Assembly: GCA_028289645.1 (NCBI GenBank)
Contig: JANQOK010000007.1
Location: 62,001 to 126,000, forward strand
Reading direction: 5' to 3'
DNA length: 64,000 bases
From: Anderseniella sp.
Lineage (GTDB): Bacteria; Pseudomonadota; Alphaproteobacteria; Rhizobiales; Aestuariivirgaceae
The position numbers and the translations under genes are program-made. The stretch's first letter is position 1. Every line of letters starts with the position of its first letter. Below the pieces are notes generated by a model. It was not told the DNA's origin and searched no databases. It was given only the letters and a program-made list of their open reading frames with translations. Of this stretch, positions 1 to 64,000 are shown piece by piece.

Positions 1-477
1 CTCGGTGCGGAAGTCGTAATTGTCGTAAATGGCGCGGATCTCCTCAATCAGCTCCATGCCGTCAAGGCCGATGTCATCGAGACGGCCGATGAACGGTGAG
101 ATGAACGTGGCGCCGGCCTTGGCGGCCAGCAGCGCCTGGTTGGCATTGAAGCACAAGGTGACGTTGACCATGGTGCCTTCGCCGGTGAGCGTGCTGCAGG
201 CTTTCAGCCCGTCCCAGGTCAGCGGCACCTTGATGGTCACGTTGCCGGCGATCTTGGCCAGATGGCGGCCCTCGGCGATCATGCCGTCGGCGTCCAGCGC
301 GACCACTTCCGCCGATACCGGGCCGGGGATCATCTTGCAGATTTCGGCGATGGTTTCCTGGAAATCGCCGCCGGACTTGGCCACCAGTGACGGGTTGGTG
401 GTGACACCGTCCAGCAGGCCCATGTCGGCGAGTTCGCGAATCTCATCAAGATCGGCAGTATCGGCAAAGAATTTCAT
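1..477 (-). CDS. fsa: Transaldolase / fructose-6-phosphate aldolase family protein (3' end cut by window)
   Basis: The reverse strand encodes a protein opening [18 protein letters not shown], followed by [13 protein letters not shown] and [13 protein letters not shown]. These are the hallmarks of the small transaldolase/FSA family, a (beta/alpha)8 enzyme that transfers or cleaves C3 units through a Schiff-base lysine, here the K of TIKVP near residue 86. The start is the ATG ending at 477. The window stops after 159 codons of a protein that is usually about 215-220 residues, so the C-terminus is missing. It is divergent from priA. Whether it acts as transaldolase or as fructose-6-phosphate aldolase cannot be told from this part. 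Confidence 0.93.
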
Positions 478-606
478 TGAAACGGTCCATTAGATGATGG
501 TGATTGGCGGGAACCTAGCACCGGTGCACAGCCAAGCCAATGACGAAGTGAGGCAGGCAGAGCCGTGGTTGATCCGGGCGCGGGTTTGCGCCAGCTTGGA
601 CTGCAC

Positions 607-2772
607 ATGACAAGCGATTCCACAGTTCAGGTCCTGCTGCCGTTGGCACTGGAGGATGCCTATACCTACCTGGTGCCGGAGGCCATGATGCTGGGTCCGG
701 GCGACTATGTGCGGGTGCCGTTGGGGCCGCGCCAGGTCACCGGCGTGGTGTGGGCGGTTGGCGGCGCCGCTCCAGACAGCGCCAGACTGCGGGCTGTCAA
801 CGAGAAATATGAATCGCTCCCCATGCCGGAGCTGCACAGGCAGTTCATCGACTGGGTAGCGCAGTACTATCTGGAGCCGCCGGGATCGGTCCTGCGCATG
901 GCCTTGCGGGTGCCGGAGGCGCTTGGTGCGCCACGGCAGCAGATCGCCTACCGGGCATCCGGCCAGCAACCGGCCAAGCTGACGGCGCAGCGAACCCGGG
1001 TGCTGGATGTGGCGGGCGACGGACTGGCACGGCGCGCGCCGGAGCTTGCCCAGGAAGCAGGCGTCGGAGCTTCAGTTGTAAAGGGACTGGTCAAGACAGG
1101 TGCGCTGGAAGCGGTCACGCTGCCGGCCATGGCGGGCTTTGCGGTGCCGGAACTGAACCACAGCCGGGTCGAGCTGTCGGACGGCCAGACCCAGGCTGCA
1201 GCAGACCTGCGCCAGGCGGTGACGGCGCGCCGGTTTTCGGTGTCGCTGCTGGACGGCGTCACCGGGTCCGGCAAGACGGAAGTTTATTTCGAGGCCATGG
1301 CGGCCGCGCTGGCGCAAGGCCGGCAAGTGCTGCTGCTGTTGCCGGAAATCGCGCTGACGGGGCCGTTCCTGCGCCGGGTCGAGGAGCGCTTTGGCGTGCC
1401 GCCGGCGGAGTGGCACTCGGCGGTTCGTCCCAGGGAGCGCGAGCGGGTGTGGCGCGGCGTGGCCAGCGGCGACGCCCGCATCGTGGTCGGTGCGCGCTCG
1501 GCGCTGTTCCTGCCCTGGCGGCGGCCCGGCCTGATCGTGGTGGACGAAGAGCATGAGCCGGCGTTCAAGCAGTCCGAAGGCGTCAACTATCATGCCCGGG
1601 ACATGGCCGTGCTGTACGGATCCCTGGGCGGGTTTCCGGTGATTCTTGCCTCGGCCACGCCATCGCTGGAATCACTGTGGAACGCCGGCAAGGGACGCTA
1701 TGCCCATGTCCGGCTGGAGGCCCGGTACGGCAAGGCGCAATTGCCGGAAGTGAACCTGCTCGACATGCGCAGCGAAAAGATGCCGTCGGGCGAATGGATG
1801 GCGCCGGCGCTAGTCGACGCCGTGGCCGACACGCTCGGCAAGGGCGACCAGGCGCTGCTGTTCTTGAACCGGCGCGGCTATGCGCCGCTCACCCTGTGCC
1901 GTACGTGCGGGTTCCGGCTGGCCTGTCCGCAATGTGCGAGCTGGCTGGTGGAACACAGGTTCAGGGGCAGGCTGGCCTGCCATCACTGCGGGCATGAAGA
2001 ACCGGTGCCTGACACCTGTCCGTCATGCGGCAGCGAGGACACCCTGGTGCCGTGCGGGCCGGGTGTCGAGCGGCTGGCGGAAGAGGCGGCCCGGCGGTTT
2101 CCCGATGCCAGGATTGCCATACTGTCGTCAGACCTGTCGCGTGGCGTTCTGCTGAGGGACACCCTGCAGGCCATTGCGCGCGGGGACTACAACCTCATTA
2201 TCGGCACACAGCTGGTGGCCAAGGGGCATCATTTTCCACACCTGACCCTGGCCGGCGTCATTGACGCCGACCTGGCGCTGGAAACAACCGATCCGCGGGC
2301 CGGCGAACGGACCTGGCAGATGCTGGCCCAGGTATCCGGTCGGGCCGGCCGCGGCGACAAGACGGGCCGCGCGCTGGTGCAGACCTACATGCCCGACCAC
2401 CCGCTGATGCAGGCGCTGGCTGCAGGAGACCGCGACGGCTTCCTGACCCACGAGAGCGAAATCAGGGAGCGCGCCATGTTGCCGCCGTTCGGGCGCATGG
2501 CCGGCATTGTCATTTCAGGCAGCGACCGGGATGAGACCGACAGGTTTGCGCGCAACCTGTTGCGGGCCGTGCCGGACGCCAAGGACGTGCAGGTGCTGGG
2601 CCCGGCACCTGCACCCCTGTCCATGGTGCGCGGTCGTCACCGGTTTCGATACCTGGTGATGTGCGCGCGTGATGTGGACATTCAGGCCTATCTCCGGCAA
2701 TGGCTCGGCGGGATCAAACCGAGAGGCTCGATCAGGCTGGCCATCGACGTTGACCCGTACAGCTTCCTTTAG
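607..2772 (+). CDS. priA: Primosomal protein N' (replication restart helicase PriA)
   Basis: PriA is the 3'-5' DExH helicase that reloads the replisome at stalled forks. From the ATG at 607 the product is 721 residues. It has an N-terminal DNA-binding part, a Walker A motif (TGSGKT, near residues 219-224), a DEEH box near residues 313-316, and a zinc-binding insert with eight cysteines (CRTCG, CPQC, CHHC, CPSC) near residues 430-480. The length matches the family (about 730). A GTG at 565 is in frame, would add 14 residues and has a better purine tract upstream, but homologues begin close to the VLLPLAL strand, so 607 is preferred. It converges on the transglycosylase gene with only 12 bases between stops. 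Confidence 0.95.
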   Translation: MTSDSTVQVLLPLALEDAYTYLVPEAMMLGPGDYVRVPLGPRQVTGVVWAVGGAAPDSARLRAVNEKYESLPMPELHRQFIDWVAQYYLEPPGSVLRMALRVPEALGAPRQQIAYRASGQQPAKLTAQRTRVLDVAGDGLARRAPELAQEAGVGASVVKGLVKTGALEAVTLPAMAGFAVPELNHSRVELSDGQTQAAADLRQAVTARRFSVSLLDGVTGSGKTEVYFEAMAAALAQGRQVLLLLPEIALTGPFLRRVEERFGVPPAEWHSAVRPRERERVWRGVASGDARIVVGARSALFLPWRRPGLIVVDEEHEPAFKQSEGVNYHARDMAVLYGSLGGFPVILASATPSLESLWNAGKGRYAHVRLEARYGKAQLPEVNLLDMRSEKMPSGEWMAPALVDAVADTLGKGDQALLFLNRRGYAPLTLCRTCGFRLACPQCASWLVEHRFRGRLACHHCGHEEPVPDTCPSCGSEDTLVPCGPGVERLAEEAARRFPDARIAILSSDLSRGVLLRDTLQAIARGDYNLIIGTQLVAKGHHFPHLTLAGVIDADLALETTDPRAGERTWQMLAQVSGRAGRGDKTGRALVQTYMPDHPLMQALAAGDRDGFLTHESEIRERAMLPPFGRMAGIVISGSDRDETDRFARNLLRAVPDAKDVQVLGPAPAPLSMVRGRHRFRYLVMCARDVDIQAYLRQWLGGIKPRGSIRLAIDVDPYSFL

Positions 2773-2784
2773 AGCGCGAGACCC

Positions 2785-3447
2785 CTACAGCAGAACCGGT
2801 CCATAGCCGCCGGTATAGCCGAGGCCCGGAGGTGACGACCTGAACCGGTCGCGGCGGTACTTGTCGGAGTTGCTGCGCTTGACCTCGACGGAATCGGCAT
2901 ACTCCTTGGCTGCCTCGGGCAGTTTCTTGGCGTAGATGCCGGCATTGTAATAGGCGACGGACCCGCGGTTCAGGGCCTTGCGCAGATAGCGCAGGCCGTA
3001 ATGCAGGTTGGTGTCGGGATCGTACAGGTCATCACAGGTGCCCTTGTAGCCGATGCCGCGTGCGGTCTGGCACTTGAGCTGCATCAGGCCGATCTCGCCG
3101 GCGGCCCCGGTCACATGCGGGCGAAAGCTGGATTCCTGCAGGACGACGGCCAGGGCGGTGTCAATCGGCACATCCGCTCCTTCCGCGTGGACATGGATCT
3201 TGTCCAGGATGACCTGGCGGGGTCGCTTTATCTGCGACCTGTTGATGCCGGGATTTGCCTCTGCATCCTTGGCGAGCTTTCCGGATTGTTTTTCGGTGAT
3301 GTGGTCATACAGTTGTGCTGCCGTTGCATCTTGTGCAGCAGTTCCACTGATACCCCCGTCAGCCCCGTGTGGATGGGTTGCTGCGGTCATTGGCAAGCAA
3401 ATTGATGCCGCCAGTGCGATTGCACTGAACAATTTCCTTGATGTCAT
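2785..3447 (-). CDS. Exported lytic transglycosylase, SLT domain
   Basis: A 220-residue protein with an N-terminal signal peptide (hydrophobic core at residues 6-22, AATHPH after it) and one SLT lysozyme-like domain. The family cuts the MurNAc-GlcNAc bond of peptidoglycan to give 1,6-anhydromuramyl ends. Visible motifs are the catalytic glutamate E105 in QESSFRP, GEIGLMQ at 117-123 and AYYNAG at 165-170. Two cysteines (126 and 138) lie within the domain and could form a disulphide. The start ATG has a CCGGAGAA Shine-Dalgarno sequence. The 35 C-terminal residues are Arg/Gly/Tyr-rich and not part of the fold. It is a single gene divergent from the atp operon. Confidence 0.9.
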   Translation of the reverse strand: MTSRKLFSAIALAASICLPMTAATHPHGADGGISGTAAQDATAAQLYDHITEKQSGKLAKDAEANPGINRSQIKRPRQVILDKIHVHAEGADVPIDTALAVVLQESSFRPHVTGAAGEIGLMQLKCQTARGIGYKGTCDDLYDPDTNLHYGLRYLRKALNRGSVAYYNAGIYAKKLPEAAKEYADSVEVKRSNSDKYRRDRFRSSPPGLGYTGGYGPVLL

Positions 3448-3865
3448 GAAAAATTCTCCGGTGTTTTCGTCGTGTCAGGGTGCGTGCAAGACGCCCGTGA
3501 TTACGCATGCCAGCGGGTTGGCCGGCAAAAATTTCCCTTGTTACTCGTTTGGTTACAGTCACGTGAAGGCGCCGCCCCTGTGACTGTTCCTAGCCGTCCG
3601 GCGCAAGCACTAGTGGAATGCTTGGGCCTTAGCTGGGAGTTGTAGCGATACTTTCAAGGCGACAATGTGTCTGCAATTGCGGCAATCCGCCGCCATGTCA
3701 CAGTTGCGCCATGCATATGCCTGTGCTAGATCGAGCGCGCAACTGGGAAAGCGCGGCTTGCCGGGTACAACCGGTTGCGGGGAATTACCAAAACATGTCA
3801 GGTATTTGCGCCGATCCGGGCGATGTCTGATGTCCGCGAAACAGCCAAAGCGAGTACACCTCCAC
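3448..3865. other. Intergenic region carrying divergent promoters (transglycosylase / atp operon)
   Basis: About 420 bases between two divergent transcription units. The reading frame of atpH stays open back to 3665, but that stretch looks non-coding (Cys/Arg-rich, no family match). A short inverted repeat (CAAGCA at 3604-3609 and TGCTTG nearby at about 3619-3624) is the only structure seen. No promoter box could be assigned with confidence. Confidence 0.4.
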
Positions 3866-4425
3866 GTGACGGCTCAAGAACAAAAAGCAACAGGAATGCC
3901 GGGGCGTTACGCCACGGCTCTGTTTGAATTGGCGCAGGAAACCAACTCGGTCAGCCAGGTTTCGGCTGATCTGGACAGTTTTTCCGCCATGCTGGATTCA
4001 TCGGAAGACCTGACCCGGCTGGTGCGCAGCCCGGTGTTTGGCGCCGGCGACCAGATCGCGGCCCTGAACGCGGTCTTCGCGCAAGCCGGTATCAAGTCCA
4101 TTGCAGCGAACTTCATCAAGCTGGCGGCCAAGAACCGCCGGCTTTTTGCTGTCAGGGACATGATTGCTGCGTTCAGGTCGCTGGTTGCTGCAGCGCGCGG
4201 CGAAATTGCCGCTGAAGTTGTCTCCGCCGAAAAACTCACCGCCGCCCAGCTTTCCAAGCTCAAGGCGGAACTCAAGGCTTCGGTCGGCTCCGATGTCGAG
4301 CTTGCCACCATTGTTGATCCGTCGATACTCGGCGGACTTATCGTAAAAGTCGGTTCCCGCATGGTCGATAATTCGCTTCGCACCAAACTGCAGAACCTCA
4401 AGGTTTCCATGAAAGGGGTCAGCTG

Positions 4426-4426
<1 letters not shown>
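3866..4426 (+). CDS. atpH: ATP synthase F1 subunit delta
   Basis: The delta subunit is the stator element joining F1 to the b subunits of F0. The product contains [13 protein letters not shown] near the N-terminus and the conserved C-terminal run [19 protein letters not shown] followed by SLRTKLQ. The GTG at 3866 gives 186 residues, with GRYATA starting at residue 13, as is usual in alphaproteobacteria. The upstream in-frame ATG at 3830 would give 198 residues, and neither start has a strong Shine-Dalgarno sequence. It is the first gene of atpHAGDC, and its stop overlaps the atpA start by one base (TGATG), so translation is probably coupled. Confidence 0.9.
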
Positions 4427-5958
<1,532 letters not shown>

Positions 5959-6001
5959 TTGGTGCTGCTCGTAGAGATCAACTGAGGGAACATCAGGGAC
6001 T

Positions 6002-8421
<2,420 letters not shown>

Positions 8422-8456
8422 TCGGTTTCGCGGCAGACTGAGTAACGGAGAGCCTT

Positions 8457-8855
8457 ATGGCCGATCTCTTGAAGTTTGAACTGGTATCGCCCGAACGGCT
8501 TTTGTCGTCGGGCGAGGTGCAGCAGGTGGTTGTGCCCGGCACCGAAGGCGAGTTTACCGTGCTGGTCAATCATGCGCCGGTGCTGTCGACACTCAAGCCC
8601 GGTGTGGTCACGGTCACCGATGAAAGCGGTAATGCGGAGCGCATTTTCGTGCGCGGTGGATTCGCTGAAGTGAACCCAGCCGGCCTGACCATTCTGGCCG
8701 AGGAAGCCGTGGCGGTCAGCGATCTTTCGGCTGACAACCTGGCGCAGCAAATCCAGAATGCCCAGGAAGACGTGGACGATGCCACTGATCCGGAGAAAAA
8801 GCGCCGGGCGCAGGAAAACCTTGATCACCTGAAGCAGCTGCAGTCGGCGCTCTAG
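8457..8855 (+). CDS. atpC: ATP synthase F1 subunit epsilon
   Basis: 132 residues forming the N-terminal beta-sandwich ([39 protein letters not shown]) and the C-terminal helical hairpin that inhibits ATP hydrolysis. It is the last gene of the operon. A strong Rho-independent terminator follows 35 bases after the stop, so the F1 genes form one transcript without the F0 genes, as is typical for alphaproteobacteria. Confidence 0.96.
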
Positions 8856-8890
8856 GACACAATCCAGGTTCAGGCTCATACAGTGAATTC

Positions 8891-8919
8891 AAGCCGGGCG
8901 GTCAGATGCCCGGCTTTTT
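8891..8919 (+). terminator. Rho-independent terminator of the atp operon
   Basis: The stem AAGCCGGGC pairs with GCCCGGCTT around an 11-base loop and the stem runs straight into TTTTT. It lies 35 bases after the atpC stop and before the next plus-strand gene. Confidence 0.88.
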
Positions 8920-8945
8920 GTTTGCGAGATCAGGATCGGATCGGC

Positions 8946-9554
8946 ATGAAACAGACAGCACCGGCGGCAGAGCGTAATAGGGACGTGGTGCGAGGCAGGT
9001 TACTTGAAATTGTACCTGACACGGCGCAGGACCTGCTGAAAGTCTCCTCCGGCACCGGCCAGCACGGAGCCCACTGTGCGCCGGCCATGCCGCAGCTGCG
9101 CTGGTGGCCGACAGAGCTCGATCCCGGCAGGCTTGCGAGTATCGCTGCCTATGCCGCCGACACGCCGTCGGGCAACCTGATGCCACCGCAGCAACTCGAT
9201 GTGACGGAAAGCAATTGGGAAACCGCTACAGAGCCTCAACGGGCAGACGTGATCTTGAACATCAACATGGTGCATATTGCGCCGTGGGCGGCGTGCACCG
9301 GACTGGTGCGCGGCGCCGGGCGCAAGTTGACTGACGGCGGCTTACTGGTCTTGTACGGTCCGTTCCGGCAGCGACATGTCGAGACGGTTGCGAGCAATGA
9401 AGCCTTCGATGTCTGGCTGAAAGATCAGGATCCGGCCTATGGCCTGAGATTTGTGGAAGACATTGCCGAAGAAGCGGCTCGCCACAACCTGTCCCTGTCG
9501 GAAATCCTGACGGTGCCGGCCAACAACCTGATGGTCGTGTTCAGATCAGTATGA
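8946..9554 (+). CDS. DUF938 family putative SAM-dependent methyltransferase
   Basis: A 202-residue soluble protein matching the DUF938 pattern: PAAERNRDVVRGRLLEIVPD, a glycine loop SSGTGQHGAHCA in the SAM-binding position, LRWWPTELDP and NINMVHIAPW. The fold is class I methyltransferase; the substrate of this family is not known. The usual acidic residue just before the glycine loop is replaced (LLKVSSGTG instead of LEIASGTG-like). The ATG at 8946 starts at the conserved region; upstream in-frame codons run through the atp terminator and are not coding. Confidence 0.8.
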   Translation: MKQTAPAAERNRDVVRGRLLEIVPDTAQDLLKVSSGTGQHGAHCAPAMPQLRWWPTELDPGRLASIAAYAADTPSGNLMPPQQLDVTESNWETATEPQRADVILNINMVHIAPWAACTGLVRGAGRKLTDGGLLVLYGPFRQRHVETVASNEAFDVWLKDQDPAYGLRFVEDIAEEAARHNLSLSEILTVPANNLMVVFRSV

Positions 9555-9644
9555 CTTTTGATTGAATCAGTCAAAAGTCATAAAACTGATCGTTTTCAAA
9601 GTGCCAGAGCAACTTTACGGGTTCATGGGACCCATGTTGCTCTA
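9551..9644. repeat. Two palindromes between convergent genes; possible short repeat element ending at the rppH stop codon
   Basis: A perfect inverted repeat, ATGACTTTTGA (9551-9561) with TCAAAAGTCAT (9571-9581), overlaps the stop of the methyltransferase gene. A second, bulged hairpin runs from AGAGCAAC (9606-9613) to GTTGCTCT (9636-9643), with ATGGG/CCCAT inside it. The right edge is the TAG of rppH in a CTAG context, the same CTAGAGC edge seen on the MITE at 43756. It may act as a bidirectional terminator, be a transposed short element, or both. Confidence 0.5.
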
Positions 9645-10148
9645 GACGCACAGGTGCCTGAAGGCCTTGACGACCTGGCCGTAGACCTGGCGCTTGAAGG
9701 GCACGATGAGTTCTTCCAACTCATTGATGTCGGCCCAGCGCCATTCGTCGAACTCCGGCTTGTGACCGATACCGGAAATGTCGATTTCCGAATCTTCGCC
9801 GGTAAACCGGAAGGCGACCCACTTCTGCTTCTGACCCCGGTAGCGGCCCTTCCAGGCAACGCCGACAAGGTGGTCAGGCAGGTCGTAGGTGAACCAGTCG
9901 TCGGTCTCTGCCAACACGGTTGCCGAGCGCACGCCGGTTTCCTCGGTCAGTTCGCGTAAGGCAGCACTGCGGACATCTTCACCGTCATCGATACCGCCCT
10001 GGGGCATCTGCCACCACATGCCGACACCCTCGGCCTCGTCGTCGTTTTCCTGCACGATGCGATGCCCGATCCAGACCCGGCCCTGCGGGTTCAGCAGCAT
10101 GACGCCCACGCAGGGGCGGTAGGGAAGGTTGGAATGGTCACTTGTCAT
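9642..10148 (-). CDS. rppH: RNA pyrophosphohydrolase RppH (Nudix hydrolase)
   Basis: This enzyme removes pyrophosphate from 5'-triphosphate RNA ends and so triggers mRNA decay. The 168-residue product has the N-terminal signature [26 protein letters not shown], and a complete Nudix box ([20 protein letters not shown] followed by TGV). WAFR-like KWVAFRFTG and the [20 protein letters not shown] tail are typical of RppH. The ATG at 10148 is chosen because homologues begin just before LPYRP; an upstream in-frame ATG at 10181 would add 11 residues. A repeat-rich 231-base gap separates it from the upstream deacetylase-like gene. Confidence 0.93.
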
Positions 10149-10157
10149 GATTTCGCT

Positions 10158-10345
10158 CACGCAAGCAGGCTCCGCCTGCACTCCGCGGGGGCGCGCTTCG
10201 CGCAGCGACCGGTCGGCCTTGCCTCGGCACTGCGTGCCTCGGATGAGAACTCATTGCAACCTTCACTCCAGCGAAGGCTGGAGTCCAATGCCATCGCAGG
10301 TATGGTGCGCGCTGGAGGATGGATTCCAGCCGTCGCTGGGATGAC
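10158..10345. repeat. Cluster of small palindromic repeat units
   Basis: Several short hairpins are packed into this gap: GCAGGC-TCC-GCCTGC (10165-10179), GCGCG-CTT-CGCGC (10191-10203), CTCCAGC-GAAG-GCTGGAG (10266-10283) and ATTCCAGC-CGTC-GCTGGGAT (10323-10342). The last two are inverted copies of the widespread intergenic motif GGATTCCAGCcttcGCTGG. Together they make a larger inverted pair about 40 bases apart. They lie in the leader of rppH. Confidence 0.65.
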
Positions 10346-10379
10346 GACTGCGAGTGTATCATAAAATCCGACTGGCTCA

Positions 10380-11672
10380 CTAGCTGCGGCGTGCTGCGAA
10401 GGCGGCGGATACCGGCACCAGCAGAACATTGCGGCCGGCCAATCCTTGCGCCCATTCATCGATGGCTTCGATGGTGGCGGGCAGGCCGGATCCGGTCGCG
10501 ATGGCCATGCCGCTGTGACGGGCCTGCGCCTCAAGTTTCTGCAGGGCCGCGAGAACCGAGGCCGGTGAACCGTCACCATCAAGGTCGACAACCGCCGAGC
10601 GGGCATCGAGCCCGAGAATACCGGCCAGCTGAGTGGCACGGGACAGGCCCTTGCTGCCGTCATCAACGTAGATCAGGCCACGTTTGCCAAGTTCCTTCAA
10701 GATCGGACTTATGGCGTCATTGTTACTGGCGAACTGGGCGCCGAGGTAATTGGTCACACCGGCATATCCGGCAAACCGGCTGAGATGCCAGCGCAGCGAA
10801 TCCAGGTTCTTTTGCGGCGGCGCCGAGGTCAGCAGGGTGCGCGGACCGGGATCGATGGACGGATAGCCGAACGGTTCCATGGGCAGGTGAACGTAAAGCT
10901 CATGGCCGCGGGAGCGTGCCTCATTGGCCTGCTGTTGCAGGTTTTCTCCATAAGGAGCGAACCCCAGGGAGACTTCCGGAGGCAGCCGATTGATGGCGGT
11001 CCTGGTCAGGCCTTCGTTCAGTCCCATCCCGCCGATCAGCAGGGCCACTTTCGGCATGTCAGATGCCAGGTGCTCGCGGGAAACCGGGCGGGCATAGACT
11101 GTTGAGGGTTTCGATCCGTCCTTGGCGCGCCGGGGCAGGGGGCCATGTGGGCCCTTGCCGGTTACCTTGGCCACCGGTGCCGGCACCAGTGCCAGGCTGG
11201 CGCGCGACGGGATCAGGGCCTGCTGATCGCGTGAGCGTGCCAGGTCGTCCACTGAAAGCGCGCCCGGCGGGCTTTCCACCTCGCCTGATCCAGAGCTGCG
11301 GCTTGCCAGTTGCCGCCGCCGTCGCTCAAGGTCGGTTTCCTCACCCCTGCTGCCAAGCTCGGACAAATCCACGACAGGGATGTCGGCGCCCGTGTCCTGG
11401 GATATGGCTTCGTCGTCGGTTGGTGCGTTTTGCTGAGCCTCGCCGTCAGGCTTCTTGACGGAAGATGTAACGATCGGATCGGACGTGTCGATGCGCATGT
11501 GAACGACTGGCTCGCCGCCGTAAGGTTCATGGCTGACCACAAGCCAGCCGGCCAGACCGCCGAGCACCGTTATGAAGGCCAGCGATGTCGCACGCAGGGC
11601 AGACGGGCGCGTCGACAACAGACGTGCCGGCAGTGAACGCCGTTTCAACGGCTGGCGAAGGTCGTTTTCCAT
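10380..11672 (-). CDS. Divergent polysaccharide deacetylase family protein (YibQ-like)
   Basis: 430 residues: a short basic N-terminus, one transmembrane segment near residues 28-47 (LAFITVLGGLAGWLVV), a Pro/Ser/Asp-rich linker to about residue 190, then a NodB-like domain of the divergent deacetylase family (KVALLIGGMGLNEGLTRTAI, GFAPYGENL, HELYVHLPMEP, GVTNYLGAQF, YVDDGSKGLS). The domain would face the periplasm. Family members sit next to ctpA and envC-like genes, as here, which suggests a role in cell-envelope remodelling. No substrate has been firmly established. Confidence 0.87.
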   Translation of the reverse strand: MENDLRQPLKRRSLPARLLSTRPSALRATSLAFITVLGGLAGWLVVSHEPYGGEPVVHMRIDTSDPIVTSSVKKPDGEAQQNAPTDDEAISQDTGADIPVVDLSELGSRGEETDLERRRRQLASRSSGSGEVESPPGALSVDDLARSRDQQALIPSRASLALVPAPVAKVTGKGPHGPLPRRAKDGSKPSTVYARPVSREHLASDMPKVALLIGGMGLNEGLTRTAINRLPPEVSLGFAPYGENLQQQANEARSRGHELYVHLPMEPFGYPSIDPGPRTLLTSAPPQKNLDSLRWHLSRFAGYAGVTNYLGAQFASNNDAISPILKELGKRGLIYVDDGSKGLSRATQLAGILGLDARSAVVDLDGDGSPASVLAALQKLEAQARHSGMAIATGSGLPATIEAIDEWAQGLAGRNVLLVPVSAAFAARRS

Positions 11673-11850
11673 TACAGCTTACCCAATTTCCCTGTGAGTT
11701 GCTGCGAACACCCGCCTCTACTGGCTGGCCAAGCGGACGAACTATACGCGCGACGCTACTGATTCGTACCGAAGTAAAGCAAAAATGGGTGCTGTCCGGA
11801 TACACGCTCAACCAGCAGTGAAGCTGGATATCACAATGTCAGGTTGCGGC

Positions 11851-11871
11851 GGCGCGAGCACAGCTCGCGCC
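11851..11871 (-). terminator. Strong hairpin downstream of ctpA, no T-run
   Basis: GGCGCGAGC pairs perfectly with GCTCGCGCC around a 3-base loop, 25 bases after the ctpA stop. The sequence after it on the minus strand has no run of T, so it may protect the 3' end or pause polymerase rather than terminate. Confidence 0.4.
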
Positions 11872-11895
11872 TGCCGGTCAAGCGCTTCAAGAGCT

Positions 11896-13236
11896 CTAGT
11901 TTGCCGACGTGCCGGTCTTGGCGGTCGGTGCTTCCGCCTTCTTAGGCGCATCGCTGACCACCGTCTTGCCGTCAAGCACGTCAATGGCCGCCTTCAGCTG
12001 CAGGTCCTTTTCCTTGTCGGCTGGCACATAGGACGATGAGCCTGTTGATTCCTCACCCTCGCCTTCGCCGGTCAGGTGGCCGCGCAGTCCGGCTTCCGAC
12101 GTATTGCGTCCGGCCTGGGCCTTCAGCTCTTCCGGCAGTTCCTGCTCGACCTTGATATCCGGCTTGATGCCCTTGGCCTGGATCGAGGTGTTGGACGGCG
12201 TGTAATAGCGCGCCGTTGTCAGGCGAATGGCGCCTTCGGATCCGAGCGGGATGATGGTCTGGACCGACCCCTTGCCGAACGACCGGGTGCCGAGAATCGT
12301 GGCCCGCTGGTGGTCCTGCAGGGCGCCGGCAACGATTTCAGACGCCGACGCCGAGCCGCCATTGATCAGGACGACGATCTTCTTGCCGTCGCTCAGGTCG
12401 CCGTTGGTTGCCGTCGAACGATCGGTTTCAGAACCGTTGCGGCCCCGGGTGGAGACGATAACGCCCTTGTTCAGGAAGCTGTCGGACACCGAGATGGCCT
12501 GATTGAGCAGGCCGCCGGGATTGTTGCGCAGGTCGATGATATAGCCTTTCAGCTTGTCGCCGAGTTGGGCCTTGATCTTCTCGATGGCCCTTTCCAGGTT
12601 GTCCTGGGTCTGGTCATTGAACGATGAAATGCGGATGTAACCGATGTCATCGCGTTCGACGTTGAAACGCACGGCGCGTATCTTGATTATGGCGCGCTTG
12701 ATGGTGACATCGAACGGCGCATCCTTGCCCTTGCGCACGATGGTCAGGGTGATCGGCTCGCCAACCTTGCCGCGCATCTTGTCGACGGCTTCGTTCAGGG
12801 TCAGGCCGCGAATTTCCTTGCCGTCGATCTGGGTGATCAGGTCGTTGGACAAGATCCCCGCCTTCTGGGCCGGGGTGTCATCGATGGGTGCGACCACCTT
12901 GACCACTTCCTTCTCCATGGTGACCTCGATGCCGAGACCGCCGAATTCGCCGCGGGTTTGCACCTGCATGTCCTTGAAGCGCTTCGGGTTCATGTAGCTT
13001 GAGTGGGGGTCAAGGCCGGACAACATGCCGTTGATGGCCGTGTCGATCAGCTTTTCCGAATCGGGCTCTTCCACGTAATCGGCCCTGACACGGTCAAACA
13101 CATCGCCAAACAGGTTCAGATAGCGGTAGGTTTCCTGATTGGATGCGTTGGCGAAGTTCAGCGACTGCCAGGCACCTGTGGCCGCGATAAAGCCGACAAC
13201 GAAGGCGCCGGCGATCTTCAGGTTGGTTTTGAGCAT
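11896..13236 (-). CDS. ctpA: Carboxyl-terminal processing protease CtpA (S41 family)
   Basis: An exported serine protease that trims the C-termini of envelope proteins and cell-wall hydrolases. It has an N-terminal signal/anchor (MLKTNLKIAGAFVVGFIAAT), a PDZ domain near residues 90-170 (GLGIEVT, APIDDTPAQKAGILSNDLI) and the S41 domain. The Ser-Lys dyad is S297 in GGSASASE and K322 in SFGKGSVQ, and RNNPGGLL is intact. The ATG at 13236 places the signal peptide at the very start; an ATG at 13257 would add seven residues. The C-terminus is Glu/Ser/Lys-rich and low in complexity. It follows the EnvC-like gene after 69 bases. Confidence 0.95.
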   Translation of the reverse strand: MLKTNLKIAGAFVVGFIAATGAWQSLNFANASNQETYRYLNLFGDVFDRVRADYVEEPDSEKLIDTAINGMLSGLDPHSSYMNPKRFKDMQVQTRGEFGGLGIEVTMEKEVVKVVAPIDDTPAQKAGILSNDLITQIDGKEIRGLTLNEAVDKMRGKVGEPITLTIVRKGKDAPFDVTIKRAIIKIRAVRFNVERDDIGYIRISSFNDQTQDNLERAIEKIKAQLGDKLKGYIIDLRNNPGGLLNQAISVSDSFLNKGVIVSTRGRNGSETDRSTATNGDLSDGKKIVVLINGGSASASEIVAGALQDHQRATILGTRSFGKGSVQTIIPLGSEGAIRLTTARYYTPSNTSIQAKGIKPDIKVEQELPEELKAQAGRNTSEAGLRGHLTGEGEGEESTGSSSYVPADKEKDLQLKAAIDVLDGKTVVSDAPKKAEAPTAKTGTSAN

Positions 13237-13326
13237 TACGTGTCGGCTTTCCATCAAGGGTTAGGATCGGGGATCCCGGTTAGCTGAGCATTCAATGTAA
13301 AGATTAGCGCGCTGTCGTGCTTCTCG

Positions 13327-15081
13327 CTAGCCTTCATTTCCGCCATTATTGCGGCGAAGTGCCGATTTTTGACCACGATCCACCCACCAGCGGGATGAAT
13401 CAATGGCTTCAGCGCCTTTTCTTACTTCTACGTACAAGATCGGTCTTGGATCGTCTATGCGATCACCGATCAAAGTTCCGCGAGCCGTATGTGTGCCCAT
13501 CGTTCCGACAGGTTCACCAGCGGTGAGTGATTGTCCCGCAGAAACGGTGATCTTGTCCAGACCCGCAAGCAACAAATGATAGCCGTCGCCGGCATTGATG
13601 ATGATGAGCTTGCCATAACTGCGGAATTCACCGGCAAATTCCACATCACCGTCTGCCGGCGTGGTGATCTGGGCCAGTTTCCCGGTGGCGATGTGCAGGC
13701 CTTCGGAGCGGCCGCCATAGCCATCCTTGTCGTTGAAGTTGCGCACCCGTTCACCCTGAGCCGGATAAGCCAGCTTGCCAACGGATGAGGCAAAGCGGAC
13801 CGGCGGCTTCCTGCGCCTGCGTTCAGCCTCTGCTTCCTGCTTTTTTTTCAGCTCAAGTGCAGCCTGGCGGCGGGCCTCTTCTTCTGCAGCCCTGGCAAGC
13901 CGTTCGGCTTCCGCCGCCTTTTCCTCGGCGATCTTCTGCTCGGCAAGCCGCTTTTGTTCCGCTTCACGGGCTTGTTGCTCGGCAAACCGGCGGGCCTCTT
14001 CAGCGGCAATTCTGGCGAGGCGTTCAGCTTCAGCCTGCTTTTCCTTCTCGGCCTTCAGTTCGGCAAGCCGTTTCGCTTCAGCCTCGCGGGCCTTTTGCTC
14101 AGCCAGCAGGCGCGCCTTTTCCGCTGCCGCCCTGGCGATGCGTTCGGCCTGTGCCTTCCTCTCGGCGTCAGCCCTGGCCTTGGCAACACGCCGCGCTTCT
14201 TCTTCGCGGGCTTTCTGTTCGGCAACCTTACGCGCTCTTTCAGCGGCCGCCTTGGCCTGGGCCTTGCGACGCGCTTCGGCAAGGCCGGCCAGCAGCTGGC
14301 GAATGTCCTTGGCCTTCTGCGCCAGTTCCAGCGCGCGTTTCTGTTCTGCTGCGAGCTCACGTGAGGTTTTTGCAAGCAGGGCCTGCTTGCGAATCAGCAG
14401 CTCCTCCAGTTCGGCTCGCGCCGGCCCGAGATTGGATATGTGCGTGTCGAGTTCGTCGCGGGCGGCCACGATGCGCTGCCGGACGGCTTCAAGCTCCGCC
14501 AGTTCACGGGTCAGGCTGGCGGCCTGGCCTTTCAGGTCCGGTACGATGGCGCCGAACAGCAGTGCACCGCGCACGGCGCGGGTTGCATCGTCCGGCTCCA
14601 CCGCCAGTGGCGGCGGCGGATTGCGTTCCAGCTTTTGCAGTCCTGCCAGCAGTTCGGCGAGCGTGCCGCGCCGGGCGCGCAGCCTGGAGCGCAGCGTGTT
14701 TTCCTTCAGGGCAAGCGAGAGCAGCTTTTTCTCACTTTCGGCAATGCGCGCTTCGCGCGACTGAATGTTGCCGGCCAGCGCGACCAGCCGGTCCGACACG
14801 CTCGCCATCTCCGCCGCCAGCGCCTGGCGTTCCCTGTCCAGCGCCGCTGAACGGGTCTTTGCCTGGCCGATCTGGCGTTCGATGGTGCGTAGCCGGTCAG
14901 TTTCCTCGTCGAGGCTGCCCTGGACCGGGGCGTCTTGTGTATGCGCCGCGCCGGTCAGCAGCAACAAGACAGTTGCAGACAGCAAAACACCTTTATGACG
15001 TGCATGTATCAGCAAATGGGTTTCCAGCTTGGTCGAGGCACATGATCCGCTCTTTGGCGGCCGGGCAGACAGCAGAATCAC
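13327..15081 (-). CDS. envC: EnvC-like murein hydrolase activator (coiled coil + degenerate LytM domain)
   Basis: 584 residues. A signal peptide (VLLSATVLLLLTGAAHT) is preceded by about 25 unusual residues. A long coiled coil spans about residues 55-435, including many Ala/Glu/Arg/Lys repeats such as AEAERLARAAEEEARRQA. A LytM/M23 domain follows at about 450-575. The zinc ligands of active M23 peptidases look lost: LHIATGKLA replaces the HxGxD motif and YVEVRKG replaces the final HxH. This is the pattern of EnvC-type activators, which switch on amidases rather than cut themselves. The GTG at 15081 overlaps the rlmH stop (TAGTG), indicating coupled translation; a later start nearer the signal peptide is possible. 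Confidence 0.88.
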   Translation of the reverse strand: MILLSARPPKSGSCASTKLETHLLIHARHKGVLLSATVLLLLTGAAHTQDAPVQGSLDEETDRLRTIERQIGQAKTRSAALDRERQALAAEMASVSDRLVALAGNIQSREARIAESEKKLLSLALKENTLRSRLRARRGTLAELLAGLQKLERNPPPPLAVEPDDATRAVRGALLFGAIVPDLKGQAASLTRELAELEAVRQRIVAARDELDTHISNLGPARAELEELLIRKQALLAKTSRELAAEQKRALELAQKAKDIRQLLAGLAEARRKAQAKAAAERARKVAEQKAREEEARRVAKARADAERKAQAERIARAAAEKARLLAEQKAREAEAKRLAELKAEKEKQAEAERLARIAAEEARRFAEQQAREAEQKRLAEQKIAEEKAAEAERLARAAEEEARRQAALELKKKQEAEAERRRRKPPVRFASSVGKLAYPAQGERVRNFNDKDGYGGRSEGLHIATGKLAQITTPADGDVEFAGEFRSYGKLIIINAGDGYHLLLAGLDKITVSAGQSLTAGEPVGTMGTHTARGTLIGDRIDDPRPILYVEVRKGAEAIDSSRWWVDRGQKSALRRNNGGNEG

Positions 15082-15563
15082 TAGTCCCGGTGATACGGAT
15101 GATTAACCAAAATGGTGACCACGCGGTAAATCTGCTCCGCCAACAACACACGTGCCAGCATGTGTGGCCAGGTCATGTGGCCAAAAGACACCATGTATCG
15201 GGCATTTTTGCGGATTTCCGGTGCATGGCCGTCAGGACCGCCGATGGCGAAAACCAGGTCTTTGGTGCCGGATTCAAGCTCTTTGCGGACAATGCCGGCA
15301 AAGTCAGCGGTGCTCAGTGGTTTGCCCCGTTCATCAAGGGTGACGAACACGGAGCCGGATGGTGCGGCGTTTTTCAGCAGTTCCGCTTCTTCGCCGGCGC
15401 GTGCTGCGCTCCCGGACTTTCGTGATTCGGGGAAATCAATGACGGTCAGCTCGGTGATGCCGGCCGGCCTGCCTGCCTGGCGGATGCGCTTTGCATAAGT
15501 GTCCACAAGCTCCGCCATCGGGCCGGCCTTCATGCGGCCGATGGCGGCTATGGTCAGTTTCAC
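15081..15563 (-). CDS. rlmH: 23S rRNA (pseudouridine-1915-N3)-methyltransferase RlmH
   Basis: 160 residues, the expected size of this trefoil-knotted SPOUT methyltransferase that modifies helix 69 of 23S rRNA in assembled ribosomes. Visible motifs are the start MKLTIAAIGRMK, the SAM-binding FAIGGPDGH, and the C-terminal AEQIYRVVTILVNHPYHRD that is almost invariant in the family. It lies 12 bases after rsfS, the usual pairing in alphaproteobacteria. Confidence 0.96.
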   Translation of the reverse strand: MKLTIAAIGRMKAGPMAELVDTYAKRIRQAGRPAGITELTVIDFPESRKSGSAARAGEEAELLKNAAPSGSVFVTLDERGKPLSTADFAGIVRKELESGTKDLVFAIGGPDGHAPEIRKNARYMVSFGHMTWPHMLARVLLAEQIYRVVTILVNHPYHRD

Positions 15564-15575
15564 TCCCTGATGCCC

Positions 15576-15977
15576 TCAGGACGCGGCTGTGTCTGCCGGC
15601 GCATCCGGCGACCAGAGTTTCTCGATGTTATAGAATGTGCGGACTTCCGGCCTGAAGATGTGAACGATCACGTCACCTGTGTCCATCACCACCCAGTCAC
15701 AATGGGGCAGGCCCTCAACCCGGACATTCTTGTATCCGGCATCCTTCAGGGCGCCGGACAACTGGTCGGTAATTGCCGAGACATGGCGGTTTGACCGTCC
15801 GGATGCGACAACCATCGTGTCGGCCAGGGCGGCCTTGCCATTGAGGTCGATGGTAACGACATCTTCGGCCTTGGCATCGTCGAGGCATGACTTGATGATC
15901 TTGGGGAGGGGCGGCTTGGCCTTGCGGCGAGACGCAGGTGCTGGTTTAGCGGCTGTGCTCTGCGAGCCGCTACGCAT
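15576..15977 (-). CDS. rsfS: Ribosome silencing factor RsfS
   Basis: 133 residues. RsfS binds ribosomal protein L14 and blocks subunit joining when nutrients are low. Typical family segments are IKSCLDDAKAEDVVTIDLNG, MVVASGRSNRHVSAITDQL, VEGLPHCDWVVMDTGDVIVH and IFRPEVRTFYNIEKLW. The first 25 residues are a Ser/Pro/Lys-rich tail before the domain. It is separated from nadD, its usual upstream partner, by two unrelated genes. Confidence 0.95.
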   Translation of the reverse strand: MRSGSQSTAAKPAPASRRKAKPPLPKIIKSCLDDAKAEDVVTIDLNGKAALADTMVVASGRSNRHVSAITDQLSGALKDAGYKNVRVEGLPHCDWVVMDTGDVIVHIFRPEVRTFYNIEKLWSPDAPADTAAS

Positions 15978-16383
15978 AGATTGGCTTGTCAGGGTTCGGG
16001 TCCTCTTGATGGCTGGAAGGCATGCGGGCTTGCTGCCTTGCAGTAATCTGTTGCTGACGGTTCGGCTGCACGATGTGCCTGTTCACCTTTTCCGTTGAAC
16101 GAGTGGACGTTAACACCTGACAGCGTACGCCCGATTCTGTCGGGATTCAAGCTGCTCAGTGTGACATGACGATGACTTTCATGCCGTTTGGGCGGGTTTG
16201 GGACCAGGATTCGGTGTTAGAGTGGAGAGCTTCAGAAGCCGCCTCTGCGCCCAAACCGGCTACTCAAATGTGTCGTGCCTTGATCCATTCACTGGTACCT
16301 TGAGACCAAAATGCAATGCCGGTATTCCGGCATCACGATTGAATATGCAGCCCAAATCGACCCCGGGCCGGAAAGAAGGTCAA
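15978..16383. other. Intergenic region between divergent rsfS and the cyclotransferase-like gene
   Basis: About 400 bases with no credible gene. The only structure seen is a distant inverted repeat, GTTTGGGCG (16186-16194) with CGCCCAAAC (16248-16256). Promoters of both flanking genes should lie here but no boxes were assigned. Confidence 0.35.
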
Positions 16384-16719
16384 ATGTATCAAAAGCGCCT
16401 CGCGACGTATGGAACCCTTGCACCGGGCCGCCCGAACAACCATCAGCTCGCCGACCTTGAAGGGCATTGGAGGACCGGGACGGTCAGAGGCAGGCTGCTT
16501 GAGGCCGGGTGGGGCGCGGACCTGGGTTACCCCGGTCTGGTTCTTGAAGCGTCAGGCGAAGAGGTTGAGGTATTCGTGTTTGAGTCCGAAGACCTGCCTG
16601 AGCATTGGCAACGCCTTGATGAGTTCGAAGGTGCCGGCTACGAGAGAGTGCTGACCCTTGTGCAGACATCGGAAGGCGATCTTGAATCCTCGATTTACGT
16701 CCTTGCCGTCCAGCCCTGA
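16384..16719 (+). CDS. Gamma-glutamylcyclotransferase (GGCT/AIG2-like) family protein
   Basis: A 111-residue protein starting MYQKRLATYGTLAPGRPNNH, which holds the YGTLxPG substrate-loop signature of the BtrG/GGCT fold. GRLLEAGWGADLGYPGLVLE, a central EVEVFVFES strand and LPEHWQRLDEFEGAGYERV follow, the last with the glutamate-containing segment typical of the family. The members release 5-oxoproline from gamma-glutamyl compounds or have unknown substrates. The ATG at 16384 has an AGAAGG Shine-Dalgarno sequence nine bases upstream. It stands alone on the plus strand inside an otherwise minus-strand conserved cluster, so it looks acquired. Confidence 0.8.
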   Translation: MYQKRLATYGTLAPGRPNNHQLADLEGHWRTGTVRGRLLEAGWGADLGYPGLVLEASGEEVEVFVFESEDLPEHWQRLDEFEGAGYERVLTLVQTSEGDLESSIYVLAVQP

Positions 16720-16832
16720 GCTTCAAAACATGTTTGCCTGTCCCGATGCATAAGAGGGATTTCGGCGCACGGCGGCAGTTCTATTCTGCAACCACGGCAT
16801 TCGGATGTGCGGGGTTTGCGGTGGGAATTTCC

Positions 16833-18218
16833 TTAGCCCGGCCAGAGGGCCGTCTGAGGATGAAACTGCGACCAGGCAAACCAGAACGCCTGATGGCTGC
16901 CGATGTCACTACCATCTGCGTCCACAGCCCTGATGCCGCCGGCATCAAGTTCGAGACGAACATTCTCGAAAACGATCTCATCGCCTTTCTTGAGTGCCAC
17001 AAACGCCTTGCTTCGCTGAAACGCCACGGGTTTCCCAGACGCGGTGGTTACGCCAATGATGTCCTCATGAACCGGCAATCGCGGATCAACATCGCCAACC
17101 GGAAAAATCGGCCCGTTGGCGTCGCGGCCATTGCGAAAGTCGAAATCGCGGCCAAGCGCCAGGGACTCGACCAGGACCGTTGTCTCAGGGTGAGCCTTCT
17201 TCCACGTTCCCCAGTCGGTGGTAACCACGCTGGCCTGCTTCAGTTGCAGTTTCTTTTCGGCCAGAGGGCCGGTCACCGCCTTGCCCAGAAACGTATCAAA
17301 CACCGAAAACGTGTTGACGTCGTACATCACCTTGTTGGACCGGATCAGCAGCCCTGATGTGCGCAGTACTGGCCGCTCTATTCCGTCCGGCAGCCGATCA
17401 GTGAAGTAGGCCTGCGCCGCACCGCACAAAGTGCAATATGGGATTCCGAGGTGCCGACCGCCCAATGTGTCGTTGACCATCTCGCGAACTTCCATAATGC
17501 GCCGCGGATAGGCCCGATACTCGCCGTTCACGTGAACGCCAAAGACGACATCATCATCCTTGAGCCATTTGGCATCTTCTGCACTGCTTACTTCGGGGTT
17601 GTCCGCTGCAGGAATGCAATTGCACACTTCATCGGTCTTGTCGTACTTGCGATCATCGATAGGCACGCCGCCCCAGGAGACCAGCCTCCAATCGATATCG
17701 CCCTCAACAAAGATCTTTTCCCAACCGGGTATGAGGTTGGTGAAAATGGCCCGCTTCGCCCGCAGGTAATCAGGGGGAGCTGGAACATCCCAGGCAATCA
17801 GGTGGTCGGTTACGGTCCCCCAATGGTCATTTTCCGGCGGCTTCTTTTGCAGCAGCTTGAAGGCAGTATCGGCGAGCACCCCGTTCAACCGTTGCCCGGA
17901 AGTGAAGCGCATCAAATCGCTGATAATCCAGGCAATCCGGGCGTCTTTCGACTCGGCAATTTCGCCGAGAGCGATCTCCTGGTCCCGGCCCCAGGTTGAT
18001 TGTGTCGCACTGTCGATAAAGGCGACCTGCACGGCGGCCTGCAACTGTTCGGACAGAGGGCCTTCCGGGACGGTCGGCGGGTTGCCGAACTTCTCAATCA
18101 CGTGGTCGGGTAGCGGCTGGGTTTGCTGTGCCTGCACAGTATTGGACCACAACAGGGCGATCACAACCAGTGATGCGAGCAGGTGGAAGCGGAGTTGAGA
18201 GCCTATTGCCAATGCCAT
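16833..18218 (-). CDS. Exported DUF3179 domain-containing protein
   Basis: 461 residues with a signal peptide (FHLLASLVVIALLW, cleavage near VQAQQ). The DUF3179 domain covers about residues 200-440, with FGVHVNGEYRAYPRRIMEVREM, the cysteine motif IPYCTLCGAAQAY, WGTWKKAHPETTVL and a C-terminal HQAFWFAWSQFHP. A pair of cysteines (CNC) lies just before it. No biochemical function is known for the family. It splits the usual nadD-rsfS neighbourhood and converges with the cyclotransferase-like gene. Confidence 0.85.
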   Translation of the reverse strand: MALAIGSQLRFHLLASLVVIALLWSNTVQAQQTQPLPDHVIEKFGNPPTVPEGPLSEQLQAAVQVAFIDSATQSTWGRDQEIALGEIAESKDARIAWIISDLMRFTSGQRLNGVLADTAFKLLQKKPPENDHWGTVTDHLIAWDVPAPPDYLRAKRAIFTNLIPGWEKIFVEGDIDWRLVSWGGVPIDDRKYDKTDEVCNCIPAADNPEVSSAEDAKWLKDDDVVFGVHVNGEYRAYPRRIMEVREMVNDTLGGRHLGIPYCTLCGAAQAYFTDRLPDGIERPVLRTSGLLIRSNKVMYDVNTFSVFDTFLGKAVTGPLAEKKLQLKQASVVTTDWGTWKKAHPETTVLVESLALGRDFDFRNGRDANGPIFPVGDVDPRLPVHEDIIGVTTASGKPVAFQRSKAFVALKKGDEIVFENVRLELDAGGIRAVDADGSDIGSHQAFWFAWSQFHPQTALWPG

Positions 18219-18444
18219 CGAACTGGCCTTTCAAGTGCGTGTTTCATCCCAGGGTGCACAAGCCGCCAAAGAGATTGCCTGCGCAGCCAGCAGTGCACAG
18301 TTCAGAAGTACTGGGGCTCAAAGGAGCATCAGCGTGCACCAGGTTATGATACCTGTAGCGTCAAATTGCCGTGCCGCGAGTCACGATTGCATCAGCATTT
18401 TGTGAGCGGTGGTGTGAGGATTTCCCGATGAAATGCCAGGTTGC

Positions 18445-19059
18445 CTAGCTGTGAGCGATGCCATTGCCGTTGCGGATGGCGGTCGAGCTTTCATGGCGTA
18501 GCGGCATGTTTAGGAAACACCAGGCCGGTGCCGGCGTGTTGGCCAGCAGGCCGGCGTCGGCTGCGTCAAGCCTGTCACCAGCCAGCAGGCGGGCCGCCGG
18601 AGAACTGAGCGCGGCCTGGCTCCAGCCGGGCCGGGCGAACACGGCTAACGGCAGGGTGGCCGGGATCTGCCGCCAGTCGTTCCAATGGTGCAGCCCGGCA
18701 AAACTGTCGGCGCCCATGATCCAGACAAAGCGGGAGTGCCGGAACATCGGCGACAGGGCGGCAAAAGTCTGCGCCGTGGTGCGGGTGCCAAGCTCCGCCT
18801 CCATGCCGGTCACCATCAGCCGCGGGTTTGCGGCAAGCTGCGTGGCATGGGCCAGGCGGTCATCGAAATCCTGCGTATTGCGGCTGTCCTTGAGCGGGTT
18901 CTGCGGCGATACCAGCCACCAGACCTGGTCCAGTTGCAGCCGCTTCAAGGCCTCTTCGGAGACCGCCACGTGACCTTTATGGGCCGGGTTGAACGAGCCG
19001 CCGAACAGGCCGATGCGCTGACGCGAGATGGCGGAAACGGAATACAGGCCGGAAATCAT
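18445..19059 (-). CDS. nadD: Nicotinate-nucleotide adenylyltransferase NadD
   Basis: It makes deamido-NAD from nicotinate mononucleotide and ATP. The 204-residue product has the nucleotidyltransferase loop IGLFGGSFNPAHKGHVAVSE near residues 16-35, VWWLVSPQNPLKD, FVWIMGADSF and the C-terminal LRHESSTAIRNG, where ISSTxIR is the usual form. The ATG at 19059 lies ten bases after the proA stop. An open frame continues upstream through proA but is not coding for NadD. It is the last gene of the rplU-to-nadD run. Confidence 0.94.
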   Translation of the reverse strand: MISGLYSVSAISRQRIGLFGGSFNPAHKGHVAVSEEALKRLQLDQVWWLVSPQNPLKDSRNTQDFDDRLAHATQLAANPRLMVTGMEAELGTRTTAQTFAALSPMFRHSRFVWIMGADSFAGLHHWNDWRQIPATLPLAVFARPGWSQAALSSPAARLLAGDRLDAADAGLLANTPAPAWCFLNMPLRHESSTAIRNGNGIAHS

Positions 19060-19069
19060 GCAGAAACCA

Positions 19070-20358
19070 TCACGGCCGGGTCTGTCCGGAACCGCGCACC
19101 TGGTACTTGAACGTGGTGAGCTGTTCCAGCGCGACCGGGCCGCGGGCATGCAGCTTGCCGGTGGCAATGCCGATCTCCGCACCGAAACCGAATTCGCCGC
19201 CGTCGGCAAACTGGGTCGAGGCATTGTGCATGACGATGGCGCTGTCGACCTCGTTCAGAAACCGCGCCGCGGTCTCGCCGTCTTCGGTGATGATGCAGTC
19301 GGTGTGCTGCGATCCGTAACGGGCAATATGGCCCATGGCCTCATCCAGGCCGGACACGGTTTTCATGGCAATGACCGCATCGAGAAATTCCATGCCCCAG
19401 TCATTGTCGCCGGCGGGCGTGCTGGAAGCTGCAACGGCGTTGATGGCCGGGTCTGCGTGCACTTCGCATCCCTTGTCCGCCAGTGCTGCAATGATCGCCG
19501 GGGTATGGCTCGCCACGACGTCTTCATGGACCAGTACGCATTCAGCGGCACCGCACACGCCGGTGCGGCGCATCTTTGCGTTGGTGATGATGTCGACCGC
19601 CATGTCCACATCGGCAGCCTTGTCCACGTAGACGTGGCAAATGCCTTCCAGGTGGGCAAAAACCGGGACGCGGGCTTCGTCTTGGACACGGCCGACCAGC
19701 GACTTGCCGCCGCGTGGCACGATCAGGTCGATCGTGCCGCCGAGGCCCTGCAGCATCATGCCGACCGCGGTGCGATCCGGGGTCGGGACCATCTGTATGG
19801 CCGCGGTGGGCAGGCCTGCTTCCTCAAGGCCTGCCTGCAGGCAGGCGACGATCAGGCCGGAGCTGTCATGGCTGTCCGAACCACCACGCAGGATGGCGGC
19901 ATTGCCCGACATCATGGCCAGGGCGCCGGCATCCGCGGTGACGTTGGGCCGGCTTTCATAGATGATGCCGATGACACCGATCGGCACGCGCACGCGGGTG
20001 AAGTCAAGTCCGTTGGGACGCTGCCAGTTGGCCATCACAGCGCCGACGGGATCGGGCAGCGATGCGACATCTTCCAGGCCCTTTGCCATGGCTTCGATGC
20101 GCTCGGCTGTCAGTGTCAGCCGGTCGATGAACGAGGCCGGTTTGCCGGCTGCCGTGGCGCGGGCCACATCTGCGGCGTTGGCCTCCAGCAATGGTGCTTC
20201 TGCCGCCCGGATACGCGATGCCATGGCGTGAAGGGCCGATTGCTTCGCGGCCGTTGGCGCCGTCGCCAGTAGATGGGCGGCATCGCGCGCCCGGTTGCCC
20301 AGGGCCTGCATGTCGCGCTCCAGGTCAATTGCAGCAGCGGCAATGTTTTCAGCCATAT

Positions 20359-20362
<4 letters not shown>
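19070..20362 (-). CDS. proA: Glutamate-5-semialdehyde dehydrogenase (gamma-glutamyl phosphate reductase)
   Basis: The second step of proline synthesis: NADPH-dependent reduction of glutamyl-5-phosphate. 430 residues, with [20 protein letters not shown] at about 127-146, [26 protein letters not shown], and the catalytic cysteine C270 in [10 protein letters not shown]. The C-terminal [13 protein letters not shown] is typical. It overlaps proB by four bases (ATGA), so the two are translationally coupled. Confidence 0.97.
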
Positions 20363-23127
<2,765 letters not shown>

Positions 23128-23128
<1 letters not shown>

Positions 23129-23174
23129 CCCTTAAACGGAAAACGGGGAGATGGTGAATTTCCATCTCCCCGTT
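23128..23174 (-). terminator. Rho-independent terminator after rpmA
   Basis: On the minus strand AACGGGGAGATGG pairs with CCATCTCCCCGTT (13 base pairs, 7-base loop; 23142-23174) and is followed by a T-rich tail that overlaps the GNAT start region. It would end most rplU-rpmA transcripts and reduce transcription of GNAT-obgE-proBA. Confidence 0.8.
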
Positions 23175-23246
23175 GGTGCTTCATGATGTCGTCTCACCGG
23201 GGCGATGGGCACCGGTGGTTCGGGCAAAACCCTTTGTCCGGTTGCT

Positions 23247-23516
<270 letters not shown>

Positions 23517-23547
23517 GAGTTTGCTCCTTCAACAAATCGTATTCGGT

Positions 23548-24099
23548 TTATTTCTTGTCCGTGTCGGTTTTCTTGGCGGCTGCCTTTTTAGCCGGAGCCT
23601 TCTTGGCCGGCGCCTTTTTGGCGGCTGCTTTCTTGGCTGCCGGTTTGGCCTCTGCCTTGGCGTCGTCCTTCTTTGCCGCTGGCGCTGCCTTCTTGGCGGC
23701 GGGCTTGGCGTCGTCCTTGGCTTTGTCTTCCTTCGCAGGTGCAGCCTTCTTGGCAGCCGGTGCCGCGGCCTTCTTGGACGGCTTCTTGCCGCCGGTAAGA
23801 ATCTCGGTGATCTGTACCTGCATCAGGTCCTGGCGATGGCCGTTCTTGCGGCGGTAGTGCTTGCGGCGCTTCTTCTTGAAGATGATGATCTTCGGACCGC
23901 GCGACAGGGCCAAGACCTGGCCGGCAACGGTGGCGCCGTCGATGAGCGGTGTGCCGATCTCAACATTGCCGTCACCAGCAACCATGAGTACGGGAAATTC
24001 TACAATGTCACCTTCGGCGGCGCCTGTGCGCTCGATCTCGATGACGTCTTCAGCAGCAACACGGTACTGTTTGCCGCCGGTCTTGATGACTGCGTACAT
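23548..24099 (-). CDS. rplU: 50S ribosomal protein L21 with long Ala/Lys-rich C-terminal tail
   Basis: The first about 103 residues are normal L21 ([40 protein letters not shown]). The last 80 residues are almost only Ala, Lys, Pro and Asp in repeats such as AAKKAAPAK and [12 protein letters not shown], similar to histone H1 tails. Extended L21 proteins are known in Hyphomicrobiales, but this tail is long (183 residues in total versus about 103 for E. coli). The repeated codons make the tail prone to length changes. It is the first gene of rplU-rpmA. Confidence 0.97.
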
Positions 24100-24392
24100 T
24101 ATCTCAAAGTCCTTATCTTTTTTCTCGCCGCGCCTTGCGGTGCTGAAGGGGTGCGATGCAACCCTCTGTCAGGCTTGAATTTTTATTGGTTTTGTTGAAC
24201 CTCAGGCAGCGCAGTTTTCGCGCAGTGGCACCGATTGCCGCGCGCGACTGGCGGTGTGGTATATCCAAGCCTGCCGGAAGTCAAGCAAAAGCGGGCTTGA
24301 AGGCGACCGCAGCTTACTGTATCAGAGCGCTGCCCTGGCAGGGAAAAAGCGTCGATCACAGGCTGTGACGATGTTCTGCCAACGCATCTTTA

Positions 24393-24482
24393 GGAGAGGT
24401 GCCAGAGTGGTTGAATGGGGCGGTCTCGAAAACCGTTGAGCGTGCAAGCGTTCCGGGGGTTCGAATCCCCCTCTCTCCGCCA
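24393..24482 (+). tRNA. tRNA-Ser (anticodon CGA)
   Basis: A 90-base class II tRNA with a long variable arm. Acceptor GGAGAGG pairs with TCTCTCC (one G-T), the anticodon arm carries CTCGAAA (CGA, reads UCG), the T arm is GGGGG-TTCGAAT-CCCCC, and the discriminator G is followed by an encoded CCA. The nearest neighbours are rplU on the left and a lower-GC accessory cluster on the right. Confidence 0.96.
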
Positions 24483-24886
24483 GCAATTGTTTGTTCCAAA
24501 GTATCGAAATTCCTGGGTTTCAGGCATGGCTTCCAGATCGGTGACAATTCTCTTTGAATCCAAAGTTGTCAGGGGTTGCGGAGGCTGATACGCCTGCGCG
24601 GATTGGCCAAAATCATCGTTGGAGTGCGTATTTTGATTTCGCTGAATTTCAGTGCAACAGTGCCAGGGTGTACGATTGAGGCACTGGATTCTTGATCAGA
24701 CGGCACACAAGCCGCTGGCAAGTGCATCGTGGGTGGTGCGAAACCCATGACACATAAGATGATCAAGTTCGATTGCAATAATGAGAAAATTGGTAGGTTT
24801 CGGGAGTTTTCCCACGTGCGACTGGCCAGGTTACCAACCACACTGATTGGCCGCTGTGTTCTTGCGCAGCTTGCCCAGCGGGCTGC
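24483..24886. other. Intergenic region after tRNA-Ser
   Basis: About 400 bases, lower in GC than the core genes. No convincing gene, hairpin or copy of the tRNA 3' end was found, so there is no visible attachment-site duplication. Confidence 0.35.
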
Positions 24887-25591
24887 TCAATCGATGGAAA
24901 GCTGGTCTCTCCATGCTGCTTCGGCTGCTGCTTTTGCATCCTCATCAATGTTGTCTCCGTGGGACACAATTATCCGGGTGAAATCCCAACCTAGAATATG
25001 CTCTAGCGATGCTTTTGCAGCCCGACGATCTTTCCAGCCCAACTGATACTCCGGCGCGGGCCTGGGCCGGTTCCACATGCGAAATACCGCCTTCCACCAG
25101 AGTTTCAATTTCCAGTCTACATGTGGCGTGGAATCTCCAATATTCTCGATCAGATCCACCAAGATCAGAGTTTTGCTGGGTTTGTGCAGGAATGCGACTT
25201 CCCAAATTAGCCGGTTTCCGCGAACGAGACACTGATCGAACGTATCTGCCCACTCCGGCGGGCTGTTGTCCGACAAAAACCAATCAAATTCCAAGTCCGG
25301 CTTCTTGCGTTCGATTCCCGGGCAAATCCAAGTTTCAGCGTTGGGGAAAGCTGCTTGTGCCGATTTGACATGAAAGTAGTGGTACGATCCCGGCGCCACG
25401 ATACATGCCACTTCTCCAAGGTTTTCCAGCTGTGCAGCCATATGGCTATCAATGTCGCAAGGGGAGTGCAGCATCAGTCCGCGACCTGGCAATCGGATGA
25501 CTGTCATCCGTGCGCTGAAATCGAGCCCGGAATAGTGCACTGGATAATCCGTTATCCAGATCTGGCCAGGGGTGTGTTGGATGAGTTGCAT
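24887..25591 (-). CDS. DUF4336 domain-containing protein (metallo-beta-lactamase-like fold)
   Basis: A 234-residue soluble protein. It matches the DUF4336 pattern: PGQIWITDYPVHYSGLDFSA, MTVIRLPGRGLMLHSP, CIVAPGSYHYFHVKSAQAAF, TWICPGIERKKPD, a central HKPSKTLILVDLIENIG, and C-terminal FTRIIVSHGDNIDEDAKAAA. The fold resembles metallo-beta-lactamases but the HxHxDH motif is absent, and no function is established. The ATG at 25591 has an exact GGAGG site six bases upstream; the open frame further upstream is not used. It is the last gene of a four-gene minus-strand cluster. Confidence 0.85.
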   Translation of the reverse strand: MQLIQHTPGQIWITDYPVHYSGLDFSARMTVIRLPGRGLMLHSPCDIDSHMAAQLENLGEVACIVAPGSYHYFHVKSAQAAFPNAETWICPGIERKKPDLEFDWFLSDNSPPEWADTFDQCLVRGNRLIWEVAFLHKPSKTLILVDLIENIGDSTPHVDWKLKLWWKAVFRMWNRPRPAPEYQLGWKDRRAAKASLEHILGWDFTRIIVSHGDNIDEDAKAAAEAAWRDQLSID

Positions 25592-25623
25592 ATTCCTCCG
25601 CTCACTGGAATTCCAGATGTTCA

Positions 25624-26832
25624 CTATTCGGCAGGCGCTCCAAAGACACAGACCGCAGCCGTCAACAATGCGAGGGAAGCAAATGCCCACGACTTTATGC
25701 GGTCTTGCGGTCGTTTTCGCGCCACTTCCCAGGCAACAATGCATTGGAGAGCATAAAACAGCGCGAATGCGCGACTTGCCAACGCAATTATCTCACCAAC
25801 ATCCGAGGCGATGAGGATCGACACACCGACCAACGATACCATCAGGTAGCCATGGCGGCTATCAACTCTGCCGCCGGTCAAAGATCGGATGAGCCCGACG
25901 TTTCCAATACTGTCGGCAACTGAGGCGCTAAGCTGGCTTCCTGCAGCCGCAACCGACAGCGATATTGGCAGAATGGCTGCCACCAAGGCAGAGGTTGAAA
26001 TTATTGCCGCCACCCCTTCTCCTCGGGCCAGGTCCGATAGAAGCGGGGACAAAAGCAGAAAAAACACTATATATATGCACCCAGAAACAAGTTGGGCATT
26101 GCGCATGGCCTTTATGCGTGTTTGTGGCTCGAACTCGTCCCCCATAAAGCGTGTTGTCTCAAATCCCTGAACAACGATCAGCAGGCCTAGAAGAATCGGT
26201 AAGGAGCCCAGCTCGAATTTCCCCGCTGCCGCGAGTACGGGAGCGGTCGTCGCGATCTGCAGCAGAAAGTACCCGGCCAAAGACGTCAAAAACCCGGCGA
26301 TTACGGCCAGATTGAGAGAGGTCGTATAGCGTTCGACAGAAGCAACCTTTTGTGCTCCCCCACTCCAACCCAAAAATCCGAGTGCCAGCATGAGCGCAAC
26401 GGCAATGGCCTTTGCGGCTTGGTCGTTTGGCACGCCTGCCGCTTCCAGCAAGAAATGCCCAAGCAGAGAAAGGTAGTAGGCAATGGAAACAAAGTAGGCG
26501 AATGCGAGGACCAGATGGCTCAGCCCTTCCACGGAGCGAAGAATGGGATCATCGCCCTTCGTCAGAAGCGGTTCTGCATTCTGGATGTTGTATCTAATTG
26601 TCCAGCCGATCAGCCAGGCAATCCCGATCAACAGCGCCATTGCTGGAGCGGCATAGCCGCCAAACTCCTGGGCCAACAGCGGTGCCGACACTAGAAATCC
26701 ACTGCCAATGATTGAAGCAAGCGGTGTTACGGTGGCTTTCCACTGGTTCGTCTTTGACCAGGGTGCGAGAAGGAGTGCACCGAGCGTCATAACAGCAACA
26801 CCGACGAAAACGATCGAGTTCACTCTAACCAA
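25624..26832 (-). CDS. APC-superfamily amino acid permease-like transporter
   Basis: 402 residues with about 11-12 predicted transmembrane segments. The APC signature of the first core helix is present (LASIIGSGFLVSAPLLAQEF), as is a GFETTRFMGDE motif after the fifth or sixth helix, where APC members have a similar GFE(S/T) sequence. Amino acids or amines are the likely cargo. No ATG lies at the start; TTG at 26832 or GTG at 26823 are the candidates, so the true N-terminus is uncertain. It lies between the SpoIIAA-like and DUF4336 genes, with 32-33 base gaps, suggesting one operon. Confidence 0.78.
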   Translation of the reverse strand: MVRVNSIVFVGVAVMTLGALLLAPWSKTNQWKATVTPLASIIGSGFLVSAPLLAQEFGGYAAPAMALLIGIAWLIGWTIRYNIQNAEPLLTKGDDPILRSVEGLSHLVLAFAYFVSIAYYLSLLGHFLLEAAGVPNDQAAKAIAVALMLALGFLGWSGGAQKVASVERYTTSLNLAVIAGFLTSLAGYFLLQIATTAPVLAAAGKFELGSLPILLGLLIVVQGFETTRFMGDEFEPQTRIKAMRNAQLVSGCIYIVFFLLLSPLLSDLARGEGVAAIISTSALVAAILPISLSVAAAGSQLSASVADSIGNVGLIRSLTGGRVDSRHGYLMVSLVGVSILIASDVGEIIALASRAFALFYALQCIVAWEVARKRPQDRIKSWAFASLALLTAAVCVFGAPAE

Positions 26833-26865
26833 AGCCCCTGAACTTGGGCGGTTGATATGAAATGG

Positions 26866-27231
26866 TCACGTATGGCTCACCCATTTTTCGGCGGTCTCCA
26901 GATCGGAAAGCGAGTAAGTGCTGATTTCAGCGGGCATGAACACTGAAAACGCGGACACCGCGTTGCGCAGCCAGCTTTGATCCGACACGACCGCGATCCG
27001 CCTGAAGTCTGTCAGATGCGTCAATCCAAGACGGTTATCATCCAATGCCGCTCTCGTGGTGAACCCTTCATAGGTTGCAGAAAATACATAGAGGAGATTG
27101 ATCTTGCCACTTATGTCCAGGGCTGACTCCACGGCGGGTATGAAAACGTCCCGATAATCACTGTGAGAGACCTCGCCCGACGCCTCAACCCTGAGTGTTG
27201 ATGTTTCTCGATCAAACTCGGCAGTAATCAT
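26866..27231 (-). CDS. SpoIIAA-like (STAS/Sec14-fold) protein
   Basis: 121 residues fitting the SpoIIAA-like family: ITAEFDRETSTLRVEASGEV, SHSDYRDVFIPAVESAL, INLLYVFSATYEGFTTRAAL, RRIAVVSDQSWLRNAVSAF. No catalytic residues are apparent; the family is thought to bind hydrophobic or membrane partners. It overlaps the upstream small gene by four bases (ATGA) and precedes the transporter, so it might regulate that transporter, as STAS domains do elsewhere. That role is inference. Confidence 0.75.
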   Translation of the reverse strand: MITAEFDRETSTLRVEASGEVSHSDYRDVFIPAVESALDISGKINLLYVFSATYEGFTTRAALDDNRLGLTHLTDFRRIAVVSDQSWLRNAVSAFSVFMPAEISTYSLSDLETAEKWVSHT

Positions 27232-27452
27232 TGACTCATTCTCAAAATCGCATTTGTACAGGTATTCAGATTGCCGGATGCAGCGACTTCCAAATTGGTT
27301 GTTGAGAGTAGTCGCCCTGAGAGAATGAATTCAAGTTCTGGGGCCAGCTTTACTAAGTCAATCGGAAATTTCGCCTCCATTTCGGTAGTTTCAAGGACGG
27401 TAAACTCGACCCGGCATCCGCGGTGAAATCGGGCAAAGCTCTTGGCCGACAT
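27228..27452 (-). CDS. Small hypothetical protein (74 residues)
   Basis: Not recognised. It is a soluble, slightly basic protein with two hydrophobic stretches too short to be membrane segments (IDLVKLAPELEFILSGRLLS). Support for it being real is the four-base ATGA overlap with the SpoIIAA-like gene and similar codon use. It lacks a good Shine-Dalgarno sequence. It would be the first gene of the four-gene cluster. Confidence 0.45.
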   Translation of the reverse strand: MSAKSFARFHRGCRVEFTVLETTEMEAKFPIDLVKLAPELEFILSGRLLSTTNLEVAASGNLNTCTNAILRMSQ

Positions 27453-27525
27453 CAGGAAACTGCCGGGCTCAGCCAGAACGGCCCCGGTGAATGCACAGTT
27501 TCGCAGCTAAGGACGATACTGCGGA

Positions 27526-28451
27526 TCAGTCCACGATGGGCCCAAACCCTATCCAGCGTGTAAAGTCGGGAAGGTCGAGGCCGGCGCCGACACGTTCGGT
27601 TTCCAGCATCGAGCTGCCGCCGAAACTCATACGGCTGCCGACCATGATTGTGTGGTCAACGTATTCGCTGCGTTCGGTCGCTGACGTGCTGTCGGTAACC
27701 TCTGTCCAGTTGCCGCGATAGCCCACAAACACGTGCGTGTCGCCCAATATCGGCAGAGCCGGCACGACGGTGTCATAGCGCACGCCCCAGGCGACAACGT
27801 CCATGTCGTCGTTGTCGCTGTCCTGATTGCCCGATGCGTAGCCAAACTCGCCCTGCAGCCGGCTGCCCGGCGTCATGTACCAACGGCCGACACCGCGCAC
27901 GAAAACCGCATCATGCAGGGCATTGCCGGGGGAACCGCTGCGATCGGTGGAATCCAGGAACCCGGCCTGGGCATACAGCGTGATGTCGTCGACATAGATC
28001 TGCGCTTCGCCACCCACGATGAACCCGTCAAACGGTTCGCCTTCGGTGCTGCCGCCGCCGAATGCGCCAAACCCGCCAAGCGCGAAACTTGCAGGATCGC
28101 GATATGTTAGGTGCAGTCCCAACTGCGACCCATATCCAAGCAGGTTGCTGTTGTCCGAAGCGTCGAACGCGCCCTCGGCGTATTCAATCGAGGCATCCAT
28201 CTGGACTGACAGGTTGCTGCCGAGCGGCAGGCTCAATCGTCCGGCGGCACTGCTTGCGAAAAGCTGTCCTCGTCAAGGGCATCATTCGGATCCTCGGCAT
28301 CCAGGTCAGCAAATGTGTAACCGGTCCATTTTTCCACGACCCCGGAAACAACCAGTTGCTGCACCTGCGCGTCATAGTCGGCCGCCGTTGCAACTTTGAC
28401 CGACAAAAGCACGGCGAGCGCGAACGCCGATATCCCCGTCAGCATTTTCAT
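27526..28451 (-). pseudogene. Outer-membrane beta-barrel (porin-like) gene interrupted by a frameshift
   Basis: Two reading frames together make one porin-like protein. The first (28233-28451) opens with a signal peptide (MKMLTGISAFALAVLLS, ATAADYD) and ends soon after NDALDEDSF. The second (27526 onward) continues with FASSAAGRLSLPLGSNL, then alternating beta strands such as YGSQLGLHLTYRDPASFALG and RGVGRWYMTPGSRLQGEFGY. Adding one T to the run of four (28259-28262) restores a single frame of about 310 residues reading DEDSFFASSAAGRL. The downstream part alone would start at a TTG and have no signal peptide. It may be a real loss, a phase-variable run or a sequencing error. Confidence 0.7.
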
Positions 28452-28878
28452 GGCCGCTCTACCCAATCCGTGAATCGAAATTATTGACAGTATACGGATT
28501 TACGGCGGCGCGAAAAACCGGAAATCGATTGGCATCGGGGGTTTTTGCAAATGTGTGGCATTTCGGCCACACCCAACGGCCGTCGTTGCGAACCATGATC
28601 TCCAGAGTTGACGCTAGACGATCAAGTCCACATTGGCCGTAGGTACACCGCTGCGCGTCTGGAAGCGCATCTCCACCAGCTGGCGTTCGGCCGGCGACAG
28701 TCGCCGGTATAGAGCATCGGTTCGGTTGGCCGGATTGAACCGCTGCGCCGGTAAACTTTTCGTTGGACGGCAGGCGTGCCGGTGCCAACAGGGATCGGCA
28801 GAAACGTGATTTGCACCCGGGGCGGGTTACCGGAAATCATAGGGTGATCGAGCGACAGTTAAGCGATTGTGACCGGTT
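28452..28878. other. Intergenic region, possible remnant of a small minus-strand gene
   Basis: No intact gene was recognised. On the minus strand an ATG at 28840 opens GNPPRVQITFLPIPVGTG, and a different frame carries LYRRLSPAERQLVEMRFQTR down to a stop at 28614. Both look protein-like and could be halves of one small frameshifted gene. The region must also hold the promoter of the SUMF1-type gene. Confidence 0.25.
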
Positions 28879-29682
28879 ATGCGCCTGAGCCTGAAATTTG
28901 CCGCAAGTCTGCTTGCGCTGGTTGCCGCTGGCCCGGCGCAAGCCGCGCAGGGGTTTGATCTTGTCGATATTCCGGCCGGCACGGCACAGCTTGGCGATGC
29001 GCAGGGCGACGCCAACGAGATAGTGCGGTCGGTTCCTGTCCCTTCATTCCGCCTGATGCGCACGGAGGTGACCAACCGGCAGTTTGCACAGTTTTTTGCG
29101 GCTACCGGGTACCGGACCACGGTCGAGCAACCAGGTAATGCTCATGTCTGGTGGACCAGGTGGACGCGGGAGGCAGGTGCCAGCTGGCGCCGACCGCAGG
29201 GCGCTGGGAGCAGTCTTGACGGCCTTGCCGATCATCCCGTCGTGCAGGTATCGGCCAGGGATGCAGAGGCATTCTGCCGCCACTACGGCATGCGCCTGCC
29301 CAGCGAGGATGAATGGGAATATGCCGCGCGCGGCGCACAGGGCTTTCGATATCCGTGGGGAAATTCGCTCAACGCTACTTCTCTGCCGGGGCTTGCCAAC
29401 GCCGGTACCTATGCATGCTGCGCCGCTTCAGACGCCGACGGTTACTTGCGCACTGCGCCGGTTGGATCGTTTCTGCGCGGTCGGTCACCGTTTGGCCTCG
29501 ATGACATGGCCGGCAATGTATGGGAGTGGACGTCGAGCCCGTTTCCGGGTTCGCCCGGCGAGCGGGTCATCCGGGGCGGCGGCTGGGGCAACAATCCCTA
29601 TTGCCTGAGAGCCGCCTACAGACACGGCAATCCGCCTGACATCGGCCTCGACATGGTGGGATTCAGATGCGCCGCTGATTGA
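28879..29682 (+). CDS. Exported SUMF1/FGE-fold protein lacking the catalytic cysteine pair
   Basis: 267 residues with a signal peptide (LKFAASLLALVAAGPAQA) and one formylglycine-generating-enzyme-fold domain: VDIPAGTAQLGDAQGD, MRTEVTNRQFAQFFAATGY, MRLPSEDEWEYAARG, DDMAGNVWEWTSSPF, RVIRGGGWGNNPYCLRAAYR and GFRCAAD. True FGEs have a Cys pair five residues apart after GGS; here only the second cysteine is present (NPYC), so sulfatase activation is unlikely. Other members of the fold bind or oxidise diverse substrates, or act in polysaccharide and siderophore modification. The location should be periplasmic. Confidence 0.82.
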   Translation: MRLSLKFAASLLALVAAGPAQAAQGFDLVDIPAGTAQLGDAQGDANEIVRSVPVPSFRLMRTEVTNRQFAQFFAATGYRTTVEQPGNAHVWWTRWTREAGASWRRPQGAGSSLDGLADHPVVQVSARDAEAFCRHYGMRLPSEDEWEYAARGAQGFRYPWGNSLNATSLPGLANAGTYACCAASDADGYLRTAPVGSFLRGRSPFGLDDMAGNVWEWTSSPFPGSPGERVIRGGGWGNNPYCLRAAYRHGNPPDIGLDMVGFRCAAD

Positions 29683-29770
29683 GCGCGCAAGCTGATATCT
29701 TCAGTTGCATTGGCTGGTCGGGTCCTATCTTCTGCGCCTGAACTGACATCCCAAACATAAGGACCGCAGC

Positions 29771-30736
29771 ATGGCAATCAGGACGGCAATCATCGGGCTT
29801 GGCATCATGGGCCGCCGGATGCTGGAGCACATGCTGCTGCATGACGGGTTTACGCCGGATGTGCTCTGGGACCCGGACCCGGCGGGATGCCGCCTTGCGG
29901 CGGAGATCGCGCCGGACGCCAGCATCATGGACAGCGCCGAAGATGCGATCGCGGCTGCCGACCTCGTCTACCTTGCCTGCCCGCCGGTGCCGCGCAAAGC
30001 CTATGCGCAGGCAGCGGCCCGGGCGGGCAAGGCGGTGTTTCTGGAAAAGCCGCTGGGGATCGATGTCGATGAGAGCGCAGGCCTGGTGCGGCAACTGGCG
30101 CAGTCCGGCGTGCCCGCCGCAGTGAATTTCACCCAGGCAGCAGGGGCTGCCCTGACGCAGATTTCCGATGCGGCGAAGTCAGGTGCGATGGGGGACATCG
30201 TCGGTGTCGACATTGTGGTGACTTACGCGAACTGGCCAAGGGAGTGGCAGAAGGCAGCCGATTGGCTGCGGTTTCGGGCCGAAGGCGGCATGACCCGCGA
30301 AGTGATTTCACACTTCCTGTTTTTCTCAGAGCGCATTGTCGGGCCGTTGTCGTTGGTCTGGGCGCAGCCGTGCTATCCGGCCGATGATGCATTGTGCGAA
30401 ACCCATATGCAGGCCCGGCTGGAAACCGCGGATGGCCGTCCTGTCACCGTCATGGCCAGTGTCGGCGGTGCCCAGCCCGACCGGCAGGAGCTGACCATCA
30501 AGGGAACCGGGCTCAGCCGTCGGGTTACGGATTTCTATCGCGATGCCGTATCCGATGGTGGTGACTTCGCTGCTGTTGGCGTTGAGCCTGAAGACCCGCG
30601 CGCGGCGAGCCTGAAAGCCCAACTCGATGATCTTCTGCTGCTGATGGGCGGACAGCCGAACCGGCTGGCGACGCTGCAGGAGGCGTTGCGGGTGCAAAAA
30701 CTGGTTGAAGCCATGCTGGGCTCACCTGGCCGCTAG
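29771..30736 (+). CDS. Gfo/Idh/MocA family oxidoreductase
   Basis: 321 residues. The Rossmann start AIRTAIIGLGIMGRRMLEHM is followed by the family's YLACPPVPRK and the cofactor/catalytic motif VFLEKPLGI near residues 91-99. The C-terminal domain has the beta-sheet dimer fold (MTREVISHFLFFSERIVGPL). Members oxidise or reduce sugars, inositols or sugar derivatives with NAD(P). The substrate is unknown. It is co-directional with the SUMF1-type gene (88-base gap) and converges on the glycosyltransferase cluster, so a role in sugar metabolism for surface glycans is possible. Confidence 0.85.
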   Translation: MAIRTAIIGLGIMGRRMLEHMLLHDGFTPDVLWDPDPAGCRLAAEIAPDASIMDSAEDAIAAADLVYLACPPVPRKAYAQAAARAGKAVFLEKPLGIDVDESAGLVRQLAQSGVPAAVNFTQAAGAALTQISDAAKSGAMGDIVGVDIVVTYANWPREWQKAADWLRFRAEGGMTREVISHFLFFSERIVGPLSLVWAQPCYPADDALCETHMQARLETADGRPVTVMASVGGAQPDRQELTIKGTGLSRRVTDFYRDAVSDGGDFAAVGVEPEDPRAASLKAQLDDLLLLMGGQPNRLATLQEALRVQKLVEAMLGSPGR

Positions 30737-30831
30737 GGTTCCCCGTCGATCCATGGCAGATTGCACACCAGCTTCTGTCGTATCGGTTCAGGTGTTGTCT
30801 CGCGTGCGACGGCGCCATCGGCCTGCTGGCT

Positions 30832-32064
30832 TTACGCCGTATCGCCAACGTTCCTTGCGATCGCCGCCAGCCTCTCGAACAGGGGATGGGACTGTTGCGC
30901 CGAGTGGAACAGTTTCGACTGGGTGGCGGCATGGCCGGCAAACTGTGGGTAGTTTTCGGCAATTTCCAGGATGCCAGCCGCGCAGTCTTCATCCGATGCG
31001 GCGGTGACGCCATTGCCATGCCGGATGTACTCCTGCAGCGTGCAGCCCGCGGAAACGACAAGCGGCCTGGCACAGGCAATAGCGTCGATGCAGATGCCCG
31101 AACCCCTGTCTGTATAGCGGTCGGGCTCGTAGGGAACCAGCACCGCATGGCTGGATGCCAGGCAATTCCAGTGACCTGCAATGCCTTCAGGGTGCCGTAC
31201 GATTTCAAAGTCGGCGCCTGATTCGGTCAGGTCACGGATCATCTGGTCAAACAGCTTGTTGTTCTTGATGATACCGACATGGATCATGAACTTGAGACCG
31301 GGGGCTGAGCGATTGTCGGTGAGCTTGCGATAGGCACCGGCGATGGACGCCAGCCGGCGATGGCCCTTCTCGCGGCGAACTGTTCCCAGCACCGCCAGCC
31401 TGAACGTGTCCGTCAGTGCGCAGGCCGGGTCCATTGCCTGCCGCAGGTCGGACAGCTCAAGCTTGCAGATGTCATCCCGGGCATGACCCAGCCGCAGCAG
31501 CTCGTCGGCAAACGCATCGGTTTCAGCGTACATGAACACGTCAGTGAACTGCCTGGCCGAGCGCAGCCGGGCGTGGACAGCTTCGGCCAGGGGCCGTTTT
31601 TCCACGGGCCGGAGTTGCCGCAAATGCAGAGACGGCCACTGCCGGTCTGGTCGGCGTTCCAATACCGCCAACAGAACATCAAATACAAATGTCGATCCTG
31701 TATGGACCAGGATGGCGTCATTACTGCAGATCTGATGCGTTTCAAAGAACTCAAACAACGCCGCGATGTACTTCTCACGTTGCAGCAGGTAACCCGGCTG
31801 GCGTTGCAGTAGCCCGGACAGGGTGTCCGCAATACGGTGCAGGCTGCCCTGAGGCGGCACACCCCGAACGTACGAGTTGCCCGGGAGGCAGCGATGAAGC
31901 TCGGTTCCAACTACCCTCACGTCCAATGGCAGCGTCACCGGACATGCGATCTGAGCGGGATGTCTCAGATACGAGACCAGTATCTGGTTGGTGACGTAAT
32001 TGTGGCCACCGTCGTGCTCAAAGTCGGGGTCGAGTATAATGATCCGTGAAGAGAGTTTGGACAA
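30832..32064 (-). CDS. Glycosyltransferase, GT-B fold (GT4-like C-terminal domain)
   Basis: 410 residues. The N-terminal half starts IIILDPDFEHDGGHNYVTNQ, typical of a GT-B acceptor domain. The C-terminal half has LAVLGTVRREKGHRRL, then a nucleotide-sugar binding region with VLVPYEPDRYTDRGSGICID followed by AIACARPLVVS, which matches the GT4 E-x7-E-like region only loosely. The start is a TTG at 32064 with a weak Shine-Dalgarno sequence, so the N-terminus is uncertain. It is the last of four successive glycosyltransferase genes. Confidence 0.75.
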   Translation of the reverse strand: MSKLSSRIIILDPDFEHDGGHNYVTNQILVSYLRHPAQIACPVTLPLDVRVVGTELHRCLPGNSYVRGVPPQGSLHRIADTLSGLLQRQPGYLLQREKYIAALFEFFETHQICSNDAILVHTGSTFVFDVLLAVLERRPDRQWPSLHLRQLRPVEKRPLAEAVHARLRSARQFTDVFMYAETDAFADELLRLGHARDDICKLELSDLRQAMDPACALTDTFRLAVLGTVRREKGHRRLASIAGAYRKLTDNRSAPGLKFMIHVGIIKNNKLFDQMIRDLTESGADFEIVRHPEGIAGHWNCLASSHAVLVPYEPDRYTDRGSGICIDAIACARPLVVSAGCTLQEYIRHGNGVTAASDEDCAAGILEIAENYPQFAGHAATQSKLFHSAQQSHPLFERLAAIARNVGDTA

Positions 32065-32230
32065 CTGATCAACTCACGCTAAGAGATTCGACTTGCGGGT
32101 TTCGGTCATTCGAGCCGCAAATTTCGTTCAGGGCAACCTCGGAGCCCGTGCTGGCTGTATTGAGAGTTGTCAGGAAAATGAACCTGCGCTTGTGATAGAT
32201 GATCATTGTTGTACCGCGAGGCGCCTGGCG

Positions 32231-33229
32231 TCAGCCCATGAGCTGGAAGTGCCGGGACATGTGGGCTTTCAGGTGCTCTGACTGTGGTCGATTTCGTACT
32301 TCCTGCAGCTTTCCGGTGATGCGCCATTTTGCATATATGGAGAGATAATAGAGCGTGTCCCTGAGCTTCCGTCGAGGGGCAAGCTGTACAGATCTCAGTT
32401 CGCTCATGGCTGCGTCGTAGTAGTCAATATTGTGCCGGCCGACAAAGGCGGCAATATCGGCAAACTGCCGCAATGGACCAAGGCTCCACGGCTTGAAATG
32501 CCCGGCATAGTGCGCAAGGGAAACCGGCCAGTCCGATGGCGTGCTGCCGTTCAAACAGTTCCACCGAAACGGCAACCGGCGATAGTGGCCAGCGAGTACG
32601 GCGTTGAGTGCGCACTGGTCATTGAAGGTCAGGATTTCAGGTCGCTCGGTGAAGACCGCAGTTGCGGCCGGACCGACATTGTCTTGCGTCCATCTGGTCA
32701 GGTCGACGACCATCAGCCCCGAATTGAAATAACCTGCATCTGCCGGCAAACCCAGCTTGCCGCGAAACTGCGGCAGCTTGCCGTCTGCCACCATGGCAAT
32801 GTCGTCCACAGCAGCCAGAACCGAGCCTTGCAGGTCCAGCTTCACCAGTTCGCCGACATCGCCCAGGAAACGTGTGTCGCTGTCTACGACGATAACCCGT
32901 CGCACGCCGTCTTCCATCCATTCATCCATGCGCAACGGGCCGAACTTGGCGGCGGACTGGCCGCGGGCCGATGCCCATGGTTCACACCATGACGGATCAA
33001 CCACCACAAAGCGCGCAGTGATACCGGCCTGCTTCAGGAAGCCCGCGGCGCGCTCGGCCGATGCCTCGCCGACATCGTGCAGCAGTATCGTGACCGGCGG
33101 CAGCGGACCCGAGCAATGTTCCGTCATCGATCGGGCGGATATGCAGGTGATCGGCAGAAATGCCTCATCGGTCGAGTACAACACGACCGTGGCGCCGGTG
33201 TCAGGTTTGGCTGGCATGTGACGGTCCAT
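32231..33229 (-). CDS. Family 8-type glycosyltransferase (GT-A fold)
   Basis: 332 residues with clear GT8 features: ATVVLYSTDEAFLPITCISA at the start, the DxD metal/nucleotide-sugar motif in VIVVDSDTRFLGDVGEL, DAGYFNSGLMVVDLTRW, NDQCALNAVLAG, and HYAGHFKPWSLGP, the HxxGxxKPW motif. GT8 enzymes are retaining galactosyl- or glucosyltransferases, often for LPS core or glycogenin-like priming. The start overlaps the upstream glycosyltransferase gene by 29 bases; an ATG at 33217 is the alternative. A Lys/Arg-rich C-terminal stretch could contact the membrane. Confidence 0.88.
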   Translation of the reverse strand: MDRHMPAKPDTGATVVLYSTDEAFLPITCISARSMTEHCSGPLPPVTILLHDVGEASAERAAGFLKQAGITARFVVVDPSWCEPWASARGQSAAKFGPLRMDEWMEDGVRRVIVVDSDTRFLGDVGELVKLDLQGSVLAAVDDIAMVADGKLPQFRGKLGLPADAGYFNSGLMVVDLTRWTQDNVGPAATAVFTERPEILTFNDQCALNAVLAGHYRRLPFRWNCLNGSTPSDWPVSLAHYAGHFKPWSLGPLRQFADIAAFVGRHNIDYYDAAMSELRSVQLAPRRKLRDTLYYLSIYAKWRITGKLQEVRNRPQSEHLKAHMSRHFQLMG

Positions 33230-34097
33230 AGGCGAGCTCGCCCGGTGCTATGCCGAAGTGTTCGATCAGGCGCTGGACGGAGACATCGTTCTGCCGACCC
33301 CAGATATTGCCCACAGACAGCTTGCTGCCATTCCAGAACGGAATGGATGGGTGCACGACCGCCGCCGGACCAACCTGAACAGCTGCGGTGCCGGTTCGCA
33401 CGGCCATGGTTTTCAGCCACAGGTCATCGGCTGTGGGGCACAGGGCCTGAAACAGCGACGTATCGAGAACCTCCGAGGTGAAGCAGCCAGGCGGATAGAG
33501 CACACCTCCGACACCGAGAGGCAGGATGGAGAAAGATGGTGTGTTGTGGGTCGTCAGCGGCCATTCGCGGTAGGGCTTCAATTGGTCATTGCCGGTGAGG
33601 GTGATTTCCCGAGAGCGCCAGCAGACGATCTTGCCGGGGTGTTTTCGGTGCCCGTCGATCAATCCGCCGAGCCAGTTGGACGGATACAGCTTGTCGTCAT
33701 CGCAGGTGACGATCACGTGGTCCGGAAACTCCTTGAGAGCATGGACGAATTTGTTGAAAGAGCCGAGATTTTCAGATGTGTATCTGATCTCCAGGCCATG
33801 CTGCACGAGCCTCTGCAATGCGGTGGAAATGCGCACTTCCGCACATTCTTCCTGTGTCAGGTACAGCACTAGCCGGTCCGGCTTCCGGGTCTGCCCAAGC
33901 AGAGATTTTATGCAGTTGTGCAGGCGTGAGAAGCGATCGGGAAACGACGTCAGGCTGACCACAACCTTGTGGTCTGAAACATCGTGCCGTGACGCCGTGC
34001 CGTACCGTGCGAACTGCCATTGTGTCCGGCACAGCGCCGGCAGATACAACAACCACTCACTCGTGTCGGATTTGATCGCTCGGAGTTTGGGACGCAC
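33201..34097 (-). CDS. Glycosyltransferase, GT-A/GT2-like
   Basis: 298 residues from the GTG at 34097, which lies two bases after the stop of the preceding gene; the open frame extends further upstream, but only inside that gene. The segment VVVSLTSFPDRFSRLHNCIK then SLLGQTRKPDRLVLYL is GT2-like, and the metal-binding DDD is in VIVTCDDDKLYPSNWLGGL. The C-terminal region ADDLWLKTMAVRTGTAAVQV resembles the acceptor domain of bacterial polysaccharide transferases. The donor and acceptor are unknown. It is the second gene of the four-transferase run. Confidence 0.78.
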   Translation of the reverse strand: MRPKLRAIKSDTSEWLLYLPALCRTQWQFARYGTASRHDVSDHKVVVSLTSFPDRFSRLHNCIKSLLGQTRKPDRLVLYLTQEECAEVRISTALQRLVQHGLEIRYTSENLGSFNKFVHALKEFPDHVIVTCDDDKLYPSNWLGGLIDGHRKHPGKIVCWRSREITLTGNDQLKPYREWPLTTHNTPSFSILPLGVGGVLYPPGCFTSEVLDTSLFQALCPTADDLWLKTMAVRTGTAAVQVGPAAVVHPSIPFWNGSKLSVGNIWGRQNDVSVQRLIEHFGIAPGELAYGPSHASQT

Positions 34098-34099
34098 GC

Positions 34100-34828
34100 T
34101 TAGATGTTCGCTTGATTGGCGCTGACGGCATTGCGGTGTTGCGGGCCGGGCATGAGATCGATCAGATGCTGCACATCCCGGGCCGGCAAGCCACCCTTGA
34201 CATGGACAAACTTCGCGCCTCGCCTGCCGGCGGCCTCGACCCCGTCTCTCGAATAGACTCGCTGTATTTGATGTCCGAACAACCCGAGCCTGGCCAGGTT
34301 CTGGAAGTACAGGCCCTCCCACAACACCCGCTGGTTGCGGGGGTGCCGATTGGCCAGGTCTGAAAGGCTGCTTTTGGCAAGCTGCAGCCAGTCATCGAAG
34401 AAGCGCCTGGCAAACTTGCCGTTCCTGATTGCAATGAATCCGGCATTGGGCAGGTTGGTCGTACGGTACCGAAGCGCGGCGGTTATGTTTGTGGGGAGGA
34501 GCCAGTTGCCCACCCTTCTGCAGTCGCGGGAAAACACGATTTCCTTCGAGGCATGCGGCGCCAGCATTTCCAGCAGGCAACTTTGTTCATTGCAGGCATA
34601 GGTGTCCGCATCAACCAGCACCACCATGTCGGAAGTCGAAGATGCCAGGTGCCGCCTGACCATCTCGATCTTGCTCCAGTTCACATGCATGTCGGGAAGC
34701 AGAGTCTCGGTGTAGGCATGAAACTCATGGCCGCGGGCAAGGCAATATCTCTTCCATAGCCGCTTGGAAGAAAGGGCATAGTGGTTCAGCTCCGCTGTTG
34801 CGAGCATTATCACTTCCAACGATGTCAT
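34100..34828 (-). CDS. Putative glycosyltransferase resembling GT34 (GMA12/MNN10-type)
   Basis: 242 residues, GT-A fold. It contains LSSKRLWKRYCLARGHEFHA, W-SKIEMVRRHLAS, and a DxD motif in MVVLVDADTYACNEQSCLLE, followed by PNAGFIAIRNGKFARRFFDDW. This order (Y-A..HGY-like, W-x-K, D-A-D, N-x-G-x-x-x-I) is that of the GT34 galactosyltransferases, better known from fungi and plants. It is the first gene of the four-transferase cluster, which together lacks a flippase, polymerase or chain-length regulator. Confidence 0.65.
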   Translation of the reverse strand: MTSLEVIMLATAELNHYALSSKRLWKRYCLARGHEFHAYTETLLPDMHVNWSKIEMVRRHLASSTSDMVVLVDADTYACNEQSCLLEMLAPHASKEIVFSRDCRRVGNWLLPTNITAALRYRTTNLPNAGFIAIRNGKFARRFFDDWLQLAKSSLSDLANRHPRNQRVLWEGLYFQNLARLGLFGHQIQRVYSRDGVEAAGRRGAKFVHVKGGLPARDVQHLIDLMPGPQHRNAVSANQANI

Positions 34829-35133
34829 TTGCTATGATGGCCGCTGTCGATCGTTATCCTGGCAAACTATAGCAGTAATTCGCCTGGCGCATAGTCGCAT
34901 TCATTCACATACAAACAGTAGAAACAAGGCCTCGAGCCGACCGAATCGGCTCAGGTTTTCATGCTGAAATGGCAGCCGGTGTTCTGTCAACCATCCCTGG
35001 CCGCGCGCACGGGCATTGCCACCGGCACGACAAAAGGCGAGATTGTAGGCGCGCAAGCGCCGAAGGTTGAGATAACATATAGTGACGGCACTGGGATGCG
35101 GGCTGCCTGGCAGCCCGCAGTGAGGTGAGGAAG
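34829..35133. other. Intergenic region with two hairpins upstream of a small gene
   Basis: About 300 bases between divergent genes. It contains GAGCCGA-CCGAA-TCGGCTC (34934-34952) and a perfect 9-bp stem GCGGGCTGC-CTG-GCAGCCCGC (35098-35118). The second ends five bases before the Shine-Dalgarno sequence of the small gene at 35134 and could control its translation. No other feature is apparent. Confidence 0.45.
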
Positions 35134-35406
35134 ATGGCCGCCAAATGGATAATCAGGAAGTATGAAAGCAATGCCCTGGAGTGGGAAAAGGTGCTGCCGG
35201 GCAACATGTCAAACAAACGGGTTGAAGCCATCCTGCAGCGGCTGGTCTGTCAGCATCTGAGTACCGACGAAATACTGTCTTCTTCGCTGAATACGGAAAC
35301 GCCGGGACGCACCGACCATCTCGACCGCGTTGGCAGCGGCACACTGTTCATATACGGGCGCAATCCCTATTACACCGCCGAACACCGGCAGGCCGCGTCG
35401 ATCTGA
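35134..35406 (+). CDS. Small hypothetical protein (90 residues)
   Basis: Not recognised. It begins MAAKWIIRKYESNALEWEKV and is predicted to be soluble, with a helical first half and a Gly/Tyr-containing second half (GSGTLFIYGRNPYYTAEHRQ). The ATG has a strong site (AGGTGAGG) four to eleven bases upstream, which supports expression. A stable hairpin precedes the ribosome-binding site. It stands alone between the glycosyltransferases and the BLUF gene. Confidence 0.6.
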   Translation: MAAKWIIRKYESNALEWEKVLPGNMSNKRVEAILQRLVCQHLSTDEILSSSLNTETPGRTDHLDRVGSGTLFIYGRNPYYTAEHRQAASI

Positions 35407-35502
35407 ATTTGGAACCGGAGAAGTGGCGTGGGTATGAACAGTCGTATGGCGGGAGACCGCCCCGCTGCGGATGCTCGTGAAGTCGCAGCCAGCCGGATCA
35501 TC

Positions 35503-35949
35503 TCAGTCGTCGGCAAATTCGTCTGAATAAAACGACATCATGATCTCCAGGGCATCGGACAACTCGCCGTGCTCGGCGCGCGCCCAGAATTCCGGTGAGC
35601 CCAAATCGGAATAGCCCTCGAACTTCTCAAGATCGGATGCGTCGGCGTTGCGGAAGCCCATCGACCAGTCGGGGAAGTTGCGGCCGGAGATTTCGCCCTG
35701 CTCAAGCACTATCTTTGTGTGATGGCGGCTATCGGCTTCGATCCTGGCAAAGGCTGCCAGCACCTTGTCTTCCGGCCCTTCCAGCAACTGCATGAAGTTT
35801 GCGCGGTTTTCCGACGGCGTGAATTTGTAGATCAACAGGCCGGTGATGCTGTCTTTGGTGTTGTAATCACGGCTTTTTTTCAGGATGGCGGCAAGCTCTT
35901 CGTCGTTCATTGGCCGGGCGGCCTGGCTGACATAGATCAGATGGTACAT
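35503..35949 (-). CDS. BLUF-domain blue-light sensor
   Basis: 148 residues, essentially a single BLUF domain with a short C-terminal extension. BLUF proteins bind FAD and signal through a Tyr-Gln hydrogen-bond switch. The key residues are present: Y6 in HLIYVSQA, N30 in DYNTKDSITGLLIY, Q54 in NFMQLLEG, and W95/M97 in DWSMGF. About six residues (FTPSEN) are inserted between the third strand and the Gln compared with the usual spacing. There is no fused output domain, so it probably acts through a partner; no obvious partner gene is adjacent. Confidence 0.9.
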   Translation of the reverse strand: MYHLIYVSQAARPMNDEELAAILKKSRDYNTKDSITGLLIYKFTPSENRANFMQLLEGPEDKVLAAFARIEADSRHHTKIVLEQGEISGRNFPDWSMGFRNADASDLEKFEGYSDLGSPEFWARAEHGELSDALEIMMSFYSDEFADD

Positions 35950-36136
35950 GCGTCTTGTCGCTTTCTGCAGTGTTCATCAGGTGCCGGGCTGCAGCCGGCG
36001 CGGTTCAATCAGAAACAGGCTTATACGCATCTAAACAGCCCGCACAAGTGCTCTGTAACGGGACGGCGTGCGCTGCGGATCAGTCTACATGAAGCGTCAG
36101 CTGGAGAACTGGCGTTCATAACATAATTTCATATTA

Positions 36137-36151
36137 TCAAATTTAATTTGA
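36137..36151. promoter_or_regulatory. AT-rich palindrome upstream of the IclR gene, candidate operator
   Basis: TCAAATTTAATTTGA is a perfect 7-1-7 palindrome in an otherwise GC-rich region. A partial second copy of its core (AAATTTAATT) follows at 36159-36168. It lies 82 bases before the start of the IclR-type regulator that leads the catabolic cluster, a usual place for autoregulatory sites of that family. Confidence 0.45.
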
Positions 36152-36233
36152 AATTACGAAATTTAATTGACTCTGACAGCGCGCTTGCAGTCTTATTGTG
36201 CAGTTTCTTCGACAAGGTGAATTGGATTGACGA

Positions 36234-37094
36234 ATGGCAAACAGCGCGAAAGCGGCAGTCGAATCCCAGTCCGTCAAGGTGGGCGGCCCTGATGCCGTTG
36301 AGCTGGGCAAAATGCCCCGCACCATCCAGTCGGTTGAGCGCGCGCTGGACATTCTTGAAATTCTGGCCGACGCAAACGGCGAGCTGGCGCTGAACGAGCT
36401 TGCTGCAGGTGCCCAGCTCAATGCCTCCACGTGCCATCACCTGCTGGCCACCCTGGTAAAGCGCGGCTATGCCGGCCAAACGTCGCGCACCCGCAGCTAC
36501 TTCCTCGGCCCGCGCATCACCGACCTGTCGGACAGCCGGCTGAAACAGTTCAACCTGTCCGAAATTGCCGCCCCGGAACTCAGGCGCCTGAATGAGGCGA
36601 CGCTTGAAAGCGTGCATCTGGCGGTTTTGCAGGGCACGTCGCTGGTGACGCTTGCCAAGCTCGATTCCAAGCTGCCGATCCGGGTCGGGTCCGACGACGG
36701 CATGAAGGCGGATGCGGCGCACGCCACCGCCACCGGCAAGGCCATCCTGGCCTGGTTGCCGGAACCGGAGATCGCCCGGGTGATCGCCCATGGCGGACTG
36801 AAGCACTACACCGACAAGACAATTTCGACGATATCCGAACTGATGGAAGATTTGCGGCTGGTGCGCCGCAATGGCTATTCGCTCGACAATGAAGAATTCC
36901 AATCCGGTGTCGTGTGTGTCGGTGCCGCCATCCGCGATCACGCCGGTGCGGTAATCGGCTCGGTCAGCGGATCGATGCCGCGCATGCGCGCTGACGGGGA
37001 CCACATGGCCAAGGTCAAGCGCAGCGTGCAGGACTGCGCGGCGCGCATCTCGTCGCGGTTCGGCAGCCCGGAACCGGAACAAACCCACACCTGA
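36234..37094 (+). CDS. IclR family transcriptional regulator
   Basis: 286 residues. The N-terminal winged HTH is at about 27-95 (RTIQSVERALDILEILADAN, LNELAAGAQLNASTCHHLLA), followed by the IclR effector-binding domain with DAAHATATGKAILAWLPEPE and RRNGYSLDNEEFQSGVVCVG. IclR regulators bind small metabolites and usually repress, sometimes activate, the adjacent catabolic operon. An in-frame ATG at 36312 would give a more standard length. It is co-directional with the downstream enzymes, with a 62-base gap. Confidence 0.93.
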   Translation: MANSAKAAVESQSVKVGGPDAVELGKMPRTIQSVERALDILEILADANGELALNELAAGAQLNASTCHHLLATLVKRGYAGQTSRTRSYFLGPRITDLSDSRLKQFNLSEIAAPELRRLNEATLESVHLAVLQGTSLVTLAKLDSKLPIRVGSDDGMKADAAHATATGKAILAWLPEPEIARVIAHGGLKHYTDKTISTISELMEDLRLVRRNGYSLDNEEFQSGVVCVGAAIRDHAGAVIGSVSGSMPRMRADGDHMAKVKRSVQDCAARISSRFGSPEPEQTHT

Positions 37095-37156
37095 AACCTG
37101 AAACTGACAAGCGCTGCGAAAGCGCCGCAAGAAAAACTCTATGAGGAGACGCAACA

Positions 37157-38320
37157 ATGGCAATGCCCGATAATGTGAAAACCAGCACGGACTATCCGAT
37201 TCCGGAAACCATGAAAGCGTGGGTGTTGGGCGACCCCGGCGACATCAGCCTGCAGGACAAACCGGTTCCGGCTCCGGCAAAAGCAGAGGTGCTGGTGCGC
37301 ATTGATGCGGTCGCGATTTGTGCAACCGATCTGGAGATTATTCACCATGGGCCGCCGGCACAGATCAACGGCGAACTGCCGTTCAACCAGAATTTCACAC
37401 CGGGCCATGAATATATGGGCACCGTTGTGGCACTGGGCCCCGGCGTCGATGAATACTCTATCGGCGAGCGGGTCACGGTCGAAATCCACGCTGGATGCGG
37501 CCAGTGCAAGCGCTGCCGCGAGGGCATGTACACTTCGTGCCACAACTACGGCAAGAACTATGGCGATGTGGACAAGGGTCACCGGGCCAACGGCTTCACC
37601 ACTGACGGGGGCTTCTGCGAATACCAGGTCAATAATATCAACACGCTGGTGCACGTCGACGACAACATGTCTGATGAAGAGGCAACTCTGGTGGTCACCG
37701 CCGGTACCGCCATGTATGGGCTGACTGAACTGGGCGGGCTGGTGGCCGGTGAAAGCGTGGTTGTCACCGGTCCCGGCCCCATCGGCCTGATGGGTGTGGC
37801 CGTGGCAAAGGCCATGGGTGCGCAACCGGTCATCCTGACGGGGACCCGCGACAACCGGCTTGAGATCGGCAAGCAGCTTGGTGCTGACCATGTCATCAAC
37901 GTGCGCAAAGAAGACCCGGTTGAGGCGGTTCACAAGATCATGGGCGGCAGGGGCGTGGATTATGTGGTGGAGTGTTCGGCTGCGCCCAACGGCATCAATG
38001 AAGCCGCGCAGATGGTCAACCGGGGCGGCCGCATCTGCCTGGCGGCGTTCCCGCATGAATCACCGGCAGTGGATGTCGCCCACCTGGTGCGCAACAACAT
38101 CTACATCTACAGCATCCGCGGCGAAGGAAAGAGCGCCACCCATCGCGCTGAAGCCTTCATGCGCCAGAAACGCTTCGACGCAACCCTGATCCATACCCAC
38201 ACGTTTGACATGGGCGATCTGCCGGAAGCGCTGCGCTATGCCAAGGACCGGGTGGAGGATGCCATCAAGGTGGTCGTGAAAAACGACCATGCGCAGAGCC
38301 AGCGTGCAGCGGCAGAGTAA
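37157..38320 (+). CDS. Zinc-dependent alcohol/polyol dehydrogenase (MDR family)
   Basis: 387 residues, NAD(P)-dependent. The catalytic-zinc region ICATDLEIIHHG and GHEYMGTVV are present, as are the structural-zinc cysteines in CGQCKRCREGMYTSC, and the Rossmann motif VVVTGPGPIGLMGVAVAKAM. The closest subfamily is that of L-threonine/sorbitol-type dehydrogenases. Start ATG at 37157 with a GAGGAGA site. As the first enzyme gene after the regulator it may oxidise an alcohol or polyol substrate of the cluster. The real substrate is not deducible. Confidence 0.88.
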   Translation: MAMPDNVKTSTDYPIPETMKAWVLGDPGDISLQDKPVPAPAKAEVLVRIDAVAICATDLEIIHHGPPAQINGELPFNQNFTPGHEYMGTVVALGPGVDEYSIGERVTVEIHAGCGQCKRCREGMYTSCHNYGKNYGDVDKGHRANGFTTDGGFCEYQVNNINTLVHVDDNMSDEEATLVVTAGTAMYGLTELGGLVAGESVVVTGPGPIGLMGVAVAKAMGAQPVILTGTRDNRLEIGKQLGADHVINVRKEDPVEAVHKIMGGRGVDYVVECSAAPNGINEAAQMVNRGGRICLAAFPHESPAVDVAHLVRNNIYIYSIRGEGKSATHRAEAFMRQKRFDATLIHTHTFDMGDLPEALRYAKDRVEDAIKVVVKNDHAQSQRAAAE

Positions 38321-38354
38321 CACCTTCTGCACTGCGTAACAGCGGAGATGTCCG

Positions 38355-39272
38355 ATGCTGACATGTGACCACTACCATATGCCGACCAGCTTGGCCGATG
38401 CGCTTGCCATGTGGCACGAAGCGCCTGATGGCGCCAGGCTGGTGGCGGGTGCCACGGACATTCTGCCCTGGGCCCGCGAGGGCCGGGCAGGTGATGTGCA
38501 CCTGCCGGCCATGATTGACCTCAGCCGGGTGCCGGAACTGGACGGCTATGCCATCGAGAATGGCCGGATAAGGCTGGGGGCAAACATCGTCTACCAGCAG
38601 TTCCTCACCGACCAGACCCTGCGCACACTGCTGCCGTGCATGCCGTATTGCTCGATCTGGTTCGCTGACGACCAGATTCGTGAACAGGCCACCCTGGCAG
38701 GTAACATCGTCAATGCCTCGCCGGCGGCAGACGGTACACCGCCGATCCTGGCCATGAACGGGGAGATTGAAATCGCCCGCCTGGAAGCAGGCGACATCGT
38801 TCACCGGACGGTTGCCGTAGGAGAGTTCGTCAAGGGACCCGGTGCAACCGACCTGCAGCCGGGGGAAATTGTCACCGCGGTGACCTGCGACACGCTGGAA
38901 GGGTACGGCGGCTCGTTCCAGAAGGTCGGCCAGCGCCGGTCGCTGGTGATCTCTTCGGTGTGTGCGGTGGCCTGCGTCAAGCTGAACGAAGCCGACGCTA
39001 CGGTCGCCGACATACGCCTTGCGCTCGGTGGCATCAGCCCTGTGCCGCTGCGCCTGAGCAAGCTTGAACAGATGCTCACCGGCAAGCGGTTGACCCGCGA
39101 GATGATCAAGGAAGCCGCCCGGCTGCCGGCTGATCTGGTGGCCTCACGCACCCGCCGAGAATACCGGCGCGTGGTGGTTCGCGGTTTTGTAGAGGCAGCC
39201 ATCGAGGATGCACTGGCAGACTGCGGCGCGGCCCTGCCAAACGCCAAAACCAGGGAGACAGAACATGTCTGA
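38355..39272 (+). CDS. Molybdenum hydroxylase, FAD-binding (medium) subunit
   Basis: 305 residues of the CoxM/XdhB type: LVAGATDILPWAREGRAG (the FAD-binding AGGTD-like motif), QATLAGNIVNASPAADGTPP and FQKVGQRRSLVIS are characteristic. This subunit passes electrons from the [2Fe-2S] centres to NAD or another acceptor. Its last eight bases overlap the start of the next gene, so the two are probably coupled. Together with the next two ORFs it forms an aldehyde/xanthine dehydrogenase-type enzyme. Confidence 0.92.
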   Translation: MLTCDHYHMPTSLADALAMWHEAPDGARLVAGATDILPWAREGRAGDVHLPAMIDLSRVPELDGYAIENGRIRLGANIVYQQFLTDQTLRTLLPCMPYCSIWFADDQIREQATLAGNIVNASPAADGTPPILAMNGEIEIARLEAGDIVHRTVAVGEFVKGPGATDLQPGEIVTAVTCDTLEGYGGSFQKVGQRRSLVISSVCAVACVKLNEADATVADIRLALGGISPVPLRLSKLEQMLTGKRLTREMIKEAARLPADLVASRTRREYRRVVVRGFVEAAIEDALADCGAALPNAKTRETEHV

Positions 39273-41163
39273 CCAGACCCAATCCGACCTGCAACTGGAA
39301 TTTCAGATCAACGGACGCAGCATGAAGCGACGGGCCCGGCCGCACCAGCGCCTGTTGGACTTCATCCGCGACGACCTTGCCCTGACCGGTGCCAAGGAAG
39401 GCTGTGGCGCCGGTGAGTGCGGTACCTGTTCGGTGTTCGTGGACGGCAAGCTGGTAAAGTCCTGCCTGATGCCGGTGGCCAAGGCCAATGGCACCAAGAT
39501 TGAAACCATCGAAGGCCTGACCGGCTGGGGCGGCGACCTGACACCGGTGCAGAAGGCGTTTCACAAGACCGGCGCGAGCCAGTGCGGGTACTGCATCCCG
39601 GGCATGGTGATGGCGGCAACCTCGGCGCTGCGCGAAAACCCGAAAGCCGACATTGAGGAAATCAAGGAGCGCCTGGGTGGAAACATCTGCCGCTGCACCG
39701 GTTACACCAAGATTTTCGAAGCGGTTGAAATGGCCCGTGACGTCCTGTCCGGCGAGAGCAATGCCGCGGTGCTGGACGCCGACGGTCCCGGAAAATCCTA
39801 TATCGGCAACAATGTCCGGCGACTGGATGCACCAAGCAAGGTGGCCGGACGGCTGCGCTATGCCGGCGACATGGTGATGCCGGGCATGCTGCACATGCAG
39901 GTGCTCAGAAGCCCGCACGCCCATGCGCTGATCAAGTCCATCGACACCAGCGAGGCTGAAAACCTGCCCGGCGTGGCCTGCGTGATCACCGCCGACGACG
40001 TGCCGGGCGAGGACGGCTTCGGTGTGTTCGTGCACGACCAGCCGATCATGGCAAGGGGCCGGGTCCGGTATGTCGGCGAAGCGATCGCCGCGGTCTCGGC
40101 AGACGACGTGCTGACAGCAGCGCGCGCGGTATCCCTGATCAAGGTGGAGTATGAGCCGGTTGCAGCGGTGTTCGACGCAGAAGAAGCGATGCAGAACGGC
40201 GCGCCGGTGGTGCACGACTATGCACCGGACAATATCGTGAAGCATATCCCGATCCGCAAAGGCAACGTGGAACAGGGTTTTGCAGAGGCTGATCTGGTGG
40301 TCGAGCAGACCTATGAAACCCAGCCGGTGGAACACGCCTATCTGGAGCCGGAAGCGGGCATCGCCTATGTCGATCACGACGACGTGGTCACGGTGGTGTC
40401 GCCGAGCCAGAACATCACCCATCACCGCCACATGCTGGCCAAGATCATCGACAAGCCGATCAACAAGGTGCGCTTCATCATGAGCCCTGTCGGTGGCGGG
40501 TTCGGCGGCAAGGAAGACATGATCTATCAGGGCATGCTAGCGCTTTCGGCGATGAAGACCGGGGCGCCGGTCAGACTGGTGTACACACGCGAGGAGTCGA
40601 TCATCTCCACCGCGAAACGCCATCCGGCGCGCATCACCTACAAGATGGGCCTGAAGCAGGACGGTCGCATCACGGCAGTGTCGTTCAGGATGATCTGCGA
40701 CGGCGGAGCATATGGGCTTTCGACCGAAGGGGTCATGCGCAAGGCGGCCATCCTGTCGTGCGGTCCCTACAATGTTCCCAATTTGGAGATCGACGTCTAC
40801 GGCGTTTACACCCACAACACGCCGTCGGGCGCGTTCCGCACGTTCGGTGCGATGCAGTCGCAGTTTGCCACCGAGTCGCACATGGACATCTGTGCGGAGA
40901 AACTGGGTCTGGACCCGTTTGAAATCCGGCGCGTCAACATGATGCGCGACGGCGCCGTCACCCACACACGACAGGAACTCGGGTCGGTCTCGATGGGCCG
41001 GGTGCTGGATGCGGCCGAAAAGGCATCGCGCTGGGAAGCCGGGCCGGCCGGCATGCGCGGGCAGCAGCGCACGGACCTGGGCGGAGATGACACGCGCCCG
41101 CCGTGCACGCTTGGGGCGCGGTTCCGCAAAACCGGCGACGACGATCGCCAGGAGGTGGCATGA
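39265..41163 (+). CDS. Molybdenum hydroxylase, [2Fe-2S] domains fused to N-terminal half of Mo-binding subunit
   Basis: 632 residues. Residues 1-160 form the iron-sulphur part: plant-type cluster C47-GAGEC52-GTC55 with C67, and the second cluster from C107-GYC110 with C142-RC144. From about 180 the molybdopterin subunit begins (RRLDAPSKVAGRLRYAGDM), with RSPHAHALI, MSPVGGGFGGKED and TPSGAFRTFGAMQSQFATES. The frame ends in an unusual Arg/Gly/Asp-rich stretch (DLGGDDTRPPCTLGARFRK) that does not resemble the family. The rest of the Mo subunit follows as a separate ORF, so this is either a natural fission or a frameshifted gene. Confidence 0.85.
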   Translation: MSDQTQSDLQLEFQINGRSMKRRARPHQRLLDFIRDDLALTGAKEGCGAGECGTCSVFVDGKLVKSCLMPVAKANGTKIETIEGLTGWGGDLTPVQKAFHKTGASQCGYCIPGMVMAATSALRENPKADIEEIKERLGGNICRCTGYTKIFEAVEMARDVLSGESNAAVLDADGPGKSYIGNNVRRLDAPSKVAGRLRYAGDMVMPGMLHMQVLRSPHAHALIKSIDTSEAENLPGVACVITADDVPGEDGFGVFVHDQPIMARGRVRYVGEAIAAVSADDVLTAARAVSLIKVEYEPVAAVFDAEEAMQNGAPVVHDYAPDNIVKHIPIRKGNVEQGFAEADLVVEQTYETQPVEHAYLEPEAGIAYVDHDDVVTVVSPSQNITHHRHMLAKIIDKPINKVRFIMSPVGGGFGGKEDMIYQGMLALSAMKTGAPVRLVYTREESIISTAKRHPARITYKMGLKQDGRITAVSFRMICDGGAYGLSTEGVMRKAAILSCGPYNVPNLEIDVYGVYTHNTPSGAFRTFGAMQSQFATESHMDICAEKLGLDPFEIRRVNMMRDGAVTHTRQELGSVSMGRVLDAAEKASRWEAGPAGMRGQQRTDLGGDDTRPPCTLGARFRKTGDDDRQEVA

Positions 41164-42176
41164 TGGAACGCAAAATGCGCGGACGCGGCATGGCCGCAAG
41201 CTGGTACGGCATCGCCCGGACCGCAACCATTGACCGGGCCGGAGCCTGGGCCGAACTGGATGATGGCGGCACCGGCAAGATTGTCACCGGCGTGACCGAG
41301 ATCGGCGAAGGCATCCTGACGCTGCTGGCCCAGGTGGCGGCAGAGGAAATGGGCATCAAGCCGGAAGACATCACCATCGGCGACAATGACACCGCACGTT
41401 CGCCGGAAGCCGCTCATGCCGGCGCCACCCGGCAGACATACATGATCGGCAACTCGGTCGCGCTGGCATGCCGTGACGCGCGTGCCAAGCTGGACAAGGA
41501 ACTGGCCGATCACTGGGATGTTGAAGCAGACACGATCGAAGCCTTTGATGGCGAGATCTGGTCAAAGGGCTCAAACCTGAAAATGTCCATGGAAGAGGCG
41601 GTGGACATCTGCAAGAAGCGCGGTGTCGTGCCGGTGGGATCGGGATCGTTTACCGCCCACGGCACCGGGCTTGATCCGGTCGATGGATCCGGCAGCCCCT
41701 GGCAGGCCTATGTGTTCGGCACCCAGGTGGCCGAGGTCGAGGTCGATACGGTAACCGGCGAGGTGCAGGTGCTGGGTATCTGGGCTGCGCATGATGTGGG
41801 CCGGGCAATCAATCCGCGCGGCGTCGAAGGCCAGATCGAGGGTGGCGTCGTGCAGGGCCTGGGCCAAGCCCTGATGGAAGACTACCAGCTTGAAGACGGA
41901 CACACCAAGACGCACGGCTTTGCGAAGTATATCCTGCCCACCTCACTGGACATTCCTGAGATCAACACGGTGATTGTCGAAGACCCGGACCCGAAGAGCC
42001 CGCTGGGCGCAAAGGGTATCGGCGAACCGGCGCTGGTGCCAACCGCGCCCGCGATCATGAACGCGATCTACGATGCCGTCGGGGTCCGCATCACATCACT
42101 GCCGGCGACACCGGAAAAGGTGCTGGCGGCTCTGCAAGCCAAGGCTGCTGCCGGTCAACTGGAAGCCGCCGAATGA
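41163..42176 (+). CDS. Molybdenum hydroxylase, C-terminal half of Mo-binding subunit (separate ORF)
   Basis: 337 residues covering the second Mo-cofactor domain: GMAASWYGIARTATIDRAG, TDIGEG-like VTEIGEGILTLLAQVAAEEM, IWAAHDVGRAINPRGVEGQI and the active-site glutamate in GAKGIGEPALVPTAPAIMNA. An AGGAGG Shine-Dalgarno sequence lies seven bases before this ATG, and ATG (41163) overlaps the upstream stop by one base; a second ATG is at 41160. A real ribosome-binding site at the join supports genuine expression as a separate chain. The usual organisation is a single Mo subunit of about 750 residues. Confidence 0.85.
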   Translation: MERKMRGRGMAASWYGIARTATIDRAGAWAELDDGGTGKIVTGVTEIGEGILTLLAQVAAEEMGIKPEDITIGDNDTARSPEAAHAGATRQTYMIGNSVALACRDARAKLDKELADHWDVEADTIEAFDGEIWSKGSNLKMSMEEAVDICKKRGVVPVGSGSFTAHGTGLDPVDGSGSPWQAYVFGTQVAEVEVDTVTGEVQVLGIWAAHDVGRAINPRGVEGQIEGGVVQGLGQALMEDYQLEDGHTKTHGFAKYILPTSLDIPEINTVIVEDPDPKSPLGAKGIGEPALVPTAPAIMNAIYDAVGVRITSLPATPEKVLAALQAKAAAGQLEAAE

Positions 42177-42278
42177 ACTGAGAACAGTCGAACGGACTGA
42201 AAACGGCCGGAAAACAAAAAACCGCACCGGCAAACCAACGGGCCCGCGACGGGCTTCTGTAAACCCTGGGAGGAAACC

Positions 42279-43250
42279 ATGGAAAAAACCAACCTGAAAT
42301 CGGTGTTGCTGGGGGCAACCGCATCTGTCTTTCTGCTGGCCGGACTGAATGTCCAGGCGCGTGCGGAGTTTCCCGAAAAGCCTGTCGAAATGACAGTACT
42401 GTTCGGTGGCACGGCACAGACCATCGGCCAGTTGCTGGCCGATCTGATGTCGAAGAACCTGCCCAATCCTGTGGTTGCCGTCAGCCGTACCGGCGGCGGC
42501 GGTGCGGTCGGCTATTCACACGTGCAGTCAACGGCTGCCGATGGTTACAACATGGTGTGGAATTCCAACTCGGTGAGCACGTCACACTATCGCGGCAACA
42601 TGAAATTCAACTATGAGGCCTTTACGCCGATTGCCCGGGTGAGCGTCGAAACACCGGCGCTGGCGGTCAATGCGGAATCGGGCTGGAAATCACTCGAGGA
42701 CATGGCCAACGCTGTGAAAGCCGGTGACAGCAAGCTCAAGGTCGGCATTTCCGGCAACGGGTCGTTCACCCACCTGACGTCGGCCGCCCTGTTCGACAAG
42801 ATGGGCATTGCCGACAAGGTGGTCTATGTGCCGTACGGCAAGGGCAAGGCTCCGGTTGAACTGCTGGCCAAGCGGGTGGATGCGGCTGTGCAATGGCCGG
42901 GCCAGTTCATCCCGCACCAACAGGCCGGTAAACTGTCGATCCTGTGCGTGACCGGCAAGGACCGCATTCCGCAGCTCAAGGATACACCGTCGTGCGCCGA
43001 GGCCGGTGCAACGGATCTGAACATCACCATGTGGCGCGGCCTGGCGGCACCGGCCGGCACGCCTGCCGATGTGGTCGGCAAGCTGCAGGACGCAGCCAAG
43101 GCGGCGATTGAATCCGATGAGTTCCAGTCGGCAGCCGACAAGATCGGCTTCGAAGCCTCGTTCCTGCCGGCGGATGAATTCGGTTCGCTGATTGCATCGG
43201 ATGATGCTGCTATCAGCGACCTGATGGGCAAGCTCGGCCTGAAGAAATAG
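42279..43250 (+). CDS. tctC: Tripartite tricarboxylate transporter substrate-binding protein (Bug/TctC family)
   Basis: 323 residues with a signal peptide (LGATASVFLLAGLNVQARA) and the Bug fold: PEKPVEMTVLFGGTAQTIGQ, VAVSRTGGGGAVGYSHVQST, VVYVPYGKGKAPVELLAKRV and WRGLAAPAGTPADVVGKLQD. It captures an organic acid in the periplasm for the TctAB permease. The ATG has a GGGAGG site. A short hairpin (GCCCG-CGA-CGGGC, 42242-42254) sits just upstream of it. The position inside the catabolic cluster suggests that it binds the pathway substrate or a carboxylate intermediate. Confidence 0.92.
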   Translation: MEKTNLKSVLLGATASVFLLAGLNVQARAEFPEKPVEMTVLFGGTAQTIGQLLADLMSKNLPNPVVAVSRTGGGGAVGYSHVQSTAADGYNMVWNSNSVSTSHYRGNMKFNYEAFTPIARVSVETPALAVNAESGWKSLEDMANAVKAGDSKLKVGISGNGSFTHLTSAALFDKMGIADKVVYVPYGKGKAPVELLAKRVDAAVQWPGQFIPHQQAGKLSILCVTGKDRIPQLKDTPSCAEAGATDLNITMWRGLAAPAGTPADVVGKLQDAAKAAIESDEFQSAADKIGFEASFLPADEFGSLIASDDAAISDLMGKLGLKK

Positions 43251-43260
43251 GCAGAGTGTT

Positions 43261-43758
43261 ATGACCTCACGCCTGCCCGATATCATACTGAGTACCATAC
43301 TGCTTGTGGTATCGGCACTTTGGTGCTGGGGAGTGGTTGCCACTATCCCCGGCGCCGAAGACGGCTCGCGCCTGGGCGCCAGGGGGTTTCCCCTGGGTCT
43401 GGGCCTGCTGCTGGGCGGGTTGAGCCTGATTGTTCTGTTGCAAAGTCTGCGACCGGCAGCGGTCGAAGCATCCGATGAGGAGGCTGCGGCCGCCGGAACT
43501 GCCCGTGGGGTTGAGGTCTGGGCGATTGCCGCCACCGTCGGACTGCTGGTCGCTTATGCGGTGCTGCTGGAATACACCGGCTTCATGATCGCGACCGCAC
43601 TGGTTGTGGCCACTGCGGTCGGGCCGGTGCTCGGTATCTGGCGGCCGAAACTGATCCTCGGGATGTCGCTGGGCCTGTCCCTCGGCATCTATCTGGTGTT
43701 CGGAAAACTGCTGGGCGTTTACCTGCCATACGGCAAACTGATCAACCTGGCGTTCTAG
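43261..43758 (+). CDS. tctB: Tripartite tricarboxylate transporter small membrane subunit TctB
   Basis: 165 residues with four predicted membrane segments (LPDIILSTILLVVSALWCWG, PLGLGLLLGGLSLIVLLQSL, VWAIAATVGLLVAYAVLLEY, and the C-terminal LILGMSLGLSLGIYLVFGKL). It is ten bases after tctC. Its stop codon TAG is formed at the left edge of the inserted MITE: the TA is the duplicated target and the G belongs to the element. Removing the element leaves the same TAG. Confidence 0.9.
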   Translation: MTSRLPDIILSTILLVVSALWCWGVVATIPGAEDGSRLGARGFPLGLGLLLGGLSLIVLLQSLRPAAVEASDEEAAAAGTARGVEVWAIAATVGLLVAYAVLLEYTGFMIATALVVATAVGPVLGIWRPKLILGMSLGLSLGIYLVFGKLLGVYLPYGKLINLAF

Positions 43759-44056
43759 AGCGAGAGATAGTTGGTTTGGAACATTTGATGGCGGAAAATC
43801 GGTTCACTCAGCTAGGCGCGCCGCGCAGCGCGATGTGGTGCATCGGGCAAGCGGCGCAACAACGCCGATGGACCGATTTTCCCCACCCTGAAAGGAGTCA
43901 TCATGTTGAGAGAATTGGTGAATGGGCCGGGCGATTTTGCCCTCTGGCGTTGTTGGATCGCACTTGTGGTGGGACTACACCACGGCGCGCAATCCGCCTA
44001 GCCAGTGACCAAAATCGCCGCGGTCAAATGATCCAAACCAACTATCTCTCGCTCTA
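43756..44056. mobile_element. 297-bp IS630-type MITE inserted between tctB and tctA
   Basis: Terminal inverted repeats of 34 bases match at 33 positions: CTAGAGCGAGAGATAGTTGG and the next 14 bases at 43755-43788, and their complement at 44024-44057. The two-base duplication TA (43756-43757 and 44055-44056) sits in CTAG at both ends, the target preference known for IS630. The repeats continue imperfectly inward, so the element can fold into a long hairpin. It has no transposase. A 32-codon ORF (43903-44001) with an AAAGGAG site lies inside. Excision of one TA plus the element restores a 25-base junction in which the tctB stop overlaps the GGAG site of tctA. Confidence 0.85.
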
Positions 44057-44066
44057 GGAGCAAGGC

Positions 44067-45599
44067 ATGGACGCATTCGCCAGTGCCCTGGGTGCCGTTT
44101 CAGACCCGTTCACGCTGCTTGCCATCGTGGCTGGTGCGATCATCGGCATCGTGTTCGGCTCGGTGCCGGGCCTGACCTACTCCATGGCCCTGGCGCTGGT
44201 GCTGCCGATCACCTTCAAGTTCGACACCAGTGCTGCCGTCGGCATGCTGCTGGGCACCTATATCGGCGGCATGACGGGAGGGTCGGTATCGGCGATCCTG
44301 CTCGGAATTCCGGGCACGCCGTCGGCAGCGGCGACTGTGCTTGACGGCTACAAGATGACCCGTAGCGGGCGCGCCGGGCTGGCCCTGGGCGGCGCGGTCC
44401 TGGCCAGCGGGTTCGGCGGTATCTTCAGCCTACTGGTGATGATCGTCTCGGTGGATCTGGTGGCCCGGCTGGCCATCCAGTTCGGGCCGGTGGAGATATT
44501 CGCGCTGGTGCTGTTCGGCCTGTCGACGATCTGCGGGCTGGCCGGCAAGTCGCTGGTGCGTGGCATGATTGCCGGCGTCATCGGCCTGCTGCTGATGACC
44601 ATCGGCCTGGACGACATGGATGGTGTCGCGCGCATGACGTTCGGCTGGACACCGTTGCTGCAGGGCGTCGACCTGCTTGTGGCCATGGTCGGGCTGTTCG
44701 CAGTGCCGCAGATCATGAAGACACTGATCGACTACAAGCTCGACCGGGCATTCCGGCTGAATGCGTCAGGCGTGCGCAGCGAACTGCCCTCGTTCAGGCA
44801 ATTGCGCAGTTCGTTCTGGCTGATGTTGCGCTGCTCGGCCCTTGGCACCGGGGTCGGCTCGATCCCGGGCACGGGCGGACCGATTGCGGCTTTCCTGGCC
44901 TATGATCACGCCAAGCGGTTTTCAAAGGAACCGCAGCGCTTCGGCAAGGGTAAGCTCGACGGGGTGATGGCACCTGAATCAGCCAACAATGCCGTGACCG
45001 GTGGCGCCATGATCCCGCTATTGTCGCTCGGCATCCCGGGTGATCCGGCAACTGCCGTGATGCTGGGCGGATTTCTGATTCACGGGCTGGTGCCGGGGCC
45101 GATGCTGTTTGCCAGCAACAAGACCGAAGTCTATCTGATCTACCTGGCGATATTCGTGTCCTATGTCACGGTGGTGGTGTTCCAGTATTTCGGCATTCGC
45201 GGCTTCGTGAAGCTGTTGCGGGTGCCGCCGCACTTGATGGCGGTGGGCATTCTCATCATGTGCGGCGTCGGCACCTTTGCCATCCGCAATTCGTTTCTCG
45301 ACGTCTACATGATGGTCGGTGTCGGCCTGATCGGCTATCTGCTGATGCGGGCGCGCATCCCGGTGACGCCGATTATTCTCGGCCTGGTGCTGGGGCCAAC
45401 GCTGGAACGGGAATTCCGCACTGCGGTGATCATGTCGGAGGGCAGTTTCGGGGTGTTCTTCTCGTCAACTACGGCGTTGATTTTTTATGCGCTGACCATC
45501 GCTGTTATCAGCTTCCATTTCATCGGCCAGATGCGCGATGCAAAGAAGACGCGGGACGCAGCTGGCAGCAAGAAAACACAACAGCAGGGGGCAGGTTGA
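44067..45599 (+). CDS. tctA: Tripartite tricarboxylate transporter large membrane subunit TctA
   Basis: 510 residues with about 12 membrane segments and the family signatures FGSVPGLTYSMALALVLPIT, SVSAILLGIPGTPSAAATVL, and MAPESANNAVTGGAMIPLLS. It forms the sodium- or proton-coupled permease with TctB. The GGAG site before the ATG is the one that adjoined tctB before the MITE inserted. The element may affect coupling of tctA to tctCB, though the downstream genes appear intact and continue in close order. Confidence 0.95.
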   Translation: MDAFASALGAVSDPFTLLAIVAGAIIGIVFGSVPGLTYSMALALVLPITFKFDTSAAVGMLLGTYIGGMTGGSVSAILLGIPGTPSAAATVLDGYKMTRSGRAGLALGGAVLASGFGGIFSLLVMIVSVDLVARLAIQFGPVEIFALVLFGLSTICGLAGKSLVRGMIAGVIGLLLMTIGLDDMDGVARMTFGWTPLLQGVDLLVAMVGLFAVPQIMKTLIDYKLDRAFRLNASGVRSELPSFRQLRSSFWLMLRCSALGTGVGSIPGTGGPIAAFLAYDHAKRFSKEPQRFGKGKLDGVMAPESANNAVTGGAMIPLLSLGIPGDPATAVMLGGFLIHGLVPGPMLFASNKTEVYLIYLAIFVSYVTVVVFQYFGIRGFVKLLRVPPHLMAVGILIMCGVGTFAIRNSFLDVYMMVGVGLIGYLLMRARIPVTPIILGLVLGPTLEREFRTAVIMSEGSFGVFFSSTTALIFYALTIAVISFHFIGQMRDAKKTRDAAGSKKTQQQGAG

Positions 45600-45604
45600 A
45601 GCAG

Positions 45605-47503
45605 ATGCTGGACACTTCGAAAGAGACAGACATGGCTAGTGCAGCAAGGCAAAGGGCCAGCGCGATCAGCAAGGCAGGCGGCATTGACAAGGCCCTCGCC
45701 GATGAAGTGATTGACAACATCGTTGACGTGTCATTGTCGGAAGGCCTGGTGCTGGGCCTGCTCAGGCAGGGTGTGCGGAAATACTTTGCCATATTCGGAC
45801 ATGGCTCGACCGACCTTGGCGAGGTGTTGCGCATCTACGATGAAGAAGGCGTGACCCGCACCATCAATTGCCGCAACGAAGTTGAGATGGCGCATGCCGC
45901 CACTGCGCTGGCCTGGCAGTACGGCGAAACCTGTGCCGTGGTGACGTCAATCGGGCCCGGCGCCCTGCAGGCCATGGCCGGAAGTCTGGCGGCGGCGTCA
46001 AACGGTGTCGGCGTCTACCACATCTATGGTGACGAGACCACGCAGGGCGAAGGCTACAACATGCAGCAGATCCCCAAGGAGCAGCAGGGACTGTTCGGCC
46101 AGATGGGCGCGCTGATGGGCCAGTCGTATGTGCTGCACACGCCGGGTGCACTGCGGGACTGCATGCGGCGCGGCACCGCGTGTGTGCATCACCCCTTTAA
46201 GGCAGGACCGTTCTATGTGCTGCTGCCGCTGAACACCCAGCCGCAACAAACCCGGGTCAACCTAGAGACCCTGCCTGACCGGTTTACCGTACCGGCGATA
46301 GCAGCTGTCGACGGCTCCGCCTATGAAGATGCGCTGGACAGGATCGCCGCCGCGAAGCGGCCGGTGATCAAGGCCGGTGGCGGCACGCGCGGGCACGACG
46401 AGCTGGTGTGCCGGCTGGCTGAACGCATTGGCGCGGTGGTGGTGCAGTCGCCCGGATCCACCGGGGTATTGCCGGACGCACACCCGCAGAACATGCATGT
46501 CGGCGGCTCCAAGGGATCGATCTCCGGCAATTACGCCATGGAAAATGCCGACCTGCTGATCGCCATGGGCACGCGCGCGGTGTGCCAGGCGGACTGCTCA
46601 GGGGTCGGTTATCCGAATGCTGAAGCGGTCATCAATATCAATGGCGACCTGTCCGACCTGATGCACTATGCCAACACGGTCGGCCTGCCGGGCGACATTT
46701 CGGCTGTGACCTCTCGGCTGCTCGACCACATCGCGGATTCCAACTCGGTTGATCATGCCGGCAAGTCGGACTGGCTTGAGGCCTGTGCGGCGCAGAAGCA
46801 GGCCTGGAGCAGGTTCAAGGCGGAACGGGTTTCTGCCGAACCCATGGCAGATGATGCCTGGGGGCGGGAGGTGCTTGCCCAGCCAGTGGCCATCAAGATT
46901 GCGGCGGATCATGCCAAGGCTCTGAACGCAGCCAAGTTTTTCGATGCTGGAGACGTTCAGGCCAACGGCTTCCAGGTGGTGGAAGATGACCGGACCGGGG
47001 ACACATACACCGAGACCGGCGCGTCCTATATGGGGTTTTCCGTATCGGCGCTGCTGGCCTCGGCTGTGGCCGATGAACCGCGCTATGGTGTGGCTTTTAC
47101 CGGCGACGGCTCGTTCATGATGAACCCGCAAATACTGATCGACGGTGTCGAGCACGGGGTCAAGGGCATGATCGTGCTGTTTGACAACCGCCGCATGGCG
47201 GCCATCACCGGCCTGCAGCAGGCGCAGTATGGCGAGGAGTTCCGCACCAACGACCAGGCTGCGGTCGACTATGTGCAACTGGCGTCATCGGTAACAGGCG
47301 TGAAGGCGGTGTTTGCCGGTTACGACCGGAAGGGCTTGTGCGCGGCACTCGACGAGGCGGGCAGGTATGACGGCCTGTCGCTGGTGCACGTGCCGGTCTA
47401 TGCCGGCGCCGATCCGGCCGGTGGCATGGGGGCTTACGGATCATGGAATGTGGGCAACTGGGTCGACGATGTGCAGGCCCGGTATCTGAAACAGAAAATC
47501 TGA
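45605..47503 (+). CDS. Thiamine-diphosphate-dependent enzyme (acetolactate synthase/IolD superfamily, substrate unknown)
   Basis: 632 residues in the three-domain arrangement of the family: an N-terminal PYR domain with catalytic Glu in NCRNEVEMAHAATALAWQYG, a central NAD/FAD-like domain (RIAAAKRPVIKAGGGTRGHD), and a C-terminal PP domain with the ThDP/Mg motif GDGSFMMNPQILIDGVEHGV ending in LFDN. The start could also be the ATG at 45632. The sequence GDETTQGEGYNMQQIPKEQQ is not like acetolactate synthases, so an unusual 2-keto-acid decarboxylase or C-C lyase is more likely. In context it would act on a keto acid made by the dehydratase further downstream. Confidence 0.82.
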   Translation: MLDTSKETDMASAARQRASAISKAGGIDKALADEVIDNIVDVSLSEGLVLGLLRQGVRKYFAIFGHGSTDLGEVLRIYDEEGVTRTINCRNEVEMAHAATALAWQYGETCAVVTSIGPGALQAMAGSLAAASNGVGVYHIYGDETTQGEGYNMQQIPKEQQGLFGQMGALMGQSYVLHTPGALRDCMRRGTACVHHPFKAGPFYVLLPLNTQPQQTRVNLETLPDRFTVPAIAAVDGSAYEDALDRIAAAKRPVIKAGGGTRGHDELVCRLAERIGAVVVQSPGSTGVLPDAHPQNMHVGGSKGSISGNYAMENADLLIAMGTRAVCQADCSGVGYPNAEAVININGDLSDLMHYANTVGLPGDISAVTSRLLDHIADSNSVDHAGKSDWLEACAAQKQAWSRFKAERVSAEPMADDAWGREVLAQPVAIKIAADHAKALNAAKFFDAGDVQANGFQVVEDDRTGDTYTETGASYMGFSVSALLASAVADEPRYGVAFTGDGSFMMNPQILIDGVEHGVKGMIVLFDNRRMAAITGLQQAQYGEEFRTNDQAAVDYVQLASSVTGVKAVFAGYDRKGLCAALDEAGRYDGLSLVHVPVYAGADPAGGMGAYGSWNVGNWVDDVQARYLKQKI

Positions 47504-47518
47504 CCAGGGAAAATCAAC

Positions 47519-48955
47519 GTGTACCAGGACTTTCAGCTTTATATTGACGGTGAGTGGGTGTCGGCCAAGGGCGGCGCCACCAAGCAGGTGTTTGATCCGG
47601 CAAACGAGGACGAGATCGGCAAGATCTCCGAGGCCGGCAGCGACGACCTGGATAGGGCATTGTCGGCCGCCGAAGCAGGTTTTGCGGAATGGAAACAGAC
47701 CGGTACCTGGGAACGGGCGGCAAAGATTCGCAAGGTCGCTGATCTGATCCGGGAGCGGCTGGACACCATCGCCACCATTATGTCGGTGGAGACCGGCAAG
47801 CCGCTGGCCGAAGCCAAGGGTGAAACCAACGGTGCGGCCGACCAGTTCGAATGGTATTCGGAAGAGTGCAAGCGGATTTACGGCCAGTTGATCGGGTCGC
47901 GCACCCATGACAGCCGCCTGGCGGTGATCTACCAGCCGGTTGGCGTGGTGGCGGCGTTTTCCGCCTGGAATTTTCCCGCGCTGCTGCCGGCGCGTAAGAT
48001 TGCCGCCGCGCTGGCTGCAGGCTGTTCGGTGATCATCAAGCCGGCCGGGGAAGCTCCGGGTTCGTGTGCCCTGATCGTTCAGGCGTGCCACGACGCGGGC
48101 ATTCCGAAGGGTGTGGTGAACTTTGTCACCGGCAATTCGAGCATGATTGCGAAACACCTGATTTCATCACCGGTGGTGCGCAAGGTTTCGGTGACCGGCT
48201 CGGTACCGGTGGGCAAGGAAATCCTGCACCTGGCGGCGGATGGCGTCAAAAAGGTGTCCATGGAACTGGGCGGGCATGGCCCGGTCATCGTGTTCGAGGA
48301 TGCAGACGCCGAACAGGCCGCCGAAGTCTGCGCCGCCACCAAGTTCAGAAACTGCGGCCAGGTGTGCATCTCGCCGACGCGGTTTTATGTGCATGAGGCC
48401 AGGTATGATGCCTTTGCCGCGAAATTTGCCCAGGTGGCCAAGTCCATCAAGGTTGGGCGCGGCCTGGATGAAGGCACCCAGATGGGCCCGATGGCCAATG
48501 CGCGCGGGCTGGAGACCATCAAGACCATGGTGGCCGATGCCGTTGAAAAGGGCGCGGAAATTCTGGCCGGCGGCCAGCCGCCGAAGGACTTCAACCGCGG
48601 CTTTTATTATGAGCCCACGGTGCTCGGCAGGGTGCCGGACGATGCCATGGTGATGACCGAAGAGCCGTTCGGCCCGATTGCCCCGCTGACCACATTCAGC
48701 GACTATGATGATGTCATGACGCGGGCCAACTCGCTGCCGTTCGGCCTTGCCGGCTACCTGTTTACCCATGACCTGGGCACGGCGACCAGGGCGTCTGAAG
48801 ACATGGAAGTCGGTATGGTCGGTGTCAACGAAATGCTGCTTGCCACGGCGGAGGCACCATTCGGCGGCATCAAGGAGAGCGGCATGGGGCGCGAAGGCGG
48901 ATCGCTTGGCATTCATGACTATCTTGAGCCAAAGTATGTCAAGATGAAGCTCTAA
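47519..48955 (+). CDS. NAD(P)-dependent aldehyde dehydrogenase (semialdehyde dehydrogenase type)
   Basis: 478 residues, starting at GTG (MYQDFQLYIDGEW). Conserved features are VIIKPAGEAPGS, the catalytic general base E249 in MELGGHG, and the nucleophile C283 in NCGQVCISPTRFYV. The closest known relatives by motif are succinate-semialdehyde/2-oxoglutarate-semialdehyde dehydrogenases and lactaldehyde dehydrogenases. It follows the ThDP gene by 15 bases and may oxidise the aldehyde released by it. The exact aldehyde is not inferable. Confidence 0.9.
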   Translation: MYQDFQLYIDGEWVSAKGGATKQVFDPANEDEIGKISEAGSDDLDRALSAAEAGFAEWKQTGTWERAAKIRKVADLIRERLDTIATIMSVETGKPLAEAKGETNGAADQFEWYSEECKRIYGQLIGSRTHDSRLAVIYQPVGVVAAFSAWNFPALLPARKIAAALAAGCSVIIKPAGEAPGSCALIVQACHDAGIPKGVVNFVTGNSSMIAKHLISSPVVRKVSVTGSVPVGKEILHLAADGVKKVSMELGGHGPVIVFEDADAEQAAEVCAATKFRNCGQVCISPTRFYVHEARYDAFAAKFAQVAKSIKVGRGLDEGTQMGPMANARGLETIKTMVADAVEKGAEILAGGQPPKDFNRGFYYEPTVLGRVPDDAMVMTEEPFGPIAPLTTFSDYDDVMTRANSLPFGLAGYLFTHDLGTATRASEDMEVGMVGVNEMLLATAEAPFGGIKESGMGREGGSLGIHDYLEPKYVKMKL

Positions 48956-48973
48956 CGGGATTACCGCTGAAAC

Positions 48974-50689
48974 ATGTCTGACAAAAAAGAGTCGGGTCTC
49001 GCCAGGGGGCTGACCAACTACGGCGACCGCGATTTTTCCATCTATCTGCGCCGGTCATTTGCCAGCTCAATGGGCTATTCGCGCGACATGCTGTCGAAAA
49101 AGATCGTCGGCATTGCCTATACCCCGTCCGGCTACAACAACTGCCACCGGCATTTTCCGGAGATGCTGGAGGCGGTCAAGCGCGGTGTTCTGACTGCGGG
49201 TGCGCTGCCGGTCGAGTTCCCGACCATCTCGCTCGGCGAGGTGTTTCTCAATCCGACCAGCCTGAAATTTCGCAACCTGATGTCCATGGACACCGAGGAG
49301 ATGATCCGCGCGCAGCCGATGGATGCAGTGGTGCTGATGGGCGGGTGTGACAAGACAGTGCCGGCACAACTGATGGGAGCGGTGTCGGCTGATATGCCGG
49401 CGGTACAGATCGTGGCCGGTCCGATGATGACTTCGCGCCACGGCGAGGAACGCCTTGGTGCCTGCACCGATTGCCGGCGTTTCTGGGGCAAGTATCGCGC
49501 CGGCGAAATCGACAAGGGCGAAATCGACACGGTTGAAATGCGGCTTGCCACGACCGCCGGCACCTGCGCTGTCATGGGCACCGCATCGACTATGGCATGC
49601 ATTGCAGAGGCGCTTGGCATGTCGCTGCCGGGAACTGCCGCGATTCCGGCGGTGCATGCCGACAGGCTGCGCGCAGCCGAGGCGACCGGTGCCGCGGCGG
49701 TGAATCTGATCGGCCAGCCGGTGCGGCCGTCGCAAGTAATCACTCGCGACAGCGTCGAGAACGCCCTGCGGGTGTTGCTGGCGCTTGGCGGCTCGACCAA
49801 TGCCATCGTCCACCTTACGGCCATTGCCGGCAGGGCCGGTATCGATATCCCGCTGACCTGGCTGAACGAGCTTTCGGACACAACGCCGGTTCTGGTCAAT
49901 CTGAAGCCGGTCGGGTCGCACTATATGGAGGACTTCTTCCACGCTGGCGGCCTCGGTGCGGTATTACGTGAGCTGAAACCATTGCTGAACCTGGATTGCC
50001 TGACTGTCACCGGCGACACGCTCGGTGATCGGCTCGAGCAGCCTTCAGAGCCTGCCGACCGGGCAGTCATCTCCAGTGCGCAATCGCCGCTGGAACCCAA
50101 GGGTGGCCTGGTGGCGCTGTTCGGCTCATTGGCGCCCAGAGGGGCCATTCTGAAACGCTCAGCCGCCGATGACACGCTGTTCGAGAAGGAAGGCCGCGCG
50201 GTTGTCTTCAGTTCCCTGGAGGACCTGGCGCAACGCATTGACGATCTGGACCTGGATGTGACGGCGGATGATTTCCTGGTGCTGCAGAACGCTGGCCCGA
50301 CCAGCCCCTCGGGCATGCCCGAGGCGGGGTACCTGCCGATCCCGAAGAAGCTGTCGTCACAGGGGGTCAAGGACATGGTGCGGATTTCCGACGCGCGCAT
50401 GTCAGGAACCGCATTCGGCACCATCGTACTGCACGTGACCCCGGAAGCCGCCCAGGCCGGACCGCTGGCGCTGGTCAGGAACGGCGATCGCCTCCGCCTG
50501 TCGGTAAAAAACAAGACCATCGATCTCATGGTGGATGACGACGAACTGGAGCGGCGCCGGGCAGACTACAAATCCAGTGCGCGTGATGCGGCGACATTGC
50601 GCGGTTATGACAAGCTCTATGCTGAACAGGTGCTGCAGGCGGATGAAGGCTGCGATTTCGCGTTCATGAAGCCGGTGCGGGATGAATGA
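48974..50689 (+). CDS. IlvD/Edd family dehydratase (sugar-acid dehydratase type)
   Basis: 571 residues. The three cysteine ligands of the Fe-S cluster are visible: C57 in YNNCHRHFPE, C125 in MGGCDKTVPA and C198 in AGTCAVMGTAS. NNCH instead of the IlvD NPCN-type sequence points to the sugar-acid (pentonate/aldonate) dehydratases rather than valine synthesis. GGSTNAIVHLTAIAGRAGID and RISDARMSGTAFGTIVLHV are intact. The family removes water from a 2,3-dihydroxy acid to give a 2-keto-3-deoxy acid. It overlaps the following MFS gene by eight bases. Confidence 0.9.
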   Translation: MSDKKESGLARGLTNYGDRDFSIYLRRSFASSMGYSRDMLSKKIVGIAYTPSGYNNCHRHFPEMLEAVKRGVLTAGALPVEFPTISLGEVFLNPTSLKFRNLMSMDTEEMIRAQPMDAVVLMGGCDKTVPAQLMGAVSADMPAVQIVAGPMMTSRHGEERLGACTDCRRFWGKYRAGEIDKGEIDTVEMRLATTAGTCAVMGTASTMACIAEALGMSLPGTAAIPAVHADRLRAAEATGAAAVNLIGQPVRPSQVITRDSVENALRVLLALGGSTNAIVHLTAIAGRAGIDIPLTWLNELSDTTPVLVNLKPVGSHYMEDFFHAGGLGAVLRELKPLLNLDCLTVTGDTLGDRLEQPSEPADRAVISSAQSPLEPKGGLVALFGSLAPRGAILKRSAADDTLFEKEGRAVVFSSLEDLAQRIDDLDLDVTADDFLVLQNAGPTSPSGMPEAGYLPIPKKLSSQGVKDMVRISDARMSGTAFGTIVLHVTPEAAQAGPLALVRNGDRLRLSVKNKTIDLMVDDDELERRRADYKSSARDAATLRGYDKLYAEQVLQADEGCDFAFMKPVRDE

Positions 50690-51881
50690 CGGCGGCTTCA
50701 AGTGGGTCGTCCTGGCCGGCTGCTGGCTGTTGTATTTTGTGTTTGGGTTGAGCGTCACAAGCCTGGCGCCGCTGGTTGGCGAAATCACCGCTGACTTGAA
50801 TCTGAGCCGGGCCGACATGGGGCTGGTGCTGGGCGCCTGGCAGTTCGTCTACATCTTTCTCGCTATTCCTGTCGGCTTCGCCCTGCAGCGGTTGGGGGCC
50901 GACAGGATGCTGATACTGGCGGCGGCGATTATTGCGGTTTCCGGCATCGGTCGGTCGGTGGCCGACAGTCATTGGGCGCTGCTGGCGGCAGTGGCCGTGT
51001 TCGGCTTGGGCGGTCCGGTTGTCTCCGCCGGTGTGCCGCAAACAGTGTCAAAGTGGTTTGCCGGCAGCCAGCGTGGCCTGGCCATGGGCATCTATATCAC
51101 CGCGCCGCCGATTGCGGGCATCGTTACGTATTCGCTGACCCAGAGTTTTCTTTTGCCCGCGCTGGGTGACTGGCGCGCCGTATTGAGGGTGTGGGCAATC
51201 TGTTCGGTCATTGCCGGTGTTGCCTGGCTGCTGATCTGGATGGCCGGCAGGCGCATCGCACAGCAACAGCCCGGCGCAGATGATGCGCTGCGCGCCTACC
51301 GGTTGGCCGACGCTGCGGGGTTGTTGTCGCACCGCAATACCTGGCTGCTGCTTGGCGTCGGCGCCGGCGTTTTCACCATCGATCACGGCCTGCGCAACTG
51401 GCTGCCGGAAATTCTCAGATCGAGCGGCCTGTCGGCTGAGCAGGCCGGGTACATGGCCTCGATTGCGGTCGTGTGCGGCGTGGCCGGCGCGCTGGTGTTT
51501 CCGGCCATTGCCGTGGCGCAGCGGCGCCGCAAGGTGCTGATGTCGATGTTTGTCATGGCGGCTGCCGGTTGCGTGCTGCTGCAGGGCTGGTCCTATCCAT
51601 TGCTGGTGGGCGGTTTGATACTGACCGGCGCCGCATCGGGCGCGATGATGACCATCAGTATCCTGGCCCTGATAGAGCAGGACTATGTCGGTCCGGAGCG
51701 GGCCGGCATCGCCGGCGGCATCTTCTTTTCGTTTGCCGAGATTGGCGGGGTGTCCGGTCCGGTGATGCTGGGTCTGCTGCACGATTATACTGGTGGCTTC
51801 ACGGCATCGCTGTATCTGCTGGCCGCCATTGCCATGGTGCTGTGTGCGCTGGTGTACCTGCTGCAGCCGTCGCAGCGCTGA
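50682..51881 (+). CDS. MFS transporter
   Basis: 399 residues with 12 predicted membrane segments. The loop after helix 2 (RLGADRMLILAAAIIAV) carries a weak form of the MFS motif A, and segments such as LLLGVGAGVFTIDHGLRNWL and LIEQDYVGPERAGIAGGIFF are MFS-like (NNP/nitrate-cyanate and sugar-acid branches). It starts inside the dehydratase gene, so it is coupled with it. It is the second uptake or export system in this cluster, beside TctCBA. It converges on ccoS with 11 bases between stops. Confidence 0.88.
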   Translation: MNDGGFKWVVLAGCWLLYFVFGLSVTSLAPLVGEITADLNLSRADMGLVLGAWQFVYIFLAIPVGFALQRLGADRMLILAAAIIAVSGIGRSVADSHWALLAAVAVFGLGGPVVSAGVPQTVSKWFAGSQRGLAMGIYITAPPIAGIVTYSLTQSFLLPALGDWRAVLRVWAICSVIAGVAWLLIWMAGRRIAQQQPGADDALRAYRLADAAGLLSHRNTWLLLGVGAGVFTIDHGLRNWLPEILRSSGLSAEQAGYMASIAVVCGVAGALVFPAIAVAQRRRKVLMSMFVMAAAGCVLLQGWSYPLLVGGLILTGAASGAMMTISILALIEQDYVGPERAGIAGGIFFSFAEIGGVSGPVMLGLLHDYTGGFTASLYLLAAIAMVLCALVYLLQPSQR

Positions 51882-51892
51882 CGGCAAGCCGC

Positions 51893-52033
51893 CTAATCCT
51901 CGTCGTCCAGTATGCGTTCCGCCGCCCCGTCGAGATCGTCGTACTGCCCATTGCGCAGGCTCCAGATGAAGGCGGCAAGCCCCAGGCATCCGAGAAACAG
52001 GGCGATGGGGATCAGAAACATCAGCAGGTTCAT
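51893..52033 (-). CDS. ccoS: cbb3-type cytochrome oxidase assembly protein CcoS
   Basis: A 46-residue membrane protein with one transmembrane helix (MNLLMFLIPIALFLGCLGLA) followed by FIWSLRNGQYDDLDGAAERI and an acidic tail. The FxWxxxxGQYDDLxGxAxRIL pattern is diagnostic. It helps insert cofactors into cytochrome cbb3 oxidase. It overlaps the ccoI stop by four bases (ATGA) and is the last gene of ccoGHIS. Confidence 0.93.
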   Translation of the reverse strand: MNLLMFLIPIALFLGCLGLAAFIWSLRNGQYDDLDGAAERILDDED

Positions 52034-54354
52034 TTTGCGGCCTCGCGCCTGGTCCGGGCGGGTGGCTCGAACTGGGTGTCTGACTGTGCCGGCGTTGCCG
52101 TGGCCGAAACCGGGACGCTCTCACCGGATTTGACCAGGTTCAGCCGCAGGCTGTTGGCCACCACCACGATGGAAGATGCCGACATGGCAATTGCCGCAAT
52201 GAGCGGTGTCACATAGCCGAGCACCGCAAACGGGATGGCAATGCAGTTGTAGCTGATGGCCAGCGCGAAATTCTGCCGGACCGTGGTGCCGGTCCGCCGT
52301 GCGACAGACAATGCCACCATGACCGATCCCAGGCTCTTGCCTGTAAACACCAGGTCGGACGAGGCGCGGCCGACATCCGATCCGGACGCAGGCGCAATCG
52401 ACACATGGGCGGCGCTCAGGGCAGGCGCATCGTTCAGGCCGTCACCGGCATAAAGGACCTTGCGGCCGGAACGCTGCAAGTCTTCGATGCGCGCGACCTT
52501 GTCGGCAGGCTGCAGGGCGGAGTGAGCCTTTGTGATGCCGAGGGCGGCGGCTACACTGCCGACCGGCTTTTCAGCATCGCCGGACAGTATTTCGAGGTCG
52601 AGACCGGCTGAGCGCAGGGCGGCAACGGTGGACGGCGCATCTGCGCGCATGGTATCGGACAGCCGGAAACTGACCAAATCTCCGCCGGTCACCGCAAAAC
52701 ACACCTCGCTGAACTGATGATCGTCCGAAGGTCCGTGGCTGCCGGCTATCCCGGCGACCCAATCACGCCGGCCAAGCCGTATCTTGTTTGCTTTCCATAC
52801 GGCTTCCAGGCCGAAGCCGGCGTGTTCGGTCACGTCGGACAACAGCAGGCCGGCGCGATTTTCCTTGAGGCGTGCCACCGCCTTGGCCGCCGGATGGGAC
52901 GACAGGCCGGCCAGCAGGCTCGCCAGGGCATGATCGGTGTCGCTGCCTCCCTCAATGCTGGAGATGTGCGGCGTGCCCAATGTCAGCGTGCCGGTCTTGT
53001 CGAACACGGCGGTATCAACCTCGGCCAGCTTCTCAAGTGCCGCGCCATCCTTGACCATGACGCCTGAGCGATACAGCCGGTTGGCGGCAACCACCTGCGC
53101 TATTGGAACCGCAAGGCCAAGTGCGCAGGGGCAAGTGATGATCAGGACCGCGATCGACACATAGATCGAGGTGTGCCAGTCGCCGCCGGTTGCGATCATC
53201 CAGCCGGCAAAACTTACTGCCGCCAGAATGTGGACGACTGGTGCATAGATGCGTGCGGCCCGGTCGGCGATACGGACATAGCCGGACTTGCTGTGCTCCG
53301 CTGCCTCCATCATGGACATGACTTCCGCCACGAACGACTTGTCCGCCCCTCGGGTCACCTGCAGGGTCAGCGGTCCGGAAAGATTGAGGACGCCCGCCTC
53401 GATCTCAAGGCCCGGCGCGGCCGCGACACTCGCGCTTTCGCCGGTTACCAGCGACCGGTCGAGATCACTGAAGCCGTCAATTACGCGGGCATCGACCGGT
53501 ATGCGCTCACCGGCGGCCACCATGATCTCATCACCTTCGGACAGGTCACCGAGGGATACATAGGACTGCGCACCATCGGCACCGAGACGCACGGCACCGG
53601 CAGGAACCAGGCGCGACAGTTGCATGATGGCGCTGTGGGCGCGCTCGCGCATCATGTGGTCGAGATAGCGACCGATCAGCAGGAAGAACAACAGGGTGAC
53701 CGATGCGTCGAAATAGGCTTCGTGATGGCCGATCAGGCTTTCATGGATGCTCATGCCCAGCGCCATGAGAACGGCCAGGGTGATGGGGACGTCCATGTTG
53801 AGGCGCCTGTTGCGCAAAGCGCCCAGCGCGGACGTGAGGAACGGCCGGACGGCAAACAGGCACGCCGGCACGGCAATCAGGCCCGATATGAGCTGGAACA
53901 GCTTTTCAGTTTCAGCGTCCGCGCCGGACCACACCGACACCGACAGCAACATGACGTTGGCGGCGGCAAAACCTGCCACGGCGAGGCAGATCAACAATTG
54001 CCTTCCGGACTGGCGCGCCGAGCTTGAGACATCTTCCAGATCGAACAATGATGCCTCAAACCCCAGATCGGCCAGGGACTGCAGAAAATTCACCGGCGCG
54101 TCAGACTGGGGATGCCATTGCACGGTGACGCGCTTGGTGGACAGGTTTGCGCGGGCGTTGTTCACGCCCGGCAGCTCGGCCAGGCCGCGCTCAATGGTGC
54201 GGATGCATCCGATGCAGTGCATGGCAGGCACGATGAAGTCGGTCTGCAGGCTGCCGTCGGGCAGGGTGTGGGAGGCGGCAATCGTGCGCTCGTGGTCAAG
54301 CCGGTGCTTCAACGCAACTGACGACGGCACCGAGCTGGCACTGCAACAGGTCAT
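52030..54354 (-). CDS. ccoI: P1B-type copper ATPase CcoI/FixI for cbb3 oxidase assembly
   Basis: 774 residues. It has an N-terminal heavy-metal-associated domain with C47-IGC50 in MHCIGCIRTIERG, eight membrane segments with the metal-binding CPC at 408-410 (ITCPCALGLAVP), the phosphorylation site DKTGTLTLG at about 452, and GDGLNDAPALSAAH. Copper transport for the binuclear centre of CcoN is the known role. It overlaps ccoH and ccoS by four bases each. Confidence 0.96.
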   Translation of the reverse strand: MTCCSASSVPSSVALKHRLDHERTIAASHTLPDGSLQTDFIVPAMHCIGCIRTIERGLAELPGVNNARANLSTKRVTVQWHPQSDAPVNFLQSLADLGFEASLFDLEDVSSSARQSGRQLLICLAVAGFAAANVMLLSVSVWSGADAETEKLFQLISGLIAVPACLFAVRPFLTSALGALRNRRLNMDVPITLAVLMALGMSIHESLIGHHEAYFDASVTLLFFLLIGRYLDHMMRERAHSAIMQLSRLVPAGAVRLGADGAQSYVSLGDLSEGDEIMVAAGERIPVDARVIDGFSDLDRSLVTGESASVAAAPGLEIEAGVLNLSGPLTLQVTRGADKSFVAEVMSMMEAAEHSKSGYVRIADRAARIYAPVVHILAAVSFAGWMIATGGDWHTSIYVSIAVLIITCPCALGLAVPIAQVVAANRLYRSGVMVKDGAALEKLAEVDTAVFDKTGTLTLGTPHISSIEGGSDTDHALASLLAGLSSHPAAKAVARLKENRAGLLLSDVTEHAGFGLEAVWKANKIRLGRRDWVAGIAGSHGPSDDHQFSEVCFAVTGGDLVSFRLSDTMRADAPSTVAALRSAGLDLEILSGDAEKPVGSVAAALGITKAHSALQPADKVARIEDLQRSGRKVLYAGDGLNDAPALSAAHVSIAPASGSDVGRASSDLVFTGKSLGSVMVALSVARRTGTTVRQNFALAISYNCIAIPFAVLGYVTPLIAAIAMSASSIVVVANSLRLNLVKSGESVPVSATATPAQSDTQFEPPARTRREAAK

Positions 54355-54845
54355 TGCTTGGCGTCTGCCTTGACGATCAGCCGGCTATCAAGGCGATAAT
54401 CACCCTGGCTGCTGGTGCCGCGCACCGAAACCTGCCAGATGCCCGGCTGCAAGGCGTCTTTGGCGTGATAGATGCCATTGCCCTGATGCACCATCACCAC
54501 CCGGTGGTCGGCCTGCTCGTATGCCGGGCGGCCGATCTCGGCAACCGAGCGGTCCAGTATCACCGGCTGGCCTGCCTTATCGGTCAGCGACAGGACAACT
54601 GCGCCATCCCGGTAGGTGATGTCTCCGGTCCAGCCGCGCGCGGCCTGCAGCTTGGCCTGTTCCAGTTCGCGGTTGAAGGCCTGCGAGGCCACATAGGAGT
54701 TCTTGACCACCAGGCCGGTCCAGCTCCTGCTGGCAACTGTCGCCATTGTCAGGTTGACGATGATGATGACACCAAAGAAGGCCAGCATGGCAAACAACAT
54801 ATGGCGTCCGGTGAACTGCCTGGGCCGTGAAGTCTGTGTTTGCAT
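54351..54845 (-). CDS. ccoH: FixH/CcoH family cbb3 oxidase assembly protein
   Basis: 164 residues with one N-terminal membrane anchor (HMLFAMLAFFGVIIIVNLTM) and a periplasmic beta-rich FixH domain (GLVVKNSYVASQAFNRELEQ, PVILDRSVAEIGRPAYEQAD, ALQPGIWQVSVRG). It is needed for assembly of cytochrome cbb3. It overlaps ccoI by four bases and is three bases downstream of ccoG. Confidence 0.93.
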   Translation of the reverse strand: MQTQTSRPRQFTGRHMLFAMLAFFGVIIIVNLTMATVASRSWTGLVVKNSYVASQAFNRELEQAKLQAARGWTGDITYRDGAVVLSLTDKAGQPVILDRSVAEIGRPAYEQADHRVVMVHQGNGIYHAKDALQPGIWQVSVRGTSSQGDYRLDSRLIVKADAKQ

Positions 54846-54848
54846 AAT

Positions 54849-56408
54849 TTACTGTCCTGTGCCTGAAGGCGCTTCAAACCGCACATTGGCGGCAACTGTG
54901 TCGGCGCTGGTGGTGTCGACAATCTTGAAGGCAAAATCGGTCGTCTTGGCGGCAATGGCGTCTTTCGACAGAGTGACGAAAGCGCGGACATTGCGCAACT
55001 GGTTGGCTTTTACATCAATCTTGCTGTTGTCGCCCTGATCCAGATCACTGCCTTCCAGCTTCAGAGTCGCCCCGGCCAGTCCGTCCAGCGCAATGCTGAA
55101 TGAGCGCGGTTCGGTGCGCATGTTGAGGATCTTGATCTGGTAGCCGTTGCGGATCGATCCGTCGCTGAGCTGCACGAACTGCGGATTGCGGTCATGCAGC
55201 ACGTTTACATCAAGCGGACTGCGCATCAGCAGGGCTACGATCAGTCCGAGGCCGATGGCGGCATAGATCGCCGTGTAGATGGCGGTGCGTACCCGGATAA
55301 CGTTACGCCAGTTGAAGTGCTGCACGGCTGCCGCCAGCCGGCCTTCCGGGCGCACCAGTTGCGGCTGGATGCCGGCCCCGGGTGTGTTGCCGGTGGCAAG
55401 GGCCATGTTCTGGTTGTAGGTGGACAGGGTCGAGTAGGAAATCAGCCCCTTGTCGCGGCCGATCTTTTCCATGACGCCGTCGCAGGCATCGATGCACAAG
55501 GCGCATGTGATGCATTCGAGCTGCTGGCCATCGCGGATATCGATGCCCATCGGGCACACCGCGACGCAGGCGTTGCAATCGACACAGTCGCCGACAACCT
55601 CGCCGGCCGCGATTGCCTTCTTGGCATGACGGGTGCGCGGCTCACCGCGCCAGTCATTGTAGGTGACGGTCAGCGAGTGCTCATCAAGCATGGCGGCCTG
55701 AATGCGCGGCCACGGGCACATATAGGTGCAGACCTGTTCGCGCATCAAGCCGCCGAACACATAGGTGGTCGCCGTCAACACGCCGACCGTGGCGTAGGCC
55801 ACGAAAGCCGCATTGCCGGTAATGAAATCCCTCAACAATGTCGGTGCATCGGCAAAGTAGAATATCCACGCGCCGCCGGTCGACACTGCGATCAGCAGCC
55901 AGACGACGTGTTTGGAGGCCCGCTTGGCTATTTTCGCACTGTTCCAGGGAGCTGCATCAAGCTTGATGCGGGCATTGCGGTCGCCTTCGAAGAACCGTTC
56001 GACCACGAGGAACAGGTCAACCCACACGGTCTGCGGGCAGGTGTAGCCGCACCAGGCCCGGCCCACGGTGGAGGTTACCAGGAACAGGCCGATACCGGCC
56101 ATGACCAGCATGCCGGCGACGAAGAAGAACTCATGTGGCCAGATGTCGATGAAAAAGAAGTAGAAACGGCGGTTGGCCATGTCGACCAGCACGGCCTGGT
56201 CCGGGGCAAACTCACCCCGGTCCCAGCGCAGCCACGGGGTTATGTAGTAGATGCCCAGCGTGACCGCCATGATGATCCACTTGAGCGAGCGGAACGAACC
56301 GCTCGCCCGTTTCGGGTGGATCTTCTGGCGCGCTGCGTACAGCTCCCGGTTGTGCTTGGCGTTGACGGCTTCAGCATCAAAGGTTTCGACGTTCGTGTCA
56401 GATGCCAT
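54849..56408 (-). CDS. ccoG: cbb3 oxidase accessory protein CcoG (FixG/RdxA)
   Basis: 519 residues, a membrane ferredoxin-like protein. Five membrane segments include IIMAVTLGIYYITPWLRWD. The first cysteine motif is CGYTCPQTVW, and two 4Fe-4S motifs are at CVDCNACVAVCPMGID and CITCALCIDACDGV. The C-terminal Ig-like domain ends at the window position 54849. Reduction of Cu(II) to Cu(I) during oxidase assembly is the proposed role. The ATG at 56408 is preferred; a GTG at 56420 would add four residues. It follows ccoP with a 24-base gap, so it is in the same operon. Confidence 0.95.
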   Translation of the reverse strand: MASDTNVETFDAEAVNAKHNRELYAARQKIHPKRASGSFRSLKWIIMAVTLGIYYITPWLRWDRGEFAPDQAVLVDMANRRFYFFFIDIWPHEFFFVAGMLVMAGIGLFLVTSTVGRAWCGYTCPQTVWVDLFLVVERFFEGDRNARIKLDAAPWNSAKIAKRASKHVVWLLIAVSTGGAWIFYFADAPTLLRDFITGNAAFVAYATVGVLTATTYVFGGLMREQVCTYMCPWPRIQAAMLDEHSLTVTYNDWRGEPRTRHAKKAIAAGEVVGDCVDCNACVAVCPMGIDIRDGQQLECITCALCIDACDGVMEKIGRDKGLISYSTLSTYNQNMALATGNTPGAGIQPQLVRPEGRLAAAVQHFNWRNVIRVRTAIYTAIYAAIGLGLIVALLMRSPLDVNVLHDRNPQFVQLSDGSIRNGYQIKILNMRTEPRSFSIALDGLAGATLKLEGSDLDQGDNSKIDVKANQLRNVRAFVTLSKDAIAAKTTDFAFKIVDTTSADTVAANVRFEAPSGTGQ

Positions 56409-56432
56409 TTCGGCTAGCACTCTTCTTTCAGA

Positions 56433-57314
56433 CTACTGGGTTGCCGCCTGTTCACCGCCACCGAGGCTGTGCACGTAAACGGTCAGCTGCTTGACTTCGG
56501 CTTCTGTGAGCTTCAGTCCCCAGGCCGGCATGACGCCATGCTTCGGCTTGGCGATCTGGGCTGCAATCAGGCCGGCCGTGTTGCCGTAAAGCGACAGGGC
56601 ATCGGCCAGATTGGGCGCGCCGAACTCACGGCCGCCTTTGCCGTCGTCTCCATGACATACTGCACAGTTTTCCGCGTAAATTGCAGCACCGCTCTTTGCC
56701 GCAGTGGCATCATGTTCCTGTGATGACAATTGCAGCACGTACTGGGTTACGTCGGCAATCTGCGCCGGCTCCAGAACGCCGTCTCCAAACGCCGGCATTT
56801 CCGACTGCCGGGCATCATCATCGTCTTCATTGCGCACGCCGTGCTTGATGGTGAGATAGATGTTCTCCAGATCACCGCCCCACAGCCAGTCATCGTCGTT
56901 CAGGTTGGGATAACCGGGCGCGCCCTGGGCGCCTGAGCCATGGCACTGCGAGCAGTTGACCTTGTACAGCGACGACCCGCCTGCCACGGCAAACCGGAAC
57001 AGTTCCTCATCGCTGCGGATGTCCTCCAGGCCAGTACTGTCGATTCTGGACACCAGACCGGCCTTGGAGGCTTCAACTCTTGCCAACTCATCGTGCAGCA
57101 GCGAGCGGTTGGTGACTCCGGAAACGCCCATGGTGGAGCCTTCCAGAAGCGGGATCGCAGGATAGTAGATCACATAGCCGATCGAAAACACGATGGTGGC
57201 GTAGAACGTCCACAGCCACCAGCGCGGCAACGGGTTGTTGAGTTCCTTGATACCGTCCCATTCATGGCCGGTTGTTTCGACGCCCGAGACGTCATCAATT
57301 TCATTTTTTGCCAT
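56433..57314 (-). CDS. ccoP: cbb3 cytochrome c oxidase subunit III (diheme)
   Basis: 293 residues: one membrane helix near 33-51 (WLWTFYATIVFSIGYVIYY), then two c-type cytochrome domains with heme sites C121-SQC124-H and C217-AVC220-H. MPAF and MPAW-like axial methionines are at SEMPAFGDG and GVMPAWGLK. It takes electrons from c-type cytochromes in the periplasm. Its start overlaps ccoQ by 14 bases. Confidence 0.97.
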   Translation of the reverse strand: MAKNEIDDVSGVETTGHEWDGIKELNNPLPRWWLWTFYATIVFSIGYVIYYPAIPLLEGSTMGVSGVTNRSLLHDELARVEASKAGLVSRIDSTGLEDIRSDEELFRFAVAGGSSLYKVNCSQCHGSGAQGAPGYPNLNDDDWLWGGDLENIYLTIKHGVRNEDDDDARQSEMPAFGDGVLEPAQIADVTQYVLQLSSQEHDATAAKSGAAIYAENCAVCHGDDGKGGREFGAPNLADALSLYGNTAGLIAAQIAKPKHGVMPAWGLKLTEAEVKQLTVYVHSLGGGEQAATQ

Positions 57315-57468
57315 GATCGTCGTCCTCTCTCAGCGGAATCTGTGCAACGTCGTCCGCAATTTTCTTGGAACCCGGCCTGAAGGTGAACAACACGATGCCG
57401 ATGAACAGGATGGTCAGATAGAGCAACCCCCAACTGTCGGCGAATTCACGGAAACTGTTGTAATCCAT
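57301..57468 (-). CDS. ccoQ: cbb3 oxidase subunit CcoQ/FixQ
   Basis: 55 residues, starting MDYNSFREFADSWGLLYLTI with one membrane helix (LYLTILFIGIVLFTF) and a charged tail RPGSKKIADDVAQIPLREDD. This matches the small CcoQ subunit, which stabilises the complex. It is 13 bases after ccoO and overlaps ccoP. Confidence 0.93.
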   Translation of the reverse strand: MDYNSFREFADSWGLLYLTILFIGIVLFTFRPGSKKIADDVAQIPLREDDDHGKK

Positions 57469-57481
57469 CTTTCTCCGCCTC

Positions 57482-58222
57482 CTAGCGCTGGTTGGCCTGC
57501 GAACTGGCGTCATAGGACTTGAAGTCCACCAGAGTGCCGAGCATCTGCAGGTAAGCCACCATGGCGTCCATTTCAGTCAGTGTTGACGCATCGCCGTCGA
57601 AATTGCTGACGACGGCCTTCGGGTAGCGCTCCTTGACCGCTTCTGCCCCATCACTGTCGGGATCGGCCTGGGCCGCAGCGTCGGCGACTGCCTGGTCGAT
57701 CATTTCCTGGGTGTAGGGCACGCCAAGCGTGGCGTTGGCCCTCAGGCTTCCGGCCAGATTGCTGGTGTCGAGCTTGGTTGTGAGCAGGAACCCGTAAGAC
57801 GGCATGATGGATTCCGGTACCACCGAGCGCGGGTCCTTCAGATGGGCCACGTGCCAGTCATCGGAGTATCTGCCTCCCACGCGTGCCAGGTCAGGCCCGG
57901 TGCGTTTCGAGCCCCACTGGAACGGCCGGTCATACATGGACTCTGCGGCCAGCGAGTAGTGGCCATAGCGTTCCACCTCGTCGCGGAACGGCCGGATCAT
58001 CTGGCTGTGACAGAGGTAACAGCCCTCGCGGATGTAGATGTCGCGCCCGGCCAGCTCCAGTGGAGAGTAGGGCCTGACACCTTCGACTTTCTCGATGGTG
58101 TTCTTGACATAGAACAGCGGGGCGATTTCAACGATACCGCCAATCATGACCACCACCAGTGACGTGGCTGCCAGCAGGGTGACGTTGCGCTCCAGTGTAC
58201 CGTGTTTGTTGAGTATAGACAT
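57482..58222 (-). CDS. ccoO: cbb3 cytochrome c oxidase subunit II (monoheme)
   Basis: 246 residues with one N-terminal membrane anchor ([20 protein letters not shown]) and a cytochrome c domain with C68-YLC71-[28 protein letters not shown] is a CcoO signature. The ATG at 58222 gives the standard N-terminus; the frame is open upstream into ccoN but not used. It follows ccoN by 13 bases. Confidence 0.97.
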
Positions 58223-58235
58223 GTTCGGTTGCCCC

Positions 58236-59864
58236 TTATTCTGCTGGAACCGCTGATGACGCGGTGCCGGCGGCTCCCATGGGAACTTCCTTGCGGACAT
58301 CGCCACGAATGGTGCGGTAGATGTTGTAGGACATCACCAGGCCGCCGATCAGATAGAGGCCGCCGCCAATGGTGCGCATGACATATTCAGGGTGAATGGC
58401 GCTGACACTCTCAACGAAAGAATTCACCAGGAAGCCCTGATCGTCGTATTCGCGCCACATCAGTCCCTGGGTGATGCCGGCAACCCACAGGACGGCGGCG
58501 TAGATCACGATGCCGATGGTTGCCAGCCACAAGTGCCAGTTGACCAGCCGCAGCGAGTACAGCCGCTCACGCTGCCACAGTTTCGGCACCAGATAATAGA
58601 TCGCGCCGAACGAGATCATACCAACCCAGCCAAGAGCGCCGGAATGCACGTGGCCGATGGTCCAGTCTGTGTAGTGTGACAGTGAATTGACTACCTTGAT
58701 CGACATCATCGGCCCTTCGAACGTCGACATGCCGTAGAATGCCAGTGCAAGGACCATCATGCGAAGTATGGGATCTGTACGCAGCTTGTCCCAGGCACCC
58801 GACAGGGTCATCAGGCCGTTGATCATGCCGCCCCATGACGGCATCCACAGCATGATGGAGAACACCATGCCGAGCGTTTGAGCCCAGTCCGGCAGGGCGG
58901 TGTAGTGAAGATGGTGCGGTCCGGCCCAGATATACAGGAAGATCAGCGACCAGAAGTGGATGATCGACAGCCGGTACGAGTAAACCGGGCGGTCGGCCTG
59001 CTTGGGCACGAAGTAATACATCATGCCCAGGAAGCCGGCGGTCAGGAAAAACCCGACCGCGTTGTGGCCGTACCACCACTGGGTCAGCGCGTCCTGCACA
59101 CCGGCAAATGCCGAGTAGCTTTTGACACCAAGAAACGATACCGGGATGGCCAGGTTGTTGACCACATGCAGCATGGCAACGGTGATGATGAAGGCCAGGT
59201 AGAACCAGTTGGCCACATAGATGTGGGGTTCCTTGCGCTTGACGATGGTGCCGATGAAAACGGCCAGATAGGCGACCCAGACTATGGTCAGCCAGATGTC
59301 CACATACCATTCCGGTTCGGCGTACTCCTTGGACTGGGTTATGCCCAGCAGGTAGCCGGTTGCCGCCATGACGATGAACAACTGATAGCCCCAGAAAACG
59401 AACCAGCTGAGATTGCCGCCCCACAGCCGGGCCCGGCAGGTGCGCTGGACGACATAGAAACTGGTGCACAAAAGCGCGTTGCCGCCAAAGGCGAAAATGA
59501 CCGCAGATGTGTGAACCGGACGCAGGCGGCCGAAATTCAGGTAGGGTTCGATGTTGAAAACCGGCCAGGCAAGCTGCGCGGCGATGATGACGCCGACCAG
59601 AAAGCCGACCACACCCCAGAACACGGTGGCGATGACGCCATAGCGCACCACGTCGTCCATGTAGCCGGATGTGTCTTCGGCAATTTTCGGCTGGCCCGCA
59701 GGGGCAAACTGCACCCGCCGCATCAGCACGATCGAACTGCCGGACAAAATGAAGAACAGGATCCAGGCATGCGCCTGGAACAGCGGATCAGCGGCAAATG
59801 CTGCGCCCATGAGCGCAAGGAAAGTTGCCAGGATCATGGCTGCCAATTCGTAACCGTATTTCAT
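58236..59864 (-). CDS. ccoN: cbb3 cytochrome c oxidase catalytic subunit I
   Basis: 542 residues with 12 membrane helices; the catalytic subunit with low-spin heme b, heme b3 and Cu[41 protein letters not shown] (the CuB/heme His ligands) and [20 protein letters not shown] are visible. It gives high-affinity oxygen respiration under microaerobic conditions. It is the first gene of the ccoNOQP-ccoGHIS operon, and an FNR box lies 86 bases before its start. Confidence 0.98.
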
Positions 59865-59949
59865 GTCAGGAGCCCCCAGACATTAGCGCCTTCTATAAAT
59901 GGCGGGCGTGTACCGATGGCGAACATGGCTGCAGCGCGATGTCTGGACA

Positions 59950-59963
59950 TTGATCTGTGTCAA
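59950..59963. promoter_or_regulatory. FNR/FixK-type binding site (anaerobox)
   Basis: TTGATCTGTGTCAA matches the TTGAT-N4-ATCAA consensus with one changed base (GTCAA). It lies 86 bases before ccoN and 93 bases before the hemerythrin-like gene, between the divergent start codons. The fnrL gene encodes a matching regulator 0.6 kb away. The site is symmetrical, so it could activate both directions. Confidence 0.8.
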
Positions 59964-60055
59964 GGCAGGCCTGCGACATCATGCTCACTGTAAGCTCAGT
60001 GCACATCCGATGTGCGTGAATGTCAACTTCCAGTGTCAGGGCCTGTTGCTGTGCG

Positions 60056-60556
60056 ATGCCGATATATCTGATTGAACCGAATGCCGGCGCCGCGCAGCAA
60101 CTGGGACAGAGCCTGACCCAGTTCCGCCAGCACCATCGGTTGAAGATGAAACTTTGCGATGCTCTGGAAGATTTCGCTGACTGTCTGCCCAATCAGATCG
60201 ACGTGCAAAACTGCCTGGCCCTGTCCAGGTGCGTCCTGCCAACGGTCCGGAACGCCCAGATCATGGAAGAGACCCAGTTGTTCCCGCAACTGATGCGGGC
60301 CTATCCAGACGACCGGCGCCTGCAGGCCAGTCTTGACCGGCTGCGACAGGAGCATCTGGAAGACGATTCATTTGCCGATGAAATAGCCTGCCTGCTGCAT
60401 GATTGCGGCTGTACCGGAAAGCCGTCCAATGCCGAGTCTGCGGGCTACATGCTGCGCGGTTTCTTCTCGTCAATCCGGCGTCACGTTGCATTTGAAGACG
60501 AGTGCCTGATACCCCTTATCGAGCACCAGACCCGGACAAATGGTGAAGCAATATAG
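60056..60556 (+). CDS. Hemerythrin-like (HHE domain) protein
   Basis: 166 residues. The likely metal ligands are in RQHHRLKMKLCDALEDFADC, MEETQLFPQLMRAY, DRLRQEHLEDDSFADEIACL and HVAFEDECLIPLIEHQTRT, the H...E/H...HxxxE arrangement of a diiron four-helix bundle. Start at MPIYLIEPN; an upstream in-frame ATG at 60020 would add 12 residues, and neither has a strong Shine-Dalgarno sequence. The family binds O2 or senses iron or NO. Its place beside an FNR box and fnrL suggests use under low oxygen. Confidence 0.75.
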   Translation: MPIYLIEPNAGAAQQLGQSLTQFRQHHRLKMKLCDALEDFADCLPNQIDVQNCLALSRCVLPTVRNAQIMEETQLFPQLMRAYPDDRRLQASLDRLRQEHLEDDSFADEIACLLHDCGCTGKPSNAESAGYMLRGFFSSIRRHVAFEDECLIPLIEHQTRTNGEAI

Positions 60557-60568
60557 GTGGGTGATGCT

Positions 60569-61312
60569 CTAGTCGCCGCCTGAGATCGCTGTCAGCCTGT
60601 CGATGTCATGCACGGTCACGTCGAGGTTCTTCCTGATATCGATCGCTCCCATCTTGCGCAGCTTGGTCATCTGGCGGCTGACCGTTTCAAGGGTCAGGCC
60701 GAGAAAGTCGGCAATATCGGCCCGCTTCAGCGGCAGCATGAACTCGATGTCTGTCGGCTCGTCGGGGGACGGTTTGCCGATATGGTCGGCCAGCAGCAGC
60801 AGAAAACTGGCAACCTTCTCCTGAGCCGTCTTGCGTCCAAGCGTCACCATCCAGGTGCGGGCATCGTCGAGCTGGATCAGGGTCTGTTCCAGCAGGCGAT
60901 GCTCAAACTCCGGCTGTTGCCTGAGCATGTTCTCCAGCTCGGCCTTGGGAAACACGCAGATCTCGACATCGGTTGCAGCTTCTATGGACACCGGCACCTT
61001 TTCGGAAAACGGCTTGCCGATAAACTCTGGCGCAAACTGCAGGCCGACGATCTGCTGGCGGCCGTCGCTCAGCAGTTTGGTCAGTTTCACCGCGCCCGAA
61101 ACGATGTTGGCATAGTCCACAACCTCATCGTCTTCAAAGGAGATGGTCTCGCCATGAGCGATCTTGCGGCGCCGGGTCACGGTGGAAAAATGGGCCAGTT
61201 GAGAAGCTTTCAAGGCGCTGCAGATACCGAACTGGCGCGCGCCGCATACCTTGCATCCGGCAGGGATGTCGGCTTCGTCAATCTCAGAATATGACCGGTC
61301 GGTGGACTGCAT
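60569..61312 (-). CDS. fnrL: Oxygen-sensing Crp/Fnr family regulator FnrL
   Basis: 247 residues. The cysteines that hold the O2-labile [4Fe-4S] cluster are C20, C23, C31 and C119 (CKVCGARQFGICSAL and EICVF). A cNMP-like beta-roll and dimer helix (QPEFEHRLLEQTLIQLDDAR) follow, then an HTH with LKRADIADFLGLTLETVSRQ, whose E-x-x-S-R contacts read TTGAT. The predicted binding site is in the ccoN promoter. It converges on the hemerythrin-like gene with 12 bases between stops. The ATG has a GAGGA site. Confidence 0.95.
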   Translation of the reverse strand: MQSTDRSYSEIDEADIPAGCKVCGARQFGICSALKASQLAHFSTVTRRRKIAHGETISFEDDEVVDYANIVSGAVKLTKLLSDGRQQIVGLQFAPEFIGKPFSEKVPVSIEAATDVEICVFPKAELENMLRQQPEFEHRLLEQTLIQLDDARTWMVTLGRKTAQEKVASFLLLLADHIGKPSPDEPTDIEFMLPLKRADIADFLGLTLETVSRQMTKLRKMGAIDIRKNLDVTVHDIDRLTAISGGD

Positions 61313-61651
61313 GAGTATTCCTCTGACCTATGCACATAATCAGTTCATCTCGCGGGCGCAACAATCCGAATGGACCATGGTGACGCAGCATCGTCTGTAG
61401 GCACCGCAAATCGGCACGGGCCCGATGCGGCCGTACAGGTGACCAGCCGTCTCGGAGCCGCATATTAGACCTCTCCTGCGTCCAAACGGCAATTTCGGGA
61501 AAATTGCAGTGTTTTGAGCCGTTTGCGGAGACCAAGCTATACCATCGTCGAATAGCGAAAATCGCCAATCTGCTGTTGGTTGTACGAGGCTAAACTTTGG
61601 CCTGAACGGTAAGGGAAGCAATCTTGCCGCAATTCCTAACGGGAGGACTGA
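61313..61651. other. Intergenic region between divergent fnrL and the ABC binding-protein gene
   Basis: About 340 bases holding both promoters. No copy of the FNR consensus, no riboswitch-like structure and no gene were recognised. A good Shine-Dalgarno sequence (GGGAGG) precedes the binding-protein ATG. Confidence 0.35.
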
Positions 61652-63001
61652 ATGTCGAAATTTGAGTTTACGCGCCGTGGTTTGATCAAATCCGGTGCAG
61701 CAGTTGGTGCCGGCCTTGCCATGCCAACGATCCTGACGCGTCCAGCGTATTCCTACACCAATGAACCCAAGGGCGGCACTGTCACGCTTGGGTTCAACGT
61801 GCCTCAGACCGGGCCTTACGCTGACGAAGGCAATGACGAGTTGCTGGCGCAGAAGCTCGCTGTCGAACACCTTAATGGTGAAGGCGACGGCGGCTGCCTG
61901 ACCACCTTCACCTCGAAGGCGCTCAAGGGCAACGGCATCCTCGGCAAGAAAGTGACTTTCGTCACTGGCGACACCCAGACCAAGTCCGATGCAGCACGCG
62001 CATCCGCCAAATCGATGATCGAGAAGGACGGCGCCATCATGATCAATGGCGGCTCGTCCTCGGGCGTGGCCGTGGCCGTTCAGGGGCTTTGCCAGGAAGC
62101 CGGTGTCATCTTCATGGCCGGTTTGACTCATGCCAACGACACCACCGGCAAGGACCGCAAAGCAAACGGCTTCCGGCATTTCTTCAATGCCTACATGTCC
62201 GGTGCCGCGCTGGCCCCTGTGCTGGCCAAGGAAATGGGCAAGGATCGCCGCGCCTATCACCTTACGGCCGACTACAACTGGGGCTGGACCCAGGAAGAGT
62301 CGATCAAGGCTTCCACCGAAGCTCTTGGCTGGGAGACCGTCAACACGGTCAAGACCCCGCTCGCATCAACCGACTTCTCGTCCTATATCGCTCCGGTGAT
62401 CAATGCAGGTGCAGACGTGCTGGTGCTGAACCACTATGGCGGAAACATGGTCAACTCGCTGACCAATGCGATCCAGTTCGGCCTGCTCGACAAGGCGGTA
62501 AACGGCAAAGACTTCAAGATCGTCGTTCCGCTCTACTCTGAACTGATGGCGGCAGGTGCCGGAGACAACATCAAAGGCGTGCTCGGCTCCATGAACTACA
62601 ACTGGCAGCTGGACAATGAAGGCTCCAAGACGTTCGTCAAGTCCTTCGGCGAGAAGTACGGCCGTCCGCCTTCGAACTCGGCCCAGACCTGCTACGCACA
62701 GGTTCTGCTTTATGCTGACGCCTGCGAGCGCGCCGGCACGTTCAACCCATGCGGGGTGGTCGAAGCTCTGGAAGGCTTCGAGTTCGACGGTCTCGGCAAC
62801 GGGCCAACGACCTACCGCAAGGAAGATCACCAGTGCTTCAAGGACGTTCTGGTGGTGCGCGGTGCACAGAATCCGACCACGAAGTTCGACACGCTGGAAA
62901 TCGTGGAGATTACCCCGGTCGCCAATGTCACGTATCCGCCGAACCATCCGATGTTCGGTGGCGACGAAGCCACGCTTGGCAAGTGCAATCCGGGCGCCTG
63001 A
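61652..63001 (+). CDS. Branched-chain amino acid/amide-type ABC transporter substrate-binding protein (Tat-exported)
   Basis: 449 residues with a twin-arginine signal (FTRRGLIKSGAAVGAGLA). The mature protein is a type I periplasmic binding protein: VTLGFNVPQTGPYADEGNDE, QKLAVEHLNGEGD, NGGSSSGVAVAVQGLCQEAG and YHLTADYNWGWTQEESIKAS. Cargo could be branched-chain amino acids, amides, urea or another small organic solute. The Tat signal suggests that folding occurs before export. A permease gene follows, with a long palindrome between them. Confidence 0.88.
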   Translation: MSKFEFTRRGLIKSGAAVGAGLAMPTILTRPAYSYTNEPKGGTVTLGFNVPQTGPYADEGNDELLAQKLAVEHLNGEGDGGCLTTFTSKALKGNGILGKKVTFVTGDTQTKSDAARASAKSMIEKDGAIMINGGSSSGVAVAVQGLCQEAGVIFMAGLTHANDTTGKDRKANGFRHFFNAYMSGAALAPVLAKEMGKDRRAYHLTADYNWGWTQEESIKASTEALGWETVNTVKTPLASTDFSSYIAPVINAGADVLVLNHYGGNMVNSLTNAIQFGLLDKAVNGKDFKIVVPLYSELMAAGAGDNIKGVLGSMNYNWQLDNEGSKTFVKSFGEKYGRPPSNSAQTCYAQVLLYADACERAGTFNPCGVVEALEGFEFDGLGNGPTTYRKEDHQCFKDVLVVRGAQNPTTKFDTLEIVEITPVANVTYPPNHPMFGGDEATLGKCNPGA

Positions 63002-63022
63002 GCGTTCGAATTTTCACAATCC

Positions 63023-63050
63023 GCACACCGGTTCAATTGAACCGGTGTGC
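63023..63050 (+). terminator. Perfect 28-base palindrome between the binding-protein and permease genes
   Basis: Bases 63023-63036 (GCACACCGGTTCAA) are the exact reverse complement of 63037-63050. The RNA would form a 12-bp stem with a four-base loop. No T-run follows. This kind of structure after a binding-protein gene often protects the mRNA or partly ends transcription, giving more binding protein than permease. Confidence 0.65.
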
Positions 63051-63116
63051 ATTTGATGCTGATATGCAGCATCTGGTGGGCAATTTCATTTTTTATATTC
63101 AAGTGGTGCCGGGAAA

Positions 63117-64000
63117 ATGGACGCAATTCTTCTGCAAGTCCTGAATGGCTTAGACAAGGGCAGTGCCTATGCGCTGATAGCCTTGGGTCTCACGCTTATT
63201 TTTGGAACGCTGGGCGTCGTCAACTTCGCCCATGGCGCGCTGTTCATGATCGGCGCGTTTGTTGCAGTTACCCTGCAGCGTGTGCTGAACCTGTCAGTTG
63301 TGACCGTCGATCCTGAAAAGAAGGACTTCCTGGGCAACCCGCTACAGGTTCAAACGCCGTATGTGGAGTCATGGTTCGGAGAAGCAGCCGGCCAGGCGAT
63401 CATCAACTGGTCCGTGCCGCTGGCCATACTGGCCGCCATTCCGATAATGCTGATGATCGGGTATGTGATGGAACGGGGGCTGATCCGTCATTTCTACAAG
63501 CGACCGCATGCAGACCAGATCCTCGTGACGTTCGGCCTGGCGATTGTCCTGCAGGAGATCGTGAAAGCGTTTTTCGGTGCCAACCCGATCCAGACGCCGG
63601 CTCCAGACGCACTTGCGGGCGTGTGGAACATGGGCGCGTGGCTGGGCATGAGCCTGCCTTATCCGGCGTGGCGGATCGTCTACTTCATTTTTGCCGCGAT
63701 TGTCATTTCCGGTGTGTTTGCGTTCCTCCAGTTCACCACTTTTGGCATGGTTGTCCGTGCCGGCATGGCTGATCGAGAGACTGTCGGAATTCTAGGCATC
63801 AACATTGATCGTCGCTTTACGGTGATGTTCGGCATAGCTGCCGCAGTGGCGGGGCTTGCCGGGGTCATGTATGCCCCGATCAATCCGCCGAACTATCACT
63901 GGGGCATGGACTTCCTGGTTCTCAGTTTCGTGGTTGTTGTTGTCGGCGGCATGGGCTCGCTGCCGGGCGCAGTGCTGGCAGGTTTCGTGTTGGGCATTCT
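63117..64000 (+). CDS. Branched-chain amino acid-type ABC transporter permease, LivH family (3' end cut by window)
   Basis: The protein starts MDAILLQVLNGLDKGSAYAL and continues with FGTLGVVNFAHGALFMIGAF, the signature of LivH-type permeases, then membrane segments such as WSVPLAILAAIPIMLMIGYV, and the loop RPHADQILVTFGLAIVLQEI. The C-terminal signature FAHG is present, and VVVVVGGMGSLPGAVLAGFV is near the window end. The window ends after 294 full codons, with no stop seen. It is 115 bases after the binding-protein gene. Confidence 0.93.
   Translation, partial: MDAILLQVLNGLDKGSAYALIALGLTLIFGTLGVVNFAHGALFMIGAFVAVTLQRVLNLSVVTVDPEKKDFLGNPLQVQTPYVESWFGEAAGQAIINWSVPLAILAAIPIMLMIGYVMERGLIRHFYKRPHADQILVTFGLAIVLQEIVKAFFGANPIQTPAPDALAGVWNMGAWLGMSLPYPAWRIVYFIFAAIVISGVFAFLQFTTFGMVVRAGMADRETVGILGINIDRRFTVMFGIAAAVAGLAGVMYAPINPPNYHWGMDFLVLSFVVVVVGGMGSLPGAVLAGFVLGI

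Follow-up and report, generated by a model that had tools for sequence, protein, structure and literature searches.

ERIC, Correia/NEMIS and RUP are small, gene-less folded repeats that insert at TA, IS870 of Agrobacterium inserts in CTAG, some miniature elements (MITEs) are derived from IS630, and the RIME elements of rhizobia are palindromic. A repeat comparable to these lies between tctB and tctA in the window analysed here, a stretch of 64,000 nucleotides from an Anderseniella genome of 4.8 Mb in 23 contigs. With IS630-derived MITEs and IS870 it shares the duplication of TA, the preference for CTAG and a stop codon at the junction, but its arms are unconserved between copies, its interior is conserved, and its own genome has no match to an IS630 domain. 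TA insertion and folding are common to this element and to ERIC, Correia/NEMIS and RUP, from whose usual descriptions it is set apart by size and anatomy, namely a three-way fold with two inverted modules.

REPINs, doublets of REP sequences which form hairpins in single-stranded DNA or mRNA (PMC3116915), are nearest in logic to the present element. In the available part of their description they are, like our element, non-autonomous, extragenic, inverted doublets of a short module (PMC3116915). REPs, however, were tracked there as 16-mers, whereas our module comprises about 100 nt; furthermore, our element has a TA duplication and a near-constant outer stem, and none of the six congeneric genomes has a match to a Y1 transposase. 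The RIMEs, reported as intergenic repeats of unknown function in Hyphomicrobiales, share the intergenic location, and the accessible part of that report describes neither a TA duplication nor a module anatomy (PMC2573895). The intergenic repeats R200 (320 bp, 47 copies) and R178 of Pseudomonas fluorescens SBW25 (PMC2718517) are of roughly similar size and come from a genus with a plasmid copy of our family. RIMEs and R200/R178 were compared by description only, and on these partial accounts R200 or the RIMEs could be local names of the family, which was not found as such in the literature searched, a body of text that leaves most subscription journals outside its coverage.

The element occupies positions 43756..44056 on the plus strand (299 bp from TA to TA plus one duplicated TA), as delimited by its sequence, the pairing of its arms and the empty site of congeners. 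It follows tctC (42279..43250) and tctB (43261..43758) and precedes tctA (44067..45599), all on the plus strand and identified as TctC, TctB and TctA by Pfam matches. The sole tRNA gene found in the window, a tRNA-Ser (CGA), is located at 24393-24482. An earlier note on this DNA had described inverted ends of 34 bases with one mismatch, and this description was reproduced (arm length 34, score 31, the flanking C/G counted in); a separate search for inverted arms gave 54 nt with 83% complementarity. The TA duplicated inside CTAG, also reported there, can be read directly at either end. A transposase gene is indeed absent from the element, which together with the terminal inverted repeats and the target duplication agrees with the description of a MITE.

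The proposal that the empty site can be rebuilt was confirmed by the congeners: none of the three congeners with matches to both flanks (G001, G004 and G005) carries the element at this site. The empty site reads GGCATTCTAGGAGCGCGGCATGG in G001 and GGCATTTTAGGAATAACCGATGG in G005, in each case with nine bases from the tctB stop to the tctA start, and by their coordinates the flank matches in G004 are separated by 6 bases. G002 and G003 gave no flank match at tctBA and are thus outside this count. The tctBA copy is an insertion, missing from the congeners tested. Its leading G completes the TAG of tctB, as the note had recognised, and TctB remains complete, since the element regenerates the stop codon into which it inserted. 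The predicted fold is more stable than chance (z-score −12.5 as RNA and −11.2 as DNA), none of 100 shuffled sequences being as stable, and this prediction makes it plausible that the element influences the translation or the mRNA of tctA.

A consensus layout was derived from 52 and later from 138 aligned elements and consists of two hairpins, H1 and H2, which are joined by a linker and enclosed by an outer stem P1. In the window copy, the 5′ arm of P1 (TAGAGC...TTTGA; 43756..43788, plus strand) pairs with the 3′ arm (44024..44056, plus strand), a pairing supported by covariation. The outer stem comprises about 33 bp and is closed by TA. Module H1 (43789..43885) is in top-strand sense, with a profile match at 43784-43887 and, on that strand, more G.U than A.C pairs. 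It is separated by a linker (43886..43926, plus strand), which contains the ATG of a short open reading frame and is long in the subfamily of about 300 bp only, from module H2 (43927..44023), which is the H1 module inverted and in bottom-strand sense. Indeed, in the window copy H2 is matched by the H1 profile on the minus strand (44028-43932, E 0.0033). Each module has two conserved internal loops and a core motif of roughly AGGCGC ... GCGCAG-hairpin-CAAGC ... GCAACG, which recurs outside Alphaproteobacteria. Among neighbouring module pairs not more than 60 bp apart, 24 of 25 are in +- order (overlapping loci left in), and the distance from TA to module is 28 bases in 95 and 26 bases in 27 of the 138 copies. 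The set of 52 elements resulted from 53 by removal of L027b, and alignment A1 contains 51 of these 52, without L024.

The two arms of one copy are 90% complementary (positions 7-28), whereas the arms of different copies are only 39% alike (138 copies). Terminal repeats common to all copies, as usual for MITEs, were not found among them: only the outer hexamer recurs, as TAGAGC in 77 and as TACCAA in 25 of the 138 copies. This set was obtained from 231 module copies, of which 53 were dropped for want of arms, followed by repeats among the remaining 178 and by 19 of 157 without TA at both ends. When the search started from the modules alone, an inverted-arm score ≥14 was still reached by 170 of the 184 fully flanked module copies, among which an element can be represented twice, by each of its modules, compared to 2 of 400 control windows, so that arm pairing is not an artefact of selection and the bias is small. 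Insertion into larger palindromes was also considered, and complementarity of the flanks past the first base was at most slightly above chance. It is the fold that is conserved and not the sequence of the ends.

Covariation was quantified in 42 diverged elements (alignment A2), consisting of the window copy and 41 of 44 representatives with less than 75% identity; L241, L225 and L196 were left out for odd lengths. Changes on both sides were seen in 86 of the 95 predicted pairs. Standard pairs make up 92.7% of cells, compared to 70.9% after shuffling and 34-42% with the pairing slid, and double-change cells number 819 versus 223. The paired share is about 95% in P1, 89-98% in the helices of H1 and 85-99% in those of H2. 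The two modules differ in their wobble pairs. Read on the top strand of 44 diverged copies, and with base pairs left out in which one non-Watson-Crick type reaches 50%, the ratio of G.U to A.C is 93:31 in H1 (GU share 0.75, bootstrap 0.67-0.83) and 43:113 in H2 (0.28, bootstrap 0.20-0.36). As A.C on one strand corresponds to G.T on the other, H2 read from the bottom strand behaves like H1. Selection on a folded single strand in each module would leave such an opposite bias, and judging from these substitution patterns both modules appear to function as folded single strands, RNA or single-stranded DNA, each with its own polarity. A stricter filter (≥70% Watson-Crick, 52 elements) gave the same direction in weaker form (H1 37:20, H2 29:47, P1 26:27), which tempers the claim of polarity.

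The earlier note had suggested a search for other copies in the genome, and a DNA search yielded five further copies and a solo end. With the H1 covariance model 8 matches at 7 places were obtained in the own genome, which represent six elements, the inverted partner of one element and a seventh place (C14:152835). Short matches to an element end without the remainder occur at G000:C16:29238-29279 (L014) and G000:C9:35952-36016 and are perhaps remnants of deleted copies. Module matches, some of them inverted partners, number 15 in G001, 17 in G003, 68 in G004 and 34 in G005. Congener G002 has none, and at 85% completeness of its assembly loss is indistinguishable from never having gained the element. 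Modules were matched in 58 of 297 genomes drawn from the order, in 41 of 385 drawn from the class and in 34 of 398 drawn from the phylum, which are rough figures, as these draws overlap, each includes the own genome, and few candidates were scored per genome. The exact core pattern occurs in at least 118 stretches of named genomes, with Anderseniella, Roseibium, Nitratireductor, Ahrensia, Pelagibius, Kiloniellaceae and Rhodospirillaceae among the matches listed, and the matches are spread widely in Alphaproteobacteria. Cultured hosts with copies include Roseibium sediminicola and a Nitratireductor sp.

Outside the class but within the phylum, 18 of 20 copies have arms with a score ≥14 compared to 1 of 200 control windows, with lengths of 264-287. 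Two of these out-of-class copies were used as blastn queries and led to plasmids of Comamonas odontotermitis (one record), Azotobacter chroococcum (two) and Pseudomonas aeruginosa (one), the plasmid searches yielding few records in total (1, 1 and 3). The assignment to Gamma- and Betaproteobacteria rests on these plasmids. Three of the copies, one from each species, were read, and all three have paired arms at TA and a length of 268-271. The alphaproteobacterial H1 profile matches only the Azotobacter copy, weakly (E 0.011), and fails on the other two; the kinship of the plasmid copies is therefore based on blastn similarity to copies found by the covariance model. Two of the three lie close to a gene reading toward them, with 5 and 14 bases between the end of the blastn match and the stop of that gene, and behind these two follows the next gene on the same strand. 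No match was obtained in viral contigs with the strict pattern or in phages with one out-of-class copy as query. Rfam 15 gave no family over the gathering threshold for the window copy or for 20 loci, and loosened thresholds yielded sub-threshold matches only. The freely varying yet paired arms, the inverted module doublet inside them and the matches in other classes had been overlooked in the earlier reading of this locus.

The bases flanking TA are C/G in 56, A/T in 29 and T/A in 18 of the 138 copies. For the analysis of gene ends 107 of the 138 copies were used, those with less than 330 nt of flank being left out. In 49 of these 107 the TA lies within a stop codon ending at least 100 open codons (45 by a stricter count), compared to 26.5 expected from context-matched TA sites of the same loci, so that over half of this count is due to the context of the TA. 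Within CTAG only, 28 of 42 sites and 74 of 167 control sites are stop codons. In the context ATAT such a hit is impossible, and none was seen in 24 copies or 918 control sites. All 49 cases belong to the 78 elements starting with TAG and none to the 23 starting with TAC; the gene end adjoins H1 in 27, H2 in 14 and both in 8. The stop codon of tctB is therefore a typical site, kept where the element restores the stop, and the common use of stop codons follows largely from CTAG targeting.

We consider it probable that the tctBA copy belongs to a large family of non-autonomous elements defined by their fold, which insert at TA, are moved in trans by a DDE enzyme, contain two single-strand modules and, as at tctBA, may come to lie in stop codons. 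Such an element would enter at TA, most often in CTAG, and thereby duplicate the TA. Its mover would be a TA-duplicating DDE transposase acting in trans, at best guess of the IS630 or the IS5/IS427 type, and would presumably need little beyond the outer tip (TAGAGC or TACCAA) and the paired arms. The two inverted hairpin modules inside the outer stem would each be selected as a folded single strand, RNA or single-stranded DNA, with the polarity suggested by the wobble pairs, and every strand of the element would carry one working module at its 5′ side. At tctB, the target was rebuilt by the incoming element and TctB preserved.

The designation "IS630-type" given to the element earlier agrees with the TA duplication and the CTAG target but not with the own genome, in which no match to PF13358 (IS630), PF13340 (DUF4096) or PF01797 (Y1) was obtained. 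These three domains were also without match in G001, G003 and G005 despite their 15 to 34 module matches, while PF13358 has matches in two of the six genomes of the genus. The suggested search for a full IS630 with the same ends led to G004, the congener richest in module matches. Its IS630-type insertion sequence (L271 1372-2466) has the ends TAGAGCGG, lies between TAs and has an interrupted transposase frame; the tip TAGAGC is shared with our element, but the inner arm differs. G004 also has a DUF4096 insertion sequence with TAGGGTCC ends. Larger insertion sequences with modules at their ends were not seen among nine module pairs at least 100 bp apart, judged from spacing and orientation only; one of these pairs is inverted, at a distance of 5 kb.

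The element might instead be an ordinary IS630 MITE, that is an internal deletion derivative moved by an IS630 transposase, with folding as a by-product of its inverted ends. The TA duplication, the CTAG target, the missing transposase gene and the G004 insertion sequence with TAGAGC ends and TA flanks are all consistent with such an origin. We nevertheless regard it as rather doubtful, since the interior modules and not the arms are conserved between copies, the own genome, G001, G003 and G005 have no match to an IS630 DDE domain, and the agreement with the ends of the G004 element is confined to the outer hexamer.

Pairing of arms can also be maintained by palindrome correction, in which template switching between the arms preserves complementarity without selection on structure. 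Indeed, the mismatches in P1 are strand-symmetric in the 44 diverged copies (29 G.U and 24 A.C, GU share 0.55, bootstrap 0.41-0.67), and selection-free copying from arm to arm would give the same result. Correction of this kind may explain part of P1. As an account of the whole element it is unlikely, because the wobble polarity of H1 and H2 is opposite, the internal loops are conserved and the arm length is nearly constant.

An inverted doublet of modules with wobble pairs on each module's own strand comes close to what is described for REPINs in the accessible part of PMC3116915, and the two sense modules could accordingly be read as single-stranded DNA hairpins by a Y1 transposase of the RAYT type. 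PF01797 matches none of the six congeneric genomes, although the same search matches 5 of 14 control genomes, and a Y1/RAYT partner was thus looked for there without success. Furthermore, a TA duplication is not known from REPINs, and a REPIN-like mode of movement is very unlikely. That the element is a cis-regulatory RNA of the tctBA operon, as its location at the junction of tctB and tctA and its very stable predicted fold could suggest, is hardly credible given the three congeners with both flanks and no element at the site and the annotated plasmid copies, which adjoin unrelated genes.

We tentatively put forward, as a possibility well short of an expectation, a mobile class present throughout proteobacteria whose recognition unit would be the folded strand, with opposed modules (RNA or single-stranded DNA) in a stem of fixed length and arbitrary sequence ending at TA. 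The usual view is that a transposase recognises its element by the sequence of the ends, and here the end sequence drifts. As pairing, arm length and modules persist at the same time, a structure-reading step in mobility or a role of the transcript is called for. Altogether, the element seems to belong to a widespread family that is maintained by its structure. Genomes with dozens of module matches are natural replicates, and with covariance models of the family, intergenic regions that are so far unexplained would be annotated, among them stop-codon insertions between the genes of an operon.

A reading frame of 32 codons with its own ribosome-binding site had also been pointed out inside the element. 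The frame exists (43903..44001 with its stop, plus strand), but it is judged to be a chance one. A start codon is found at the homologous place in 16 of the 26 elements of about 300 bp, and seven of the 26 have a frame of 31-34 codons (one frameshifted), with the same peptide intact in six including the window copy. Within the linker part, variability is 0.256 at the first, 0.212 at the second and 0.178 at the third codon position, without third-position excess. The frame has no Pfam match and shows no coding signal.

Some copies deviate from the consensus layout. A subfamily with the ends TACCTCGTCGCAGAGATTTTGA comprises L027 (1349-1607) and L040 from genome G082; in L027 the second module matches as a sense module too. 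In the copy L024, H1 is interrupted close to the CAACGACG loop by about 26 inserted bases. Tandem or clustered modules occur in L036 (1241-1608, genome G096) and L153, with a spacing of 160 bp between the modules of L036.
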